DNA from: Centipeda noxia ATCC 43541 | Lineage (GTDB): Bacteria > Bacillota > Negativicutes > Selenomonadales > Selenomonadaceae | Length of the DNA stretch: 64,000 nt | Direction: 5' to 3' | NCBI RefSeq assembly: GCF_000160555.1 | Contig: NZ_GG749283.1 | Span: 1 to 64,000, forward strand | Shown: positions 1 to 64,000 of the stretch, in pieces | Layout of the letters: each line of letters starts with the position of its first letter | How positions within the stretch are numbered: the first letter of the stretch is position 1 | Made by a program: the position numbers and the translations under genes | The notes under the pieces: model-generated | What the model was told of the DNA's origin: nothing | Seen by the model: the letters and a program-made list of their open reading frames with translations, nothing else | Databases searched by the model: none

Positions 1-59
1 ACAAGAACTTCCGTCAAGGACATTTTTTATTTTCTCTGTTCGCATAAAAATAACTGTGT

Positions 60-65
60 TATAAT
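60..65 (+). promoter_or_regulatory. -10 element upstream of thiN
   Basis: A perfect TATAAT lies 29 bases before the thiN ATG. The sequence about 17 bases further upstream (TGTTCG) is a poor -35 match, so only the -10 is convincing. It probably drives thiN and the ttcA-like gene together. Confidence 0.5.
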
Positions 66-94
66 CGTCTCGTTATAGATGAAGGGAGCGTCTT

Positions 95-832
95 ATGTAC
101 GAACTCAAACACAATCTCATACTCCCTGATCTCCGTGCCGCACTCCCATACACTCCGTCGCAGGAGCTGATATTTATCGCAGGCGGACGTCCGCCTGCGA
201 AGAATTGGCTCACGGATCTGGCAGGACAAAACAAAAAAGGCGGTACGAATCGTCCTGTCTGGGCGATTGATCGCGGGGTAAATGTATGCCGAGCTTCTGC
301 CCTTTCTCCCGCCTGCCTGATCGGTGACGGCGACAGTGCAGATAAGGCTGCATGGACATGGGCAACAGAACGAGGCGCAAGGGTGTATCGCTATCCGCCC
401 GAGAAAGATTTCACAGATACAGAACTCGCGCTCAATATTGCCGTACAGAACATTTCTTGCCCTCTTGTCATTTTAACGGCGGGGTTTGGCGGACGGCTCG
501 ATCATCTCATAAGTACGGCCGCGGTTGCTGCGCATGCTTCCGTTTTCTGTGTCCTCGCGGACGAACGGGAAGCCCTTTTCTATCTTCATGCAGGCGAATC
601 TTTGGCAATCGAATGCCAAGTGCCGCCATGCGCAATTTCCCTTCTTCCTTTCTCAGAGGAGTGCACTGGCGTATCGACCACGGGGCTCTATTGGGAGTTG
701 ACCGATGCCCGCATCACGAATAGTTCCTCACTTGCAATCAGCAATGTGCTTGCTCCAGATAATACCGAAAAAACTTTTACTGTTTCCACCCGCAGCGGCA
801 TCCTTGGAGTCTATCTCTGTCATATAAAATAA
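95..832 (+). CDS. thiN: Thiamine pyrophosphokinase
   Basis: 245 aa. Transfers pyrophosphate from ATP to thiamine to give thiamine diphosphate in the cytoplasm. The family motifs are all present: GDGDS (residues 77-81, metal and phosphate binding), KDFTDTEL (104-111) and GGRLDH (132-137). The length is close to that usual for the family (about 210-240 aa). The ATG at 95 has a GAAGGGAG ribosome binding site 6 bases upstream. The next gene starts 13 bases after the stop, so the two are probably co-transcribed. The identification rests on motif order and is firm; only the exact substrate range is inferred. Confidence 0.93.
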   Translation: MYELKHNLILPDLRAALPYTPSQELIFIAGGRPPAKNWLTDLAGQNKKGGTNRPVWAIDRGVNVCRASALSPACLIGDGDSADKAAWTWATERGARVYRYPPEKDFTDTELALNIAVQNISCPLVILTAGFGGRLDHLISTAAVAAHASVFCVLADEREALFYLHAGESLAIECQVPPCAISLLPFSEECTGVSTTGLYWELTDARITNSSSLAISNVLAPDNTEKTFTVSTRSGILGVYLCHIK

Positions 833-845
833 GGATTTTTATTTC

Positions 846-1628
846 ATGAACATCAATATTCCGCAATCCTATTTCAGCAAGCTCATGCGCGCCGTTGTAG
901 AGTTCGAACTCATTGAAAACGGTGACCGTATTCTGATTGGTGTATCCGGCGGAAAAGACAGCATTTTTCTCACCTATGCGCTTGCAATTCTGCGTGAACG
1001 GTTGAAAAAGGATTTTTACATTGCAGCGTTTACCGTCAACCCGCAGTTCGACAAAGTATTCGATACAGGCTCTATTGCGGCCTTCTGCAAAAATCTCAAT
1101 ATCCCCTATGAAGTGGTGGATGTAGACATCGCGGGTGCGATTGCTGCGCAGAATGATAAAAGTCCCTGCTTTACCTGCGCATTCTTCCGGCGCGGCGCGG
1201 TTAACCGCTATGCTGTGGCGCACAAAATGAATAAGGTTGCTTATGCGCATCATCACGATGATGCAGTGGAGACTTTTCTCATGAGTTTGTTTTATTCGGG
1301 CCAGCTGAGCACGTTCCGACCCAAGACTTATCTGGATAAGACCGATATCACAGTCATCCGCCCTCTTGTCTACTTTCGTGAACAGGAGATCATCAATGCA
1401 GTCCAGTACCACGGCTTCACACCGATTCCATCGCCCTGTCCGCACAACGGAAATACGACACGGCAGACCGTCAAGGAGCTGATTGCAAAGCTTTGTACGG
1501 ATAATCCGAACCTCTACCATCACCTCGCTGCAGGAATGCGCGAGAGCGCTCTCGGCGAACTCTGGCCGGCAAGCAAGACGCGCAGAGAGATGGAGCACAC
1601 CTACCAGGCATTTATGCAAAGGACATAA
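846..1628 (+). CDS. ttcA: TtcA-family tRNA 2-thiolation protein
   Basis: 260 aa PP-loop ATPase. TtcA enzymes thiolate C32 of certain tRNAs using an Fe-S cluster held by three cysteines. Here the PP-loop SGGKDS is at residues 34-39, CFTC at 108-111, the HHHDDAVET block at 135-143, and a third cysteine in SPCPHNG at about 198. That is the TtcA two-plus-one cysteine pattern. It is shorter than E. coli TtcA (311 aa), so it belongs to the compact TtcA-like branch, whose tRNA target I cannot name. It follows thiN by 13 bases and ends at the convergent terminator shared with guaB. Confidence 0.82.
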   Translation: MNINIPQSYFSKLMRAVVEFELIENGDRILIGVSGGKDSIFLTYALAILRERLKKDFYIAAFTVNPQFDKVFDTGSIAAFCKNLNIPYEVVDVDIAGAIAAQNDKSPCFTCAFFRRGAVNRYAVAHKMNKVAYAHHHDDAVETFLMSLFYSGQLSTFRPKTYLDKTDITVIRPLVYFREQEIINAVQYHGFTPIPSPCPHNGNTTRQTVKELIAKLCTDNPNLYHHLAAGMRESALGELWPASKTRREMEHTYQAFMQRT

Positions 1629-1657
1629 ATACACTTGTATTCATTCACCATAGCAAA

Positions 1658-1700
1658 GGAGCCGGACGATGGAGTGAAAATCACTTCATTGTCCGACTCC
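1658..1700. terminator. Bidirectional terminator between ttcA-like gene and guaB
   Basis: Inverted repeat of about 20 bases per arm: GGAGCCGGACGATGGAGTGA pairs with TCACTTCATTGTCCGACTCC apart from three mismatched positions, with a 3-base loop. It lies between two convergent genes and can serve both strands, although the T-runs are short. Confidence 0.75.
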
Positions 1701-1716
1701 TATTTATGCGCTCTTA

Positions 1717-3222
1717 TTAATCTCGTCCAAGTTTATCACGCAGAATAACATCGTGCGCCCCCCCCTCAACAATGCTGGTCGAGGAGACAAGCGTGAGCTT
1801 CGCCTTATCACGGAACTCGGGGAGTGTGAGCGCACCGCAGTTACACATGGTGGAACGTATCTTGGAGAGTGTCGTCTGAACGTTTTCTTTGAGCGGTCCC
1901 GCATAGGGAACGTAGGAATCTACCCCTTCCTCAAAGGACAGTTTCTTGCTGCCGCCAAGATCGTAACGCTGCCAGTTGCGCGCACGGTTCGAACCCTCGC
2001 CCCAATACTCCTTATAGTACGTTCCGTTCACCATGACGCGATCCGTCGGGCTCTCGTCAAAACGCGAGAAGTAACGTCCGAGCATGAGGAAGTCCGCGCC
2101 CATCGCAAGCGCAAGCGTCATATGGTAGTCATAGACGATGCCGCCGTCCGAGCAGATGGGGATGTAGACGCCAGTTTCCTTAAAATATTTGTCGCGCTCG
2201 GCACACACGTCAATGAGCGCGGTCGCCTGCCCGCGCCCAATTCCTTTAGTCTCACGTGTAATACAGATCGAACCGCCGCCGATGCCGACCTTGATAAAGT
2301 CCGCGCCTGCGTTTGCAAGGAAACGGAATCCCTCGCCATCAACGACGTTGCCCGCACCGACTTTGACCGTATCACCGTACTGCTCGCGGATGTGCTGGAT
2401 GGTCATACGCTGCCACTCGGAGAATCCCTCGGAGGAGTCGATGCAAAGAACATCTACACCCGCGGCAATGAGGGCCGGGACGCGATCCGCATAATCGCGC
2501 GTATTAATGCCGGCGCCGACAATGTAGCTTTTATTATCGTCCGTCAGCTCAAGCTCATTTTCCTTGTTGTCCGTATAGTCCTTGCGAAAGACCATATAGC
2601 GCAGACGTTGATTCTTGTCAATCAGCGGAAGCATATTCAATTTGCGCTCCCAGATGAGATCGTTTGCCTGTGTAAGACTAGTCGAGTCCGCGTCTGCCCA
2701 GATAAGTTTCTCAAAGGGTGTCATGAAGGTGCTGACCTTTGTATCGAGAGACATGCGCGAGACACGGTAGTCACGGCTCGTCACGATGCCGACGAGTTTT
2801 CCGTTCGCTGTTCCATCCTCCGTGACTGCCATCGTGGAGTGCCCGGTCTTTGCGAGGAGATCGAGCACGCCGCCAAGACTTGTTGTGGGACTGATATTGG
2901 AATCGCTGCTGACAAAGCCGGACTTATAGTTTTTCACACGAGAGACCATCGCCGCCTCTGCTTCGATGGACTGGGAACCATAGATGAACGAAATGCCCCC
3001 CTGTTTGGCAAGTGCGATCGCCATCGTATCGTTGGAGACTGCCTGCATGATTGCAGATGTCAGCGGTATATTCATCGTGAGCTCCGGTTCCTCATCGCGA
3101 TGAAACTTGACCAGCGGTGTGCGAAGTGAGACATTCGCGGGGAAACACGCTTCGGAAGAATATCCGGGGATGAGCAGATACTCTCCAAATGTGTGCGATG
3201 GTTCTTTGTAATAATGCGCCAA
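1717..3222 (-). CDS. guaB: IMP dehydrogenase
   Basis: 501 aa. Oxidises IMP to XMP with NAD+, the committed step to GMP. The catalytic loop [10 protein letters not shown] is at about residues 315-324 (Cys about 320). A CBS-domain pair occupies roughly residues 100-215, and the (beta/alpha)8 barrel flanks it. Start choice: a TTG at 3222 sits 5 bases after AGGAAGAGGG, and translation from it begins with the family-like [12 protein letters not shown]. The open frame extends upstream to 3321 but has no ribosome binding site there and would run through the promoter. The gene is monocistronic, with a strong promoter and a convergent terminator. Confidence 0.95.
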
Positions 3223-3268
3223 GGGAACCCTCTTCCTTTCTATTTCCGCTACAAAATTATTGTCGTAT

Positions 3269-3297
3269 AATATACGCGCTTCCGGCGATACTGTCAA
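3269..3297 (-). promoter_or_regulatory. guaB promoter
   Basis: On the minus strand: TTGACA (3297-3292), 17-base spacer, TATATT (3274-3269). It gives a leader of about 40 bases before the TTG start. No purine riboswitch or G-box was seen in the short leader. Confidence 0.85.
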
Positions 3298-3345
3298 CCC
3301 CGCAGAAAAGCAACGGATCATCCGCCCTGGAAAATGACAATATTG

Positions 3346-3384
3346 TCAAAAAATCCCTAAGAGTTTCACGTTCACTCTTAGGGA
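3346..3384 (-). terminator. tRNA-Leu terminator
   Basis: CCCTAAGAGT and ACTCTTAGGG form a perfect 10-bp stem with a 9-base loop, followed on the minus strand by ATTTTTTG. It lies 30 bases past the CCA end of the tRNA. Confidence 0.88.
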
Positions 3385-3413
3385 AATCAGTGCCGCACCG
3401 GCATAATTTACGA

Positions 3414-3500
3414 TGGTGCCGAAGGCCGGGGTCGAACCGGCACGTTGTTGCCAACGGCAGATTTTGAGTCTGCTGCGTCTGCCAATTCCGCCACTTCGGC
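3414..3500 (-). tRNA. tRNA-Leu (CAA)
   Basis: 87 bases with the 3' CCA encoded. It has a long class II variable arm, a T-loop GGTTCGACC, and an anticodon loop CTCAAAA giving anticodon CAA (reads UUG). The acceptor arms GCCGAAG and CTTCGGC pair fully. It has its own promoter and terminator, so it is a single-gene unit. Confidence 0.96.
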
Positions 3501-3526
3501 ATGGGAAATTGGAGTCTGTTCCGTGT

Positions 3527-3556
3527 ATTATAGCATCCTGCAGAGTTCGTTGTCAA
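3527..3556 (-). promoter_or_regulatory. tRNA-Leu promoter
   Basis: Minus strand: TTGACA (3556-3551), 18-base spacer, TATAAT (3532-3527), ending 27 bases before the mature tRNA 5' end. Confidence 0.88.
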
Positions 3557-3558
3557 CG

Positions 3559-3957
3559 TCAGCAGAGATCAGCTTCCAAGCGGTGGATAAGCCCCATATC
3601 CGCCGCAAACCAAGGGACGGTATAAAGATCGCTCCGTCCAAACCACCGTCCCTCCGAATGTACGCTGAGCTGCGGCTCACCCGCAATATGACGGCATATG
3701 TAGAGGCGCATATTCATATGATATTCGGGATAGTCGTGATCTACAGTGCCAAGCAGGCGCTCTACTGCAATTTCGACATCAAGTTCCTCACGTATCTCAC
3801 GAATAAGTGCCTCCTCGTCGCTCTCTCCCGGCTCGACTTTCCCGCCTGCGAACTCCCATGTCCCGGTATAGGCACCGTAACTGCGGCAGGCGCCGAACAC
3901 TTTACCATCGCGCAGGATAGCGCCCGCAACGACATCGATATGCTTTCGCTCACTCAT
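3559..3957 (-). CDS. NUDIX hydrolase, MutT-like (probable 8-oxo-dGTP diphosphatase)
   Basis: About 132 aa. The NUDIX box runs from G39 through E45 to REIREEL (53-59), where metal-bound nucleotide pyrophosphate is cleaved. The last glycine of the box is replaced by Asp (EELD). Small single-domain MutT proteins of this type usually sanitise oxidised dGTP, but the substrate is inferred. The ATG at 3957 follows AGGAAGG and lies 10 bases after the gpsA stop; an upstream ATG at 3993 would overlap gpsA and has no better site. It is the last gene of tcdA-gpsA-nudix. The tRNA-Leu promoter nearly touches its 3' end. Confidence 0.82.
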   Translation of the reverse strand: MSERKHIDVVAGAILRDGKVFGACRSYGAYTGTWEFAGGKVEPGESDEEALIREIREELDVEIAVERLLGTVDHDYPEYHMNMRLYICRHIAGEPQLSVHSEGRWFGRSDLYTVPWFAADMGLIHRLEADLC

Positions 3958-3967
3958 ACCTTCCTCG

Positions 3968-4948
3968 CTATTCCTTTTCACTCTTTGTTGCACGCAAAAA
4001 AAGTCGTGTCAACTGCTCGCTCGGATCACTTCCCTGCGCGACGATCTCATAGACGGTTTCGGAGATGGGCAGATCAACATGGTACTGCTTTGAGAGCGCC
4101 ATCAAAGCCTCTGCTGTATAAACGCCTTCGGCAATCTTGTGGAAAGCCCCTGCCGTGCCGCGTACAACCGCCTCGCCATAGCGGCGATTGTTGCTGTGCG
4201 GTGAAAAGAGCGTTGCCTCATAGTCACCGAGATGCGAGAGTCCGTAGATCGTCTCTCCGTCTCCGCCCATTGAACGCACGAGGCGAAACAGTTCTCGCGT
4301 TCCGCGCGCCATTAAAGCTCCTTTGAGACTGGCATAGGAAAGCCCGTCCAGCATTCCCGCTGCAAGGCCAATGACATTCTTCGCGGCCGCACCGACCTCC
4401 GTTCCAAGGAGGTCCTCTCCATAATAGAAACGAATAAGAGGGCTGCCAAGCACATCCACAAGTTCCCGCAAAGTCTCCCTATCCTCGCCCGCGAGCACCA
4501 TGCAGTTCGGAATACCGCGCACGAAGTCCTGCACGTGTCCGGGCCCAACCCAGACGACAGGCTTTATCGCCGGCCCAAGCTCCTCGCGCACAACAGTGGT
4601 GAGGCGCTTGCCCGTACCGATTTCCAATCCCTTCATACAGAGAATGACACGCCGATACGCGAGTTCTTCTGCTTGTCCATGCTCACATAGACCACGTAGG
4701 AAGGAACGAAATGCCTGTGCGTGAATGGAAATTATTACAATCTCTGCCGTACGAATTGCCTCTGTCAAATCATCCGTCAGCCGAATCTCCTCGGGCAGCG
4801 TCAGAAATTCATTGCGCCGAGCTGCACGCAGTTCGGCAAGATGCTCCGAACCCGTGCGTCCCCAAAGCGTGACCTCGTGCCCAACCCGATACGCATACCA
4901 TGCGTGAAATGTCCCCCAACGGCCGCAGCCCAGCACCGAAACTCTCAC
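3968..4948 (-). CDS. gpsA: Glycerol-3-phosphate dehydrogenase [NAD(P)+]
   Basis: 326 aa cytoplasmic enzyme that reduces dihydroxyacetone phosphate to sn-glycerol 3-phosphate for phospholipid synthesis. The nucleotide-binding GCGRWG motif is at residues 7-12, and the GAAAKNVIGLAAGM block with the conserved lysine is in the second domain. Length is typical (about 330 aa). It starts with GTG, overlapping the tcdA stop by 4 bases (GTGA), with GGAGG 7 bases upstream. This implies translational coupling with tcdA. Confidence 0.94.
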   Translation of the reverse strand: MRVSVLGCGRWGTFHAWYAYRVGHEVTLWGRTGSEHLAELRAARRNEFLTLPEEIRLTDDLTEAIRTAEIVIISIHAQAFRSFLRGLCEHGQAEELAYRRVILCMKGLEIGTGKRLTTVVREELGPAIKPVVWVGPGHVQDFVRGIPNCMVLAGEDRETLRELVDVLGSPLIRFYYGEDLLGTEVGAAAKNVIGLAAGMLDGLSYASLKGALMARGTRELFRLVRSMGGDGETIYGLSHLGDYEATLFSPHSNNRRYGEAVVRGTAGAFHKIAEGVYTAEALMALSKQYHVDLPISETVYEIVAQGSDPSEQLTRLFLRATKSEKE

Positions 4949-5679
4949 GCTGATACCTCCGCATGTATATGAACAAGATCACAAACGACTGCTCCCGCCA
5001 TAATCATTCCCGCAACCGGTGGGACAAAGGATACGCTGCCTGGCACCGTATGACGTCCCGGGGGAGGCGTCCCGCCATCGGTGACAGTGGAGCGCGGGCG
5101 CTCACGCGAACAAACGACCTTGAGCTTTGGAATGCATAGTTCCTTCAGTTTCTTTCGCAGAATTCGTGCAAGAGGGTCGCCTTTTGTCTGATAGATATCC
5201 ATCACCTCGAACATTGTCGGATCAATTTTATTCGCTGCCCCCATACTCGCGATCTCAGGAATTCCTCGTATATGACACTGCATCGCGAGATCGATCTTTG
5301 CCGTCACATTATCCACTGCATCCAATATATAATCGTACGGCTCCTGAAAGAACGCATCGGCAGTCTCCGGCAAGTAGAATGCTCTCATCTCCTGTACCTC
5401 GCAAATAGGATTGATCGCACGGATGCGCGCCGCCATAACTTCAGTCTTTGCCGCACCGACGGTCTCCGTCACTGCGTGGATCTGCCGATTGATATTCGTC
5501 ACATCGATCGTATCATGATCAATCAGAGTCAGCCTCCCAACACCGGCGCGTGCAAGGGCCTCAGCAGCATAGGAACCGACGCCGCCGATGCCGAACACTG
5601 CCACAGAGCTTTCTGCGAGCCGCGCAAGTCCTTTTTCCCCCAGCAGCATCTCTGTCCGTATGAAGCGCTGATCCTTCAT
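4945..5679 (-). CDS. tcdA: tRNA threonylcarbamoyladenosine dehydratase, ThiF/E1-like
   Basis: 244 aa. TcdA activates t6A37 of tRNA with ATP and cyclises it to ct6A. It has a Rossmann motif GIGGVGS (30-36), an NINRQ block (62-66) where E1-like enzymes bind ATP, and the YDYILDAVDN segment. The C-terminal CSRERPRS segment and overall style match TcdA rather than ThiF or MoeB, which have CxxC zinc pairs that are missing here. First gene of the tcdA-gpsA-nudix operon; a terminator just upstream separates it from the usp genes. Confidence 0.88.
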   Translation of the reverse strand: MKDQRFIRTEMLLGEKGLARLAESSVAVFGIGGVGSYAAEALARAGVGRLTLIDHDTIDVTNINRQIHAVTETVGAAKTEVMAARIRAINPICEVQEMRAFYLPETADAFFQEPYDYILDAVDNVTAKIDLAMQCHIRGIPEIASMGAANKIDPTMFEVMDIYQTKGDPLARILRKKLKELCIPKLKVVCSRERPRSTVTDGGTPPPGRHTVPGSVSFVPPVAGMIMAGAVVCDLVHIHAEVSA

Positions 5680-5710
5680 ATCCGTCCGCCTTCCTCACAA
5701 TAACGCATAG

Positions 5711-5748
5711 GAAAAAGCTGCCGCAAAAGCATCGCTCCGCAGCAGCTC
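5711..5748 (-). terminator. Terminator after the usp pair
   Basis: Minus strand: AGCTGCTGC pairs with GCGGCAGCT (one wobble) and TTTTTCC follows. A near copy of this stem recurs after rpmF at 27.87 kb. Confidence 0.8.
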
Positions 5749-5776
5749 CTTTCATACGCACATCTTCGTCCAAATT

Positions 5777-6193
5777 TTATTTAACCACCAAAACCGGACA
5801 CTTGGACTGTTCCACAACATATTGGCTAACGCTGCCGAGCAGCACGCCTTTGACAACGCCAAGCCCGCGGCTGCCCATGACAATAAGGTCAATGTCATTC
5901 GTCTCCGCAAAATCGAGGATGACCACTGCCGGCGATCCCGTATCCGAGAACGACTCCTTCGCAACGCCCTCAGGAACCATCTCCAGCGCACGGTCGAGGA
6001 TGACGTTCCCCGCCTTCGTCACGGAGTCGAGAATGGCATCCGACAGCACAGCATTAATCGCAAGTTGGTTGATGTTTGCAACATAGAGAAAGTTCAATTT
6101 CGCCGCACAGATTTGTGCAAGCATTACAGCCTTTTCAATTGCACGGTCGGCTCCCTCAGAGCCATCCACCGGAACCAAAATATTCTTGATCAT
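5777..6193 (-). CDS. Universal stress protein, UspA family
   Basis: 138 aa cytoplasmic single Usp domain. The ATP-binding pattern G-2x-G-9x-G-S/T appears as GSRGLG...LLGSVS near the C-terminus, so it is of the nucleotide-binding type. It starts at ATG 6193 behind GAGGAGG and follows a second, diverged usp gene by 47 bases in the same direction. Role in stress survival is known only in general terms for the family. Confidence 0.9.
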   Translation of the reverse strand: MIKNILVPVDGSEGADRAIEKAVMLAQICAAKLNFLYVANINQLAINAVLSDAILDSVTKAGNVILDRALEMVPEGVAKESFSDTGSPAVVILDFAETNDIDLIVMGSRGLGVVKGVLLGSVSQYVVEQSKCPVLVVK

Positions 6194-6240
6194 GGCAGTT
6201 CCTCCTCACTTCTATAAAAGAACATAAACCATATAAGCCG

Positions 6241-6687
6241 TTATCCATTTCCTGCAATCAGTACGTTGGAATGCGCATGTTCCAAGACGGTCTGTGTGAC
6301 GCTCCCGAGAAGCATCCCACGCACACGTGAACGTTTGCGTCTGCCAATGACCACCAGCCCACTCCCCATCTCATCAATAAACTGCAGGATTTCATCTGCC
6401 GGCGCTCCCGTACGGTGATGGCGCACAGAAGAAATATTGTTCGGCAATAGAGACTCTGCTCCTATGAAGATTTCATGCGCCTCCTCAGCTGCGGGGCGTA
6501 CAACGCTTTGCGGAAGCCATGGAACGTCCCCTTCATCTGTGCTCTCATCAAAGGGAGACACATAGAGAAGATCCACGATCGACTGCGTCGCGCATGCAAG
6601 CTCTCCTGCCAAACGAACAGCGCGCAGAGTCTCCTCCGTTCCGTCCACAGGAACAAGTATGCGCGTGTACTTCGTGGAATGTCCCAT
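6241..6687 (-). CDS. Universal stress protein, UspA family (second copy)
   Basis: 148 aa. It also carries the ATP-binding signature (GRRKRSRVRG...LLGSVTQ). It differs from its neighbour by an insertion-rich central part (residues about 45-75), so the two are old paralogues rather than a recent duplication. It is divergent from ilvA across 160 bases and is the promoter-proximal gene of the usp pair. Confidence 0.88.
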   Translation of the reverse strand: MGHSTKYTRILVPVDGTEETLRAVRLAGELACATQSIVDLLYVSPFDESTDEGDVPWLPQSVVRPAAEEAHEIFIGAESLLPNNISSVRHHRTGAPADEILQFIDEMGSGLVVIGRRKRSRVRGMLLGSVTQTVLEHAHSNVLIAGNG

Positions 6688-6785
6688 CGGGCACCTCCCG
6701 TCCCGCCTTCTTTGTTGTATCTATTCGCGGAATTCTGTCAAACTCCTTCTTTATCTCAGCGACTTTTCCTCAGATCGAAAATAAA

Positions 6786-6814
6786 TTGACGTGTTCCGCT
6801 GAAAATGATAGACT
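6786..6814 (+). promoter_or_regulatory. ilvA promoter
   Basis: TTGACG (6786-6791), 17-base spacer, TAGACT (6809-6814). The leader to the ATG at 6848 is about 27 bases, too short for an attenuator or T-box. Confidence 0.7.
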
Positions 6815-6847
6815 GACTCTACGAAAGCAGTAATGGAGGCAATCACA

Positions 6848-8095
6848 ATGGGAGAAGAACAAACCGAGCAGACAGATGAAAATGTCGTTGCATCGACAGG
6901 CATTTCCGATATTTATGCTGCAGCCAAACAATTGGAAGGCATTGTACGCAAGACCCCGCTGATTTACAGCGACTTCTTCTCCGACATCTCAGGAAACGCA
7001 ACCTACCTCAAACTTGAAAACCTCCAGACCACAGGTGCATTCAAGCTGCGCGGCGCATACAACCGCATCAGCATGCTCACGGATGAAGAGAAGGCCCGCG
7101 GTGTCATCACCGCCTCAGCCGGTAATCATGCACAGGGAGTTGCATATGCCGCGCAGAAACTCGGCGTACGCGCTGTCATCTGCATGCCCGCAACGACCCC
7201 AATCCTTAAGGTGGAAGCGACACGTGCGCTTGGTGCTGCTGTCATCCTGCACGGCAACGGTTTCGATGACGCCTACACGCACAGCCTTGAATTGCAGAAG
7301 AAAAATGGATACGTCTATATTCACCCCTTCAACGACCGCGATGTGATCGTCGGCCAAGGAACCATCGCTCTCGAAGTGATTGACGCACTCAAGGACGTGG
7401 ATGCCATTCTTGTCCCGATCGGCGGCGGCGGACTCGCCTCCGGCATTTCCTTTGCCGCCAAGCTGGTCAATCCGCAGATAAAAATCATTGGCGTTGAACC
7501 CGAAAACGCAGCCTGCATGAAAGCTGCTCTCTCCTGCGGACGGACGATCACACTCCCTTCTGCCGATACGGTCGCCGACGGCTGCGCGGTACGTACCGCA
7601 GGAAAACTCACACTTGCGTTTTGCCGCCGTTATCTCGACGAAATCATCACCGTCTCTGAGATGGACATCATGAGTGCTCTTCTCTCGCTCATCGAAAAGC
7701 ACAAACTCATCGCAGAGGGTGCAGGCGTCCTGTCACTCGCCGCGCTCGGCAAGCTGCACATGAAGGGAAAAAAGGTCGCCGTCCTCATCAGCGGCGGCAA
7801 CATCGACATCTCTACCATCTCCGCACTGATCTCAAAGGCGCTCATCTCACGAGGGCGCGTCTTCCGCTTCTCCGTTCAACTCCCCGACAAACCGGGGCAG
7901 CTTCTTACTGTCGCGCAAATCCTCACCGACCAAGATGCAAACGTCATTCGTCTCGACCACGATCAGACGATGGTGACAGACAGCTTCCAAAAAGTCCAGC
8001 TTACCGTCACGGTCGAAGCACACGGGCAGGAACACATCGACCGCATCGTCCGTGCGCTCTCCGAGAACGGATTTGAAATCAATAAGATTTACTGA
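6848..8095 (+). CDS. ilvA: Threonine ammonia-lyase with C-terminal ACT domain
   Basis: 415 aa PLP enzyme that deaminates threonine to 2-oxobutyrate. The PLP lysine is in TGAFKLRGA, the phosphate-binding glycine loop is PIGGGGLASGI, and an ACT domain occupies about the last 80 residues (RFSVQLPDKPGQL onward), which usually binds an amino acid effector. The single short ACT domain matches the TdcB/IlvA1 type of about 400 aa rather than the 514-aa E. coli IlvA. The ATG at 6848 has GGAGG at the right distance; an in-frame ATG 15 bases earlier overlaps that site. No ilv/leu genes are adjacent; the next gene is an ArsR regulator 19 bases on. Confidence 0.9.
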   Translation: MGEEQTEQTDENVVASTGISDIYAAAKQLEGIVRKTPLIYSDFFSDISGNATYLKLENLQTTGAFKLRGAYNRISMLTDEEKARGVITASAGNHAQGVAYAAQKLGVRAVICMPATTPILKVEATRALGAAVILHGNGFDDAYTHSLELQKKNGYVYIHPFNDRDVIVGQGTIALEVIDALKDVDAILVPIGGGGLASGISFAAKLVNPQIKIIGVEPENAACMKAALSCGRTITLPSADTVADGCAVRTAGKLTLAFCRRYLDEIITVSEMDIMSALLSLIEKHKLIAEGAGVLSLAALGKLHMKGKKVAVLISGGNIDISTISALISKALISRGRVFRFSVQLPDKPGQLLTVAQILTDQDANVIRLDHDQTMVTDSFQKVQLTVTVEAHGQEHIDRIVRALSENGFEINKIY

Positions 8096-8114
8096 AGAAA
8101 GGATATCCCGAAGA

Positions 8115-8426
8115 ATGACTGCCGGCCCATTGAAATGCATTGATCCCGATACGGCGCAGCACCTTGCCGATCTGTTTAAGACCCTCGGTGATCCTACCCG
8201 CATCAAGATTCTCTCCCTCCTCGCCGCAGCGGAGGAGCTGCGCGTCTACGACATTGCAGACGGTCTCGACATGGGGCAGTCCGCGATCTCACATCAGCTG
8301 CGCGTACTCCGCACCTCTCGTCTCGTAAAGTTCCGCAGAGACGGCAAAGAAGTGCTCTATTCGATTGACGACGACCACGTACTGAAACTGCTTGGACAGG
8401 GACTTGAACACGTTCAGCACGCTTAA
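8115..8426 (+). CDS. ArsR/SmtB-family metal-sensing repressor
   Basis: 103 aa winged helix protein. The recognition helix region is GQSAISHQLRVLR (54-66). The C-terminal helix carries D86, H88, H99 and H102, exactly the DxH-x10-HxxH set that binds zinc or cobalt in the alpha5 site of CzrA/SmtB-type sensors. The alpha3 cysteine site (ELCVCD) is absent (ELRVYD here), so arsenic or cadmium sensing is unlikely. It follows ilvA by 19 bases with no terminator between them. No metal exporter is adjacent, so its target genes are not visible. The start is chosen to match family length. Confidence 0.87.
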   Translation: MTAGPLKCIDPDTAQHLADLFKTLGDPTRIKILSLLAAAEELRVYDIADGLDMGQSAISHQLRVLRTSRLVKFRRDGKEVLYSIDDDHVLKLLGQGLEHVQHA

Positions 8427-8453
8427 GGAAATGCCACGAAAGGAAGATCTTTT

Positions 8454-9191
8454 ATGAAAGGCCTGCCCCGACTTCTCGTCTGTACCGGCATCCTTTTCGC
8501 CTTTGCAGCCGGAACAGCATTCGCTTCTCCTACTCTGCGCGAGGGCGCTCATGGGCACGATGTGCTCATTCTGCAGCAGGCTCTTCAAAAAGCGGGCTAC
8601 AAGATCAAAAATGCCGACGGCGTCTTTGGCAAGGACACGGAACGAGCCGTGGCCGAGTTCCAACGAGACAATAAGATCAAGATCACAGGCGTTGTCAATA
8701 ATGCAACCTGGCGTGCATTAAAGAATGCACCGTCCACACGCCCCTGGGGGGTGGACATCGCACCGCCGACAAAGAAGAATCTCCCGCTTGCCCCCAACGG
8801 GAAGCCCATTCTCCCCGTAAGCAAGGTATCTGATGTCATCAAAACGGCAAAGTCATATATGGGCACTCCCTATATCTTTGGCGGCGCAACGCCAAAGGGC
8901 TTTGACTGCTCTGGCTATCTCCAGTATGTATTCCAAAAGCACGGCATCGCTATCCCGCGCACGGCAGACGAACAGTATAAACTCGGACTGCGTACGAAAA
9001 GCACAAAGGAACTTGTGCCCGGCGATCTCGTCTTCTTCGAGACCTACGAAAAGGGCGCATCACACTGCGGCATCTATCTCGGCAAGGGCGAGTTCATCCA
9101 TGCCTCGACCAGCAAAGGCGTCCGTATTGACAAACTCTCCAACAGCTACTGGCAGCCGAGATTCCTTGGCGGAAAGCACATCGTGAAGTAA
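8454..9191 (+). CDS. Secreted NlpC/P60 peptidoglycan endopeptidase with PG-binding domain
   Basis: 245 aa. Signal peptide 1-24 (cleavage after AFA). Peptidoglycan-binding domain about 28-90 (LQQALQKAGYK, DGVFGKDTERAV). NlpC/P60 domain about 125-243 with catalytic C152 (DCSG), H204 (SHCGIYLG) and H216. Such enzymes cut D-Glu-diaminopimelate bonds in peptide stems during wall turnover. It lies 27 bases after the ArsR gene and may share its transcript. Activity is inferred from an intact catalytic set. Confidence 0.93.
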   Translation: MKGLPRLLVCTGILFAFAAGTAFASPTLREGAHGHDVLILQQALQKAGYKIKNADGVFGKDTERAVAEFQRDNKIKITGVVNNATWRALKNAPSTRPWGVDIAPPTKKNLPLAPNGKPILPVSKVSDVIKTAKSYMGTPYIFGGATPKGFDCSGYLQYVFQKHGIAIPRTADEQYKLGLRTKSTKELVPGDLVFFETYEKGASHCGIYLGKGEFIHASTSKGVRIDKLSNSYWQPRFLGGKHIVK

Positions 9192-9215
9192 CACCTGGAG
9201 TACTGCGCAGCCATA

Positions 9216-9244
9216 TTGACTTTTCACCTGCCGCTCATTATAAT
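9216..9244 (+). promoter_or_regulatory. Promoter of tRNA-Pro/tRNA-Arg unit
   Basis: TTGACT (9216-9221), 17-base spacer, perfect TATAAT (9239-9244), ending 10 bases before the mature tRNA-Pro. Confidence 0.9.
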
Positions 9245-9254
9245 AGGTCGGTAT

Positions 9255-9331
9255 CGGGATGTAGCGCAGTTTGGTAGCGCGCTTGCTTTGGGAGCAAGAT
9301 GTCGCAGGTTCGAATCCTGTCATCCCGACCA
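9255..9331 (+). tRNA. tRNA-Pro (TGG)
   Basis: 77 bases with CCA encoded. Acceptor CGGGATG pairs with CATCCCG; anticodon loop TTTGGGA gives TGG; T-loop GGTTCGAATCC. First gene of a two-tRNA transcript. Confidence 0.97.
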
Positions 9332-9337
9332 CTCACT

Positions 9338-9414
<77 letters not shown>

Positions 9415-9422
9415 TCGCAGGT

Positions 9423-9455
9423 AAACCGTATCGCCAACGGGCGGTGCGGTTTTTT
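9423..9455 (+). terminator. Terminator of tRNA-Pro/Arg unit
   Basis: AACCGTATCGCC and GGCGGTGCGGTT form a 12-base stem with mismatches around a 4-base loop, followed by TTTT. Confidence 0.85.
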
Positions 9456-9461
9456 GATGCG

Positions 9462-9501
9462 CAAAAGCAAAAACGGATGTGAGATTCGATTCTCACATCC
9501 G
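9462..9501 (-). terminator. Terminator of tRNA-Ala
   Basis: CGGATGTGAGAA and TCTCACATCCG form an 11-bp stem; TTTTTGCTTTTG follows on the minus strand. Confidence 0.88.
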
Positions 9502-9514
9502 CTGATATCCGATA

Positions 9515-9590
<76 letters not shown>

Positions 9591-9613
9591 GCGCATCCGC
9601 GCTGACAAAGGGT

Positions 9614-9642
9614 AGTATATCGAAAAGCATACATGTTGTCAA
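9614..9642 (-). promoter_or_regulatory. tRNA-Ala promoter
   Basis: Minus strand: TTGACA (9642-9637), 17-base spacer, TATACT (9619-9614). Confidence 0.9.
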
Positions 9643-9682
9643 GACAGATTTTTAGCGCATACCCGCACCGTTGTGGCACATT

Positions 9683-10690
9683 CTATACTTTCTCGTTGCG
9701 AACCTGATACGTCCCGCTGAGAATATCCTTCCACCATGTCTCATGTTCCCGATACCACGTGATGGTGCTCTGGATGCCATCGGCAAATGTTGTGGTGGGC
9801 TTCCAGCCGAGTTCACGTTCCATCTTCGCCGGATCAATCGCGTAGCGCCGATCATGTCCCTTGCGGTCCGCAACATAGGAGATCTGTTCCTCGCTCCTGC
9901 CGAGCGCGTGCAGGATTGTTCGGACAACCTCAATGTTTGAGCGCTCATTGTGCCCGCCAACATTATAAACCTCGCCAAGTTGTCCCCTGCGCACGATAGA
10001 GTCAATCGCCGCACAGTGATCATCGACATGCAGCCAATCACGCACATTGAGCCCATCGCCATAGACGGGCAACTTCGCCCCCTGCATCGCGCGAATGATC
10101 ATGAGGGGGATGAGTTTCTCGGGGAACTGGAAGGCTCCGTAATTGTTGGAACAACGCGAGATCGTAATCGGTAGGTCGTAGGTGCGTGCATACGCCTGCA
10201 CGAGAAGATCTGCGGATGCCTTGGATGAGGAATACGGGCTTGATGCGTGAAGAGGTGTCTCCTCTGTGAACAGGAGATCAGTCCGGTTGAGCGGCAGATC
10301 ACCGTAGACCTCGTCCGTAGATACCTGATGATAGCGCTGAATACCGTATTTACGACAGGCATCAAGCAGAACGCTCGTCCCGATGATATTTGTCTGAAGG
10401 AAAATCTCAGGATTCTCAATGGATCGGTCAACATGGGACTCCGCGGCAAAATTCACGATGATATCCGGCTGCGTGCATTCAAAGGTCGTATAGACAGCTC
10501 TCCGATCCGCGATATCGCCACGCACAAACGAGAACTGTGAATACTCTTTGGCCGCATCGAGCGTCGCAAGGTTTCCCGCGTATGTCAGCGCATCATAACA
10601 GATAATCTGATCTTCTGGATGCGTGCGCAGCTCATAGTAGATGAAATTCGCGCCGATAAATCCTGCGCCGCCGGTGACGATGATCTTCAT
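9683..10690 (-). CDS. rfbB: dTDP-glucose 4,6-dehydratase
   Basis: 335 aa extended SDR enzyme. It converts dTDP-glucose to dTDP-4-keto-6-deoxyglucose, the second step to dTDP-rhamnose for surface polysaccharides. NAD-binding GGAGFIG (7-13), STDEVYG (124-130) and the catalytic Y153-xxx-K157 are present. The ATG at 10690 follows AAAGGAG; the open frame extends further upstream without a site. It stands alone here: rfbA, rfbC and rfbD are not in the window, so the rest of the pathway must be encoded elsewhere. Confidence 0.93.
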   Translation of the reverse strand: MKIIVTGGAGFIGANFIYYELRTHPEDQIICYDALTYAGNLATLDAAKEYSQFSFVRGDIADRRAVYTTFECTQPDIIVNFAAESHVDRSIENPEIFLQTNIIGTSVLLDACRKYGIQRYHQVSTDEVYGDLPLNRTDLLFTEETPLHASSPYSSSKASADLLVQAYARTYDLPITISRCSNNYGAFQFPEKLIPLMIIRAMQGAKLPVYGDGLNVRDWLHVDDHCAAIDSIVRRGQLGEVYNVGGHNERSNIEVVRTILHALGRSEEQISYVADRKGHDRRYAIDPAKMERELGWKPTTTFADGIQSTITWYREHETWWKDILSGTYQVRNEKV

Positions 10691-10775
10691 AGTCTCTGCT
10701 CCTTTTCTCTTCACTTTGTAGAGTATTCGACATACATGGGCTTTTCCCTTTTCGTCCGATTGGCGTGAAAAGTGA

Positions 10776-10805
10776 TTTACACAAGCCAAACGCACGTGCT
10801 ATAAT
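10776..10805 (+). promoter_or_regulatory. Promoter of Y-family polymerase gene
   Basis: TTTACA (10776-10781), 18-base spacer, TATAAT (10800-10805), about 20 bases before the ATG. No LexA-type palindrome of the Bacillus form (GAAC-N4-GTTC) was seen overlapping it. Confidence 0.75.
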
Positions 10806-10825
10806 CTTTTTAAGGAGGGATAAGA

Positions 10826-12343
10826 ATGCGTGAGCGTACATACATTGCCATTGATCTCAAGGCATTCTATGCCTCGGTTGAATGCATGGAACGCGGACTG
10901 AATCCACTGACCACGCATCTTATCGTTGCGGATGAGAGCCGCACGAGCAAGACCATCTGTCTCGCTGTCTCTCCTGCCCTTAAAGCACACGGCATTGGCG
11001 GACGCCCGCGTCTCTTCGAGGTCATCCGCGCCATAGAACGGGCAAATGCCCGCCGCCGCAGCCGCGCTCCGCAACATACGCTTGCGGGGGAAACGACAGA
11101 CGCACAGGAACTTGCGGCAAATCCGGCCCTTGCCATTGCCTATCATATTGCTCCCCCGCGAATGTCACTCTATATGGACTACAGTATGCGCATCTACGAG
11201 ACCTACCTGCGCCGTATTTCGCCGGAAGACATTCACATCTACTCCATTGATGAGGTCTTTATTGATGTGACGAGCTATCTAGAGACAGAGAGGATCTCGG
11301 CGCATGCGTTCACCATCCGCCTCATCCACGATGTTCTGCGGGAGACGGGCATCACGGCGACAGCAGGAATCGGCCCAAATCTCTACCTTGCTAAGGTCGC
11401 GATGGACATCGTAGCAAAACATATCCTGCCGGATTCCGACGGCGTTCGGATCGCAGAACTGGATGAAATGAGCTACCGGAGACAACTTTGGACGCATCGT
11501 CCGCTCACAGACTTTTGGCGGATTGGAAGAGGTTACACAAGGAAGCTCGAGGAACACGGTCTCTATACGATGGGCGATATCGCACGCTGTTCTCTTGGCA
11601 AGGCGAATGAGCGTCACAATGAGGATCTCCTCTATCACCTCTTCGGCATTCAGGCAGAGCTGCTGATCGATCACGCATGGGGATGGGAACCCACGCGTAT
11701 GGAGGATATCAAAAGCTACCGTCCAAAGGCGCGCAGCACCCATATGGGACAGGTGCTTCAAATGCCGTATACAGCAGAAAAAGCGCGCCTCGTTGTCTGG
11801 GAAATGGCAGACGCACTCTCTACCGAACTTGCTGAGAAACGTCTCACGAGTGATCGGCTGGAACTGACAATCGGCTATGATATCGAATGCCTGACGAGAC
11901 CTGATATCCGCGATCTCTATCGCGGACGCGTACGCACGGATCGATACGGCAGGCGCATTCCATGGCCGGCACATGGCAAGGTTCTCATCAAACGGAGCGC
12001 ATCAATGCACATGATCATGGATGCGGTAACTTCTCTGTATGATGAGATCATAAATCCCACACTCCTCATCCGCCGCATTACACTTGCGGCACATCATCTG
12101 ATAACGGAGGAGCAGCACAATTCTGCTGCCAAGCAGATGAGCCTTTTCTCTGCAGAGGAAACTGCTCAGAACATGCGCACGGAAGCGGAGAGAACTGCGC
12201 AGGAAAAGGAAATGGCACTGCAGCAGGCGCTTGTCGCGATCAAAAAAATATATGGAAAAAACGCCATCCTGCGCGGAGCAAATTTGGTTGACGGTGCTAC
12301 CGCGCGTCTGCGCAATAGCCAGATCGGCGGACACAAAGCATAG
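10826..12343 (+). CDS. Y-family DNA polymerase, UmuC/UvrX-like
   Basis: 505 aa translesion polymerase. Metal-binding carboxylates are in AIDLKAFYASVE (D10) and SIDEVFID (D142, E143). Helix-hairpin and little-finger regions fill residues about 190-420. The C-terminal extension (about 425-505) lacks a visible beta-clamp motif I can name. It is longer than DinB (about 350-420 aa) and resembles the UmuC-like proteins of Firmicutes, which are often followed by a small YolD-like protein, as here. AAGGAGG precedes the ATG. Damage regulation is likely by family, but no operator is evident. Confidence 0.88.
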   Translation: MRERTYIAIDLKAFYASVECMERGLNPLTTHLIVADESRTSKTICLAVSPALKAHGIGGRPRLFEVIRAIERANARRRSRAPQHTLAGETTDAQELAANPALAIAYHIAPPRMSLYMDYSMRIYETYLRRISPEDIHIYSIDEVFIDVTSYLETERISAHAFTIRLIHDVLRETGITATAGIGPNLYLAKVAMDIVAKHILPDSDGVRIAELDEMSYRRQLWTHRPLTDFWRIGRGYTRKLEEHGLYTMGDIARCSLGKANERHNEDLLYHLFGIQAELLIDHAWGWEPTRMEDIKSYRPKARSTHMGQVLQMPYTAEKARLVVWEMADALSTELAEKRLTSDRLELTIGYDIECLTRPDIRDLYRGRVRTDRYGRRIPWPAHGKVLIKRSASMHMIMDAVTSLYDEIINPTLLIRRITLAAHHLITEEQHNSAAKQMSLFSAEETAQNMRTEAERTAQEKEMALQQALVAIKKIYGKNAILRGANLVDGATARLRNSQIGGHKA

Positions 12344-12363
12344 GAATAGGAAAGGAGAACCTT

Positions 12364-12570
12364 TTGCAGCACAGAATAGAGGACTATGCCGACATCATTG
12401 ACATGGTGCGCCCGGCTTCGAAGACACATCCGCCGATGTCACTGCGCGACCGTGCGGGACAGTTCGCCCCATTCTCGGCGCTCACAGGCCTCCATGTCGC
12501 TGCAGATCGCACTGAAAAGCACAATAACGCGCAATACGACGGGCATCATTCTCCCCCGCACCGCAGTTGA
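12364..12570 (+). CDS. Short YolD-like protein, partner of the Y-family polymerase
   Basis: 68 aa starting with TTG at 12364 behind AAGGAG. The segment YADIIDMV...MSLRDRAGQFAPFSALTG is the conserved core of the small YolD-like proteins encoded after UmuC-like polymerases in Firmicutes. The usual C-terminal helix after ALTG is replaced by a polar tail (HNNAQYDGHHSPPHRS), so this copy seems truncated or altered. It starts 20 bases after the polymerase stop. Function is not established; a role in damage tolerance is inferred from the pairing. Confidence 0.7.
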   Translation: MQHRIEDYADIIDMVRPASKTHPPMSLRDRAGQFAPFSALTGLHVAADRTEKHNNAQYDGHHSPPHRS

Positions 12571-12595
12571 CAAAGGCACTATAGATCGTTAGAAT
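12567..12595 (+). promoter_or_regulatory. Promoter of the structured RNA / tag-azlCD transcript
   Basis: TTGACA (12567-12572), 17-base spacer, TAGAAT (12590-12595). It overlaps the last codons of the YolD-like gene. Transcription would start near 12602, at the foot of the structured element. Confidence 0.78.
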
Positions 12596-12601
12596 ATTAT
12601 C

Positions 12602-12735
12602 CATATCGGGGTGTGGCTCTGCTGTTGACAAAGCACATCGTCTCCAAATGATGCGTCTTCGAACACGCGCCCAGTGAGCCCGATCATTTATACGTCATAG
12701 GAGCCAGAAACCCTGGGTGGGCTGGCTTTTTCTTA
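12602..12735 (+). ncRNA. Candidate structured leader RNA (tRNA-like arms, then terminator)
   Basis: Between a strong promoter and the tag gene. ATCGGG (12605-12610) can close with CCCGAT (12679-12684). Inside are three arms: TGCT/AGCA (12620-12635, 8-base loop), CATCG/TGATG (12636-12653, loop TCTCCAAA) and GCGT/ACGC (12653-12668, loop CTTCGAAC). The last two resemble a Trp anticodon arm and a T-arm, but the spacing does not make a normal tRNA. A terminator-like hairpin follows at 12702-12731. The architecture fits a riboswitch or attenuator, or a decayed tRNA. The fold was drawn by hand. Confidence 0.45.
12702..12731 (+). terminator. Terminator/attenuator hairpin before tag
   Basis: AGCCAG and CTGGCT pair around a loop containing CCC and GGG, followed by TTTTTC. 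The tag ribosome binding site (GGAGG) comes 9 bases after the T-run, so readthrough would be needed to express tag-azlCD from the upstream promoter. Confidence 0.68.
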
Positions 12736-12748
12736 TTCTGGAGGAACT

Positions 12749-13303
12749 ATGGGAAACGAAAGCAGGCGCTGCAGCTGGGTCAATCCGAATGATCCGATGT
12801 ATGTGAAGTACCATGATGAGGAGTGGAGCAAGCCGCTTCACGACGAGCGAGCACTCTACGAACTATTTATCCTCGAGACGTTTCAGGCGGGGCTGTCGTG
12901 GGCAACCATCCTGCACAAGCGTGAGAACTTTCGGCGCGCATACGAGGGATTCATCCCCGAACGGGTTGCTGCCTTTGATGCAGCAAAAATTGAAGAGTTG
13001 ATGCAGGATGCCGGGATTATCCGCAACCGCCGCAAAATCGAGGCAAGCATTATAAATTCCCGCATATTTCTCGAGATCGCACGCGAGTTCGGCTCATTCG
13101 ACCGCTATATCTGGGGCTTTACGAATGGAAAGTCCGTGCGCGAAAGCTGCGAACTTCGCACAACGTCGCCGCTCTCGGATGAAATCTCAAAGGATCTCAA
13201 ACGACGCGGCATGAAATTCGTTGGTTCAATCTGCGTCTATTCAACCCTGCAGGCAATCGGCGTACTTGCCGCACATACCGACGAGTGTGATTGGAGTAAA
13301 TAA
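12749..13303 (+). CDS. tag: DNA-3-methyladenine glycosylase I
   Basis: 184 aa base excision repair enzyme removing 3-methyladenine. The zinc site of the Tag family is intact: C8, H22 (YHDEEW), and H176-x3-C180 at the C-terminus. The catalytic-region segment ELFILETFQAGLSWATIL (with E43) is conserved. Length matches E. coli Tag (187 aa). GGAGG lies 4 bases before the ATG. Its stop overlaps the azlC start by one base (TAATG), which links a repair enzyme to an amino acid exporter in one transcript. Confidence 0.95.
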   Translation: MGNESRRCSWVNPNDPMYVKYHDEEWSKPLHDERALYELFILETFQAGLSWATILHKRENFRRAYEGFIPERVAAFDAAKIEELMQDAGIIRNRRKIEASIINSRIFLEIAREFGSFDRYIWGFTNGKSVRESCELRTTSPLSDEISKDLKRRGMKFVGSICVYSTLQAIGVLAAHTDECDWSK

Positions 13304-14013
13304 TGACGCGTACAGACAATACTCTGCTCGCGGCACTGCGCGCTGCCTACCCCTATACACTCCCGATCCTCGCCGGCTTCCTGTTTCTCGGACTTGCCTA
13401 CGGGATCTATACCAATGTCTCGGGCTTCTCGTTCTGGTATCCGATGGCGATGAGTACTCTCATTTTCGGCGGATCACTCGAATTCATTGCAACGGCACTC
13501 CTCCTCAGTCCGTTTGCACCGCTCCAAACCTTCCTCCTCGCATTTATGGTTCAGGCACGCCATATCTTCTACGGGATCTCAATGTTTGAAAAGTACCGCG
13601 GCACGGGCTGGAAGAAGCCCTATCTCATCTATGGCATGTGCGATGAGTCCTTCTCGATCAACTATACGGCAAAGATCCCGCAAAACATTGATGCAGGCTG
13701 GTTTATGTTCTTCGTAACCTTGCTGAACCAGATCTATTGGGTTGCAGGCGCGACCATCGGCGGTCTCGTCGGTGCAAACCTCCCCATCAATACGGAGGGC
13801 ATCGAGTTTGCGATGACGGCGCTCTTTGTCGTCATCTTTTTGGAACAGTGGCTGAACGATCCGCAGCACTATACAGGCATCCTCGGACTTGCCGCAACAG
13901 GTGCTTCCCTCATAATCTTCGGCAGAGATGCATTTATGATTCCGTCCATGCTCATCATTCTCACAGGCTGTCTCGCCGCACGCCCGTTCATTGAGGGGAG
14001 GACGACAGCATGA
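13303..14013 (+). CDS. azlC: AzlC-family branched-chain amino acid exporter, large subunit
   Basis: 236 aa integral membrane protein. It has several hydrophobic helices, beginning with YTLPILAGFLFLGLAYGIY (about 17-35), and the family segments MVQARHIFYGISMFEKYR and YGMCDESFSI. AzlC and AzlD form the two-part exporter of branched-chain amino acids or analogues in the inner membrane. The start overlaps the tag stop by one base, and the stop overlaps azlD by 4 bases (ATGA). Confidence 0.93.
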   Translation: MTRTDNTLLAALRAAYPYTLPILAGFLFLGLAYGIYTNVSGFSFWYPMAMSTLIFGGSLEFIATALLLSPFAPLQTFLLAFMVQARHIFYGISMFEKYRGTGWKKPYLIYGMCDESFSINYTAKIPQNIDAGWFMFFVTLLNQIYWVAGATIGGLVGANLPINTEGIEFAMTALFVVIFLEQWLNDPQHYTGILGLAATGASLIIFGRDAFMIPSMLIILTGCLAARPFIEGRTTA

Positions 14014-14342
14014 GTTTCCCAGAGGAATGCATCACCATTGGTCTTTGTGCCCTTGCGAGTATACTCACACGCGCACTTCCCTTTCTTCTCCTCTCAGAGA
14101 AGAAGCCGACACCGCCCATCGTCCGCTACCTCGGCAATGTTCTCCCTGCTGCGGTCTTTGGGATGCTCATCATCTACTGTCTCAAAGACACCTCCTTTCT
14201 GAACGGCAGCCATGGCCTGCCAGAAATTGCCGGCATCATTGCAACGGTCCTGCTGCATCTCAAGTTCCGCCAGATGCTCCTCTCCATTGGGGGCGGCACC
14301 GCAGTCTATATGACTCTGATTCAATTTATATTTATTCCATAG
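14010..14342 (+). CDS. azlD: AzlD-family exporter, small subunit
   Basis: 110 aa with four hydrophobic segments (CITIGLCALASILTRALPFL; YLGNVLPAAVFGMLIIYCL; EIAGIIATVLLHLKF; TAVYMTLIQFIFI). It is the usual partner of AzlC and is translationally coupled to it by an ATGA overlap. Last gene of the tag-azlC-azlD transcript, which ends in a strong terminator shared with the convergent efflux operon. Confidence 0.92.
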   Translation: MSFPEECITIGLCALASILTRALPFLLLSEKKPTPPIVRYLGNVLPAAVFGMLIIYCLKDTSFLNGSHGLPEIAGIIATVLLHLKFRQMLLSIGGGTAVYMTLIQFIFIP

Positions 14343-14350
14343 AACATAGA

Positions 14351-14387
14351 AGACCTCTCTGCAGAAAATCTGCAGAGAGGTCTTTTC
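14351..14387. terminator. Bidirectional terminator between azlD and the efflux operon
   Basis: A perfect 14-bp stem (GACCTCTCTGCAGA / TCTGCAGAGAGGTC) with a 3-base loop. TTTT follows on the plus strand. Confidence 0.93.
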
Positions 14388-14404
14388 ATATGTCTGATGA
14401 TTTC

Positions 14405-17400
14405 TTACATGTAATCATCCGCAGTGCGTGTCTTTGCCTTCTTGCTGACGCCAAGCATCCGTGCGATGCGGTCAACAATGACGTAGAGCACGGGGATGAG
14501 GAAGATACCGAAAATGGTGGCAAAGAGCATGCCCCCGACAACGGCAACACCCATACCGTTACGCGCTGCAGCTCCGGCGCCGGATGCCATGCAGAGCGGC
14601 AGACAGCCGATGATAAATGCAAAGGATGTCATGAGGATCGGGCGCAAACGCAACCCCGCCGCCTGAATCGCCGCTTTCAGCGGATCCATGCCGCGGTCCA
14701 CGCGCACCTTTGCAAACTCGACAATCAGAATTGCATTCTTTGCTGCAAGACCGATGACCATGATGACGCCGATCTGCATGTAGACACTGTTCTGATAGCC
14801 CGCCGCAGGGATGCCAATCGTACCAAAAATCAGCGCAAGGATATACTCAGAGAAGAGCGCCCCAAAGATGCCCGTCGGTACAGTAAAGAGAACTGCAAAC
14901 GGCACGCTCCAGCTCTCATAGAGCGCTGCAAGGCAGAGAAAGACAAACACGAGTGCAAGTGCAAGCACCTGCATGGTCGAATCCGCAGATTTCTGCTCCT
15001 CGCGGCTCTGTCCCGACCACTCGATGTTAAAGCCGGAGCCCGCATGTTTCTGCACAATCTCGGTGATGGCTGCCATCGCCTCACCCGAGCTGTATCCGCT
15101 GCCGGAACTTCCCTGGAACGTGATCGAACGCGCACCGTTGAAGCGGCTGATCTGAGTCGGACCTGTTGTAAGTTTCGGCTTCAGGAGCGTATCAAGCGGA
15201 ACCATGCCGCCCTGAGAGTTGCGGACAAACACGAACTTCGCCGCCTCTGCCTCGGTGCGGTAGAGCACGTCAGACTGGAGGACAACCTTGTAGGTACGCC
15301 CGAACTGGTTAAAGTCATTCACTTCGTAGCCGCCAAAGTTGACCTGCAGCGCCGTGAATACATCCGAGAGCTGAACGCCGAGGTTCTTGACCTTTTCGCG
15401 GTCGATCTCGTATTGATAGCTCGGCGCATTGATCTTAAACGTCGTTCGAACCCCCTGCAGCTCTGGACGTTTATTCGCCTCGGCAAGGATTGCATTTACG
15501 ATATCGTTGAGTTCAAGATCTGTATGTCCGCTCATGTCCTGGAGCTCAAGTGACCAACCGCCGACATTACCAAGGCCCGGCAGTGCAGGAGGATTGATCG
15601 CAATGACGAGTGCTTCCGGTGCCTCCATCGCCCCTACCCGGAACATTGTTCCAACGGCGGCAGCAACGGATTCGTACAGACTTGTGCGCTGCGACCAGTC
15701 CTTCATGCCGACGAAGACAACCGCGCCGTTGGAGTTCGCTCCGCCCGCGAGGATGTCGAAACCGTTGATGGACATGACAGCACTCTGCCCCTTGATCTCG
15801 CGCTGTGCCGCCTGCTGGATCTTGTCCACGGTCTTCTGTGTCTGGTTCGTGGACGTGCCCGGCGGCAGCTGAATCGCGATCATCAGATACCCCTGATCTT
15901 CCTCGGGGACAAATGTGGTCGGCAAATTCCGATAGATGATCGCTGTGAGCCCGCAGACAATGAGCAAAAAGACAATAGCTATCCGTGATTTGCGGATAAA
16001 GTTCGTAACAATCCCGATATAGCCCTTGCGCGTACGATCAAACCAGTTGTTAAATCTGTCGAAGAAGCGGCCGAGAATGCCATTTTTCTCATTTCCCTTC
16101 TTCGGCTTCAACATCATCGCGCAGAGCGCAGGAGTCAGCGTCAGAGCGACAAACGCAGAAAGTGCCATCGAGATCGCAATGGTGAGCGCGAACTGCTTAT
16201 AGAGAACGCCCATCATACCGCCAAGGAAGGCAACAGGAACAAAGACAGCTGCAAGCACAAATGCAATAGCAACGACCGGTCCCTGAACCTCGTCCATCGC
16301 ACGCTCTGTCGCGTCAATCGGAGAGAGTCCGCTCTCCATATGGTGCTCGACATTCTCAATGACGACGATCGCATCATCGACAACGAGACCGATCGCAAGC
16401 ACCATAGCAAAGAGGGTCAGTGTATTGATGGAAAAATCCAGCAGCACAAATGCACCGAATGTTCCAATGAGAGATACCGGTACCGCAAGCAGAGGTATAA
16501 GCGTTGCGCGCCAACTTTGCAAAAAGAGGAAGATAACAAGCACAACAAGCAGCAGGGCCTCTACAAAGGTATGAACAACCTCTGTGATGGACGCATTGAT
16601 GTAATCCGTACTGTCAAAGACCGACTTCATCTTGAGACCGGGCGGGAAGGTTTTCTCCGCATCCTCGAGTATCTTGCGCACCTCGGCAAGAGTTGTCATC
16701 GCATTCGCATCGGAGGTCAGCTGAATACCGAAACCGACGGCAGGATAGCCGTTGAATTTTGCAACGATATTGTTGCTTCGTTCCCCGGTCTCAATGCGCG
16801 CAACATCTTTTAGGCGGACGAATGTACCGTCCTTGCCCGAAGCGATGATGACATTGCCGAACTCCTCCGGCGTCGTGAGTCGTCCCTGCACCTTGCCAGT
16901 GAACTGCTTCTCCTGTCCGTTCACCGTCGGCATACCGCCGACCGTACCTGCAGGTGCCTGCACATTCTGCTCGTTGATCGCCGTCGTGATGTCTGCAACG
17001 GTCAGCCCGAGCTCTGCGAGGCGATCCGGATTCATCCAGACGCGCATCGCATAGTCCGCACCGAATACCTGCACCTCGCCCACACCGTTGACACGCTTGA
17101 TCGCGTCGAGGAAGTAGAGCGTCGCATAGTTCTTCATGAATGCACGATCATACGTGCCGTCCTCAGAGTACATCGAAACAAAGTATGCCATCTGTCCCGA
17201 GGACTTGCGCGTTGTAACGCCCGCCGCCTGAACGGAGGACGGAAGGCTCGCATTTGCACCTGCCGCATTGTTCTGTACCTTGACAGCGTCCATGTCGCCG
17301 TCTGTACCGACTTCGAAGGTGACGGAGAGGCTGTACCGTCCCGTATCATCGGAGGTGGAGCTCATATAGTCCATCCCCTGGGTGCCGTTGATCTGCTCCT

Positions 17401-17596
17401 CGATGACCTGCGCCACCGTCTCATTGACAACAGCGGCACTTGCGCCGACATAGTTTGCCGAAACGGCAACGGTCGGCGGCGAAATCTGCGGGTACTGCGC
17501 AATCGGCAGCGAGAATCCTGCAATCGTACCGACGATGACAATCATCACCGCAATGACGATTGCAAAGATCGGCCGATGTATGAAAAATTTTGCCAA
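14405..17596 (-). CDS. RND efflux transporter, HAE1 (AcrB/MexB) family
   Basis: 1063 aa, typical for the family (about 1050). A proton-driven inner membrane pump: TM1 near residues 10-28, a large periplasmic loop, the relay motif GLVVDDAIVVIENVEHHM in TM4, a second periplasmic loop, and a last TM block ending at IARMLGVSKK. It expels hydrophobic compounds through a trimer linked to an adaptor and an outer membrane channel. The adaptor gene lies just upstream (12-base gap). No TolC/OprM-type gene is in the operon, so the channel must come from elsewhere. Specific drugs cannot be predicted. Confidence 0.96.
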   Translation of the reverse strand: MAKFFIHRPIFAIVIAVMIVIVGTIAGFSLPIAQYPQISPPTVAVSANYVGASAAVVNETVAQVIEEQINGTQGMDYMSSTSDDTGRYSLSVTFEVGTDGDMDAVKVQNNAAGANASLPSSVQAAGVTTRKSSGQMAYFVSMYSEDGTYDRAFMKNYATLYFLDAIKRVNGVGEVQVFGADYAMRVWMNPDRLAELGLTVADITTAINEQNVQAPAGTVGGMPTVNGQEKQFTGKVQGRLTTPEEFGNVIIASGKDGTFVRLKDVARIETGERSNNIVAKFNGYPAVGFGIQLTSDANAMTTLAEVRKILEDAEKTFPPGLKMKSVFDSTDYINASITEVVHTFVEALLLVVLVIFLFLQSWRATLIPLLAVPVSLIGTFGAFVLLDFSINTLTLFAMVLAIGLVVDDAIVVIENVEHHMESGLSPIDATERAMDEVQGPVVAIAFVLAAVFVPVAFLGGMMGVLYKQFALTIAISMALSAFVALTLTPALCAMMLKPKKGNEKNGILGRFFDRFNNWFDRTRKGYIGIVTNFIRKSRIAIVFLLIVCGLTAIIYRNLPTTFVPEEDQGYLMIAIQLPPGTSTNQTQKTVDKIQQAAQREIKGQSAVMSINGFDILAGGANSNGAVVFVGMKDWSQRTSLYESVAAAVGTMFRVGAMEAPEALVIAINPPALPGLGNVGGWSLELQDMSGHTDLELNDIVNAILAEANKRPELQGVRTTFKINAPSYQYEIDREKVKNLGVQLSDVFTALQVNFGGYEVNDFNQFGRTYKVVLQSDVLYRTEAEAAKFVFVRNSQGGMVPLDTLLKPKLTTGPTQISRFNGARSITFQGSSGSGYSSGEAMAAITEIVQKHAGSGFNIEWSGQSREEQKSADSTMQVLALALVFVFLCLAALYESWSVPFAVLFTVPTGIFGALFSEYILALIFGTIGIPAAGYQNSVYMQIGVIMVIGLAAKNAILIVEFAKVRVDRGMDPLKAAIQAAGLRLRPILMTSFAFIIGCLPLCMASGAGAAARNGMGVAVVGGMLFATIFGIFLIPVLYVIVDRIARMLGVSKKAKTRTADDYM

Positions 17597-17608
17597 AGGA
17601 TTCCCTCC

Positions 17609-18802
17609 TTACTGCGCGGGCGTAAGTGCGCTCGTGTTGAAGCTGGAGGAATCCCCCTCGATTGAGAAGCCCATCTCGTCCGCAGTCACCATAGTCACTG
17701 CAAGATCGCCGCCCTCCTGAAGGGTCGTAAGTCCCTCGACCACGACAATATCCGAAGCATCGAGACCATCCTTGACCACATAGTAGCTGCCGATCTTATC
17801 CCCGACGGTGATCGTGCGTGCCACGGCCTTGTTGTCCTCTCCTACCAGCATGACAAAGGACTTGCCGAGCAACTGCTGAACAGCGCGCTCCGGAACGAGG
17901 ATTGCATTCGGAAGGGTATCTCCGATGAGGCTGACACGGGCAAACATACCCGGCAGCAAAAGACCATCGGGATTATCAAAGATTGCTTTGACCGTCAGTG
18001 TTCCCGTCTGCGCGGCAAGCGCCCGGTCTACTGTTGCAATATGCCCGATAATCGGATACTTTGATCCGTTAGAGAGTGTAAGCCCCACTACAACCGCACT
18101 GATGCCTCCTGTCTTTGCCGCCTGTTCGACAAATGTGAGATACTCATTCTCCGAGAGACTGAACTGCGCATAGATCGGATTGGATGTCCCCATCGAGACC
18201 AGCGTCGTCGTTCCCGCAGAAACGAATGTGCCGAGAGCAACATCATCTACGGAAAGCTGCCCCGCCATCGGTGCATAGATCGTCGTATCGTCAAGGTTCT
18301 CCTGTGCCTGGCGCAGAAGTGCGGTATTCGCTGCAACGGCAGCCTCATAAGCATTGACCTGAGCCTGCTGTGTAGAGAGGGTCTGCTCTGAGATGGCTGC
18401 ACTGGCATAGAGCTGCTGATAGCGGCTAAGGTCCATGCGGGCATTATTGAGCGTCGCCTCGGACTGGGCAAGTGTCGCCTTCGCCTGAAGAACCGCACTC
18501 TCATACTGACGCGAATCAATACGGTAAAGCGGCTGTCCTGCCGCAACGAACTGTCCGCCGGTAATATACTTCTCGACAATATTGCCGGAGACGCGTGACT
18601 GGATTTTCACCTCGTCCGTACCTGCGATTTGTCCTGCATAGACATACGTAAGCGGTGTGTCTTGGCACAGGACATTCATTGCCTTCACCTGCGTTGGGCG
18701 CCCGCCTGCCGGCTGCTGAGCTCCGCAGCCGGTAAGAAAAGAACTCAGTGCCAGAACACCAACAACGGCGAGAACACGAACCTCTTTCCGAATACCAAAC
18801 AA
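17609..18802 (-). CDS. RND efflux periplasmic adaptor lipoprotein (AcrA/MexA family)
   Basis: 397 aa. Signal peptide with lipobox LTGC (about residues 22-25), then the split lipoyl, coiled-coil hairpin (about 90-155), beta-barrel and membrane-proximal domains of membrane fusion proteins. It joins the pump to the outer membrane channel. Start choice: a TTG at 18802 lies 8 bases after AGGAGG and gives a clean signal peptide (FGIRKEVRVLAVVGVLAL); in-frame ATGs upstream have no site. First gene of the two-gene efflux operon. Confidence 0.93.
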   Translation of the reverse strand: MFGIRKEVRVLAVVGVLALSSFLTGCGAQQPAGGRPTQVKAMNVLCQDTPLTYVYAGQIAGTDEVKIQSRVSGNIVEKYITGGQFVAAGQPLYRIDSRQYESAVLQAKATLAQSEATLNNARMDLSRYQQLYASAAISEQTLSTQQAQVNAYEAAVAANTALLRQAQENLDDTTIYAPMAGQLSVDDVALGTFVSAGTTTLVSMGTSNPIYAQFSLSENEYLTFVEQAAKTGGISAVVVGLTLSNGSKYPIIGHIATVDRALAAQTGTLTVKAIFDNPDGLLLPGMFARVSLIGDTLPNAILVPERAVQQLLGKSFVMLVGEDNKAVARTITVGDKIGSYYVVKDGLDASDIVVVEGLTTLQEGGDLAVTMVTADEMGFSIEGDSSSFNTSALTPAQ

Positions 18803-18870
18803 ATAAAAGACCTCCTCTTTTCCCATTCCCAAGGCCGATGGCATTTTCAAAACGCTCTTTTATGAAGAAA

Positions 18871-18901
18871 GGGCAGGAATCCGCATGCGGGAACTCCTGC
18901 C
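18871..18901 (-). promoter_or_regulatory. Palindrome at the 5' end of the efflux operon transcript
   Basis: GGCAGGA and TCCTGCC flank a nested CCGCATGCGG, about 70 bases before the adaptor start and immediately after the predicted transcription start. It could be a repressor operator or an mRNA hairpin. No TetR/MarR-type regulator gene is adjacent. Confidence 0.5.
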
Positions 18902-18912
18902 ATAGCGTCTTT

Positions 18913-18941
18913 ATCTTATCGGAGTCTCCTGTAAAAGTCAA
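18913..18941 (-). promoter_or_regulatory. Efflux operon promoter
   Basis: Minus strand: TTGACT (18941-18936), 17-base spacer, TAAGAT (18918-18913). Confidence 0.82.
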
Positions 18942-18979
18942 GAAATGATGTAAACTCCAAAGTAGGGTTTAACACAAAT

Positions 18980-19696
18980 TTAACTATACCCGAGATATGC
19001 AAGCGCAGCTGCCGCTGCCTGCTGTTCAGCTTCCTTTTTGCTGCGTCCAGCGCCCTCTCCTATTGGTTGATTGTCGACAAGGACGCGCATTGTAAAGCGC
19101 TTGTCGTGGTCAGGACCGCTTTCATCAATCAATTCATATACAATGCCTTTATTCCGCCTTTGTTGGATGTGCTCCTGCAGAGTTGTTTTGTAGTCATGAA
19201 CGACCTGAGCCTTCTTTATATGATCTGCCTCACGGGAAAGCTGACGTGCCACGTATTCCTTTGCAGTCTCCCACCCGGCATCCAGATAAACAGCGCCAAT
19301 AACGGCTTCAAAAGCATTCTCGAGATTGTTCTGCCGATCTGCTCCGCCATTGTGAAATTCCCCGCGTCCGAGACGGAGACAGCTGCCAAGATCAAGAGCA
19401 CGTGCCAAGCGAGCAAGTGTATTGCTCTGCACGAGACTTGCCCGCATCTTCGTCAACTCTCCCTCGGAACAATCGGGGAAGCGTGCATACAAATACGTGC
19501 TGGAGGCAAGCTCCAGCACGGCATCGCCAAGAAATTCCAGACGCTCGTTATGCGGTATGGTGTCTTTCGCTTCATTCGTATAAGAGGGATGGGTCAGCGC
19601 CTCATCAAGAAGTGCGAAGTCGTTGAAGGAAACCCCCATCTCTGCAGAAAGACGCATGAGCTGCGCGAGCCTTTCGTCCTTCATGTGATATGCCAT
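18980..19696 (-). CDS. rnc: Ribonuclease III
   Basis: 238 aa. Cleaves double-stranded RNA in rRNA and mRNA processing. The catalytic signature NERLEFLGDAVLEL is at residues 50-63. A second acidic cluster lies in NNLENAFEAVIGAVYLDAG. A double-stranded RNA-binding domain fills about 160-236 (DYKTTLQEHIQ to AAAALAYLG). The ATG at 19696 lies 4 bases after the fabF stop, so rnc is the last gene of fabK-like-fabF-rnc. The Shine-Dalgarno match is weak, which fits coupling to fabF. Confidence 0.94.
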   Translation of the reverse strand: MAYHMKDERLAQLMRLSAEMGVSFNDFALLDEALTHPSYTNEAKDTIPHNERLEFLGDAVLELASSTYLYARFPDCSEGELTKMRASLVQSNTLARLARALDLGSCLRLGRGEFHNGGADRQNNLENAFEAVIGAVYLDAGWETAKEYVARQLSREADHIKKAQVVHDYKTTLQEHIQQRRNKGIVYELIDESGPDHDKRFTMRVLVDNQPIGEGAGRSKKEAEQQAAAAALAYLGYS

Positions 19697-19700
19697 TGTA

Positions 19701-20945
19701 TTACTTCTGATATTTCTTGACAACAAGGCAGGCGTTGTGACCGCCGAAACCAAAGGAGTTGGAAATCGCCGCGCGGACCTTCTTGGCACGCGAAGCATTC
19801 GGCACATAATCCAAATCAAGGCCCTCATCCGGAGTATCGTAGTTGATGGTCGGCGGGAGCATATCATTCTCTACTGCAAGCGCTGTTGCGATCAGCTCGA
19901 CGCTGCCCGCTGCACCAAGGAGATGCCCCGTCATCGACTTGATGGAGGAGACCGCCACATTCTTCGCCGCATTGCCCCAGACGGTCTTGATCGCCTCAGT
20001 CTCACATAAATCATTCATATGTGTGGATGTTCCATGTGCATTGATATAATCCACATCTTCCGGCTTCAGCCCAGCATCATCCAACGCAAGCTGCATGCAC
20101 TTCGCCTGATACTCACCGTGCGGTGCAGGGCTTGTGATATGATAGCCGTCCGAGTTTGAGCCGTAGCCGACCAGCTCGGCATAAATATGTGCGCCGCGCG
20201 CTTCAGCATGCTCGAGTGTCTCAAGTACGACAAGGCCCGCACCCTCGCCCATAACGAAGCCCGAGCGGTTCTTATCAAACGGACGCGATGCATGCGCCGG
20301 ATCATTATTGTGATCCGTGCAGAGTGCCTTCATCGCTGCAAATCCTGCGCTTGCCGCCTCAGAGATACTTGCCTCCGTGCCGCCCGCAATCATAATATCC
20401 GCCTCGCCGCGCTGCATCACGCGATAGGCATCACCAACACAGTTCGCCCCCGTTGCACATGCTGTCACAACACAGGATACGGGACCATGCAGGCCATAGT
20501 TAATTGCGACCTGCCCCGCCGCCATGTTGGCAATCATCATGGGAATGAAAAACGGACTCACGCGCTCCGGGCCTTTATCAAAGAGGCGCTCATATGTGCT
20601 GTGCATCGTCTCGATGCCGCCAATCCCCGCACCAACATATGCGCCGATCCGGTCGCGATCCACCTTTTCCAGATCAATCCCTGCATCCTTAAGTGCCATC
20701 CCTGCAGATACAACAGCAAACTGCGCATAACGGTCCATGCGCTTCGCTTCCTTCTTATCGATATAGCCATCGACATCAAAGTCCTTGACCTCGCCAGCAA
20801 TCTGCGCAGCATAGTTCGTCGCGTCAAATCGGGTGATGCGTTCAATGCCGTTCTTGCCTGCGAGCAGGGCATCCCAGAAGGCTTGCTTGCCAATGCCGAT
20901 CGGCGTGATCGGGCCAACCCCTGTAACGACAATTCTCTTCTTCAA
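19701..20945 (-). CDS. fabF: 3-oxoacyl-[ACP] synthase II
   Basis: 414 aa condensing enzyme for acyl chain elongation. The catalytic cysteine is C163 in VTACATG, with histidines in NAHGTSTHMND and in the C-terminal SFGFGGHN block; this is the Cys-His-His triad. Start choice: a TTG at 20945, 8 bases after GGAAAGGAG, gives the standard N-terminus LKKRIVVTGVGPITPIG. Middle gene of an operon with a FabK-like protein and rnc, separate from the main fab operon that lies just upstream on the same strand. Confidence 0.95.
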   Translation of the reverse strand: MKKRIVVTGVGPITPIGIGKQAFWDALLAGKNGIERITRFDATNYAAQIAGEVKDFDVDGYIDKKEAKRMDRYAQFAVVSAGMALKDAGIDLEKVDRDRIGAYVGAGIGGIETMHSTYERLFDKGPERVSPFFIPMMIANMAAGQVAINYGLHGPVSCVVTACATGANCVGDAYRVMQRGEADIMIAGGTEASISEAASAGFAAMKALCTDHNNDPAHASRPFDKNRSGFVMGEGAGLVVLETLEHAEARGAHIYAELVGYGSNSDGYHITSPAPHGEYQAKCMQLALDDAGLKPEDVDYINAHGTSTHMNDLCETEAIKTVWGNAAKNVAVSSIKSMTGHLLGAAGSVELIATALAVENDMLPPTINYDTPDEGLDLDYVPNASRAKKVRAAISNSFGFGGHNACLVVKKYQK

Positions 20946-20976
20946 ACCAATCGACTCCTTTCCTAGAGCATACGCC

Positions 20977-21924
20977 CTAGTTCGCTGCCTCAAGCTGCTG
21001 TTTCAGCTCCTCAAATATCTCATGAACAGTTAAAATCCGATCGATACGCGGCATAAATTCGCCGGTAAAGACGAGCCCGGTCTCGAGGTCCCCCTGCTGT
21101 GCACGCGAGAGCGCTCGAATGATGCAGAAGTGATGATCGCACTGCTTGAGGCAGCGGTCACAGACCGTCGGCGGCACAGGCCCCTCCATGATACGCGAGG
21201 AGAAAGGGGTGCGGACAGCACGCCCCGGAAGCCCCACGGGGCTGTGGATGATAACAATATCATCCTTCTTTGATTTCAGATAATATTGTTTAAGCGACGG
21301 CGCAGCATTTGACTCAACACAGGCGGCAAAGCGCGAGCCAAGCTGCACGCCGTTTGCCCCCATCTTGTACAGATCGGCAATATCCTGCCCTGTGAGGATG
21401 CCTCCAGCCGCAAAGACGGGGATCTTCACCGCCGCACGAACATCGGAGATGATATTTCGTACAGACTGATCTGTACCGAGGTGTCCGCCTGCTTCCTTTC
21501 CTTCGACAACAACTGCCGCTGCACCAAGCTTTTCGGCAATCTTGGCAAGTTTTGCCGTAGAGACGATCGGAACAATCGGCGTACCGGACTCCTTGCCAAG
21601 CTGGAACATATCGCGGGAGAACCCCGCACCGGCGACTACGAGGTCAATGCCCTCGTCAATCGCAATTTTAACAGCATCAGCGAAGTCGCTTGCGGCGACC
21701 ATCTCATTGATGCCAATAATCCCATTGGGAGAGAGTGAGCGCGCAAGTCGAATCTCATAACGCAGTTCCTTCGGCTTCATGCCGGAGGCTGCTATGAGTC
21801 CGATTCCGCCCTCGTTTGCAACGGCGGCTGCGAGCCGCGCCGTGGTGATGCGAATCGCCATACCGCCCTGAATGATGGGGACGGTGGCAATTTTGCTGCC
21901 AATCCTCACCTCAGGTAGTCTCAT
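20977..21924 (-). CDS. FabK-like / nitronate monooxygenase-family flavoprotein with Cys cluster
   Basis: 315 aa FMN TIM-barrel. GGM near residues 20-22 and GKEAGGHLG (about 142-150, catalytic-region His) identify the NPD/FabK family. It differs from the fabK at 24.2-25.1 kb by a C-terminal cysteine cluster, CDRCLKQCDHHFC (about 255-267), which could hold a metal or Fe-S centre. The ATG at 21924 follows GGAGGG. It heads fabK-like-fabF-rnc and starts after the acpP terminator. The reaction is unknown: a second enoyl-ACP reductase and a nitronate oxidase are both possible. Confidence 0.8.
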   Translation of the reverse strand: MRLPEVRIGSKIATVPIIQGGMAIRITTARLAAAVANEGGIGLIAASGMKPKELRYEIRLARSLSPNGIIGINEMVAASDFADAVKIAIDEGIDLVVAGAGFSRDMFQLGKESGTPIVPIVSTAKLAKIAEKLGAAAVVVEGKEAGGHLGTDQSVRNIISDVRAAVKIPVFAAGGILTGQDIADLYKMGANGVQLGSRFAACVESNAAPSLKQYYLKSKKDDIVIIHSPVGLPGRAVRTPFSSRIMEGPVPPTVCDRCLKQCDHHFCIIRALSRAQQGDLETGLVFTGEFMPRIDRILTVHEIFEELKQQLEAAN

Positions 21925-22110
21925 ATAAGCCCTCCAATCGGGAGAGCACGCCACACAGCGGCGCCATGTCAGTCAGACATTTCTCTCCACAAGAAGTTTT
22001 GGCTCCCCCTCCAACCATTGTTATCCAAATATCCCGCCGGATGGAAGGCGGATCTATTACAGCAGGGCATTCACCAGCCCTGGTTTTATGCGTTATCAAT
22101 GTGCCTTTTG

Positions 22111-22147
22111 AGAAAAATCCCGTGCGCCTGAGCTGTCACGGGATTTC
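22111..22147 (-). terminator. Terminator of the FapR-plsX-fab-acpP operon
   Basis: AAATCCCGTG pairs with CACGGGATTT around a 12-base loop and TTTTTCTC follows on the minus strand, 48 bases past the acpP stop. Confidence 0.88.
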
Positions 22148-22194
22148 CCTAAAAGACCAGTTTTGTGCACAAATGCGATTGTTATCGCTGCGCT

Positions 22195-22425
22195 TTACTT
22201 ATTCTGATCGATGTAATTGACGACATCCTGAACCGTCTTAATCTTCTCAGCAGCCTCATCGGGGATTTCTACATTGAACTCCTCCTCGAAAGCCATGATG
22301 AGCTCAACGATATCGAGAGAATCTGCTCCAAGATCGTCAATGAAGGTGGACTCGAGTGTGACTTCATCAGCCTCCGAGCCAAGCTGTTCCACGACGATGT
22401 CGCGAACCTTGTCAAACGTTGCCAT
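22195..22425 (-). CDS. acpP: Acyl carrier protein
   Basis: 76 aa, acidic. The DSLDIVEL motif at about residues 35-42 contains the serine that takes 4'-phosphopantetheine. It carries growing acyl chains for the Fab enzymes. AGGAGGTG precedes the ATG. Last gene of the operon; the following terminator is clear. Confidence 0.97.
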
Positions 22426-22460
22426 GCGTTTTCACCTCCTTTAAATGAATTGATTGTATG

Positions 22461-23204
22461 CTACATAACCATGCCGCCATCTACATTCAGCGTCTGGCCA
22501 GTAATGTACGATGCCGCATCACTTACGAAAAAGAGAACGGCATCGGCAACATGCTCCGGTTTTCCGAGTGCTCCAAGCGGAATTCCCTCAACAAGTTTTT
22601 CACGGATGCTGTCCTTGAGGACTGCCGTCATATCAGTGGCAATGAACCCAGGAGCGACCACGTTAACAGTAATCCCACGCGGAGCGAGTTCCTTTGCCGC
22701 CGCTTTGGAAAAACCGATCACGCCCGCTTTAGCGGCGGCATAGTTTGTCTGCCCTACATTGCCGATTTCACCAACAACAGAGGAAAGATTCACAATGCGT
22801 CCGCTGCGCTGTTTTGTCATAAACTTTGCAGCAGCTTTCGTGCAGGCATAGATGCCCTTGAGATTTGTACTGATGACTGCGTCAAAGTCCTCGTCCTTCA
22901 TACGTACGAGCAATGTATCTCGCGTGATGCCTGCGTTATTGACGAGAATATCCAAGCCGCCGAGTTCTTCATGAACGCGTACAACCATTTCTGCCGCAGC
23001 GGCACTGTCCGACACATCAGTCTGAACGAGGAGCGCAGTACCGCCCTGTTGTTCAATGGCGGACTTGACCTCCTCGGCAGCCGAGCGGTTGCCTGCATAG
23101 TTGACGGCTACTACCGCGCCCTCCTTTGCAAGGCGTATAGCGACGGCGCGTCCGATGCCGCGGGATCCGCCCGTAACAAGAGCAACTTTCCCCTCAAGAA
23201 GCAT
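22461..23204 (-). CDS. fabG: 3-oxoacyl-[ACP] reductase
   Basis: 247 aa short-chain dehydrogenase using NADPH. It has the cofactor motif TGGSRGIG (11-18), NNAG, a catalytic serine in NLSSVVGEIG, and YAAAK. It reduces 3-oxoacyl-ACP in each elongation cycle. It lies between fabD and acpP in the common Gram-positive order, with short gaps on both sides. Confidence 0.95.
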   Translation of the reverse strand: MLLEGKVALVTGGSRGIGRAVAIRLAKEGAVVAVNYAGNRSAAEEVKSAIEQQGGTALLVQTDVSDSAAAAEMVVRVHEELGGLDILVNNAGITRDTLLVRMKDEDFDAVISTNLKGIYACTKAAAKFMTKQRSGRIVNLSSVVGEIGNVGQTNYAAAKAGVIGFSKAAAKELAPRGITVNVVAPGFIATDMTAVLKDSIREKLVEGIPLGALGKPEHVADAVLFFVSDAASYITGQTLNVDGGMVM

Positions 23205-23242
23205 GGATACCCTCCTTACTCATAGCCGAATTCATTTAATCA

Positions 23243-24178
23243 TTACTTCTTTAGCGTGTCAAGTGTTTTTTGCAGGGACGCAACATTCTCGACGTTAAGA
23301 CTCGTAAGCGCCTTATCGATGCGCTTGTTAAAGCCGGCAAGTGTTTTGCCCGGCCCGCATTCGACATACGTATCCGCACCAAACGTACGCATCGTATTGA
23401 CGCATGCAATCCAGCGGACGGGATGATCGGCCTGTGCGACGAGATTCGCTTTGATCTCCGCGGCAGTCTGCTGAAGCCCGCCTGTGTAGTTCGAGACCAC
23501 AGGGAACGCGGCATCGTGTAGCTGCACCTTGTCGAGCTCTGCGGCGAGTTTCTTTGCAGCCGGCTCCATGAGTGTCGAATGGAATGGTGCAGAGACCGGC
23601 AGGATAACCGCCTTCTTTGCTCCCTTTTCCTGAAGCAGTTCAACGGCTTGCTCTACGCCCTTTACTGTGCCTGCAATAACAGTCTGCCCAGGGCAGTTAA
23701 AGTTGACGGCCTGAACGGCGCCTGCTGCGCTTGCCTCAGCACAAACGGCAACGATTGTGTCATCATCAAGACCGATGACTGCAGCCATTGCCCCTTCGCC
23801 TACAGGTACAGCTTCCTGCATATAGGCACCGCGCTTGTGTACGAGAGCCACCGCATCCTGGAAGGAGAGCACACCCGCCAACACGAGTGCAGAGTATTCG
23901 CCGAGACTGTGCCCCGCTGCGATCTCCGGTGCAATCCCCTCTTCGCGCAGAAGTTCTGCTGCAATGACAGAGACGGTGAGAATTGCAGGCTGTGTATGCT
24001 CCGTCAGCTGAAGCTGATCGGCAGGGCCCTCAAAGCACAACTTGCTGATGGAGTAGCCCAGAGCCTCATCGGCCTCTGCAAAGCGTTTTTTGGCCAGATC
24101 ATAGGCATCGAAGAAATCCTTCCCCATACCGACAACCTGCGCCCCCTGTCCGGGGAATAAAAATGCCAGCTTTCCCAT
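23243..24178 (-). CDS. fabD: Malonyl-CoA:ACP transacylase
   Basis: 311 aa. It loads malonate onto ACP. FPGQGAQ at the N-terminus and the nucleophile motif GHSLGEYSAL are intact; the second active-site block is in PVSAPFHS. The ATG at 24178 has GAGGAA 8 bases upstream; a GTG 15 bases earlier overlaps the fabK stop and is a less likely alternative. Confidence 0.95.
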   Translation of the reverse strand: MGKLAFLFPGQGAQVVGMGKDFFDAYDLAKKRFAEADEALGYSISKLCFEGPADQLQLTEHTQPAILTVSVIAAELLREEGIAPEIAAGHSLGEYSALVLAGVLSFQDAVALVHKRGAYMQEAVPVGEGAMAAVIGLDDDTIVAVCAEASAAGAVQAVNFNCPGQTVIAGTVKGVEQAVELLQEKGAKKAVILPVSAPFHSTLMEPAAKKLAAELDKVQLHDAAFPVVSNYTGGLQQTAAEIKANLVAQADHPVRWIACVNTMRTFGADTYVECGPGKTLAGFNKRIDKALTSLNVENVASLQKTLDTLKK

Positions 24179-24189
24179 AATAGCATTCC

Positions 24190-25137
24190 TCACTGATAGG
24201 TTTTGCGTGCAGCATCCATCGCGCTGGGGAGTCCGCTCACAATATCTTCGATGATCTGTTTTACAGGCTTGATATCCGCCAACATGCCGGAGATTTCACC
24301 GATCATAACAGACCCATTATCCACGTCTCCATCATGCGTTGCGCGACGCAGACTGCCAACGCCCAGCTGCTCAAGCTCTTCATTCGAGGCACCTGCAGCC
24401 TCCATCTCTTCATACTTTCGGGAGAGCTTATTCTGCAGGACGCGTGCCGGATGTCCGAGCGAACGTCCTGTGACAACCGTCGAGCGATCCTTTGCCTTGA
24501 GCACCGCATTCTTATAGTTCGGATGTGCAATGCACTCCTCACTGAGGACAAAGCGCGACCCCATTTGGATTGCTTTTGCTCCGAGCGCAAATGCCGCCGC
24601 CATGCCGCGTGAATCACCGATACCACCGGCGCCGATGACAGGAACATCCACGGCATCAACAACCTGCGGGAGCAATGCCATCGTCGTGATCTCGCCAATA
24701 TGCCCGCCGGACTCCGTCCCTTCAGCGATTACGGCATCTACACCCGTACGCACGAGACGGCGCGCGAGAGCCACCGATGCCACAACGGGGATGACCTTTG
24801 AGCCGATCTCCTTGAGTGCCGGTACATATTCGCCAGGGTTTCCCGCACCGGTGGTGATAACGGGAACACGTTCCTCCAGAATGACCTGCATGACTTCCTT
24901 GACAAAGGGGCTCATGAGCATCACATTGACGCCGAAAGGCTTGTCTGTCCAGCCTTTGGCTTTGTGGATCTCGTTTCTCAGCGCATCCGGCGGCATATGT
25001 CCGGCGCCGATGAGGCCAAGGCCCCCTGCGTTAGAGACAGCAGAGGCAAGCTCAGCTGTGCCGATCCATGCCATACCGCCTTGAAAAATTGGATACTTGA
25101 TGCCAAGCATTTGACAGATCGGATTATTTTCAAACAT
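24190..25137 (-). CDS. fabK: Enoyl-[ACP] reductase II (FMN)
   Basis: 315 aa FMN- and NAD(P)H-dependent reductase doing the last step of fatty acid elongation, in place of the triclosan-sensitive FabI. GGMAWIG near the N-terminus, the TESGGHIGE block with the catalytic-region histidine, and GAGGIGDSRG define it. It starts at ATG 25137, overlapping the fabH stop by one base (TAATG). No fabI is visible in the window. A diverged paralogue lies 2 kb downstream. Confidence 0.94.
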   Translation of the reverse strand: MFENNPICQMLGIKYPIFQGGMAWIGTAELASAVSNAGGLGLIGAGHMPPDALRNEIHKAKGWTDKPFGVNVMLMSPFVKEVMQVILEERVPVITTGAGNPGEYVPALKEIGSKVIPVVASVALARRLVRTGVDAVIAEGTESGGHIGEITTMALLPQVVDAVDVPVIGAGGIGDSRGMAAAFALGAKAIQMGSRFVLSEECIAHPNYKNAVLKAKDRSTVVTGRSLGHPARVLQNKLSRKYEEMEAAGASNEELEQLGVGSLRRATHDGDVDNGSVMIGEISGMLADIKPVKQIIEDIVSGLPSAMDAARKTYQ

Positions 25138-26141
25138 TAACCGTTTTCCTCCTTCGCCCACTTCATAATACACGACGCCCATGTAAGTCCCGCACCGAAA
25201 CCTGCGAGGGCAATGATATCTCCCTTTTTGAACTGATGCGCGTGTGCCGCCTCCGCTAGGGCGACAGGGATGGATGCGGCAGACATATTGCCGTAACGAT
25301 GAATATTTATAATAACTTTGTCCATCGGCATGTCAAGACGCTTGGCAGCCGCCTGGATAATACGGATATTCGCCTGATGAGGCACGAGGAAATCAAGATC
25401 CTCCCGGCGCATTCCTGCGCGCTCCAAGGAGGTCTCTACTGTCTTCCCCATGATCTTGGTTGCAAAGCGGAACACCGCCTTGCCGTCCATATGGACGAAG
25501 TTAAGCCTTTGCTTGATCGTCTCCGGGGTAACAGGACAAAGGCTGCCGCTCGATGGGATATCGAGCGCATCGCCCCCCGAGCCGTCGCTGCCGAGGTCAA
25601 AGGAACGCATGCCATAGCCTTCCTCGACCGGTCCAAACAGGGCCGCTCCCGCACCATCACCGAAGAGAACACAGGTATTGCGATCCTGCCAGTCAATGAC
25701 TTTCGACAATATTTCGCCGCCGATGACAAGAACATGGCGATAAATGCCGCTCTCAATGAACTGCGTTGCAATTGACGCAGCGTATACAAAGCCGGAACAC
25801 GCCGCCGAGAGATCGAAGGCCGCTGCGTGTTTTGCACCGAGACGGTCTTGGAGCACACATGCCGTGGCTGGAATAATGCGATCTGAAGTAAGCGTCGCCA
25901 TAATGATGAGATCAAGCTTTTCTGCCGCAACTCCTGCATCTGCGAGCGCCATCTCGGCAGCACGCTGAGCGAGTACAGATACGGGTTCATCCTCAGCGGC
26001 GATGCGCCGCTCGTGGATACCGGTACGCTCGACGATCCATGCATCGTTCGTCTGTACCATCTTCTCAAGGTCGAAATTCGTCAGTACGTGCTCCGGAACG
26101 CAGTACCCCGTTCCAAGGATGCCTGCACTAATCTTGGGCAT
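25137..26141 (-). CDS. fabH: 3-oxoacyl-[ACP] synthase III
   Basis: 334 aa initiation condensing enzyme joining acyl-CoA and malonyl-ACP. The Cys is in LSAACSGF, the His in VPHQANIRI and the Asn in NIHRYGNMSAAS. The start at 26141 (MPKISAGILGTG) overlaps the plsX end by 14 bases and follows GGAGGGAG. Confidence 0.95.
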   Translation of the reverse strand: MPKISAGILGTGYCVPEHVLTNFDLEKMVQTNDAWIVERTGIHERRIAAEDEPVSVLAQRAAEMALADAGVAAEKLDLIIMATLTSDRIIPATACVLQDRLGAKHAAAFDLSAACSGFVYAASIATQFIESGIYRHVLVIGGEILSKVIDWQDRNTCVLFGDGAGAALFGPVEEGYGMRSFDLGSDGSGGDALDIPSSGSLCPVTPETIKQRLNFVHMDGKAVFRFATKIMGKTVETSLERAGMRREDLDFLVPHQANIRIIQAAAKRLDMPMDKVIINIHRYGNMSAASIPVALAEAAHAHQFKKGDIIALAGFGAGLTWASCIMKWAKEENG

Positions 26142-27147
26142 GATTCGAATCTCCCTCCTTTGCCAGGGCATCGCGGATCTGATCCAACACCTTCCCGTTT
26201 ACATAATCCACGGTGACGCCAATCGCACTTGCGATAGACCTTGCATCCGATGATCCGTGTCCAATCACGCAGCAGCCATTGACGCCCAGGAGAGGCGCAC
26301 CGCCGTACTCCCTCACGTCAAGGCGCTTTCCAAGGCGGCGCAGCGTCGGCATAAGGAGCAGCGCACCAAGCTTTGCCATGATGCCGGCCCCATGAATCTC
26401 CTCTTGAATCAACCCAAGAATTGTCTTCGCCAGCCCTTCTGCAAATTTTAGCACAACATTTCCAACAAAGCCATCGCAGACGACGACATCGAAATTCCCC
26501 TTAGGTACGTCTCTGCCCTCCGCATTTCCTGTAAAATGAATATTCGGTTCCGCCTTGAGCAGTTGGTATGTTTCTTTCGCCTGTTCGTTCCCCTTCGTCT
26601 CTTCTTCACCGATATTGAGGAGACCAACACGCGGATGTTCAACGCCAAAGACATACTGCGCATAAAGAGAGCCCATGACCGCGCTCTGCACCAAATGTTC
26701 TGGTTTGGAGTCCACATTTGCTCCGGAATCGAGCATAAGGGTCACACCGTCAGGAGTCGGCATCGGAGTCGCGATAGCGGGGCGGCCGACTCCGCGAATC
26801 CGATGCAGGATGAGCTGGGCTGCTGCTACAGCAGCTCCTGTAGAGCCGGCAGAAAGTACAGCGTCGCAGTTGCCTTCCTTAACGAGACGCGTAGCGACGA
26901 CAATTGAGGAATCCTTCTTAGAACGCACTGCCTCTGCCGGATGCTCATTCATGCCGATGACTTCGGCCGCGTGTACAATGGAGATGCGCAGGGCTTCATA
27001 ATCCTCGCCCTGCAGTTCAGTGCGGATCTTCTGCTCGTTGCCGATCAGCACGATCTCGCAGTCATATTTCTTCGCTGCATCCACAGCGCCCCGCACAATT
27101 TCCTTCGGAGCGAAATCACCGCCCATCGCATCGACCGCTATACGCAT
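26128..27147 (-). CDS. plsX: Phosphate acyltransferase PlsX
   Basis: 339 aa. It makes acyl-phosphate from acyl-ACP for glycerol-3-phosphate acylation, linking fatty acid and phospholipid synthesis. The start MRIAVDAMGGDFAP is the family hallmark and the body is collinear with PlsX. It lies between fapR (30-base gap) and fabH. Confidence 0.96.
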   Translation of the reverse strand: MRIAVDAMGGDFAPKEIVRGAVDAAKKYDCEIVLIGNEQKIRTELQGEDYEALRISIVHAAEVIGMNEHPAEAVRSKKDSSIVVATRLVKEGNCDAVLSAGSTGAAVAAAQLILHRIRGVGRPAIATPMPTPDGVTLMLDSGANVDSKPEHLVQSAVMGSLYAQYVFGVEHPRVGLLNIGEEETKGNEQAKETYQLLKAEPNIHFTGNAEGRDVPKGNFDVVVCDGFVGNVVLKFAEGLAKTILGLIQEEIHGAGIMAKLGALLLMPTLRRLGKRLDVREYGGAPLLGVNGCCVIGHGSSDARSIASAIGVTVDYVNGKVLDQIRDALAKEGDSNHAQD

Positions 27148-27177
27148 CCTGCACTCCCTTCCCTCATCCTACTGTTG

Positions 27178-27732
27178 TTACTGATCGAGCGAAACGACAA
27201 TAAATTTTGCACGAAAAACCTCTTTACCCTCACGAAGCGTTTTGACCCATATGAATATCTTATTGCCGCGCACCTTTACAATTTCAGCATGCGCAATTAC
27301 GGTGTCTCCTTTTCGAATGGGGACCTTATACTTCACATTTGCAACCCCTGTTATTGCAAGGGGCGCATCAATGATCGCAAGAGCGAGCGAGTTTGCCTGG
27401 GAAAAGAGCGCTGTGCCGCGCGCAATCTCCGATTCCGCAAAGATAAGATCATCCGTCACCTTGAGGGCTGATGTACCCCGCACGCCCAACTCGAGGGAAA
27501 GAAGATCGCCGATCACTTCCGTGTGGGGAATGGCACGCACCTTCTCCCGCGCATTTTCCGCGAGTGTGCGGACGCGGGCGCGCAGCTCCGGGATTCCGAG
27601 CTCTGTACGGTCAAGACGTACTGTCTGCACGCTCACAGCAAGCCTTTTGGCAAGCGCCTCATCCGTCAGAAACGGTTCTTTGCGCACCGCTTCGACCAAG
27701 GTCTCCTGCCGCCGGCGTTTTTTCTCCGTCAT
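27178..27732 (-). CDS. fapR: Fatty acid and phospholipid biosynthesis regulator FapR
   Basis: 184 aa. An N-terminal helix-turn-helix (about 18-45, DEALAKRLAVSVQTVRLDR) is joined to a hot-dog domain (about 70-184) that binds malonyl-CoA and releases DNA in Bacillus FapR. It is the first gene of fapR-plsX-fabH-fabK-fabD-fabG-acpP. FapR-like operators sit on its own promoter, so the operon is probably autorepressed and induced by malonyl-CoA. Confidence 0.93.
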   Translation of the reverse strand: MTEKKRRRQETLVEAVRKEPFLTDEALAKRLAVSVQTVRLDRTELGIPELRARVRTLAENAREKVRAIPHTEVIGDLLSLELGVRGTSALKVTDDLIFAESEIARGTALFSQANSLALAIIDAPLAITGVANVKYKVPIRKGDTVIAHAEIVKVRGNKIFIWVKTLREGKEVFRAKFIVVSLDQ

Positions 27733-27790
27733 CGCACCACTCCTCTCTCAGAAATATGCTTGATTGCCGCACTCATATTTCTTTTATTTT

Positions 27791-27848
27791 TTAGCACCTG
27801 CTGCTATCAGTATGAACGCATTATACTAGGTGCTAAAAAAAAATGCAA
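27791..27848 (-). promoter_or_regulatory. fapR-fab operon promoter with two FapR-like operators
   Basis: Minus strand: TTGCAT (27848-27843), 17-base spacer, perfect TATAAT (27825-27820). TTAGCACCTAGTATAA (27836-27821), very like the known FapR site TTAGTACCTAGTCTAA, overlaps the spacer and the -10. A second copy in the opposite orientation (plus-strand TTAGCACCTGCTGCTA, from 27791) lies about 15-20 bases past the start site. Confidence 0.82.
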
Positions 27849-27856
27849 GAGGAAAT

Positions 27857-27912
27857 GCAAAAAAATAAAAGAGCTGCCGCAAAAAGTCGACTGACTTCTT
27901 ACAGCAGCTCGT
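27857..27912 (-). terminator. rpmF terminator
   Basis: GAGCTGC pairs with GCGGCAGCTC around a long loop and TTTTATTTTTTT follows. It ends just before the fapR promoter, separating the two units. The stem resembles the terminator after the usp genes at 5.7 kb. Confidence 0.85.
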
Positions 27913-27919
27913 ACGGTCC

Positions 27920-28099
27920 TCATTCAGCCGCCTCGACCACAGGTTTTCCGTCATAATAGCCGCACTCCAGGCACACATGGTGAGGGAGCTTGGGCTCATG
28001 ACACTGCGGGCACGATACATAGTGCGGTGATTCGAGCTTCCAATTTGCACGACGACGATCACGGCGTGCTTTCGATGTTTTTCTCTTTGGTACTGCCAT
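27920..28099 (-). CDS. rpmF: 50S ribosomal protein L32
   Basis: 59 aa. The protein starts [18 protein letters not shown] and has the zinc-ribbon cysteines CPQC and CLEC, typical of the zinc-binding L32. AGGAGG lies 8 bases before the ATG. It follows the yceD gene by 15 bases, the usual partner. Confidence 0.97.
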
Positions 28100-28114
28100 T
28101 TTGGATACACCTCC

Positions 28115-28612
28115 TTAATTGTTTTTCAATAGGCTCTCTAAAGCCGCCAATCGGGGATCCGGCACGAACGCATCGCACTCGCATATCCCCTCATTCAAGT
28201 TCTGTCCGCAAACCGGACAAAGCCCCTTGCAATCAGACTTACACAGCTCACGCAGCGGCTCAGCCACAAGGAGGGTATCACGTACAAGGTCATCGATAAC
28301 GATTGCATCACCGTCATAAGATGACTCATCCGCTTCTCCCGGGGTCTTCGCATAGTCCTCAGAAAAATCAAGCGCCTCCTTCCGCTGTCCTTGCGCAAGA
28401 CAGCGGTCACAGACAAAGCTCCGGCAGGCACTGACCACACCTGCAACGCGGAATGAGAGCCCCGTATTCATCACAGTGCCTTCGACGTGAATATCGCCGC
28501 AGAAGCACGGCATATCTCCCCCCATATCGAGGGATTCCGGCGACACCAAAAATGAAAAACTGCGGCTCTCACCGAGAGCAAAGTTCGTTGCCGCAACATC
28601 AAGCTTCATCAT
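28115..28612 (-). CDS. yceD: YceD family protein (DUF177)
   Basis: 165 aa. DUF177 proteins sit next to rpmF in most bacteria and are linked to 23S rRNA accumulation in plants and bacteria. The C-terminal CKSDCKGLCPVCGQNLN block (about 123-139) is the typical Cys-rich end of Firmicutes members, and there is a CRSFVCDRC pair at about 62-70. An alternative start is the second Met (28609). Confidence 0.9.
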   Translation of the reverse strand: MMKLDVAATNFALGESRSFSFLVSPESLDMGGDMPCFCGDIHVEGTVMNTGLSFRVAGVVSACRSFVCDRCLAQGQRKEALDFSEDYAKTPGEADESSYDGDAIVIDDLVRDTLLVAEPLRELCKSDCKGLCPVCGQNLNEGICECDAFVPDPRLAALESLLKNN

Positions 28613-28667
28613 GACGCATGACCTCTCACATTATAGCGGCGGTTCCCGGCATTGTCAAGGAGGCCTC

Positions 28668-29207
28668 TCAGAGTTCCTGTCCCTCGCCCTGCGGTGCATT
28701 CATCTGAGCCTTTGCCGTGCGCAGGACGTTCATCGCTTGGTTCAGCCCCGCCTCTGCCTGCTGCACGCCCTTGAATGTGCTGCCGACATGTGCAATCAGC
28801 TGCTCGAACACCTGATTCGCATAAGCGTCTGCATCGCTCTGAAGGCGCGCGGCGTTTGCCTGCGTCTGCTCCATCAGTTCACGCGCCTGTTCTTGTGTCT
28901 GATGCATGATGGCACGAGCACGCTCCTTCGCTTGAATGACAATCTCGCTTTCCTCAAGGAGCTGGTTTGCGCGCGTCTGCGCCGAATCTACAATATCCTT
29001 TGCCTCTTCCCGCGCGCGCCCGATGATATTTTCCTGTTCCTGCATAATCTCTGCCGCGCGGTTCAGCTCTTTGGGAAGATCCATGCGCAGCTCTTCTACA
29101 AGATGCACGATCTCATCATCGTTCACAAGAGCTTTGTCACTGAAGGGGAGGTGTGATGCATCCGCGACCAAATCTTCCAGCTTTTTCAGCGTGTCAATCA
29201 CTGCCAT
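28668..29207 (-). CDS. Coiled-coil protein of unknown function
   Basis: 179 aa, highly charged. Residues about 55-150 form a long heptad-like coiled coil (EAKDIVDSAQTRANQLLEES...), like the stalk of ATP synthase subunit b or DivIVA, but with no membrane segment and no DivIVA N-terminal domain. It sits between coaD and yceD on the same strand with gaps of 36 and 55 bases, so it is probably co-expressed. I do not recognise the function; a scaffold or division-related role is possible. Confidence 0.75.
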   Translation of the reverse strand: MAVIDTLKKLEDLVADASHLPFSDKALVNDDEIVHLVEELRMDLPKELNRAAEIMQEQENIIGRAREEAKDIVDSAQTRANQLLEESEIVIQAKERARAIMHQTQEQARELMEQTQANAARLQSDADAYANQVFEQLIAHVGSTFKGVQQAEAGLNQAMNVLRTAKAQMNAPQGEGQEL

Positions 29208-29243
29208 AAATCTAACTCCTTTTCCTGTGCACCCAGCGGCGCA

Positions 29244-29735
29244 TTATCCTCGACGGGGCTTTCCATACAGCTTCAATATCGCCTGTTCCACTGACGACGG
29301 AACGATCCCCTGCACCGGTCCGCGAAAGCGGATCAGTTCCCGAACGCCCGAAGAACTGACAAAGGTCAGATCGGGGCGGGTCAGCAGAAAGATTGTATCG
29401 CTCTCCGGCATGAGATGACGAATCATCGCTGCGTGGTTTTCCTCATACTCAAAGTCTTTTACAGAACGCAGGCCGCGCACGACTACGCGAGCCCCCTCTT
29501 GCTTCATATAGTCCGTAAGCAGCCCCGAGGACACATCTACACGCACATTCGGCACGTGCGATGTCGCTTCTCGAAGGAATCGAACCCGTTCCTCCAATGG
29601 GAAACAGCCCTCTTTTTGGACGTTATGAAAAATGCAGACAATGAGTTCATCGAACATCGATGCAGAACGCTCAATAATATCGATATGTCCCGTTGTAACG
29701 GGGTCAAAACTCCCGGCGAAGACGGCTCGTCTCAT
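29244..29735 (-). CDS. coaD: Phosphopantetheine adenylyltransferase
   Basis: 163 aa nucleotidyltransferase making dephospho-CoA. It starts MRRAVFAGSFDPVTTGHIDI, with the TxGH nucleotide motif at residues 15-18. The late segment RPDLTFVSSSGVREL is also typical. Length is standard. The start overlaps the rsmD stop by 4 bases (ATGA), the classic rsmD-coaD pair. Confidence 0.97.
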   Translation of the reverse strand: MRRAVFAGSFDPVTTGHIDIIERSASMFDELIVCIFHNVQKEGCFPLEERVRFLREATSHVPNVRVDVSSGLLTDYMKQEGARVVVRGLRSVKDFEYEENHAAMIRHLMPESDTIFLLTRPDLTFVSSSGVRELIRFRGPVQGIVPSSVEQAILKLYGKPRRG

Positions 29736-30289
29736 TCCTGCACCTCCTGTCGTGCATAAAAACAGATGCGTGCTGCACCATAGCGGCGTTCACGGAGCAG
29801 AGAGAGTCTTCCCATATGTTCCGCCACAGATTCATCTGCGCCCTGCTCAAGAATAAGGAGACCGCCCTCAGCGAGCAAGCGTCCAGCATCCACCGCAGAG
29901 AGTACGCGTATATGATCTCCCTGTCCATAGGGCGGATCGGCAAAGATGAGATCGAATGCACGCCCGGTACGCGCGAGTGCAGCAGCCTGGCCGAATACAT
30001 CTCCGCGGCGAATCTCCACGTATTTCTCCATCTTCGTCCGACGGGCATTTTCCATCAAAATGGCCTGCGTCGCACGATCAATGAGCACAGCACACACTGC
30101 TCCGCGCGAGAGTGCTTCAAGTGCCAGTGCACCGGTTCCTGCGAAGAGATCGAGTACGCGCGCATCTACAACACGATTGCCCAAGATACTAAAGACAGCC
30201 TCACGCGTGCGGTCAGCCGTCGGCCGCGTACCGTCTCCTGCGGGAGATTTCAGACGCACGCCGCGCGCGCTGCCCGTAATGATCCGCAT
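29732..30289 (-). CDS. rsmD: 16S rRNA (guanine-966-N2)-methyltransferase
   Basis: 185 aa SAM-dependent enzyme. It starts MRIITGSARGVRLKSP. The SAM motif is VLDLFAGTGALALEALSRGA and the catalytic FADPPYG follows. First gene of rsmD-coaD-coiled coil-yceD-rpmF, divergent from the DUF4127 gene. Confidence 0.95.
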   Translation of the reverse strand: MRIITGSARGVRLKSPAGDGTRPTADRTREAVFSILGNRVVDARVLDLFAGTGALALEALSRGAVCAVLIDRATQAILMENARRTKMEKYVEIRRGDVFGQAAALARTGRAFDLIFADPPYGQGDHIRVLSAVDAGRLLAEGGLLILEQGADESVAEHMGRLSLLRERRYGAARICFYARQEVQE

Positions 30290-30419
30290 CGTATTCCTCC
30301 CACTGCTGTACCATACATAGGCTTTCCTATTTTACCACAATTCATATTCGCATTTCAACCTGTCTCCATCTTCATAAAATATGTTATACTATGGAAATTA
30401 CGATTGGAGGAAAGAGCTG

Positions 30420-32111
30420 ATGAAACCTTCTCTTGTCATAGCATTGTTTCTGTCTGCCGCGGCCCTTCTCTTTCATTTTGTATTCCACCCGATCCCGAAG
30501 GGGCAATGGAGCGTGCCTCCCCCCTCTCCCGTATCCGTACAGAAACGCGCTCCCGTTCTTCTCGTCCCTCTTGATTCGCGGCCGCCGTGCACAGATTTTG
30601 TCGTAAACGGCGGGAAAATCATCGGGCGTGACATCATCACACCGCCGACAGAATATATGGACTACTATACACGGCCCGGAAATACGCCCGCACTGCGGTC
30701 TTGGCTTGCAGAGGAAATGACCGACGCGTCAGCCGTGATCCTATCCGTCGATCAGCTGCTCTCGGGAGGGCTGCTTGCAGCACGTGAGGCGCATATCTCA
30801 GCGGCAGACATTACGGCACTTTCTGATTACCTGCGCTCACTCCATACGGCGCACCCGGACGTGCCTCTGCATGCGTTCTACATTCTGCCGCGTGCAATCC
30901 CGCAAGACGGTATCGAGGGTTGGCGCGAACGGCGCGCACTTCTTTCCTATGCGCGTCTTCTTGGACGCACAGGCGAGGGACTTCCTGTCGATACGCAAGA
31001 AATGGATCGTCTGCGCACAGAATTTCCATCCGAGTATCTCGAAAGGTATCTCGCTCACTTCGATGAAAGCACGGCTCTTGCAGCGATGCTTGTTCATCTG
31101 ACCGAAGAAGGCGTGCTCACACGGCTGATCCTTGGACAGGATGACGGTGAGCCCTATTCCGTCGGCAATCTGAAAAAAGCAGAGCTTGCCGCTCTGCTTA
31201 CACAAAAAAATATCCCCCCGGATCGTGCAATGATTGTTCACGGAGCAGATGAGCTCGCACTTTCAATGCTTGCACGGCTCTCCGTAGATGAACTGCAGGC
31301 GGGCGGGGCGAATATGCCTCGTATTGATATTTGCTATGCGAAGGACGAGATGAAGGATGCCGTATTCCCCTTCATGGCAATCTCAAACGATGCGGCAGTA
31401 CGCGAAAAGATTACACTCCTCGGTGCATCCCAAGAAAACGATGCGGAGACTTCTGATCTGACGCTTTTTATCTTCACAGGCGACAGCGACGCGGATACGC
31501 TCGGCACACGTTCCCGTGCCGCCGCCTCCATCCGTGCGATGCTCGCAGAAAAGAAAGCAGTTGCCCTTGTCGATCTCTCCCGCCATTTTCGTGCGGAGGA
31601 GGCCCTGTTCCCCATTCTGATCGAAAAGAATGTGCCGGTCAACGCGCTCACGGCATATGCTGGATGGAATACAGCAAGCAACGCGATCGGCACAGCTCTC
31701 TCGCAGGCGGTTCTCTATCACTGCGCTGTGCAGAGTACAGCGACCCAATCGGAACGGGATGCTGCTGCCCGTGCCAATCTCGCATTCCTCACAGGACGCA
31801 TTGCCGAGGATGAGTTCTACTTAAAGGAAACCATCGACCGCGTCAACAGTTCGCTTCGCAGCGCGGGCTATCACAATACAGCTGATCTTGATCTCTCGCG
31901 GAATTGGCGCTGGGCAAATGATCTTATCGCACACGATCTGCGGCGCCGAATGCAAAGTTATGAGAGCACTCGCGCATTCCGCACTCCTCTTTATGCAAAC
32001 AGACATTTACTGCGCCTCATACAAAGCAACATCACGGCATACTATCCATGGCCGCGCACGTTCGAGATACGCCTCGAATCAAATCCTTCTATCGAAACAT
32101 CCTCTCCATAA
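30420..32111 (+). CDS. DUF4127 family protein
   Basis: 563 aa. An N-terminal hydrophobic segment (about 4-22) suggests a signal anchor or export. The body starts with VLLVPLDSRPPCTDF and contains TPPTEYMDYY, SVDQLLSGGLLAAR and the LILGQDDGEPYS block, which are conserved features of DUF4127 proteins of Firmicutes. No biochemical function is established. GGAGG lies 9 bases before the ATG. It is monocistronic, between divergent rsmD and a terminator shared with convergent exbD. Confidence 0.82.
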   Translation: MKPSLVIALFLSAAALLFHFVFHPIPKGQWSVPPPSPVSVQKRAPVLLVPLDSRPPCTDFVVNGGKIIGRDIITPPTEYMDYYTRPGNTPALRSWLAEEMTDASAVILSVDQLLSGGLLAAREAHISAADITALSDYLRSLHTAHPDVPLHAFYILPRAIPQDGIEGWRERRALLSYARLLGRTGEGLPVDTQEMDRLRTEFPSEYLERYLAHFDESTALAAMLVHLTEEGVLTRLILGQDDGEPYSVGNLKKAELAALLTQKNIPPDRAMIVHGADELALSMLARLSVDELQAGGANMPRIDICYAKDEMKDAVFPFMAISNDAAVREKITLLGASQENDAETSDLTLFIFTGDSDADTLGTRSRAAASIRAMLAEKKAVALVDLSRHFRAEEALFPILIEKNVPVNALTAYAGWNTASNAIGTALSQAVLYHCAVQSTATQSERDAAARANLAFLTGRIAEDEFYLKETIDRVNSSLRSAGYHNTADLDLSRNWRWANDLIAHDLRRRMQSYESTRAFRTPLYANRHLLRLIQSNITAYYPWPRTFEIRLESNPSIETSSP

Positions 32112-32114
32112 TGC

Positions 32115-32152
32115 ATAAAGAACGGAACCCGACAAGCTCCGTTCTTTTGCGG
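32115..32152. terminator. Terminator between DUF4127 gene and exbD
   Basis: AAAGAACGGA and TCCGTTCTTT form a perfect 10-bp stem with an 11-base loop, followed by T on the plus strand. Convergent genes on both sides. Confidence 0.88.
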
Positions 32153-32166
32153 AATAAAATATTTTG

Positions 32167-32565
32167 TTATTGTGCCGCAAGACCGAACCGTGTAATGCCT
32201 TCTTTGCGGAACTTATCGAGCAGTTCCATGACGCCGCTGTAATTCATATCCCCATCCGCACGGACAACGACGGCAAAGCGCTGATTTTTCTGACTCTCGG
32301 CGCGCGCGCGGCGCAGGAGTGTTGCCTCATCAATCTGCTGATCCTCGAGCCAGAGCGAACCGTCCTTGCGTACAGTGACCAAATAGGTCACATTGAGCTG
32401 CGTCTGCGCTGTCTGCGCTTTCGGCAGGTTCACATCCACTGTCTTGAGATTCACCATATAGAGGGTACTCATAATAAAGAACACAAGCAGGAAGAACATG
32501 ATGTCAATCATGGGGATAATCATGACCTCAGGCTTTTCAAAGGCCCTTCTGTCGCGGAGTCTCAT
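32167..32565 (-). CDS. exbD: ExbD/TolR family biopolymer transport protein
   Basis: 132 aa. One N-terminal TM helix (about 15-35, MIDIMFFLLVFFIMSTLYM) carrying the conserved Asp of ExbD, then a periplasmic domain. With ExbB it forms a proton channel that energises TonB-like or Tol-like proteins across an envelope with an outer membrane. The start overlaps the exbB stop by 4 bases. No tonB or receptor gene is adjacent. Confidence 0.92.
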   Translation of the reverse strand: MRLRDRRAFEKPEVMIIPMIDIMFFLLVFFIMSTLYMVNLKTVDVNLPKAQTAQTQLNVTYLVTVRKDGSLWLEDQQIDEATLLRRARAESQKNQRFAVVVRADGDMNYSGVMELLDKFRKEGITRFGLAAQ

Positions 32566-33251
32566 GCCTCATCACCTTCCGCCGTATTTTCGTTATGCAA
32601 GGAAGTCTCGATGACGCCCTTTACTCCTGCTGCACGTGCCAGCTCAATACGGCTGTTCTCAGCGGCAGAGAAACACATCTCCATATCTGTAACAATGTTC
32701 TCGATGCGCTGAGAAAAGTATGCATGCACCGAAAGTGCGATGATTGCGACGCACAGGCCCATCGCTGTCGCGATGAGCGCCTCGCCTACACCGCCCGTAA
32801 TCGCACTCGGCTCCCCCGCCTCAATGTTAAACACACTGAACGTCGAGATCATGCCGCTGATCGTGCCGAGGAGTCCGAGCAGCGGAGCCATTGTAACGAT
32901 GACGCTCAGATAGTACATGCGGTTGCGCAGCTTTGAGAGTGCAATGCCCGACTGAATCTCCATATAGGAAGACATCTTGCGCGAGTTCTTGCTGTTCTTT
33001 GCAATCGCGCTGAATAGGATATCCGCGATTGCGCCGCGCCTCGACTCTGTCAGCGCAACAGCATCTTTGAACTTTGCATTAGCGACATCCAGCATAAAGG
33101 CATGCGCAAATGCCCGTCCCGCATCCATACGGGAAAAATAGAATGTACGCTCAATACCGATAAAAACGACAAAAATTGACGCTGCAAGCAGGAAGTACAT
33201 GACAATGCCGCCATGTCGGAAAAACTCAATCCCCTGTGCAATAAAATCCAT
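32562..33251 (-). CDS. exbB: ExbB/TolQ/MotA family proton channel protein
   Basis: 229 aa with three hydrophobic segments: about 14-33, 115-137 and 155-180 (the long conserved block LGTISGMISTFSVF...GVGEALIATAMGL). It forms the pentameric channel with ExbD. First gene of exbB-exbD, divergent from the ABC transporter operon. Confidence 0.93.
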   Translation of the reverse strand: MDFIAQGIEFFRHGGIVMYFLLAASIFVVFIGIERTFYFSRMDAGRAFAHAFMLDVANAKFKDAVALTESRRGAIADILFSAIAKNSKNSRKMSSYMEIQSGIALSKLRNRMYYLSVIVTMAPLLGLLGTISGMISTFSVFNIEAGEPSAITGGVGEALIATAMGLCVAIIALSVHAYFSQRIENIVTDMEMCFSAAENSRIELARAAGVKGVIETSLHNENTAEGDEA

Positions 33252-33387
33252 AGCGCAACCTTTCCTTCCGTTCTGGAATATGATTCCTCATACCGCCCCG
33301 TTATAAACTCATTCATTTTACTACATATCCTTGTCTGCGTCAACGATAACAAATCTCACCATATCTTCTTGATACGATTCAAACGGC

Positions 33388-33416
33388 TTGCGGTCCATGC
33401 AAAAACATATTATAAT
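33388..33416 (+). promoter_or_regulatory. Promoter of the ABC transporter-amidase operon
   Basis: TTGCGG (33388-33393), 17-base spacer, perfect TATAAT (33411-33416). Confidence 0.75.
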
Positions 33417-33449
33417 GAAAACCGTTCTGTATTGAAGGAGGATTTTGGA

Positions 33450-35162
33450 TTGAAGTTACCTCTCGTACGCGGTTTCTGGCAGCTGTTCAAAGGGTATTGG
33501 AGCTCTCCTGAGAAGTGGAAGGCACGCAGCCTGCTCGTCTCAGTCATCGCGCTCAATCTTATCATGGTATATCTGCTCGTCCGCATCAACGACTGGTATC
33601 GTATATTCTATGACGCACTGCAGGCGTATGATTGGGCATCGTTCTGGCCGCTCATCGGTAAGTTCACCCTTCTGGCCTTTCTCTATATCATCATTGCCGT
33701 ATATGCCGTCTACCTCCGACAGATGCTGACGATCAACTGGCGTACATGGATGACAGAGCAATATCTCGGCCGCTGGATGCACGGGCAGGTCTACTATCGC
33801 ATGCAGGTACTGCGCAGCGATACAGACAACCCTGACCAGCGTATCAGTGAGGACGTCAATCAGTTCGTTTCACTGACGCTGACTCTTCTCGTCGGCGTTC
33901 TCAAACAGCTCACAACACTCGGCGCATTTGCTGTGGTCCTTTGGAACCTCTCGGGCACGATCACCGTTCCTTTGGGCAGCAGCACATTCACCGTCTACGG
34001 CTATATGTTCTGGTTGTCTCTGCTCTATTCGGGGATTGGAACATACTTTGTTCACGTCGTCGGACGCAGGCTCATTCGGCTCAACTTCGATCAGCAGCGT
34101 TACGAGGCAGATTTTCGTTTCAGCATGATGCGCGTGCGCGAAAACAGCGAGAGCATCGCATTTTATCGCGGTGAAATGGCGGAGACAATTGGGTTCAAGG
34201 AGCGTTTTGCAAACGTTATAAAGAACTATTGGGGATTGATGCGCCGGACAAAGTTCCTGAACTTCTACGTCAACGGCTATGGTCAGCTCGCGATCATTTT
34301 CCCGATCATCATGGCGGCACCGCGCTATTACGCCGGCGAAATGGCGCTCGGCGGTCTCATGCAGACGATGTCGGCATTTGGGCGCGTGCAGGATGCGCTC
34401 TCCTTCTTTGTCGATTCGTACAGCTCCATTGCTGAGCTCGCCGCCGTGATCCAGCGACTTTCGGGCTTTACGGAGCACATGGAAGAATCCGCGCAGGTAA
34501 GGAGCGACATCGTGCGCACGGAGAGTACGGATGATGCGCTTATGCTTCAGAACCTCACCGTTGTACTGCCGAACGGTTCCCCGCTCCTCAGCCAATGCAC
34601 GCTGACACTTCCGCGCAGGAGTCATGTCCTCGTGACGGGCGCATCCGGTGCGGGAAAGAGCACGCTGCTCCGTACACTCGCCGGGATATGGCCTTATGGC
34701 AGCGGAAAGATTGAACTCCCGCACGGCGCATCTCGTCTCTTTCTTCCTCAGCGCCCCTACCTCGTCCTCGGCTCGCTCCGTCGTGTACTCTCTTATCCGC
34801 GTACGACAGCAGTGCCGGACACCGAATTGGTGCACATTCTAACGCTTGTCGGATTGGAGCATTTCTCCGCACGACTGGATGATACAGACGATTGGAGCCG
34901 CATCCTATCGCTCGGTGAACAGCAGCGGCTGGCCTTTGCGCGCATCCTGCTCATCCGTCCCGATTGGATTTTCCTCGACGAGGCAACCTCTGCCCTCGAC
35001 GAGCCGCGCGAACACGCACTGTACGAACTGCTCTATCAGGAACTCCCCGCCGCCAGCATCATCAGCGTCGGACATCGCTCGACCCTTTTTGCCGTTCATG
35101 ACACGGAGCTCCGCCTAACAGACCAAACGTATATCTATCAGGAGATCTCCCATGAATCGTAG
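33450..35162 (+). CDS. ABC transporter, fused permease/ATPase (ABC_membrane_2, SbmA/YddA/BacA-like)
   Basis: 570 aa. The N-terminal half has TM helices (about 33-52, 65-85, 145-165, 185-210, 280-300) and the YddA/BacA-type EDVNQF motif. The C-terminal ATPase has Walker A GASGAGKS (about 397-404), LSLGEQQRLAFAR, and Walker B IFLDEATSALDE. Relatives import peptides or cobalamin, or export unknown compounds. A TTG start at 33450 sits 7 bases after AAGGAGG; the frame runs upstream to 33213 without a better site and would cover the promoter. The end overlaps the amidase gene by 11 bases. The direction and substrate of transport are unknown. Confidence 0.87.
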   Translation: MKLPLVRGFWQLFKGYWSSPEKWKARSLLVSVIALNLIMVYLLVRINDWYRIFYDALQAYDWASFWPLIGKFTLLAFLYIIIAVYAVYLRQMLTINWRTWMTEQYLGRWMHGQVYYRMQVLRSDTDNPDQRISEDVNQFVSLTLTLLVGVLKQLTTLGAFAVVLWNLSGTITVPLGSSTFTVYGYMFWLSLLYSGIGTYFVHVVGRRLIRLNFDQQRYEADFRFSMMRVRENSESIAFYRGEMAETIGFKERFANVIKNYWGLMRRTKFLNFYVNGYGQLAIIFPIIMAAPRYYAGEMALGGLMQTMSAFGRVQDALSFFVDSYSSIAELAAVIQRLSGFTEHMEESAQVRSDIVRTESTDDALMLQNLTVVLPNGSPLLSQCTLTLPRRSHVLVTGASGAGKSTLLRTLAGIWPYGSGKIELPHGASRLFLPQRPYLVLGSLRRVLSYPRTTAVPDTELVHILTLVGLEHFSARLDDTDDWSRILSLGEQQRLAFARILLIRPDWIFLDEATSALDEPREHALYELLYQELPAASIISVGHRSTLFAVHDTELRLTDQTYIYQEISHES

Positions 35163-35994
35163 AGAATTCTTACGCCGCATTGCTCTCATAGGGATCGGCG
35201 CTGCCGCATTCCCCTTCTTCCCTGCCGTCGTCAAGGCATCGTGGTATATTCCTTCCGCACTGCCCGGCGTTACGATACGTCCGACTTATCTGAAATTCGG
35301 CCCGCTGGAAAATCGTTTTGTGACAGACTGTATCGTCGTTCACCATATTGGCATGGCAAATAATGACGATGTTTCGGCGGAAACCGTTCATCAATGGCAT
35401 CTGAACAATGGTTGGTCGGGCATCGGCTATCATTTTCTGATTCGCAAGGATGGTACGATCGAGGAGGGACGGCCGCTCGGTACAGTTGGAGCGCATGTCT
35501 ATGGAGAGAATCGCCATACAGTCGGTATTAATCTCGTCGGAAACTTTGAGTCCGCTGTCCCCACAGAAGCACAGAAAACAGCTGCGGCACATCTCATCGC
35601 ATCGCTTTGTACCGTATATCAGCTCGATCCTGTCTGGGAGAGTACCGTTAAGGGACACTGTGATCTCAATGCCACCGCTTGTCCGGGTCGTTATCTCTAT
35701 GCGCAGATGCCCGATATTGTACAACAGGCGCGCACCTATTACGCCTCTGAGGAACTGCAGGCAGAGCGTCTGCGCATTGCCCAGAGGGGGCAGGAGCAGC
35801 AGGGTATTCGCATGCGCGAGCAGATGGAATCGGCACAACGCAGGAACGGAATACCACGCCCGACGCATCCGGCGCCGAGCACACCCAATCCTCCGATGCG
35901 TCCGCCCTCGGAAAAACCCGCGTTAAAACCCAATAAACGCCCAGATGTACCGAAGCCAAATGCAAGGCCGGAGCAACGAAGAATCGCGATGTGA
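35152..35994 (+). CDS. Tat-exported N-acetylmuramoyl-L-alanine amidase (Amidase_2/PGRP fold)
   Basis: 280 aa. Twin-arginine signal NRREFLRRIAL (2-12) with hydrophobic stretch to about 28. Amidase_2 domain about 55-195: zinc ligands in VVHHIG (H64/H65), H169 (KGHCDL) and C177 (ACPG), with GIGYHFLI. A proline-rich tail (about 235-275) probably spans or binds the wall. It cuts the amide between MurNAc and the stem peptide. The start overlaps the ABC gene by 11 bases. An unusual point is export by Tat for an amidase linked to an ABC transporter. Confidence 0.9.
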   Translation: MNRREFLRRIALIGIGAAAFPFFPAVVKASWYIPSALPGVTIRPTYLKFGPLENRFVTDCIVVHHIGMANNDDVSAETVHQWHLNNGWSGIGYHFLIRKDGTIEEGRPLGTVGAHVYGENRHTVGINLVGNFESAVPTEAQKTAAAHLIASLCTVYQLDPVWESTVKGHCDLNATACPGRYLYAQMPDIVQQARTYYASEELQAERLRIAQRGQEQQGIRMREQMESAQRRNGIPRPTHPAPSTPNPPMRPPSEKPALKPNKRPDVPKPNARPEQRRIAM

Positions 35995-36010
35995 ATGGAG
36001 GCAGTGACCA

Positions 36011-36358
36011 ATGGGATTCCACTACCGATGGTTCGACCGTGATCAGGAGAAAACGGATGAAATGGGCATCCCGCTGACACGCGCGGAAATTGATGCACGC
36101 GGACGAAGAAAAGAACCCGAGCGCATCTTCTCACGTGGGGAACAGACCGGCATCGTGCTCACCTCAGTCATCTTCGCTTACGGATGGACGGACGGCGATC
36201 TCTCGCTCGTATTCTTTTGTCTCTCCTTCTTGATTTTCGAATTGCGAAAGATTGTGCAGCGTTATTCTCATACCTACGGAAAAAGTATTGCCAACGCAAT
36301 GCACGGCTTCAGCATTGCATTGCTTCTCGGCGCAATTGCGATAGTTTTTACGACCTAG
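36011..36358 (+). CDS. Small membrane protein of unknown function
   Basis: 115 aa. A charged N-terminal half (GFHYRWFDRDQEKTDEMGIP...) is followed by two or three hydrophobic segments (about 46-60, 64-80 and 95-113). I do not recognise a family. GGAGG precedes the ATG by 9 bases. It lies 16 bases after the amidase stop and 11 bases before the TVP38 gene, so it belongs to the same operon. Confidence 0.72.
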   Translation: MGFHYRWFDRDQEKTDEMGIPLTRAEIDARGRRKEPERIFSRGEQTGIVLTSVIFAYGWTDGDLSLVFFCLSFLIFELRKIVQRYSHTYGKSIANAMHGFSIALLLGAIAIVFTT

Positions 36359-36369
36359 GAGGTATTTAC

Positions 36370-37095
36370 GTGAAGCAACAAATGGGCATGGGGCTCGTAA
36401 AGGTTGGTGCCGCCCTTGCGATCGTACTGCTCTTCGTTATTATTCATCTGATCGCTCCCGCTTTTTTGCCGGAGCTCTTTACGCTGCTGGCAAGCGGAGA
36501 CATTCCCACAACAGTCGAATACATCCGCTCATTCGGGGACGGTGCGCTCCTCTTTGCCTTTCTCCTCACACTCTTTACCAATGCACTGGGCTTTCCGCCT
36601 GCCGTCATCTTCTCAACAGCGAACGTCATCCTCTTCGGCATTATCCCGGGCATTCTCCTCTCCTGTGTAGCAGAGACCATCGGTGTGACGATTGCCTTCC
36701 TTCTCATGCGCTTCTACTTCCGTGAAGCGGCCGAAAAAGTCATCGCTAAAAGCGCATTTCTATCCAGGGTGGATCACTACAGCGGCAGCAGAGGCTTTAT
36801 CATCATGCTGATCGGGCGCATGGTTCCCTATCTCCCCTCAGCCCTCTTGAACGCGGTCGGCGCACTTTCCTCCATCCGGCTGCGCGAGTATATGCTCGCC
36901 TCCTTTGTCGGAAAATTTCCCTCGACGGGTATCGAGGCGATCATCGGGCACGATCTCGTCATGCGGCAGGAAGACAATACGCGCCTGATCGTCGTTATTC
37001 TTCTTGCAGGCATCCTGATCTATGCCGCCGTACGCTACGAAAAACGTGTAATGAAGGCTGCGGTGCTGCCGCAGGAGACGGAGAAAAAAGAATGA
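36370..37095 (+). CDS. TVP38/TMEM64 family (DedA-like) membrane protein
   Basis: 241 aa with six or so hydrophobic segments. The family core is FPPAVIFSTANVILFGIIPG with later GRMVPYLPSALLNAVGALSSIRL, the VTT-domain pattern. Relatives are proposed lipid scramblases or transporters. It starts with GTG at 36370 behind GGAGG (7 bases). The stop overlaps the next gene by 4 bases (ATGA). Confidence 0.85.
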   Translation: MKQQMGMGLVKVGAALAIVLLFVIIHLIAPAFLPELFTLLASGDIPTTVEYIRSFGDGALLFAFLLTLFTNALGFPPAVIFSTANVILFGIIPGILLSCVAETIGVTIAFLLMRFYFREAAEKVIAKSAFLSRVDHYSGSRGFIIMLIGRMVPYLPSALLNAVGALSSIRLREYMLASFVGKFPSTGIEAIIGHDLVMRQEDNTRLIVVILLAGILIYAAVRYEKRVMKAAVLPQETEKKE

Positions 37096-38345
37096 CGCGC
37101 CGCTCTTTTTTGCAGACTGCCATGAATGCCATCCTGACGATGGGCATTGGCAGTCTATTTTCGTCTCGCACTGCTGGAGCCGTCTCAAACGACATACACC
37201 ACCTGCGCCAGGTCATCACAAAGAACCCGAATCAGACACGCATAATTCAATGGGACAGCCCTCATCTGCTGCAGGATATCTGCGTTGAGCTGCGGCATGC
37301 CGGAGAACAGCAGGGACGAACAGAGCTCTTTTCCCCCGCCTATGCCTCCCTTGCACAGGATGAAGAAGCGCAGTTCATCTATCACGCAGAGATTCCTCTG
37401 CCTGCCGGCGGCGGCTCCTATCGTGTCACGCATGCAGGCGGAAGAACGGCGTGGATTCCTCTCTCTCAGGAGCATTCGAATACGAATGTACGCGCCCTTT
37501 TCTTCTCAGACAGTCAATGCAGTGAACGTTATGATGTGTGGCAGCAAGTCTATCATACCGCTTGGCAGCGGCACTCTGCAGCAGATTTTGCAGCCATTGT
37601 CGGCGACCTCACAGACAACGGAGAATCTTCATGGCATTGGTGCAGCTTCTTCGCGGCGATGGAGGGAGCAGAGAATCCTTTGGCGCGCTGCATTCATGTA
37701 CCTGTCCTCGGCAATCATGAATATTACGGCCTGAATTGGACAGCGACACCGCCTGCGCGCTATCTGCGCACATTTGCACTGCCGGACAACGGCAGCACAG
37801 AGTTTCGGGGGCACTATTACTCCTTTGATCTCGGCGCAGTACACTGCATCGTCCTCGATACACAGTTTCTCGAGCTCGGTACACGCGGCGAGGCGCTGAA
37901 ACACGAACAGCTGGACTGGCTCATGCGTGATGTCAAAGGGAGTACTGCCCCGTGGAAGGTTGTCCTCATGCACAAGGATATCCTTTCCTACGGGGAGTAT
38001 CAGACAGAGACAGGAATAACGACGGGGATCAGCGATGTGGGCCGCGTCTTCCTGGACATATTCGATGCTCTCGGCATCGATCTGGTTATCTCAGGTCATG
38101 TTCATTCCTATCGCCGCCGGCAGATACGTGCACGGCAGACCGATGAACACGGCACGCTCTATCTCCTCACAGGCCCTGCCGGGAATCAATACTTTAACGT
38201 GCCTGCCGAACGCTACGATCTCGCCGCAGCGCCCAATCCCGCTCCATCCAATTACCTTTACATGGAAGCAGATAAACATCAGCTGAGCATCCGCTGCGAG
38301 GCGCTGGACGGCACAATACTGGATACGATATCCCTTCATAAGTAA
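37092..38345 (+). CDS. Exported metallophosphoesterase with Tat-like signal
   Basis: 417 aa. The N-terminus TRRSFLQT plus a hydrophobic stretch (to about 30) looks like a Tat signal. Calcineurin-like domain about 130-400: FFSDSQ, GDLTDNG, GNHEYY, MHKD and GHVHSYRR supply the two-metal site. The N-terminal part (40-130) is a beta-rich domain like the purple acid phosphatase-type Fn3 domain. Substrate unknown. Last gene of the five-gene operon; a terminator follows. Confidence 0.87.
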   Translation: MTRRSFLQTAMNAILTMGIGSLFSSRTAGAVSNDIHHLRQVITKNPNQTRIIQWDSPHLLQDICVELRHAGEQQGRTELFSPAYASLAQDEEAQFIYHAEIPLPAGGGSYRVTHAGGRTAWIPLSQEHSNTNVRALFFSDSQCSERYDVWQQVYHTAWQRHSAADFAAIVGDLTDNGESSWHWCSFFAAMEGAENPLARCIHVPVLGNHEYYGLNWTATPPARYLRTFALPDNGSTEFRGHYYSFDLGAVHCIVLDTQFLELGTRGEALKHEQLDWLMRDVKGSTAPWKVVLMHKDILSYGEYQTETGITTGISDVGRVFLDIFDALGIDLVISGHVHSYRRRQIRARQTDEHGTLYLLTGPAGNQYFNVPAERYDLAAAPNPAPSNYLYMEADKHQLSIRCEALDGTILDTISLHK

Positions 38346-38388
38346 AAAGAGACAGACGGCGCAAAGATCGCGCTGTCTGTCTCTTTTA
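38344..38388. terminator. Bidirectional terminator between phosphoesterase and citrate transporter
   Basis: AAAAGAGACAGAC-GCGC pairs with GCGC-GTCTGTCTCTTTT apart from a bulge: a long stem with A/T flanks on both strands. Confidence 0.92.
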
Positions 38389-38391
38389 CTC

Positions 38392-39717
38392 TTAAATCGT
38401 AACAATGCCCAAAGCTATTGCAAAAACCAATGAGATGATGGACAACCCCCAAAGCCATGGCGCACAAAAGCGCAGCAGCTGCTTGATGGAGACGCCCGCA
38501 AGACCGCAGCAAAGGAATGTTGTCGCCGCGTGCGGCGTAACGAGGACGGCAAAGTTTTTGCCAACCAACATGGCATTCGACATATTCTCCGGCGATATGC
38601 CATACTGCTCACCGACGCCGATCGCAAGAGGAAGGAGGCCGAAGAAATACGGACTCGTACCGAGCATCATCCCGATAGGAACGGCAAATATCCCCATGAT
38701 AATGTGAACATAGGGACCGAGGACAGATGGAATGAGCATGACAAGCGTTTCCGCCATCGCATCCATCATCTTCGTCCCGGTCAGGACTCCGAGGAATACG
38801 CCGGAGGCGAGCAGGATCATGGGAACGCCGAGAGCCTCGCCCGCATGGGCTTTGATGCGCGCCCCCTGCATTTTTGGATCTGGAAAGTTCACGATGAGCG
38901 CCAGCGACAGTCCGATCATAAAGGCAGCATACAGCTGGATCTTCGTGAAGCAGAGCATTGCAATCACGCCGACCGTGAGAATGAGATTGAACCAGAAGAG
39001 CTTTGGACGCTTAAGCGCGGCGGCTTCCTCATCGGAAATCTGATGCGCAGAGGAGGCATCCTCATCCAGCTCTGCCGCCTTTCCTGTCGGATGCAGTCCC
39101 GCACCGCGCCGTTTCTCCAAAATCCCCATGAACGCAGCAAAGAAGAGCACCATGATAATACCGACAATCTGCAGCGGTATCAGCGTGTGCCAGAGCGCGT
39201 TGACATCTGTATCCAAAATGACGCCGACACGCGCGACCGGCCCGCCCCACGGAAGAAGGTTCATGATACTCATGGCGGCGCCGATGATGACACAGAGGAC
39301 AACAGGACGGATATGCAACTTCTTATAGATCGGCAGCATCGCCGGAACTGTCACGAGGAGAGTTGCAGCAAGCGCACCGTCAAGATGGGCAATGGTTGCG
39401 ATACAGGCAGTTGATACCGTAACCAAGACAACATTTGAGCCGGCATGTTTCACGAGGAAATCAACCAGCGGATCAAAGAGTCCGACTTCCGACATAATCG
39501 AAAAGTAAACAATTGAGAAAATGAAGAGCACCGCGACTGGCATGGTTGTTGTAACGCCTGTTTTCATAAACTCTGCAATCTGTGTGAAGTCAAAACCGCA
39601 GACAACGGCACAGACGATCGGAACAACGACAAAAATCGGCGTTGGATGCACCTTCGACTGCAAAAGCAAATAGATGATCAGAAAGATCATGACAAAACCG
39701 GTAACAGCCAATAACAT
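38392..39717 (-). CDS. Citrate transporter, CitMHS family
   Basis: 441 aa, about 12 hydrophobic segments. CitMHS carriers import citrate complexed with a divalent metal with protons. Family features include the hydrophobic start MLLAVTGFVMIFLIIYLL, the AHLDGALAATLLVTVPAML block and a Gly-Asp-rich loop. The ATG at 39717 follows GGAGGG; the ATG at 39738 has no site. It comes after citG with a 67-base gap and without a terminator, so it is probably the last gene of citDEFG. This places uptake with citrate cleavage. Confidence 0.9.
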   Translation of the reverse strand: MLLAVTGFVMIFLIIYLLLQSKVHPTPIFVVVPIVCAVVCGFDFTQIAEFMKTGVTTTMPVAVLFIFSIVYFSIMSEVGLFDPLVDFLVKHAGSNVVLVTVSTACIATIAHLDGALAATLLVTVPAMLPIYKKLHIRPVVLCVIIGAAMSIMNLLPWGGPVARVGVILDTDVNALWHTLIPLQIVGIIMVLFFAAFMGILEKRRGAGLHPTGKAAELDEDASSAHQISDEEAAALKRPKLFWFNLILTVGVIAMLCFTKIQLYAAFMIGLSLALIVNFPDPKMQGARIKAHAGEALGVPMILLASGVFLGVLTGTKMMDAMAETLVMLIPSVLGPYVHIIMGIFAVPIGMMLGTSPYFFGLLPLAIGVGEQYGISPENMSNAMLVGKNFAVLVTPHAATTFLCCGLAGVSIKQLLRFCAPWLWGLSIISLVFAIALGIVTI

Positions 39718-39784
39718 GAGAATCCCTCCGTTCTGCAAAATTATCCAAGATTTAGTCTGCCGAAGCAGGATGAATGAATTATGC

Positions 39785-40630
39785 TCATCTGGATTCTATT
39801 TCATAGAGGAAGTGCGTGACCGCAACAAGATCTGCTGAGCCGCCGGGACTGACCCATGCGGCAGTCAACTGGTCATCAAAGGCATGGACCGCGGCACGGC
39901 CGGCCTCCGTCTCCATGCTTCCCAGTTGGACAATGCGAGCGGCCTCCTCCTGCACACAATGAAGCATCGCAAGGTCATGACGTCCGAGGATATTCGTGTC
40001 CATATTATGTGCCATAAGCACGAGGAGGACATCGACCAGCGCATCATTCAGCGGTGTATTTTTTCCCCTTTGTACACGATAGAGCGGAAGGGCGTAATTC
40101 CACACGAGCGGGAATCCGGCCTCTGCCTCCCCGCGCACACCGGTCAGTCCATAGGTGAGGTATGCCTCCTGCCCCTTTGTATGGGGGATATTTGGCATCC
40201 CTCCATAGTCTGCATGACAAAGTCCGGCACAGATAATTCGCACGGCATTCAGCACGGCATCTGCCGTCAGCGGCTTTCCATGCGCGCCGATCCATCCTGC
40301 CGCTCCGAGCAGCACGCCAAAGCTGAAGATTGCTCCTTTGTGCGTATTTATGCCCCCTGTACGGGCATACATGGCGGATTCTGCTGCGCGTCCAATCGAG
40401 CGCAGGCGTGCAAGCAGCGTATGCAGGCTCATCCCCTGTCCCGCTCCTGCGCGTACAAATTCCGCAAAATATGGAGCGAGTACCGCTGCCGATGCCTGAA
40501 ATGTGAAAAAATCCATGTCCCGATGCGCCCCATTGTTCGAACGGTCGACCAGACCGGGCTTCGGGGTTGCCGCCGCCTCGACGAGCAGCGCCTCAACGGC
40601 GCATGCGGCAATCATATCTGCGTCGCACAT
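39785..40630 (-). CDS. citG: Triphosphoribosyl-dephospho-CoA synthase
   Basis: 281 aa. It makes the prosthetic group precursor for citrate lyase ACP from dephospho-CoA and ATP. Family segments: LLVEAAATPKPGLVDRSNNGAHRDM near the N-terminus, GGINTHKGAIFSFGVLLGA, and the conserved AHNMDTNILGRH near the C-terminus. The ATG at 40630 has AGGTG 6 bases upstream; a GTG 9 bases earlier is possible. It lies 21 bases after citF. Confidence 0.93.
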   Translation of the reverse strand: MCDADMIAACAVEALLVEAAATPKPGLVDRSNNGAHRDMDFFTFQASAAVLAPYFAEFVRAGAGQGMSLHTLLARLRSIGRAAESAMYARTGGINTHKGAIFSFGVLLGAAGWIGAHGKPLTADAVLNAVRIICAGLCHADYGGMPNIPHTKGQEAYLTYGLTGVRGEAEAGFPLVWNYALPLYRVQRGKNTPLNDALVDVLLVLMAHNMDTNILGRHDLAMLHCVQEEAARIVQLGSMETEAGRAAVHAFDDQLTAAWVSPGGSADLVAVTHFLYEIESR

Positions 40631-40651
40631 GTTCTTCACCTAAGACTGTGT

Positions 40652-42214
40652 TCAGAGTTTAAGCGGCCTAATCTTGCGTACAACATCGAGAATCGTGCCG
40701 TCACGCGCCTCCAGAACGGCAATGATCCGATCCTCCCATTCGAGTTCATCCGGCTCTCCCACGAGACTGTACGCCTTCTCTTGAAGAGCCTCGATCGTTG
40801 TATGAGCAATCCCCGCGGCATCGAGGCAGTCAACAAGATCCGTACGCACAGGATTGACCGCAATGCCGTAATCGGTCACAAGCACATCCACGCAATCCCC
40901 CGGCGTCGTTACAGTAACCACCTTTTTGCAGACCGTCGCCATGCGGCCGCGCACCAGCGGCGTCACGATGATGCAGCATTTGCTCCCGGCCGCGGTGTCC
41001 GGATGCCCTCCCGGCGCGCCGCGCAGCACGCCGTCCGAACCGGTCAGCACATTGACGTTGAAATCCGTGTCGATCTCAAGCGCCGCCAATACTACGAAAT
41101 CCAGTTTGTTCACATACGCACCTTTATTCGCCGGATTGGCATATTCGCTCGTAGAAATCTCCAAGTGCTGATCCGGATGTTCCGCTAGATGCGCAATCGC
41201 CTTTGTGTCAAAATCCTGCGTGTCGAGAAGTTTGCGCACAAGCCCCTTGTCCATGAGATCGCAGATGTTGCCACCCATGCCTCCGAGCGCAAAGCCCATC
41301 ACGATGCCGCGCTCCGTCATATAGGTTTCGAGGTAGCGATTAACAGCAAGCGAGGGCCCTCCGACTCCTGTCTGAAAGGAGAATCCATCCTTGAAGTAAG
41401 GTGTTGCCGCCATGATCTTTGCGCAGTTCTCCGCCATCATAAGATTGCGCGGATCCTCGGTCACACGGGCCTCCTTCGTTCCGATCTTTTTCGGATCGCC
41501 GACCTCATCGACGACGACGACATAGTCCACGTCGATAGAGGAAATAGATGCAGGCGTATTCGGAAACGGAACCATGGTGTCCGTCACGACGACAACACGA
41601 TTTGCATAGCGCGCGTCTGCGACGGCATAACCGAGCGTGCCGCAGTTATTCTTTCCGCCTGTACCGTTTGCATTTCCGTAATCATCCGCAGAAGATGCCG
41701 CAATGAATGTGATGTCAATGGCAAGTTCTCCCGTCTCGATCGCACGCGGTCTGCCGCCGTGACTGCGGATGATCGCCGGCGTCTTGAGCTTGCCCGCGGA
41801 GATGACTTCACCGATTCGCCCGCGCACGCCGGAGGACTGAATCCCGATGATCTTTCCTGCCTCGATATAGTCTGCGAGCAGATCCTGTGCGCTGCCGAGC
41901 GATGTTGTCGCGACCGTCAGATCCTTCAGCCCCATCTCCTCCACCAAAACCTTCACAACCATACTGGTCACATAATCGCCGTTGCGAAACGCATGGTGGA
42001 AGGACACGGTCATGCCGTCATGCGCCCCGCATTTCTCGCACGCCTCACGGATGGAGGCGAGCACCTTGGATGCCTGCGGTTTTTCCGCGCGGCGCACACG
42101 AGGACCTGCTTTATGGAAGGTCTTTCCGTCCATATAGTATTTCCCCTGATATACCTCCTTTCCACCTGCGAGAAGCTCCTCCGGAATTTCTCTGCCAACT
42201 GCATTTTTCATCAC
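40652..42214 (-). CDS. citF: Citrate lyase alpha subunit (citrate:acetyl-ACP transferase)
   Basis: 520 aa. It swaps the acetyl group on the lyase ACP for citrate. Collinear with CitF of about 510 aa: MTVSFHHAFRNGDYV, SSGVRGRIGEVISAGKL, GGKNNCGTLGYAVADARYANRVVVV and the C-terminal VRGRMATVCKKVVTVTTPG. It is flanked by citE (10-base gap) and citG. Confidence 0.96.
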   Translation of the reverse strand: MMKNAVGREIPEELLAGGKEVYQGKYYMDGKTFHKAGPRVRRAEKPQASKVLASIREACEKCGAHDGMTVSFHHAFRNGDYVTSMVVKVLVEEMGLKDLTVATTSLGSAQDLLADYIEAGKIIGIQSSGVRGRIGEVISAGKLKTPAIIRSHGGRPRAIETGELAIDITFIAASSADDYGNANGTGGKNNCGTLGYAVADARYANRVVVVTDTMVPFPNTPASISSIDVDYVVVVDEVGDPKKIGTKEARVTEDPRNLMMAENCAKIMAATPYFKDGFSFQTGVGGPSLAVNRYLETYMTERGIVMGFALGGMGGNICDLMDKGLVRKLLDTQDFDTKAIAHLAEHPDQHLEISTSEYANPANKGAYVNKLDFVVLAALEIDTDFNVNVLTGSDGVLRGAPGGHPDTAAGSKCCIIVTPLVRGRMATVCKKVVTVTTPGDCVDVLVTDYGIAVNPVRTDLVDCLDAAGIAHTTIEALQEKAYSLVGEPDELEWEDRIIAVLEARDGTILDVVRKIRPLKL

Positions 42215-42224
42215 CGCACCCCCT

Positions 42225-43136
42225 CTATAAATCTCCGTGATAAACGCCGCACGCCTTTGCCAGTGCGATCACGCGGCTCGCATCCTCGATAAAGGGAATG
42301 TCGACCATCTTTCCATTGACCGTATAGACGCCGACGCCCTGTTTCGACTGTTCCTCAAAGCTGCGCACGTAAAGTTCTGCCGTCGCGATCTCCTGCGGGG
42401 TCGGAGCAAAGGTCTGGTGTACATAGGCAATCTGCCGCGGATTGATGAGGCTCTTGCCGTCAAAGCCCATTGCATGGTCGAGTTCCACCTCCGCGCGAAA
42501 TCCCTCCTCATCGTCCAGCGCCGTAAACACAGTATCAAAGCACTGAATCCCTGCCTCGCGCGCCGCAAGCAACATGAGACTGCGCGCCGTATTGATCTCG
42601 ATGCCGCTGCGCACGGGGCGCACGTGCATGCTCTTGCGGAAATCTCCGCCCGAAATGGCAACGCCGAGCATACGATCCGATGCCTGACAGATTTCCCGTG
42701 CATTCAGGATCCCTTTCGGACTTTCGAGCGCCGCCATGAGAAGGGTCCGCCCCTCCTCAACGCCAAATTCCTTCTCCGCCGCGCGGACATGTTCTTCGAT
42801 ACACTTCACATCGTCTGCGCTCTCACATTTTGCAATGCGCACCCCATCCGCACCGCCGGCGACACAGACGCGGATATCTTCCTGCCAGTGCGGCGTCTCG
42901 AGCCCGTTCATGCGGACAAGCACCTCAGTCTTGCCGTAATCAATGCTCCTCAGCGCATGATAGAGCGAGAAGCGCGCCGCATCCTTCTGGTTCTCCGCCA
43001 CCGCATCCTCAAGGTCGAGAATAATGCTGTCCACACCGTAGATATAGGCATCCTTAATCAGGCCCGGACGCTGCGCATTCATGAACATCATCGTACGGCG
43101 GAGACGGAATCGCTCCGGTCTTGGTCTTGGAATCAT
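42225..43136 (-). CDS. citE: Citrate lyase beta subunit (citryl-ACP lyase)
   Basis: 303 aa HpcH/HpaI-fold enzyme splitting citryl-ACP to oxaloacetate and acetyl-ACP. RRTMMFMNAQRPGLIKDA at the N-terminus, LDLEDAVAENQKD (metal/substrate acid residues) and GFDGKSLINPRQI near the C-terminus are diagnostic. The ATG at 43136 overlaps the citD stop by 4 bases (ATGA) and follows GGGGAGG. The open frame extends further, but over citD. Confidence 0.95.
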   Translation of the reverse strand: MIPRPRPERFRLRRTMMFMNAQRPGLIKDAYIYGVDSIILDLEDAVAENQKDAARFSLYHALRSIDYGKTEVLVRMNGLETPHWQEDIRVCVAGGADGVRIAKCESADDVKCIEEHVRAAEKEFGVEEGRTLLMAALESPKGILNAREICQASDRMLGVAISGGDFRKSMHVRPVRSGIEINTARSLMLLAAREAGIQCFDTVFTALDDEEGFRAEVELDHAMGFDGKSLINPRQIAYVHQTFAPTPQEIATAELYVRSFEEQSKQGVGVYTVNGKMVDIPFIEDASRVIALAKACGVYHGDL

Positions 43137-43435
43137 TGGACTGCACCTCCCCACGGGACATTCTTGTCTGATATTCCGGCACTGCGAAAAACAGCACATT
43201 CCACGCGTGCACGAATCGTACAGTCGAGAGCTCCCTGATCCACAATCTGTATACGGACAGACTGTACGCCGAGACGCTCCAGTGTCTCGAGCACAGTTCT
43301 CTGAATGGCACGGCCATACTGATTCATCACGCTGCTCTCAATATCGAGCTCAATCCCATTCGCTCCCGGCTCCACAGTGACCCGCACATCGCTTGATTCC
43401 AGCGTTCCCGCCATCGCCGACTTCTCGATCTGCAT
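43133..43435 (-). CDS. citD: Citrate lyase acyl carrier protein (gamma subunit)
   Basis: 100 aa. The serine at position 14 in AGTLESSDV takes the phosphoribosyl-dephospho-CoA group. Length matches CitD (about 98 aa). First gene of citD-E-F-G-transporter, divergent from lysR across a 199-base intergenic region. Confidence 0.95.
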   Translation of the reverse strand: MQIEKSAMAGTLESSDVRVTVEPGANGIELDIESSVMNQYGRAIQRTVLETLERLGVQSVRIQIVDQGALDCTIRARVECAVFRSAGISDKNVPWGGAVQ

Positions 43436-43634
43436 AACGATTCCCCCTAACTGTTAATTATGGTATCATAATAGCAAGGAGCGTTATATTTTGTAAACGC
43501 ACCCGTTTTTCCATTCATGCCATTCCATAAAAGAATGTATCTTCAATATTTTTCAATCGCAAAAGCAATGAATATCATGATATAATAAACAAAACGTATG
43601 TCGTACCTCTTTATTTCCCTGGAGGGAGGATCCA
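43436..43634. promoter_or_regulatory. Divergent control region of the citrate locus
   Basis: AT-rich. A TATAAT at 43581-43586 can serve lysR, although its -35 is weak. On the other strand a TATGAT-like -10 lies about 35 bases before citD, also with a poor -35, as expected for an activator-dependent promoter. LysR-type sites (T-N11-A) are plausible here but I cannot pick one with confidence. Confidence 0.5.
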
Positions 43635-44510
43635 ATGGATACGCAAGATATTCAGCTGCTCATGACCCTGCACCGCACAAACAATATCACGCGCGCGGCA
43701 GAGGAACTGTACACGACCCAATCTTCAGTTTCCAAACGTATACGCCAGCTTGAAAAGGAACTGGGGATCATCCTGCTTCTGCGCTCACGACTCGGCATTC
43801 AGTTCACACCGGCAGGAGAGATCGTCCTGCGCCATATCAAAGCCATTACGCGAGAACTTATGACAATGAATCAGGAGCTCAACGACGCCCAGGGGGTGAT
43901 CTCCGGCACACTGCGCATCGGCGTATCGATCAATTACGCGATATACCGTTTGCCGCCTCTGCTCCGCCTCTATCAGGAACGCTTTCCGTTGGTTCATACG
44001 CAGCTGACCATCGAAGTCAGCCAGAAAATCTTCTCAATGTTTATTGCGGGACAGACCGAGCTCGCCATCGTACGCGGCGAGCACTCCGACTGGGACGGGC
44101 CTCGTATCCTGCTCGGCCGAGAACCGATCTGCATCATTACCTGCCGAGAGCACAGGAACCTTCCGCTCAGAGAGCTTCCGCAAATCATCCGCAAAGCTGA
44201 TACCGGAATGGAGCGGGATACAGCGCTCTGGCGCAAGGAAAACAAAATTCCCACGGCAAAAAATCAGATCTTCGCAAATAACACCACGACCTGTATCGAA
44301 ATGGTACGGCAAGGACTCGGCTGGGGCATCGTTCCGAAAATCTGTCTCGCGCACTTTGACGGATGCATCCGTCCCATGCACTTTGCAGACGGCCGTCCTC
44401 TCGTACGATCGACGTACCTGCTCTATACGGAACAGACCGCTGCCCTGCCGCAGATCGACGCCTTCATCAATCTGCTGCGTGAATCCACAAGCCTGCCACA
44501 TACGGCATAG
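43635..44510 (+). CDS. LysR-family transcriptional regulator
   Basis: 291 aa. The N-terminal winged helix is recognisable by NITRAAEELYTTQSSVSKRI (about 15-34) and the effector domain follows from about residue 90 (GTLRIGVSINYAIYRLPP). It is divergent from citD and directly upstream of citC, so it very likely controls both arms, perhaps with citrate as effector. That role is inferred from position; citrate loci in other bacteria use two-component CitAB or other regulators. GGAGGGAGG is 6 bases before the ATG. Confidence 0.9.
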   Translation: MDTQDIQLLMTLHRTNNITRAAEELYTTQSSVSKRIRQLEKELGIILLLRSRLGIQFTPAGEIVLRHIKAITRELMTMNQELNDAQGVISGTLRIGVSINYAIYRLPPLLRLYQERFPLVHTQLTIEVSQKIFSMFIAGQTELAIVRGEHSDWDGPRILLGREPICIITCREHRNLPLRELPQIIRKADTGMERDTALWRKENKIPTAKNQIFANNTTTCIEMVRQGLGWGIVPKICLAHFDGCIRPMHFADGRPLVRSTYLLYTEQTAALPQIDAFINLLRESTSLPHTA

Positions 44511-44519
44511 GAGGTAATC

Positions 44520-45563
44520 ATGATAACAACAATCTATCCGTCTGACCATGCGGGTACTGCTCAAGTACAAGCGCTGCTTGAAAAGGAAGGTCTCCGCATG
44601 GACGCAAATATCGACTACACCTGCGCCGTCCTCGATGACGCGCATCAGGTCATCGCAACAGGCAGCTGCTACGCCAACACGCTGCGCTGCTTTGCCGTAG
44701 ATGACGCACATCAGGGAAAAGGCTTGCTGAACAAAGTCCTCACCCATCTCATGAATGTCCAGCAGGAACGCGGGAACTCCTCTGTCTTTCTCTATACGAA
44801 GGGCGCCTCCGCCCCCTTCTTCTGCAGTCTCGGCTTCCATGAGATTGCACGCGTCTCTGATACCATCGTCTTTCTCGAAAATCGGAGCTGGGGCTTCCCA
44901 GAGTATCTGAAAAAATTACAGGCAGAAACAGGAGCAGGAGTGGCACACAGCACGGCGGCAGCGATTATACTGAATGCAAACCCGTTCACGTATGGCCATC
45001 TGTATCTCGTGGAGCAGGCTGCGGCGGAGAACGATCTCCTGCATCTCTTTGTGGTCAGTGAGGATGTGAGCTTCTTCCCCTATGATATACGCGATCGCCT
45101 CGTACGCGAGGGAACCGCACATCTGAAGAATATCGTCCATCACGCAACGGGTCCCTACATGATCAGCCAGGCGACCTTCCCCAGCTATTTTCAAAAGGAT
45201 GAGGATGCGGCGATCCGCAGCCATGCACAGCTCGATATCGCCGTTTTTTCGCGTATCGCACAGGCGCTCTCCATCACTCGCCGCTATGTTGGTGAAGAAC
45301 AGGCGAGCCGTGTCACACGCCTCTACAATGAAATTATGCTCCACGATCTCCCGCTTGCCGGCATCGAATGCAGAGTGATCCCGCGCAAGGAACGCGAAGG
45401 AGCACCCATCAGCGCATCCACCGTCCGCCGTGCGATACAGTCCGGCAGTATGGACGCCCTTCCCGCGCTCGTACCGCCGACAACACTGGCTTTCCTTCAG
45501 AGCGAAGAAAGTGCCGCCATCCGCAAAAAAATTGCAGAGGCAGCAGATGTCGTACATTATTGA
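44520..45563 (+). CDS. citC: [Citrate (pro-3S)-lyase] ligase
   Basis: 347 aa. It acetylates the CitD prosthetic group with acetate and ATP to activate citrate lyase. An N-terminal GNAT-like domain (about 1-120; FAVDDAHQGKGLLNKVL) is fused to a nucleotidyltransferase domain with NPFTYGHLYLVEQAA (about 156-170). Length matches CitC. It starts 9 bases after the lysR stop. Confidence 0.94.
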   Translation: MITTIYPSDHAGTAQVQALLEKEGLRMDANIDYTCAVLDDAHQVIATGSCYANTLRCFAVDDAHQGKGLLNKVLTHLMNVQQERGNSSVFLYTKGASAPFFCSLGFHEIARVSDTIVFLENRSWGFPEYLKKLQAETGAGVAHSTAAAIILNANPFTYGHLYLVEQAAAENDLLHLFVVSEDVSFFPYDIRDRLVREGTAHLKNIVHHATGPYMISQATFPSYFQKDEDAAIRSHAQLDIAVFSRIAQALSITRRYVGEEQASRVTRLYNEIMLHDLPLAGIECRVIPRKEREGAPISASTVRRAIQSGSMDALPALVPPTTLAFLQSEESAAIRKKIAEAADVVHY

Positions 45564-45574
45564 AAGGAGCCATA

Positions 45575-46084
45575 ATGCTCAGCGGTATCCCTGTGGAACT
45601 TTCCGCCATGCTCGCCGCACGTGAAGAACGCGCAAGGCAACAGGATGCTTGGCTGAAGCAATATCAATGCCCGCTGCTCTCGTTTACCCTCAATATCCCG
45701 GGCCCCGTTAAGACCTCCCCGGCGCTTCGTCGTGCTTTTGAGACCGGACTCTCGGCGCTGCAGGAGCATTTGACAGGTATGCATCTGTCTCCCATTGCAC
45801 AGATGCAGGTGCATGCAGCAACTGGGGATGAGGCTCTCGTTGCCGTCAAAGGAGATGCCGCGTCATTGAAAGAGCTCTGTATCCGCATCGAGGAGACGCA
45901 CCCGCTCGGTCGTCTCTTCGACTTTGATGTTCTCACAGCAGATGGGATAAAACTCTCCCGCCCACTCCCGCGCCGCTGTCTGCTCTGCACAGAACAGGCT
46001 CAGGTCTGTGCACGCAGCCGGCATCACTCTATCGAAGAACTGACAAATGAAATCGAGCGCCTCCTTTCTGTATATTTCAAATAA
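45575..46084 (+). CDS. citX: Apo-citrate lyase phosphoribosyl-dephospho-CoA transferase
   Basis: 169 aa. It attaches the CitG product to Ser14 of CitD. Family segments: SGIPVELSAMLAAREERA, LLSFTLNIPGPVK, and HPLGRLFDFDVL followed by RRCLLC. The ATG at 45575 has AAGGAG 5 bases upstream and lies 11 bases after citC. It completes the maturation set (C, G, X). Confidence 0.93.
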   Translation: MLSGIPVELSAMLAAREERARQQDAWLKQYQCPLLSFTLNIPGPVKTSPALRRAFETGLSALQEHLTGMHLSPIAQMQVHAATGDEALVAVKGDAASLKELCIRIEETHPLGRLFDFDVLTADGIKLSRPLPRRCLLCTEQAQVCARSRHHSIEELTNEIERLLSVYFK

Positions 46085-46094
46085 AGTATAGAAA

Positions 46095-46144
46095 ATGGGA
46101 CTGCCCTGCAAAGCTGATTGAGCCTTGCAGGGCAGTCCCGTCTT
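46095..46144. terminator. Terminator after citX
   Basis: GGGACTGCCCTGCAA and TTGCAGGGCAGTCCC pair perfectly (15 bp), continuing with AGCT/AGCC on the inside; GTCTTT follows. It also serves the convergent gene. Confidence 0.93.
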
Positions 46145-46174
46145 TATGCCGCTTTACGGCAATCTCCTAAATGC

Positions 46175-46504
46175 TTAACGATGCCAAGGTCTGTCGTTCC
46201 GATAATCTCTTTTGATGTTCTGTACCGCCTGATCATGACGCTTCTGCTCTTTTTGCATCGCACGGTTATACTTTGCCTGATCGCCGTCGCGGCGGAACTC
46301 AAAACGGATCTTGCGTACATTCTGCTCGTGGACGCGATCCTCTTCCCGCATGCGGAAGCTATACTCATTCGAGGTACCGTTTTCATAGCGGAGCGGCTGA
46401 TAGATTTGCGCCGCCTCGGCGCTGCTGACCGTCGCCCCCATCATGCTGAGTCCCATCGCAGCAGCGAGAACCCCTGAGATGTATTTCTTTGACATGTTTT
46501 TCAT
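46175..46504 (-). CDS. Secreted hypothetical protein
   Basis: 109 aa. Signal peptide about 1-32 (MKNMSKKYISGVLAAAMGLS..., cleavage near AEA-AQ). The mature part is very rich in Arg, Asp, Glu and Lys (RREDGDQ, KEQKRHDQAVQNIKRDYR), probably helical. I know no family for it. GGGGAAA is just upstream of the ATG. Single gene between the citX terminator and rpsR; the 195 bases before it hold its AT-rich upstream region and the rpsR terminator. Confidence 0.7.
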   Translation of the reverse strand: MKNMSKKYISGVLAAAMGLSMMGATVSSAEAAQIYQPLRYENGTSNEYSFRMREEDRVHEQNVRKIRFEFRRDGDQAKYNRAMQKEQKRHDQAVQNIKRDYRNDRPWHR

Positions 46505-46661
46505 AAGTATTTTCCCCTTTCGCTTGGATGCTTTTTGAGGATAATCTATTTACCTTGGATATTGTTTAAGCGCAAATAAACCATTTATTAGATCAACACA
46601 GCAGTCCGATTGATGAACGAACAGCTTGAACAAAGACATACCCCGTCTTCATTTTTTCCAA

Positions 46662-46689
46662 TAAAAAACCGCATCTGTAAAGATGCGGC
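46662..46689 (-). terminator. Terminator of rpsF-ssb-rpsR
   Basis: CCGCATCT and AGATGCGG pair around a 4-base loop and TTTTTTATT follows on the minus strand. Confidence 0.92.
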
Positions 46690-46699
46690 ATTGATCTTC

Positions 46700-46933
46700 T
46701 TACTCTGCAGTGAACGGAAGAAGCGCGATATTGCGTGCCCGTTTGATTGCGAGCGTTACCTGACGCTGATGCTTTGCACAGTTTCCAGAAATGCGGCGCG
46801 GAAGAATCTTCCCGCGCTCTGTCGTGAAGCGGCGCAGCTTTGCAGCATCCTTATAGTCGATATGATCTACCTTGTCCACGCAGAACGAGCAGACCTTGCG
46901 ACGAGGCTTGCGGCCTCGATCTCGTTTCATCAT
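46700..46933 (-). CDS. rpsR: 30S ribosomal protein S18
   Basis: 77 aa. Basic start [18 protein letters not shown] with a CSFC pair (zinc-binding form), then [26 protein letters not shown]. Last gene of rpsF-ssb-rpsR. rplI, often next, is not here. Confidence 0.97.
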
Positions 46934-46975
46934 TTTTGCTGTCCCTCCTTATTACGGGATATACTGAGCAGATGC

Positions 46976-47422
46976 TCAGAACGGAATATCGTCGTCCGGA
47001 ATCACGGGACCCATCATATCCGGTGCAGAACCCCCTGCAGCAGGCGCTGTGCCATGCCCCGCTGGCGCATCAAAACCGCCTGCGGCACCGCCGGAATTCT
47101 TGGAGTCGAGAAACTCTACATTGTCCGCTACAACATCCGTTGCATATTTGCGCTGTCCATCGCTGCCGTCATAGCTGCGCACCTGAATACGTCCTTCGAC
47201 GCCGATACGGCGGCCCTTGGTCAGGTTGTTTCCGCAAATTTCAGCAAGTTTTTCCCAACAGGTCACAGGGATAAAATCTGCTGTCTGCTGTCCCTCCTGC
47301 TGTGCTGTCCGCGAAAAGCGGCGGTCTACCGCAACCGTAAAGCGGCAAAAAGCCTTTCCGCTCTGTGTATAGCGAATCTCTGGATCGCGCGTAAGGCGCC
47401 CGATCAGTATAACTCTGTTCAT
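46976..47422 (-). CDS. ssb: Single-stranded DNA-binding protein
   Basis: 148 aa. OB fold 1-105 starting MNRVILIGRLTRDPEIRYT, a Gly/Ala-rich linker, and the acidic tip DDDIPF that recruits partner proteins. It lies between rpsF and rpsR in the usual order. Confidence 0.97.
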   Translation of the reverse strand: MNRVILIGRLTRDPEIRYTQSGKAFCRFTVAVDRRFSRTAQQEGQQTADFIPVTCWEKLAEICGNNLTKGRRIGVEGRIQVRSYDGSDGQRKYATDVVADNVEFLDSKNSGGAAGGFDAPAGHGTAPAAGGSAPDMMGPVIPDDDIPF

Positions 47423-47465
47423 TGTTTTCTCTCTCCTGTGTGATGGCGTTCCGTCACAGATCGAC

Positions 47466-47759
47466 TTACTCCTCGACTCCGTCCGCGCGAACGATCATGT
47501 GCTTAAGCAGCTCGTCAGTGATCTTCATCACGCGATCGCATTCAGCGACACAGGCGGGCTCTGCATTAACGTACAGCAGAACATAATATCCTTCGGTATT
47601 GTCCTTGATCTCATAGGCTAGGCGCTTCTTGCCCCAGCGGTCCTCTTTTTCAATCGTACCGCCATTGGCCTGAATGAGCTTTGTGAACTTCTCGATGACG
47701 GCGTTTGTCGCTTCTTCCTCCATCGGCTTCACGATAAATATGACTTCGTACAATCTCAC
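47466..47759 (-). CDS. rpsF: 30S ribosomal protein S6
   Basis: 97 aa starting with GTG at 47759, 7 bases after GGAGGTG, giving [15 protein letters not shown]. In-frame ATGs upstream lie in the leader and have no site. Binds 16S rRNA with S18. First gene of rpsF-ssb-rpsR. Confidence 0.95.
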
Positions 47760-47855
47760 GAAATCACCTCCTCTTTGGTCTTTGGCCGCCGATCTCGTCG
47801 ACGGCAGAGTTATTCTTATGTGCGCGCACAAAAAAAGCATACGCTCACGCGACAA
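47760..47855 (-). promoter_or_regulatory. rpsF leader, possible S6:S18 autoregulatory site
   Basis: A leader of about 95 bases. It has a palindrome TGTGCGCGCACA (47819-47830) and a hairpin CTGCCG/CGGCGG close to the ribosome binding site. In other bacteria the S6:S18 complex binds a CCG-containing hairpin in this leader. The match was judged by eye only. Confidence 0.4.
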
Positions 47856-47860
47856 AAGTT

Positions 47861-47889
47861 AGTATAGCATGTTTGACAGCGACACGCAA
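47861..47889 (-). promoter_or_regulatory. rpsF operon promoter
   Basis: Minus strand: TTGCGT (47889-47884), 17-base spacer, TATACT (47866-47861). It lies 48 bases beyond the end of the CRISPR array, which is transcribed toward it. Confidence 0.78.
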
Positions 47890-47936
47890 GGGTTTTACAA
47901 AAGTGAACAACAAGAATCTTCTATAATGAGAAGAAG

Positions 47937-47969
47937 CTTCAATCCGCATGCTCTACAAAGGAGCGCCCC
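47937..47969 (-). repeat. Degenerate terminal CRISPR repeat
   Basis: It starts exactly 67 bases (one repeat plus a 35-base spacer) before the first full repeat. It keeps TTCAATCC and a shifted GGAGCGC, and the middle is lost. The sequence between it and the first full repeat is the oldest spacer. Decay at the leader-distal end is normal. Confidence 0.75.
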
Positions 47970-48003
47970 CCTTCTCCATGTCGGCGCTGTATATCATCAT
48001 GAA

Positions 48004-48505
48004 TTTCAATCCACGCGCCCCATGCGGGGCGCGACCACACTGGATGACCTTCGTGGCAGCGGCAGCCTTGTTTCAATCCACGCGCCCCATGCAGGGCGCG
48101 ACAACTGCAGGACATCCGCAATATCCGCATCAATGAGTTTCAATCCACGCGCCCCGTGTGGGGCGCGACATGGGCTTACGGTCTTTGTCCCGTTCCCTCA
48201 TGGCGTTTCAATCCACGCGCCCCATGCGGGGCGCGACGACAAATAAGCGTCTGCATCGTCCCGGACAGACCGTTTCAATCCACGCGCCCCATGCGGGGCG
48301 CGACAGGCACTGAGCAATGCGGGTGCCCGCCGGAAGCTGTTTCAATCCACGCGCCCCATGCGGGGCGCGACGCGCATCGGGGTGTGCTGCGTTCCAGTCG
48401 CGGAGGTTTCAATCCACGCGCCCCGTGTGGGGCGCGACGCGGCACGGGCGTTGAAGTGCGGGAGGACAACGAATTTCAATCCACGCGCCCCGTGTGGGGC
48501 GCGAC
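48004..48505 (-). CRISPR. Type I-C CRISPR array, 8 repeats, 7 spacers
   Basis: Repeats of 32 bases at 48004, 48071, 48138, 48206, 48273, 48340, 48407 and 48474. Spacers are 35 bases, except one of 36 (48170-48205). Read on the minus strand the repeat starts GTCGCGCCCC and ends GTGGATTGAAA, the type I-C form, with an 8-bp stem CGCGCCCC/GGGGCGCG. Two repeat versions occur, with loop GCAT or ACAC (minus strand). The repeat at 48071 also has one stem change. Same strand as cas genes; leader side is the high-coordinate end. Spacer targets could not be checked. Confidence 0.98.
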
Positions 48506-48678
48506 GGCAAAAGAGGTCACGACTTCCCCCTTTTGCCACGTATTTATGGGCATTCCCCTCCACAAATACGATTTTCTCGGCACCTGAGACCCACGCCCCT
48601 CCTGCGGCATGATTCTCGCACCTATATTTTTACATTCTGTTTTCTGTTCACTTCACCTTCGCACTCAGTAATAAATGC
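48506..48678 (-). promoter_or_regulatory. CRISPR leader
   Basis: 173 bases between cas2 and the first repeat. The cas2-proximal half is A-rich (AGTGAACAGAAAACAGAA). Next to the first repeat are two dyads in tandem: GGCAAAAG/CTTTTGCC (48506-48537) and CGTATTT/AAATACG (48539-48570). It should hold the array promoter and the sequences that guide spacer insertion, but no clear -35/-10 pair was identified. Confidence 0.7.
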
Positions 48679-48969
48679 TCAGATGATGATGGCCGCCTCC
48701 AAGTCATAGGACTCTTTAACACCATAATGCGTTACTTTCGGTCCTTTATCCTTTCCGAGGTAGTAAAATCGCAGGCTATCTTCCTGCAGGTCAATGATAT
48801 CCAACAGCGCAAGTTCCAATTGCTTACATTGGGTTGGATCCACCTTACACTCAAAGACAGAGTTCTGCACGCGCTGCCCATAGGCTCTGCATTTTCGTGC
48901 GACCTGGCGCAGCCTCCTGCGCCCATCGGCGTCAACTGTACTGATATCATAGGTGATCAAAACATACAT
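48679..48969 (-). CDS. cas2: CRISPR-associated endonuclease Cas2
   Basis: 96 aa, ferredoxin-like fold starting MYVLITYDISTVDADG, with the conserved Asp at position 8 and RVQNSVFEC. It forms the spacer integration complex with Cas1. Last cas gene, 9 bases after cas1 and 173 bases before the array. Confidence 0.97.
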   Translation of the reverse strand: MYVLITYDISTVDADGRRRLRQVARKCRAYGQRVQNSVFECKVDPTQCKQLELALLDIIDLQEDSLRFYYLGKDKGPKVTHYGVKESYDLEAAIII

Positions 48970-48978
48970 AGCAAGTAC

Positions 48979-50007
48979 CTACTTCCACAAAAATGGCGGG
49001 TAGGCATCAAGATCCCCACGCAGATGGCGTGCAAGCAGCATTGCCTGCACATGAGGAACAAGCCCCCATTTGATTTTTTCCTCTAAAAAAGGATGTGTCA
49101 TCATCCCCTCTTTGTGTGCATGCCATGCCTCCAGAATCTTTTTACGCCCATCATCGGTCAGATATACGGCGCCGCCCTCTTCTAGGCGAAAATCCTTGCC
49201 GCTGATCTTCTTGGTATTGACCATGGAAAATGCCGTACGATCCGCCATTGGGCGCAGTTCCTCCATGAGGTCAAGTGCGAGTGACTGTCTGCCCGGGCGA
49301 TCACGATGCAGAAAACCGACATAGGAGTCCAATCCCACCCCTTCAAGTGCCGCCCCTACATCATTCATGAGGAGGGCATAGAGGAAAGATAAGAGACAGT
49401 TCATATTGTCGAGCGGCGGTCTGCGGTTACGCTCAGTAAAAAAGAACTCTCCTTTTTGTTTGAGTATCATATCATCAAACACAGAGAAATAGCTGACGGC
49501 AGCCTTACCCTCGACGCCGCGGAGTTCCTCCAAATCAGATGCACACGTTGCCTCATGACAGGATGTCTGGAGAAAGTCACTGACACTCTGAAATTTCTCC
49601 TCATCAATTCGCATGGCATGGTCTCTGCGCGTCCGCTCGATCATCCAGCGCGCATTATAGATCTTGCCAAGGATGAAGTTCTTCGCAAGTGCAAGACTGG
49701 CAGTCTCATCATCTGCACGACGATACTGCTCCCTGCGCAAGAGGACGTTGCCATTCATCTTTCCGATAACGCGCGCCTGAAATCTCCCCTCCGAGCTCAT
49801 GAACGTCAATGCAATATTTTCCTCTGCGCATTTCCGCATGAGCGCAGGGCTCGCTCCCGTGTAGCCAAAGGTTGTAATCTGCTCAAAGTTATGAAGCGGA
49901 AAACGAGCCAGTTCCTTCTCCTCCCGAACGACCACAACATTGCCGCCGTCCAACGCCAAATACGCCTCATCCTGATTGACAAAAAGTGTGTTCAAAAGAG
50001 GCTTCAT
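48979..50007 (-). CDS. cas1: CRISPR-associated integrase Cas1 (type I-C)
   Basis: 342 aa, usual for Cas1c. Integrates spacers with Cas2. It starts MKPLLNTLFVNQDEAYLALDG and has the C-terminal helical domain with the LNCLLSFLYALL-like segment and HRDRPGRQSLALDLMEELRP, which contain catalytic His and acidic residues. It overlaps the cas4 stop by 4 bases. Confidence 0.97.
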   Translation of the reverse strand: MKPLLNTLFVNQDEAYLALDGGNVVVVREEKELARFPLHNFEQITTFGYTGASPALMRKCAEENIALTFMSSEGRFQARVIGKMNGNVLLRREQYRRADDETASLALAKNFILGKIYNARWMIERTRRDHAMRIDEEKFQSVSDFLQTSCHEATCASDLEELRGVEGKAAVSYFSVFDDMILKQKGEFFFTERNRRPPLDNMNCLLSFLYALLMNDVGAALEGVGLDSYVGFLHRDRPGRQSLALDLMEELRPMADRTAFSMVNTKKISGKDFRLEEGGAVYLTDDGRKKILEAWHAHKEGMMTHPFLEEKIKWGLVPHVQAMLLARHLRGDLDAYPPFLWK

Positions 50008-50663
50008 CCCTCTGCCAGCCTCCTCTCAAGATAATGTTTGGCAGATTCGAGCCGATTCAATTTCGGCATACAGATATTGTTGAGAGAGCAGTTCTTGCAG
50101 CCTTTTCGGCGCTTCACGCGCGGGGTATGTCCACTCCGGATATACTGCCGCATTTCCTGTACCAGAACCGGGATCCGCGCTTTCAGTTCGTCCGAAAATG
50201 TGACCTTAACCCGACGGCGAATCTCCCCATAATACAAATATCCGAAGGGGATATCTATCACGAGCATATCCTCAAGACAGAGTGACTGAAGGGTCAGTTG
50301 GAGTACATCCTCCTCCCCCTCCTTGGGCCTTCCTCGCTTATACTCTATTGGGACGACGCGATAACTGCCCTGATAGGAGGGAATACATACTCCCGTAGGA
50401 TCCGCGTGGAATTCGACAACATCGCAGGCTCCGGAAATCCCAATCCGAGGGGATGCTACGCGCATTCCACGCACAATGATCTTATTGCCGCGCTTTTCCT
50501 TGATGTTCTCATCGTGCGCCCTTTCGTGCAGGGCATTCCCCTCAACAGTCAGGACATTTTCCTGCCAATGCTGCTCAAGATGAATCAGCCCCCATTGACG
50601 AGGACAAAAGACATAGTGCTGAATCTCCGAGAGCATGAGATACTCTTCCTCAGCATACCCCAT
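50004..50663 (-). CDS. cas4: CRISPR-associated exonuclease Cas4 (type I-C)
   Basis: 219 aa. It trims prespacers and selects for PAM. It has four cluster cysteines: C20 (FCPRQW) and C189, C192 and C198 near the C-terminus (CKNCSLNNIC). It has RecB-type nuclease motifs in the middle (DVVEFH, VPIEYKRGRPKE). The start is placed at MGYAEEEYLMLSEIQHY, the usual Cas4 N-terminus; the frame continues upstream inside cas7. Confidence 0.95.
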   Translation of the reverse strand: MGYAEEEYLMLSEIQHYVFCPRQWGLIHLEQHWQENVLTVEGNALHERAHDENIKEKRGNKIIVRGMRVASPRIGISGACDVVEFHADPTGVCIPSYQGSYRVVPIEYKRGRPKEGEEDVLQLTLQSLCLEDMLVIDIPFGYLYYGEIRRRVKVTFSDELKARIPVLVQEMRQYIRSGHTPRVKRRKGCKNCSLNNICMPKLNRLESAKHYLERRLAEG

Positions 50664-50664
50664 A

Positions 50665-51573
50665 TCAATCGACCAAGCTTCCCTCAACATATTTCTCAAT
50701 GTGAATGCCGTCAATGGCGTAGAGCGCACTGTCGTCGATGATATAGTCATCCAAATGCGATGGCGTCTCTACCCCATCCTTTTTCTGTGCCGAAACGCTG
50801 CGGTGGATCTTCGCACTCGGTGCACAGCCGGTTTTATTGGCATGCTCAATCCAATAGAAACGGCTCATCTCCATGCTTCCCTCAGGTCGGGCGGACGATG
50901 CATCATTCTCGAAAATTGTACAGAGAGCTTCCTTGATCTTTTCGGCATCCCCCTCGCTGAACCCCGTCTTTTCCGCCAGCTGGACGTTAATACTGCCCTG
51001 GAATTTATACACGCCAAAGTCTACGCGATACTTCATGCCCATCGTATCCGAGCCTTTCTTATCGCCCGGCTCATTGTTGACGCTCTTCGTGATCTGTATA
51101 CCCGTGATGGTGACAGGATCGAGGCTGACTGCCGTATGAAGGGTCACAGGACCCCGCACGCCGACAGAGACAGCATCAACGCCTTGCTTCTTTGCTTCTT
51201 TGAGCGCAAACACCTGTCCGAACGAACGGACATCTATCCATGCTTTACACGCCTCTTCTGCAAATATACGTGTGCGCCCCTGCTCCTTGTCCTTCATTTT
51301 GAGCGGTTTATCCATCGCAGGGTTTGCCTCGACACGCGATCGAATACTGTCACATCCGTCATCTGCGCGCTCATTGGACTGAACGAGAATTTTTTCGCCT
51401 ATATCCTGTAAGCGATTGCGAAGCTTACGCTTGAGACAGACGTCAGAGATTTCTCCATAGCTGCCGTAATCCGTGCGCGGCTGATTTCCATTCAGGGGGT
51501 CGCCGTTCGGGTTGGAACGCTCCACCGTGATGAATCCGATAAAATCAATTTTCTTCGTTAGTACAGCCATCAT
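50665..51573 (-). CDS. cas7c: Cas7 (Csd2), type I-C Cascade backbone
   Basis: 302 aa RAMP protein that coats the crRNA spacer. N-terminal IDFIGFITVERSNPNGDPLNGNQPRTD is the family hallmark. Six or seven copies are expected per complex. It lies 17 bases after cas8c. The second Met (51570) is an equal start choice. Confidence 0.96.
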   Translation of the reverse strand: MMAVLTKKIDFIGFITVERSNPNGDPLNGNQPRTDYGSYGEISDVCLKRKLRNRLQDIGEKILVQSNERADDGCDSIRSRVEANPAMDKPLKMKDKEQGRTRIFAEEACKAWIDVRSFGQVFALKEAKKQGVDAVSVGVRGPVTLHTAVSLDPVTITGIQITKSVNNEPGDKKGSDTMGMKYRVDFGVYKFQGSINVQLAEKTGFSEGDAEKIKEALCTIFENDASSARPEGSMEMSRFYWIEHANKTGCAPSAKIHRSVSAQKKDGVETPSHLDDYIIDDSALYAIDGIHIEKYVEGSLVD

Positions 51574-51590
51574 GCTTCCTCCTCAGCAAT

Positions 51591-51962
51591 CTAGTTCTCT
51601 TCATTTTTGTTATCCTGTTTCATCGCATAACGCTGACAGGATAGTCCAAGCAAAAATTCCACATTTAATGGAGCGTCTGAGCAAAAATCTTCGTCATGAA
51701 ATGTATTGATAATTTCATCCATAAGATCTTTCTCTTTTGCACCATATTTCTCCCGTTTTTCCTGATACGGCAGAAGCTTTTCCTGCAAAGTTTTCCACGT
51801 CGATGAAGGTCGTGATGAAAATTTCATCATGTAACGCATTGCATTTGTTGTCCGGCTTCCCTTTTCTTCTTTTGTGAATGTCGCCCGCTCCATTTGGTCA
51901 GCGACAGCAAGTAATCGACCAAACAAATAGGAACGATTGGTCTTCTCCTTGTTTAATGCCAC
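51591..51962 (-). CDS. cas11c: Cas11c small subunit, internal translation start within cas8c
   Basis: 123 aa, same frame as the end of cas8c. A perfect AAGGAGG (51977-51971) lies 8 bases before an in-frame GTG at 51962 that begins [19 protein letters not shown]. Experiments on other type I-C systems showed that Cas8c mRNA yields a separate small subunit of about this size by internal initiation and that Cascade needs it. This copy has the required signal inside the coding sequence. That it is translated here is inferred. Confidence 0.86.
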   Translation of the reverse strand: MALNKEKTNRSYLFGRLLAVADQMERATFTKEEKGSRTTNAMRYMMKFSSRPSSTWKTLQEKLLPYQEKREKYGAKEKDLMDEIINTFHDEDFCSDAPLNVEFLLGLSCQRYAMKQDNKNEEN

Positions 51963-53495
51963 TGTGTAAACCTCCTTTTTATAGTTGAGCCGATTGGATA
52001 TAATGGAACAAGCCGGCTCTAAAATCAAATGTTCCCATTCTTCCAGCGGATCACATACTGCTCGTTTAACGACCCGTTGGAAGGCTGTTCGCTCCATGTC
52101 ACTTGGCAATGGAGCCCCTTGTATAATGGAGAAAAATATCCTGTGAAGCTCCATTTTCATCTGCGCATCACTGATATTATCGCCGCGATAGGCGGAAATA
52201 AGCTTACGCGGGCTCGCAACGCCATAATAATGAGGGTACCATTTCTTCTTTTTCTCATCGCAGCCACGCTGCCACCATGCGCTTACAACATGCCATTTCT
52301 CAATGCGCTTCAGAAAATCCTCTCCTGCCATCTCATCGTAGTAGCAGATGGAGAGGCGTCCTGTTGTCGCCGCATCAAGAACCATAACATTGACCTGGCT
52401 TCTCTCTGGTTTTTTAAAGGCGTGTCTGTATCCTTGTATTGATTCCTTTAACGAATCCGACCACTCCCGCATTGTAATAGGAATGGCAGAAGAAGCGTTC
52501 CAGCGCCTTTGAATAAGCCGCACTGTATTGTCAAATGTGGAAGGAAGATCCTGCTGATATCGCCCCCAAGCCAAAAATACACGCCCATTGACATTATATC
52601 CCTGCTCACGAATCAACCATGACAGAGCATTCATTGCTTTCTGCGAACTCTCATATCCAATGGATATACATTCGTTGCTATCAGCAAAACGTCCCCGGAA
52701 GGTAAAGCCTGAATTGTCATTCGAAGATATGATCTTAGCCCCGTCTCCTGCAAAACGAATCCCCTTTGCATGTTTTCCTATGATATGTATATATTCACCG
52801 GATGCATAACAAAGTTTTTTTCCCGTATTTGAAAGCTGCTGAAAGATAAATCCCTGATATTTCTTTTGCAGCACCGTATCCTTCCATAGCTCCGGGCACG
52901 TATCCCCCTGCAGTTCGACACGAAAGCGCACCACACATTTTAAAACACTAGCCGAAGTCGCTTGGAAAATAAGAGGTTTTTCCTTGTCCTTATTCTCCCA
53001 CTTCTCTATAATACCTCCAGCTTTATCTTTGTGAAGGACTTTTTTATCAACCAAATCCTGAATCATATCGTGTTCTGAGACGTAACGATATACAGCCCAT
53101 ACCTTAGGATCAGAATACTTCGATTCTGCCCATAACTTGAGTTGTTTCACATATTGCTTATAGGGATTCTTTTTTTCATCTTGTTCCACAGTGGCGTACT
53201 TACCATAATCTCTTGCGATATAGGAGAGATTGTCATGCAGAGGATGCGGAAATACCCCCTTTCCAGATCTGGATGCCGAATCTGGTGTACATGGAATCAG
53301 TGTCGGCTGATCTTCCTTCAACAGGACTTCGCAGTGAAGAAGCTTACCTTCTCCATTCACCGCAATCTCAATCTGTGCATTCTGGATAATATGTCCCACG
53401 GGAGGAAGCAGCGCTTTCATCCCACCAACACCAGATCTTCCAGCAAAACGTTCGTTTTCATTGTACGTCTGCACCAACTGCTCCATCCAGCTCAT
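51591..53495 (-). CDS. cas8c: Cas8c (Csd1), type I-C Cascade large subunit
   Basis: 634 aa. Recognises the PAM and target DNA. It starts [19 protein letters not shown], and the middle contains the [10 protein letters not shown]-like segment typical of Csd1 ([24 protein letters not shown]). It overlaps cas5 by 4 bases. Its last 123 codons are also a separate reading unit for Cas11c (see next entry). Confidence 0.96.
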
Positions 53496-54211
53496 AAATG
53501 CCCTCCTTCCAACTGTTTTTCTTCCTCTTCAGCAAAGAAGACATTGTCTGCATCAAATTGTTTCGTTCTCACCTCGCGAATATCTCGCACCATCTCACAC
53601 TTCTCAGGGCGGCGAAAGTGTATAATTCCTTTTTTCATGGTCGGCTTCCAAAAACGAACTTGCAGTTTATCTTCTCCCGTTTCATCAGGGTAGTTAAAGC
53701 CATGCAGCATAATGCCAAGCGGCAATTCATCTACATTGTCGTAATAGCCTTTCCCCACGCCATACTTCACAGGCTCTACATAGCCCTGACATTCCCGTGT
53801 ACCGAGGAAGATATCCCGCCGTCCACCGCGCTCCACCATCCGCTTTGCGATGTTGTGGTGCTTATGCTCATCTCGATCTTCCTTGAGTTCCTCCCGGTGC
53901 ATATTGAACTCAAAATGTGCGCGCACCTGATAGCAGACATCACTCAGGTACTTGTAGTAAGAGAGATCATTCCCACTGTCTCCATACTTTAATGGCTTCA
54001 CGCCGCGGACTTGTGTTGTAATCCGCTTCATCACACGAACCTCATCAATAAACCAAATAATGGTGGGTTTCCAGTAAATACTTTCGGTGATTCCCTTCAG
54101 CGCCTGATACGTTGGTACAGAATAGGAGGCTTTCTCTCCACCGATCTTTGTAATTGGATCCGTAAAAAGCGCCATCCTACCATATACCTGAAATTCGATT
54201 GAATTTCTCAT
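53492..54211 (-). CDS. cas5c: Cas5c (Cas5d), crRNA-processing subunit
   Basis: 239 aa RAMP protein. In type I-C, Cas5 replaces Cas6 and cuts pre-crRNA at the base of the repeat hairpin. It starts [29 protein letters not shown], the Cas5d hallmark. The strong GC stem of the repeats agrees with this. No cas6 gene is present. It lies 12 bases after cas3. Confidence 0.96.
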
Positions 54212-54223
54212 GCGTTCACCTCC

Positions 54224-56635
54224 TCAAACCATACAATAATCATTCTGCTGCTCCTCCAGTTGCACCCCGAAATTTTCACTATAATATTCCTTTCTTAAGG
54301 CAATCACCCCGCTTTCCGTTCGCCAAACAGCGCCCCATGCTTCAAGATGTTGGATTTCATAAGAAAAGAGATTTACTGCATATTGCTGTGCCTGCTTCAT
54401 CTCCCTGAAAAAAACTTTCTTATCCGCTGTCTTTCCATCAAATAATGGAATAAGGGAATCTCCATCCTTATAGGGCACAAGAACACTCTCCGTATAGGTA
54501 TCAATAACCTCAAACATATTGCCTGCATCGTGAAATGCTTGCATAAAGTACAAATCTATCTTATCCCCACGACCTTGGCATGCATTCCAACCTGCATTGT
54601 TTGCGCTCAAAAGATCGAAGATGGTATTGCGTCCCTTGATCGGATAACACATTTCCTTTTCCGTATGGTCTCTATAAAACCGCCGGAAATACTCATCCAT
54701 AATTTGGGGTGTTACAATTTCATTTTCCATTTGTTGATACAACATGATCTGTGCGATCTTTTTTCCCTGTTGTATGTCCTTAAGATTGCTGAGATTTTCT
54801 TGTTCCAACGTAAAGAGCCGAACGATCCCGCGCTCCATCTCCCCATGGCGGTTGCAGCGTCCCGCCGCCTGTGCGATGGAGGAGAATCCAGCAAGAGCAC
54901 GATAGACTACAGGAAAGGATACATCAACCCCCGCCTCAATGAGCTGCGTGCTGATACAGATAAGCCGCTGCTCTGGATATTCCTGGCGAGTATCAAGCTC
55001 TTCCCGCACAGTACGCAGGACCTCCTTACGGTGGGCAGGGCACATTTTCGTACTGAGATGCACAACATGAATATCTCGTTCCGAAATCTGCGCAAGTTCA
55101 GAGACTTTCTCATAGAGGCTGCGCGCCTGTTCCGTGAGGTTCACGATGCAAAGGACATCACCGATCTCCTCCGCACTATGCACGATTTCTCCGGCAATTT
55201 CATTAATGGAAACACCGCCATCCTCACAGATATTCTTAATCTGCACTCTTTGGAAGCCCTCAAACACCTCTGCTAAATCGCTCGTAAGATCCGCATTATC
55301 CCTCATCTCAATCGGAACATCCAACTGTTCCAGCGGTGGTTGAGTCGCCGTGCAAAGAAGCGCGGTGACACGACACAAATCTTTAAGAAAGTTCATTGCT
55401 GCGTTGAAGAGATAAGTACAGCGAATAGGAAGCGTCTGAATCTCATCAAAAATAATGATGCTGTCCTCCAGCGCATGCAGCCTGCGCAAGGAGCTGTTGC
55501 CGCCCGCAAACACAGTGTTCAGAAACTGCACCTGCGTCGTAAAGATGACCGGAACATCCCATCGCTCCGTAAGGATGCGCCGAAAGTCCATACTCTCAGT
55601 ATCTTCCCCATCGTCCTCCGTGATGACATTGGAGTGATGTTCCAGAATCGCCTCATCCATGTGGAAAATATCACGAATCTCCTTGACGTTCTGATCGATG
55701 ATCGAGGTATAAGGAATGACAACAACAATTCTTTTTTTATTGTATTTCTGCGCATGACGCAGGGCAAACCGCATACTTGCAAGGGTCTTGCCACCGCCCG
55801 TTGGAACGCATAACCTGAAAATCCCAGGGCTCTCGTCACCTGATTCGAGGCAGTCATCGCTGATCTTTTGACGAAGCCGAGCAATTTTCTCTGCCTTTGG
55901 CTCTGGAGGAATGGAAAATCCGGTAAGTTTCTGCTCCAACTTATCAGAGAAGTCCGCCCAGATCTCGGCCGTGTCCCATTCGTCCGTCAACGGTTTTTCA
56001 AGTTCGAACTCCGCACTATCCAGCCGATCAGCATCAACGAGCATACTGAGCAGCAGCTTATGCACCATGCCCCAGTAAAAATGATACTTCTCGCCCCTCT
56101 CCGGATCAAGCGCCGTAATCTTTGCATCAAGTACAGTAAATTCATGGACAGCATGCTCAAAAAGCAAATCAAGCTCTGATTCCGAGATGACTGTATCATA
56201 ATAATAGGAAAGATCGACATTCGGCACATCTATTTTCTCCATGCGCCGCAGAAAATCAGACGTTCCATCTTCACCAAGATAGTTCATCAGCCCTGTATGA
56301 TGTGAGAAAATCACGAGTGCTGCTATATGTACTGTAAGCAGTCCATCGACATCCCTATCACCATATCGCCTCATCAAGAGCTGACCGCCCGCTGTGGAAT
56401 GATCTACCTTTTTCCCCTCGTTATAATTCCCCGGCTTTCGGCACCAGTCAAGATAATCGGCGAACTCTTTCGTGCACTTGCCAAGATCATGCAGCACGCC
56501 GATCAGCCGTGCAGTCGCCGATAAGCCGATCCCCGCAGCAGATGCCGCCATGAGGTCCCCCACGCGCAGGAGATGGGCACGCATGGTCTGCTTCGCTGAT
56601 CCGTCGCGTCGGATATGAGCAAGATACTGTTTCAT
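54224..56635 (-). CDS. cas3: CRISPR-associated helicase/nuclease Cas3
   Basis: 803 aa. N-terminal HD nuclease (H21 region MRAHLLRV, then LHDLGK at about 48-53 and DHSTAGG), then superfamily 2 helicase with Walker A PTGGGKTLASMRFA, box II IIFDEIQTLP and a C-terminal QAAGRCNRHG motif VI. It degrades DNA opened by Cascade. The ATG at 56635 is preferred; a GTG 9 bases upstream is an alternative. First gene of the cas operon. The 85 bases before it are AT-rich and must hold the promoter. Confidence 0.96.
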   Translation of the reverse strand: MKQYLAHIRRDGSAKQTMRAHLLRVGDLMAASAAGIGLSATARLIGVLHDLGKCTKEFADYLDWCRKPGNYNEGKKVDHSTAGGQLLMRRYGDRDVDGLLTVHIAALVIFSHHTGLMNYLGEDGTSDFLRRMEKIDVPNVDLSYYYDTVISESELDLLFEHAVHEFTVLDAKITALDPERGEKYHFYWGMVHKLLLSMLVDADRLDSAEFELEKPLTDEWDTAEIWADFSDKLEQKLTGFSIPPEPKAEKIARLRQKISDDCLESGDESPGIFRLCVPTGGGKTLASMRFALRHAQKYNKKRIVVVIPYTSIIDQNVKEIRDIFHMDEAILEHHSNVITEDDGEDTESMDFRRILTERWDVPVIFTTQVQFLNTVFAGGNSSLRRLHALEDSIIIFDEIQTLPIRCTYLFNAAMNFLKDLCRVTALLCTATQPPLEQLDVPIEMRDNADLTSDLAEVFEGFQRVQIKNICEDGGVSINEIAGEIVHSAEEIGDVLCIVNLTEQARSLYEKVSELAQISERDIHVVHLSTKMCPAHRKEVLRTVREELDTRQEYPEQRLICISTQLIEAGVDVSFPVVYRALAGFSSIAQAAGRCNRHGEMERGIVRLFTLEQENLSNLKDIQQGKKIAQIMLYQQMENEIVTPQIMDEYFRRFYRDHTEKEMCYPIKGRNTIFDLLSANNAGWNACQGRGDKIDLYFMQAFHDAGNMFEVIDTYTESVLVPYKDGDSLIPLFDGKTADKKVFFREMKQAQQYAVNLFSYEIQHLEAWGAVWRTESGVIALRKEYYSENFGVQLEEQQNDYCMV

Positions 56636-56711
56636 CTCTATCACACTCCGCCTATATATTTCTACATATCTTCTGAATCTCCTGTTATTTTCTTTTATTT
56701 CTTTAATATTA

Positions 56712-56758
56712 TTTAAAAATATACCCCCTCGTATGCCTTACGGTATCCAAGGGAGTAT
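56712..56758 (-). terminator. Terminator after the transaldolase-like gene
   Basis: An imperfect 17-base stem (ATACCCCCTCGTATGCC with GGTATCCAAGGGAGTAT, 4-base loop, three mismatches), then TATATTTTTAAA on the minus strand. It separates this gene from the cas operon. Confidence 0.78.
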
Positions 56759-56784
56759 ATAAAACCTAGAATGAAAACTCTATA

Positions 56785-57468
56785 TCATTCATCCAACTCG
56801 GTCAGCATCTTGCCTCCGTAGAGATCTGACCAATCATCCGCAAATACTTGAATGGCATCTGTTACAACCTTCTTAGCAAAAATCTCGCGCAGAATATTCG
56901 GACTGACAGTGACGGAGTGCGCGCCTGCGAGGATGGCGCGGTCGATCTGAGCAGGCTGTTTGAAGCTCGCCGCCAGAATCTCCGTCTCATAGCCGTAATG
57001 ATTGATGATGCCGGCGATGCTGCCGATAACATTCGCAGCATCGACGCCAAGCGCCTCCATGCGGTTGAAATACGGAGCGATGCAGTCCGCCCCTGCCTCG
57101 AGTGCGATGAATGCCTGGTCCATTCCGTAGACCGCCGTCGCTGTCACGTTCGCCCCCTGCCGCTTGAGCGCCTTGATGACCTTGACGCCCGCGAAGTCGA
57201 CGGGAACTTTGATGAATACCTTCTCATCCACATGACGGAACACAGCTTCCGCGTCACGCATCATGCCGTCGTAGTTCCGTGCCGTCACCTGAATATGCAG
57301 CGGACGCAGACTGCCGATGATTGTGCGAATCTCACGCATATGAGCAAAGAACGGAACCGCACCTTCCCTCTTCACAATAGTGGGGTTGCTCGTCACGCCC
57401 GCAATAGGCAGATATTCGGAGAGTTCACGGATCTCGTCGAGGTTTGCAGTGTCGAGTAGATATTTCAT
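56785..57468 (-). CDS. fsa: Transaldolase-like / fructose-6-phosphate aldolase
   Basis: 227 aa. Class I aldolase of the small transaldolase family. MKYLLDTANLDEIRE at the start, VTSNPTIVKREG, and the Schiff-base lysine in VFIKVPVDFAGVKVIK. Short length (about 215-230) puts it in the FSA/TalC group, whose members either split fructose 6-phosphate or act as transaldolase; I cannot separate these. The ATG at 57468 follows AAAGGG. A terminator lies between it and trpA, so it is probably its own unit. Confidence 0.88.
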   Translation of the reverse strand: MKYLLDTANLDEIRELSEYLPIAGVTSNPTIVKREGAVPFFAHMREIRTIIGSLRPLHIQVTARNYDGMMRDAEAVFRHVDEKVFIKVPVDFAGVKVIKALKRQGANVTATAVYGMDQAFIALEAGADCIAPYFNRMEALGVDAANVIGSIAGIINHYGYETEILAASFKQPAQIDRAILAGAHSVTVSPNILREIFAKKVVTDAIQVFADDWSDLYGGKMLTELDE

Positions 57469-57494
57469 TGTCACAGCCCTTTCAAAATAAGCAC

Positions 57495-57527
57495 AAAAGC
57501 CCACCCGACCAATGGCAGGTGAGCTTT
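57495..57527 (-). terminator. trpA terminator
   Basis: AAAGCTCACC pairs with GGTGGGCTTT (one G-T) around a 12-base loop, with TTTTG following on the minus strand. Confidence 0.85.
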
Positions 57528-57536
57528 GCGGTTGAT

Positions 57537-58322
57537 TTACGCATCCAATGCCTTGCGCATAGCGGCAATCAGCTGGATGCCGCCGTTGATGTCGCCGTCG
57601 ATGATATGCTTCACCACGGCGCTGCCGACAATGACGCCGTCTGCCTGCTTGCCCGCACGCGCCGCCGCCTCAGGCGTACCGATGCCGAAACCGATGGCAA
57701 GCGGCACATCCGTATAACGGCGCGCGGCCTTGCAGACACCCCCGATGATGGAGTAGTCGATCTCCTTAACACCCGTGACGCCATAATTCGAGATGCAGTA
57801 AATAAAGCCGCGCGCATCTTTGCATGTCTCCTGCATGCGCTCTTCGGTCGTGCCGGGCGTAATGAACTCGGTGAGGGTAAAGTCATGCGCGGCGCAGATG
57901 CGGCGCATATCGGCAGACTCCTCATGCGGCACGTCAGGGAAGATCACGCCGTCCATGCCTGCCGCCTTGAAATCCGCGACAAATTTCTCAAAGCCATAGT
58001 GGTTCACCATGTTGATGTAGCCCATGCCGATGAGCGGGATCTCGGAGTGTTTGCGGATCTCCTTGACGATCTCGAGCGCTTTTTTCATCGTCATTCCGTT
58101 CTTCAGCGCAATGACACTTGCCTCCTGAATAACGGGACCGTCCGCCATCGGATCGGAGAACGGCAAACCGAGCTCAATCACATCCGCACCCGCCTCCTCG
58201 GCACGGCGTACAATATCGACAGTCGCTTCCGCGCTCGGGCAACCCGCTGTGACGTAAATATAGAGCCCTGTTCTTCCTTCCGCACGAAGCTTTGCGAGTT
58301 TTTCATCCAGACGCTTGCTCAT
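57537..58322 (-). CDS. trpA: Tryptophan synthase alpha subunit
   Basis: 261 aa. It cleaves indole-3-glycerol phosphate to indole, which is channelled to TrpB. Catalytic Glu in [19 protein letters not shown], and the glycine/phosphate segments GVTGVKE and GFGIGTPE. It overlaps trpB by 4 bases (ATGA). Last gene of trpF-C-B-A. Confidence 0.97.
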
Positions 58323-59506
58323 ACGATCTCCTCCCCCAGCTCCTTTGCGACCATCTGCACATCCTTATCGCCGCGTCCCGAGAGACAGACAACGATATTC
58401 TCGCCCGCCTTCGTCTCGGGCATGAGTTTTTCGAGATATGCAAGTGCGTGTGAACTTTCAAGTGCAGGAATAATGCCTTCGATGCGCGACAGACGCTGGA
58501 ACGCCGCAAGTGCTTCCTGATCGGTTACAGAAACATAGGCAACAATTCCCTCATCCTTGAAGAAGGAGTGCTCGGGGCCGACACCAGGGTAGTCCAGTCC
58601 TGCCGAAATGCTGTATGCCTCGATCACCTGTCCGTCCTCGTTCTGGAGGAGATAGCTGTATGCGCCATGAAGGATGCCGGGCGTGCCCGCACCGCTGAGC
58701 GTCTTGGCGTTGTCTCCGTCTGCATCGCCGCGTCCGCCGCCCTCGACGCAGAACTTCTTGACATCTGCATCATTGCGGAAATCGTAGAAGGTCCCGATCG
58801 CATTGCTGCCGCCGCCGATGCAGGCAACGAGGTAGTCGGGGTTGCCGTCGAACGTATCCTTTGCCTGTGCGCGGATCTCCTCACCGATGACTTTCTGGAA
58901 GTCGCGCACCATCTCCGGATACGGATGCGGACCGACCGCAGAACCGATGACATAGTAGGTGTCCGTGATGTTCGTCGCCCAGTAGCGAATCGCCTCACTC
59001 GTTGCATCCTTGAGCGTGCCCGTGCCGCTCGATACAGGGATGACCGTCGCCCCCAGGAGACGCATGCGGAACACGTTGAGCCGTTGACGCTCGACATCGA
59101 CCACTCCCATGAAAATGTGGCACTCCATACCGAAGAGGGCCGCGACCGTTGCCGTCGCAACACCATGTTGGCCTGCGCCCGTCTCCGCGACGATGCGTTT
59201 CTTGCCCATGCGCTTGGCGAGGAGCGCCTGCCCGAGTGCGTTATTGATCTTATGCGCGCCCGTATGCAGCAAATCCTCACGCTTGAGATAGATATTCGCC
59301 TTGCCGTAGTGCTTCGTCAGCCGCTCAGCAAAGTACAGATTCGTCGGACGTCCCGCATACTCTCTCAGATAGCCGCGGAACTCTGTGAGAAACTCCTCGT
59401 CTTCACGATATTTCAGATAGGCCTCTTCCAGTTCATTCAGGGCAGGCATCGCGATCTCGGGCACATACTGTCCGCCATAGCTGCCGAATCTTCCCTTCTT
59501 GCTCAT
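58319..59506 (-). CDS. trpB: Tryptophan synthase beta subunit
   Basis: 395 aa PLP enzyme joining indole and serine. PLP lysine in [13 protein letters not shown], phosphate loop in [10 protein letters not shown], and the [13 protein letters not shown] segment with the catalytic-region Glu. TrpB1-type length. It lies 3 bases after trpC. Confidence 0.98.
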
Positions 59507-59509
59507 ATA

Positions 59510-60295
59510 TCATTGCTCCTTTATTCCAACTTCGGATAGCTCTCTCGCAAATGCACCGATATCGGCAGCACGCACAAGCCCTTCGCCCACAAGGACGCCC
59601 TTGCAGCCCGCCTCATGGACGAGCACAGCATCCTCCCGCGAGAAAATACCGCTCTCGCTGATGATGGTGCGGCTCATGTCTGCATACGGCAGGAGATCGA
59701 GCGTCGTTTGAACGCTCGTCTCAAAGGTCACAAGATTGCGGTTGTTGATGCCGATAAACTCCGCCGGTGTCGCCTGCGCGATCTCAAGATCAGCGCGGTC
59801 ATGCACCTCGACAAGGGCATCCATCCCGAGGCTCCATGTGAGATAGAGCAGCTCTTTCAGCTCCTCGGGCGTCAGGATGCGTACGATCAGCAACACGGCA
59901 TCCGCACCGAGGGCACGCGCCTCGTAGACTTGATACGGGTCAATGATGAAGTCCTTGCGCAGGAGCGGCGTATCCACACGCGCACGCACCGCTGCAAAGT
60001 CCTCGTTGCTCCCGAGGAAGTGCGGATCGGTATGCACGGAGAGCACCGTTGCGCCCGCCGCCGTATAGATATCGGCAAGTTCCATGACGCTGTGCGAGCT
60101 CGTCAGTCGCCCCTTCGCCGGCGACTGCAGTTTGCATTCTGCAATCAGTCCCCAGCCCCGCCATCGGAAGTGCTCCGCCATGCGAAACGTACCGCATGAG
60201 AGGGTTGATTTCAATTCATCAAGCGGCACGGATCTCTTTGCTGCTGCTACAATATCGCGCTTCTTTGCAACGATCTCGGCCAGTATATCGCGCAC
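59510..60295 (-). CDS. trpC: Indole-3-glycerol phosphate synthase
   Basis: 261 aa TIM barrel. IAECKLQSPAKG has the catalytic lysine in the IAE(C/V)K context, then LLRKDFIIDPYQVYEARALGADA and GINNRNL. A GTG start at 60295 follows GGAAGGAGG by 6 bases and gives RDILAEIVAKKR. Not fused to trpF (the fusion occurs in E. coli). Confidence 0.96.
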   Translation of the reverse strand: MRDILAEIVAKKRDIVAAAKRSVPLDELKSTLSCGTFRMAEHFRWRGWGLIAECKLQSPAKGRLTSSHSVMELADIYTAAGATVLSVHTDPHFLGSNEDFAAVRARVDTPLLRKDFIIDPYQVYEARALGADAVLLIVRILTPEELKELLYLTWSLGMDALVEVHDRADLEIAQATPAEFIGINNRNLVTFETSVQTTLDLLPYADMSRTIISESGIFSREDAVLVHEAGCKGVLVGEGLVRAADIGAFARELSEVGIKEQ

Positions 60296-60368
60296 GCTGC
60301 ACCTCCTTCCGGCTCTTACGCTGTCCGGCATATTCTCCTATCTTAGTGGAGGATATCCCATTTGTCAA

Positions 60369-60977
60369 TCAGCGCCGACGCACTGCCTCCATAAACGCTC
60401 TGATTTTTTCCTCCGATTTCTCGCCCTGCTCTTCGAGTCCGCCCGACACATCGACGCCGAAGGGATGAAAGATCACTGCGGCCTCTCCCACGTTCTCTGC
60501 CGTGATGCCGCCCGCGATCAGAACAGGCTTCGTAATGCGCGCGATCTCCCGCGCCGCCTCCTGCCACGCAAACACCGTACCTGTGCCGCCTGCTGCTCCC
60601 TGCAGATAGCTGTCCACGAGAATAATCTCGGCAGGATACTTGTTCGCTGCATCCACATCGAAATCATCCCCATAGCGATATGCCTTGATCACAGGACGCT
60701 CTGAACCCCGCGCCGTTTCGGCCGTCTCATGCCCATGCAGCTGTACATAATCGAGTCCTACGAGTGCAGCAATCGCGTTCACCTCATCCATCGGCGCGTC
60801 GACGAATACGCCGACCTTTTGCGCATGACGCAGCTCCCGCACGATCTCCTGTGCCGCCTTGGGTGCAATGAATCGCCGACTTTTTTTCGCAAAGACAAAA
60901 CCAATATAGTCTGCGCCTGCCTCCTCTGCCGCAAGCGCTGCTGAGACGGTCTTCATTCCGCACATCTTCACACGCAT
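60369..60977 (-). CDS. trpF: Phosphoribosylanthranilate isomerase
   Basis: 202 aa TIM barrel. MRVKMCGMKT has the catalytic Cys, and FGVDVSGGLEEQ the phosphate site with the Asp. The ATG at 60977 follows GGAGGAG. Here trpF is the first gene, before trpC, instead of between trpC and trpB as is common in Firmicutes. trpE, trpG and trpD are not in the window. Confidence 0.96.
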   Translation of the reverse strand: MRVKMCGMKTVSAALAAEEAGADYIGFVFAKKSRRFIAPKAAQEIVRELRHAQKVGVFVDAPMDEVNAIAALVGLDYVQLHGHETAETARGSERPVIKAYRYGDDFDVDAANKYPAEIILVDSYLQGAAGGTGTVFAWQEAAREIARITKPVLIAGGITAENVGEAAVIFHPFGVDVSGGLEEQGEKSEEKIRAFMEAVRRR

Positions 60978-61003
60978 CCGCTCTCCTCCATTCATGCTTC
61001 ATC

Positions 61004-61032
61004 ATCTTAGAGATACGAACTGTATTTGTCAA
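61004..61032 (-). promoter_or_regulatory. trpFCBA promoter
   Basis: Minus strand: TTGACA (61032-61027), 17-base spacer, TAAGAT (61009-61004). The leader before trpF is only about 20 bases, so there is no room for a T-box, leader peptide or TRAP site. Confidence 0.88.
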
Positions 61033-61037
61033 ATGAA

Positions 61038-61076
61038 AAAGGTCCTGCATTCACGGACAAATGCAGAACCTTGCTG
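61038..61076 (-). terminator. Terminator of the secreted repeat protein gene
   Basis: AAGGTTCTGCATT pairs with AATGCAGGACCTT (one mismatch), followed by TTTTC on the minus strand, directly before the trpF promoter. Confidence 0.88.
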
Positions 61077-61089
61077 AAATCAAATATCG

Positions 61090-61761
61090 TTATTTCTTCA
61101 TTGGCGGCTTATTTGCAGGTGCCGCATCCGGGTGAGGAGGACGCACCAATGTCGGATTGACGCCGAGTTCCTTTGCGATATCCTCCCAACGATTCTTCAT
61201 ATTCTTGCGTTCAAGTACGGAGCGAACGTCCTTGCCCGATGCCTTGGCGAGGATGCCGGCCATCTCGATGTCGTGCGGCTCGTATCCCTCATTGTAGAGA
61301 GTACGCGCAGTATTCACATCCATCTCGCCCTGCATTGAGATGTGCATGACAGCCATCTCGTCCAGTTCTTTCTGAACCGCTTCTTCCGTTATGTTGAGGG
61401 AGTCGGCAATTTGCTCCCACGTCTTGCCGCCCTCCTTCATCGCCATGACATCGCGGAAGGACTTGCCGGAAATCTTTGCGAACATTGCCGCCTGACCGAT
61501 ATCCGCGAGATCTTTTTTCGCATCAATTGCCTGCTTGACCTCTGCCTCAGAGACCTTAAACGTCTCCGACACATGCTTCGCGAGCTCCTCCGGCGTGAGC
61601 TGGACATCCGCATGAGCCGCGTCCATCTTCGCCTCGCTTGTCTTCGACGGGGGCGGCGCCGCATTCGCCCCATTCGCATAGGCAAGCGAGCCGATGCTCC
61701 CGCTGACAATGAGCACTCCAAACGTGATGCCAATAATATTTTTTCTCGTGGATCTCTTCAT
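61090..61761 (-). CDS. Exported hypothetical protein with an internal duplication
   Basis: About 223 aa. Signal peptide about 1-33 (IIGITFGVLIVSGSIGSLAYA). Two copies of one module follow: DIGQAAMFAKISGK...KTWEQIADSLNI (about 87-125) and DIEMAGILAKASGK...NRWEDIAKELGV (about 164-203). Shared positions are DI--A---AK-SGK--R-V---K----WE-IA--L-V. The end is proline-rich (PPHPDAAPANKPPMKK). No family name known to me. The ATG at 61761 follows AAAGGTG; another Met 12 bases upstream is possible. Confidence 0.8.
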   Translation of the reverse strand: MKRSTRKNIIGITFGVLIVSGSIGSLAYANGANAAPPPSKTSEAKMDAAHADVQLTPEELAKHVSETFKVSEAEVKQAIDAKKDLADIGQAAMFAKISGKSFRDVMAMKEGGKTWEQIADSLNITEEAVQKELDEMAVMHISMQGEMDVNTARTLYNEGYEPHDIEMAGILAKASGKDVRSVLERKNMKNRWEDIAKELGVNPTLVRPPHPDAAPANKPPMKK

Positions 61762-62030
61762 ACGAAACAACACCTTTCTGTAAGAAGCTCCGCTTCCATT
61801 CTGTTCCTCAAGTATCCTTCACATTTCAATAGTATAGAAAATACTTGTTAAGCACGATTTAGGCATCAATTAAAGTTTGATTCAAAGCCGCTCCCCTGCT
61901 GAAGCACATCCCCCGCATGCTTTGCTGCAAACGTCGCGTCATCGGCATTACCAGAACGGCGGCCGCACGATCCTCAAATTTGAAGTCGTGCGACAACTCC
62001 ACCATTGTGTTTTGTTTGTACGTATCGTAG
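61762..62030. other. Intergenic stretch between glyS and the secreted protein gene
   Basis: About 270 bases without a firm gene. On the minus strand a TATACT lies about 65 bases before the 61.76 kb start and may be the -10 of that gene. A 48-codon frame (61859-62005, minus) begins with ATG but lacks a ribosome binding site. No terminator with a T-run was found after glyS. Confidence 0.5.
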
Positions 62031-64000
62031 TCAATTCAGTACGATCTTACTGTAATCTGCCGTCTCAAGCAGATAGTCGTCGATTGTCTTGAGCAGTGTC
62101 AGACGATTGATCTTGATACGCGCATCCTTATCCATGACCATGACCGCATCAAAGAAGGCGTCAATCGCCTGTGCGAGACTCCTCTCTGCCGCAAGCGTGT
62201 CTTCCCCCCCCGCGCGTGCCGCAGCTGCGTTCTCGTAGGCAGAGAGGAGCGCGCCCTCCTCTGCCGCCTGAAAGAGGTCTGTATCAAGCGTCGTACGCTC
62301 TGCCATACGCGCGATATTGCCGACACGGACAAAGGACTGCACGAGCGCATCTGCTCCATTCTCCTTGAGCAGCCGCTCGACGTAGGCGGCGCGCACGGGC
62401 ACATTTGCAACGAAGTCCACATCCGCAAGCACTGCCTCCTGCACATCGTAGCGCACACCGCGCTCCGTGAGGACATTCTTGAGGCGCAGACGGATGAAAT
62501 CTGCGACATCTGCCTGCATCTTCTCGCGTTTGTCCTCATCCAACGCATAGAGATCACACGCCTCATCGACGAGATCGGAGAGGAGCAGTCCGCTCTCCTG
62601 CTCGATCAGCATGAGCACGAGTCCGAGCGCCTGACGACGCAGTGCAAAAGGATCCTGTGAGCCCGTCGGAATCTTGCCGCGGCTGAACGTACCAACGATA
62701 TTGTCGATCTTGTCTGCAACGCTGAGCGCAAAGCCGAGCGGTGTCTGCGGCAGTTCATCTCCTGCAAAGCGCGGCATATACTGCTCGTCAATGGCGCGCG
62801 CGACCGCGGGCTTCTCTCCGTCGAGGAGGGCGTATTCACGCCCCATAATGCCCTGGAGTTCCGTAAACTCTGTTACCATCCCCGTCACGAGGTCGGCTTT
62901 CGACAACTCGGCTGCACGTCGTGCATCGGATGACATCACCTCATAGACAGCATCATCCGGCGCGATCTCCTCGACAATCGCCGTAACCAGCCCCATGAGG
63001 CGCTCTGTCTTCTCATACATCGACCCAAGGCCCTGTTGGAAGACGACCGTTTTCAATTTTTCGCGATGTTCCGCGAGTGATTTTCTGCGATCCTCATCGA
63101 AGAAGAACTGTGCGTCTGCAAGACGTGCGCGCAAAACACGCTCATTGCCGTGGGCGACGACGTCGAGATGCTCTTTCCCGCCATTCCGCACGGTGATGAA
63201 CACGGGCAGGAGACTGCCGTCCGCCGCCTTGACGGGGAAATAGCGCTGATGATCGCGCATCGGCGTGATGACAGCCTCTGCCGGAAGTGCAAGGTATCTC
63301 TCCTCGAAGGCACCGCTGAGTGCCGTCGGATACTCGACGAGATAGAGCACCTCCTCGAGAAGGTCCGGCGTGATCTCCGCCGTCCCCCCGCACGCCTTTG
63401 CCGTCTCCGCAATTTGCTCACAGATCATCGCACGGCGGCGCTCCGGATCGACGATAATGTGCGCTCTTTCACAGGCTGCCTCATAGTCTGCAGGTGACGG
63501 GATGATAAAGTCTGCCGGTGCAAGCGTCCGATGACCGCGCGACATATTCCCGCTCGTGACGTTCGCCAGCATAAAGGGCACGGTCTCCGTCCCATAGAGT
63601 GCGACGAGCCAGCGGATCGGACGGATGAAACGGAAATCCAGATCGCCCCAGCGCATACTGTTCGGGAGAGGTATGGAGCGGATAAGTTCCGGCAGCAGTT
63701 CCGTGAGCAGCCGTGCCGTCTCCGCCCCCTTCTCATGGACGGAAGCATAGACATAGCCGTCCCGCTGAATGAGTGCGGAAGGATCGATTCCCTGCCCGCG
63801 TGCAAACCCTTCGCCCGCCTTCGTCGGGTTCCCCGCCGCATCAAAGGCGATGGCGACCGAGGGCCCGCGCGTCTCCGTACTGACATCTTCCTGCCGCTCG
63901 GCAAGTCCCGTCACGATGAGCGCCGCACGGCGCGGCGTGCCGATGGTACGCAGATTCTCATAGGAAAGCCGCTGATCACGGAGCTGCTCGCCCGCCAAGC
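62031..64000 (-). CDS. glyS: Glycine--tRNA ligase beta subunit (N-terminus beyond window)
   Basis: The visible 656 codons are the C-terminal 95 percent of GlyS (about 690 aa). They begin near LRDQRLSYENLRTIGTPRRAALIV, which in complete GlyS lies about 35-40 residues from the start. GlyS binds tRNA and works with GlyQ as an alpha2-beta2 enzyme. Also visible are MRWGDLDFRFIRPIRWLVAL, the DHQRYFP block and the C-terminal anticodon-binding domain ending FDAVMVMDKDARIKINRL. glyQ is expected just outside the right edge. Confidence 0.95.
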   Translation of the reverse strand, partial: LAGEQLRDQRLSYENLRTIGTPRRAALIVTGLAERQEDVSTETRGPSVAIAFDAAGNPTKAGEGFARGQGIDPSALIQRDGYVYASVHEKGAETARLLTELLPELIRSIPLPNSMRWGDLDFRFIRPIRWLVALYGTETVPFMLANVTSGNMSRGHRTLAPADFIIPSPADYEAACERAHIIVDPERRRAMICEQIAETAKACGGTAEITPDLLEEVLYLVEYPTALSGAFEERYLALPAEAVITPMRDHQRYFPVKAADGSLLPVFITVRNGGKEHLDVVAHGNERVLRARLADAQFFFDEDRRKSLAEHREKLKTVVFQQGLGSMYEKTERLMGLVTAIVEEIAPDDAVYEVMSSDARRAAELSKADLVTGMVTEFTELQGIMGREYALLDGEKPAVARAIDEQYMPRFAGDELPQTPLGFALSVADKIDNIVGTFSRGKIPTGSQDPFALRRQALGLVLMLIEQESGLLLSDLVDEACDLYALDEDKREKMQADVADFIRLRLKNVLTERGVRYDVQEAVLADVDFVANVPVRAAYVERLLKENGADALVQSFVRVGNIARMAERTTLDTDLFQAAEEGALLSAYENAAAARAGGEDTLAAERSLAQAIDAFFDAVMVMDKDARIKINRLTLLKTIDDYLLETADYSKIVLN

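Follow-up and report, generated by a model that had tools for sequence, protein, structure and literature searches.

A very probable tRNA-Pro(CGG) pseudogene between an old promoter and terminator upstream of tag-azlCD in Centipeda noxia

What is the element that stands between a promoter and the tag gene in Centipeda noxia ATCC 43541: a control RNA, or the remains of another gene? In the window, the 64,000-nucleotide stretch of DNA analysed here, the order on the plus strand is a promoter, TTGACA-17-TAGAAT (12567–12595); a segment in which ATCGGG (12605–12610) and CCCGAT (12679–12684) stand around what had been read as three small stem-loops; a predicted terminator of the Rho-independent type, hairpin plus T-run (12701–12731); and the ribosome-binding site of tag, GGAGGA (12740–12745), 3 nt upstream of the ATG. 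The initial annotation saw in this layout a riboswitch or attenuator of an unfamiliar class and kept a decayed tRNA as its main alternative. We believe that the alternative is the right one, and that 12607–12686 is very probably a redundant tRNA-Pro(CGG) gene turned pseudogene, with its old promoter and terminator left in front of tag-azlCD.

The two ends of the unit hold as they were first read: the promoter has 11 of 12 consensus matches, and a terminator hairpin (−13.7 kcal/mol on direct folding) is followed by the tag ribosome-binding site. Neither of two terminator scans lists the hairpin at 12701, probably because its stem is interrupted; a G+C-rich hairpin, a T-run, and retention in relatives are nevertheless all found at 12701–12731, which is what a Rho-independent terminator should look like in sequence. 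Downstream lie tag, encoding 3-methyladenine-DNA glycosylase I (12749–13303; Pfam PF03352, E 2.2e-68; ATG at 12749), azlC (13303–14013; PF03591), whose ATG shares one base with the tag stop, and azlD (14010–14342; PF05437), all on the plus strand, and since the gene ends overlap the three probably form one operon. On the upstream side, a small open reading frame (12364–12570) ends with a TGA (12568–12570) that sits within the TTGACA box; it has no match in Pfam, and tblastn recovers it from 11 of the 13 loci of the congeners.

The same spot was read in relatives. The sample comprises the window's own genome and 13 others of its genus, with a single tag match per genome, and the DNA upstream of tag was read in all 14 (loci L001 and L002, duplicates of other loci, were omitted). 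A DNA search of the 14 with 12540–12760 matches no genome except the window's own and, with a weak match, G007, so the homology becomes visible only with the tag gene as an anchor. Nine of the 13 other genomes (L004–L012) have, by ARAGORN, an intact tRNA-Pro(CGG) before tag, flanked by promoter and terminator, with position, strand, and the order promoter, tRNA, terminator, tag the same as in the window (e.g., L004, L005, and L012). TTGACA is present at the matching place in 13 of 13, followed by TACAAT, TAAAAT, or TAGAAT as the −10 box, and in the nine that bear the tRNA the −10 box is TACAAT or TAAAAT; the window's promoter and hairpin occupy the places of the promoter and terminator of the congeners' tRNA. 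The remaining four (L013–L016) retain promoter and hairpin and have no tRNA by ARAGORN. A script found and folded a hairpin and T-run resembling those of the window in 14 of 15 loci, the own locus included; it missed L016, where the hairpin was read by eye and the T-run is degenerate. In ten outgroup loci from other genera (L158–L167), ARAGORN finds no tRNA upstream of tag. Two congener loci differ further upstream, in that the polymerase and small-ORF genes were not found ahead of tag in L015 (G003) and L010 (G005), the latter having tRNA-Pro(UGG) and tRNA-Arg(UCU) there instead.

The homology itself is demonstrable. Aligned end to end with tRNA-Pro(CGG), 12607–12686 scores 23.5, a value reached by none of 2000 dinucleotide shuffles (best 13.5), with identity to the intact tRNA of 76% over 71 positions or 66% over 77, according to the alignment chosen for the T-arm. 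The score of 23.5 is against the tag-linked variant and drops to 18.0 against the unlinked variant, as expected of a decayed orthologue. When the whole window, both strands, is scanned with the tRNA in stretches of 160 bases, the element ranks third of 1596, behind a pair of overlapping stretches at the genuine tRNA-Pro(UGG) and tRNA-Arg(UCU) (51.0 and 33.0) and just ahead of the genuine tRNA-Ala of the opposite strand (22.5 and 20.0); the next scores are 18.0, one of them remote from any known tRNA. A covariance model built from the nine intact, nearly identical tag-linked tRNAs gives the element 13.6 bits (E 0.058) and the intact paralogue 106.5, against a background of 20.2 bits for the opposite strand of the intact tRNA and of 11.0 and 10.2 for two stretches in other loci that have no known tRNA. 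As these values lie near or above the element's own, the score from the model could not decide the question by itself, and it is the position that carries the case.

Other parents fare worse. Ranked against the tRNAs of its own genome (34 distinct tRNAs, with full sequences from 32 loci, among the best 30 of 54 tRNA matches), the element scores highest with the unlinked tRNA-Pro(CGG), at 18.0, followed by tRNA-Arg(CCU) at 12.5 and a tRNA-Met at 11.0. The tRNA-Pro(UGG) located at window position 9255 reaches 10.0, and tRNA-Trp 6.0 over its whole length, against 23.5 for tRNA-Pro(CGG).

The segment is also plainly decayed. It begins with an acceptor strand CGGGGTG, its one-time CCA end reads TCA today, and at 80 nt it is longer than the 77-nt intact copies of the congeners. 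The pairs kept are 5/7 in the acceptor stem, 3/4 in the D stem, 5/5 in the anticodon stem, and 0/5 or 1/5 in the T stem by alignment; compared with the intact tRNA, the acceptor stem is two pairs short and the D stem one, the T-stem has lost four or all of its five pairs, and the CGG anticodon with its 7-nt loop and the CCA have gone. In what remains of the anticodon arm (12636–12653), one G-C of the 5-bp stem has become G-U, and the loop has grown to the 8 nt of TCTCCAAA (12641–12648), flanked by CATCG and TGATG. The arm had originally been likened to that of tRNA-Trp, of which the letters and the 5-bp stem stand and the tryptophan identity does not, given the whole-length scores above. Likewise, the T-arm-like stretch GCGT-CTTCGAAC-ACGC (12653–12668, the loop at 12657–12664) is there to the letter around the one-time T-loop, and the pairs of a tRNA T-stem are not. 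Also correct is the earlier remark that TTGACAAAG occurs at both 12567 and 12625. The second occurrence coincides with the site where the aligned tRNA reads TTGGTAGAG, so that, judged from the alignment, it would have arisen by change within the former D-arm and not by copying of the promoter, even if a promoter scan scores it as promoter-like together with AATGAT (10 of 12 matches).

Neither of the tRNA finders used recognises the element: ARAGORN calls no tRNA there, whether given the window or the locus separately, and Rfam 15 at gathering scores yields four tRNA matches in the window and nothing else, none of them at the element. In a survey of bacterial tRNA pseudogenes (PMC9858662), such loci are defined as tRNAscan-SE loci without an assigned anticodon; the element would be of the same kind, a tRNA-derived locus most likely without a functional tRNA product, and differs in that it escapes both ARAGORN and the tRNA model of Rfam and is recognised by synteny. 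Whole-length homology, an intact orthologue at the same place, and lesions that would remove function, all read from sequence, together make it very probably a tRNA pseudogene.

Furthermore, a second copy exists. Each of the 14 genomes has a tRNA-Pro(CGG) unlinked to tag, which makes the tag-linked copy redundant; in the window's own genome this intact gene lies at G000:C18:291431-291507 (L026), and the tRNA-Pro(UGG) already mentioned is present in addition. ARAGORN reads the CGG anticodon in all 23 CGG-type loci fetched (L017–L039), 9 linked and 14 unlinked. Losing one of two copies should be tolerable, and we infer that tRNA function at 12607–12686 has been lost, with redundancy as the cause. 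The nutrient-dependent costs and benefits of tRNA redundancy in E. coli are treated in PMC9981150. One side observation on the two copies concerns G007 (L023, L038), in which the tRNA-Pro(CGG) variants are swapped, the tag-linked copy being of the unlinked type and vice versa, as if the two loci had exchanged sequence.

The course of events that we propose is gene loss of an ordinary kind. The ancestral unit would have been promoter, tRNA-Pro(CGG), terminator, and tag-azlCD, as in most congeners examined; the tag-linked tRNA would then have decayed in the window's lineage, with the second tRNA-Pro(CGG) elsewhere doing the work, and promoter and terminator would have persisted. Transcripts from this promoter would today mostly end near 12731 as a short useless RNA, and a fraction would presumably read through the old terminator into tag-azlC-azlD.

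Why promoter and terminator have persisted can be read in another way, which is compatible with a decayed tRNA and not opposed to it: selection might keep the pair as an attenuating leader of tag-azlCD, with the tRNA remnant as a spacer. We regard this as possible, and clearly less likely than not to be true. The four of 13 congeners that keep promoter and hairpin without the tRNA speak for it; the rpoB tree joins them, with support, into the pairs (G001, G009) and (G003, G004), and three of the four have a T-run after the hairpin. Moreover, the hairpin arms vary and yet stay paired, reading GCCGG/CCGGC in L013, GCCAG/CTGGC in the window, and GCCGA/TCGGC in L015, a comparison made by eye and without statistics. 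However, a retained terminator may be nothing but a relic, or may hold expression at a low and constant level, and the T-run of G004 is degenerate (TCTTCCC). The conserved pair could serve as a simple attenuator of tag-azlCD; the fuller proposition, that the promoter–terminator pair of the tRNA gene was recruited as such and has been under selection in the window's lineage and in two further species pairs without a working tRNA, is a little more doubtful still.

Two gene trees agree in part. A tree of tag and azlC (with the ten outgroup loci left out, and tag alone for G002 and G031) gives the same two tRNA-less pairs as rpoB, but another placement of the window's genome: beside G001 and G009 (86/95), whereas the rpoB tree has it among the 12 genomes other than these two (85/90, drawn open). 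Its placement is not firm in either tree, and the absence of the tRNA may have come about by loss or may, in G001 and G009, be the original condition.

A new riboswitch, or another structured regulatory RNA evolved from the tRNA, is in our judgement very improbable. Remnants of the acceptor and anticodon stems are there, a promoter lies upstream and a terminator downstream, and changes lean toward unpaired columns (6/37 paired against 11/34 unpaired, p 0.16, in the first alignment; 10/42 against 16/35, p 0.055, in the alternative one). This lean could reflect past or present constraint on the RNA, and may date from when the tRNA still worked. Against random decay, modelled by randomly scattering over the tRNA as many transitions and as many transversions as the element shows, the 13 of 16 or 14 of 21 pairs kept, by alignment, compare with means of 11.3 and 13.3 (P 0.24 and 0.46) and are thus within expectation, so that evidence in the sequence for selection on the stems is weak. 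The enclosing ATCGGG and CCCGAT are present as letters, but a compact or specially stable structure is not borne out: 12600–12690 (91 nt) folds at −23.6 kcal/mol against a shuffle mean of −22.6 (z −0.32), 71 of 200 shuffles fold at least as stably, and the predicted fold differs from the three small stem-loops. Nor does the changed form recur in any of the 13 congeners, nine having the intact tRNA and four none; their upstream regions, proposed earlier as the place to look for compensatory changes, thus offer a plain tRNA or nothing, and no compensatory conservation of the stems.

T-box and other amino-acid leaders can stand upstream of transport genes. The window shares with them a 5' RNA and terminator before an amino-acid transporter operon (azlCD here), and differs in that a covariance search of 12540–12780 against Rfam finds no match even at E up to 10. 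With neither an Rfam match, nor excess stability, nor pairs kept above random decay, the riboswitch or attenuator of unfamiliar class first proposed finds no support. Among the titles listed in literature searches on tRNA pseudogenes and tRNA gene loss, on Selenomonas, and on azlC leaders, none concerns this locus, which may still have been described in print.

That the element is a working but unusual tRNA, with a Trp-like loop CTCCAAA or a frame-shifting loop of 8 nt, has next to no probability: the 5-bp anticodon stem is retained and the 9 nt of GTCTCCAAA (12640–12648) are identical to the genome's own tRNA-Trp around the anticodon, but the T-stem is destroyed, two acceptor pairs are mismatched, CCA is not encoded, the whole-length score favours tRNA-Pro(CGG), a normal tRNA-Trp(CCA) exists in the genome, and neither ARAGORN nor Rfam (E up to 10) recognises it. 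The GTCTCCAAA identity could be a small conversion patch, a notion that is unsupported, or chance; a random 8-mer would equal some 8-mer of the genome's own tRNAs in register with a chance of about 0.003, with several features to choose from.

A pseudogene of tRNA-Pro(CGG) is thus the most likely account of the element, and the locus carries a warning: the combination of promoter, a few stems, and terminator before a gene can be a ruined tRNA gene, one that the tRNA finders used (ARAGORN, Rfam) miss and that synteny reveals. Within one genus, it also adds a small series of intact, decayed, and absent states for a redundant tRNA gene, with promoter and terminator in all three.

Finally, a second decayed tRNA-Pro, with different changes, appears to lie upstream of tag in G031 (L157, about 2118–2184, minus strand), a genome of another genus, whose rpoB has a long branch and does not group with that of the window's genus. 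The candidate scores 11.6 bits, near the chance matches of 11.0 and 10.2, and 4 of 2000 shuffles score as high. The Tag protein of G031 is 87% identical to that of the window, and no umuC, yolD-like, or azlC match adjoins its tag, which suggests that promoter, tRNA, and tag travelled together between genera.
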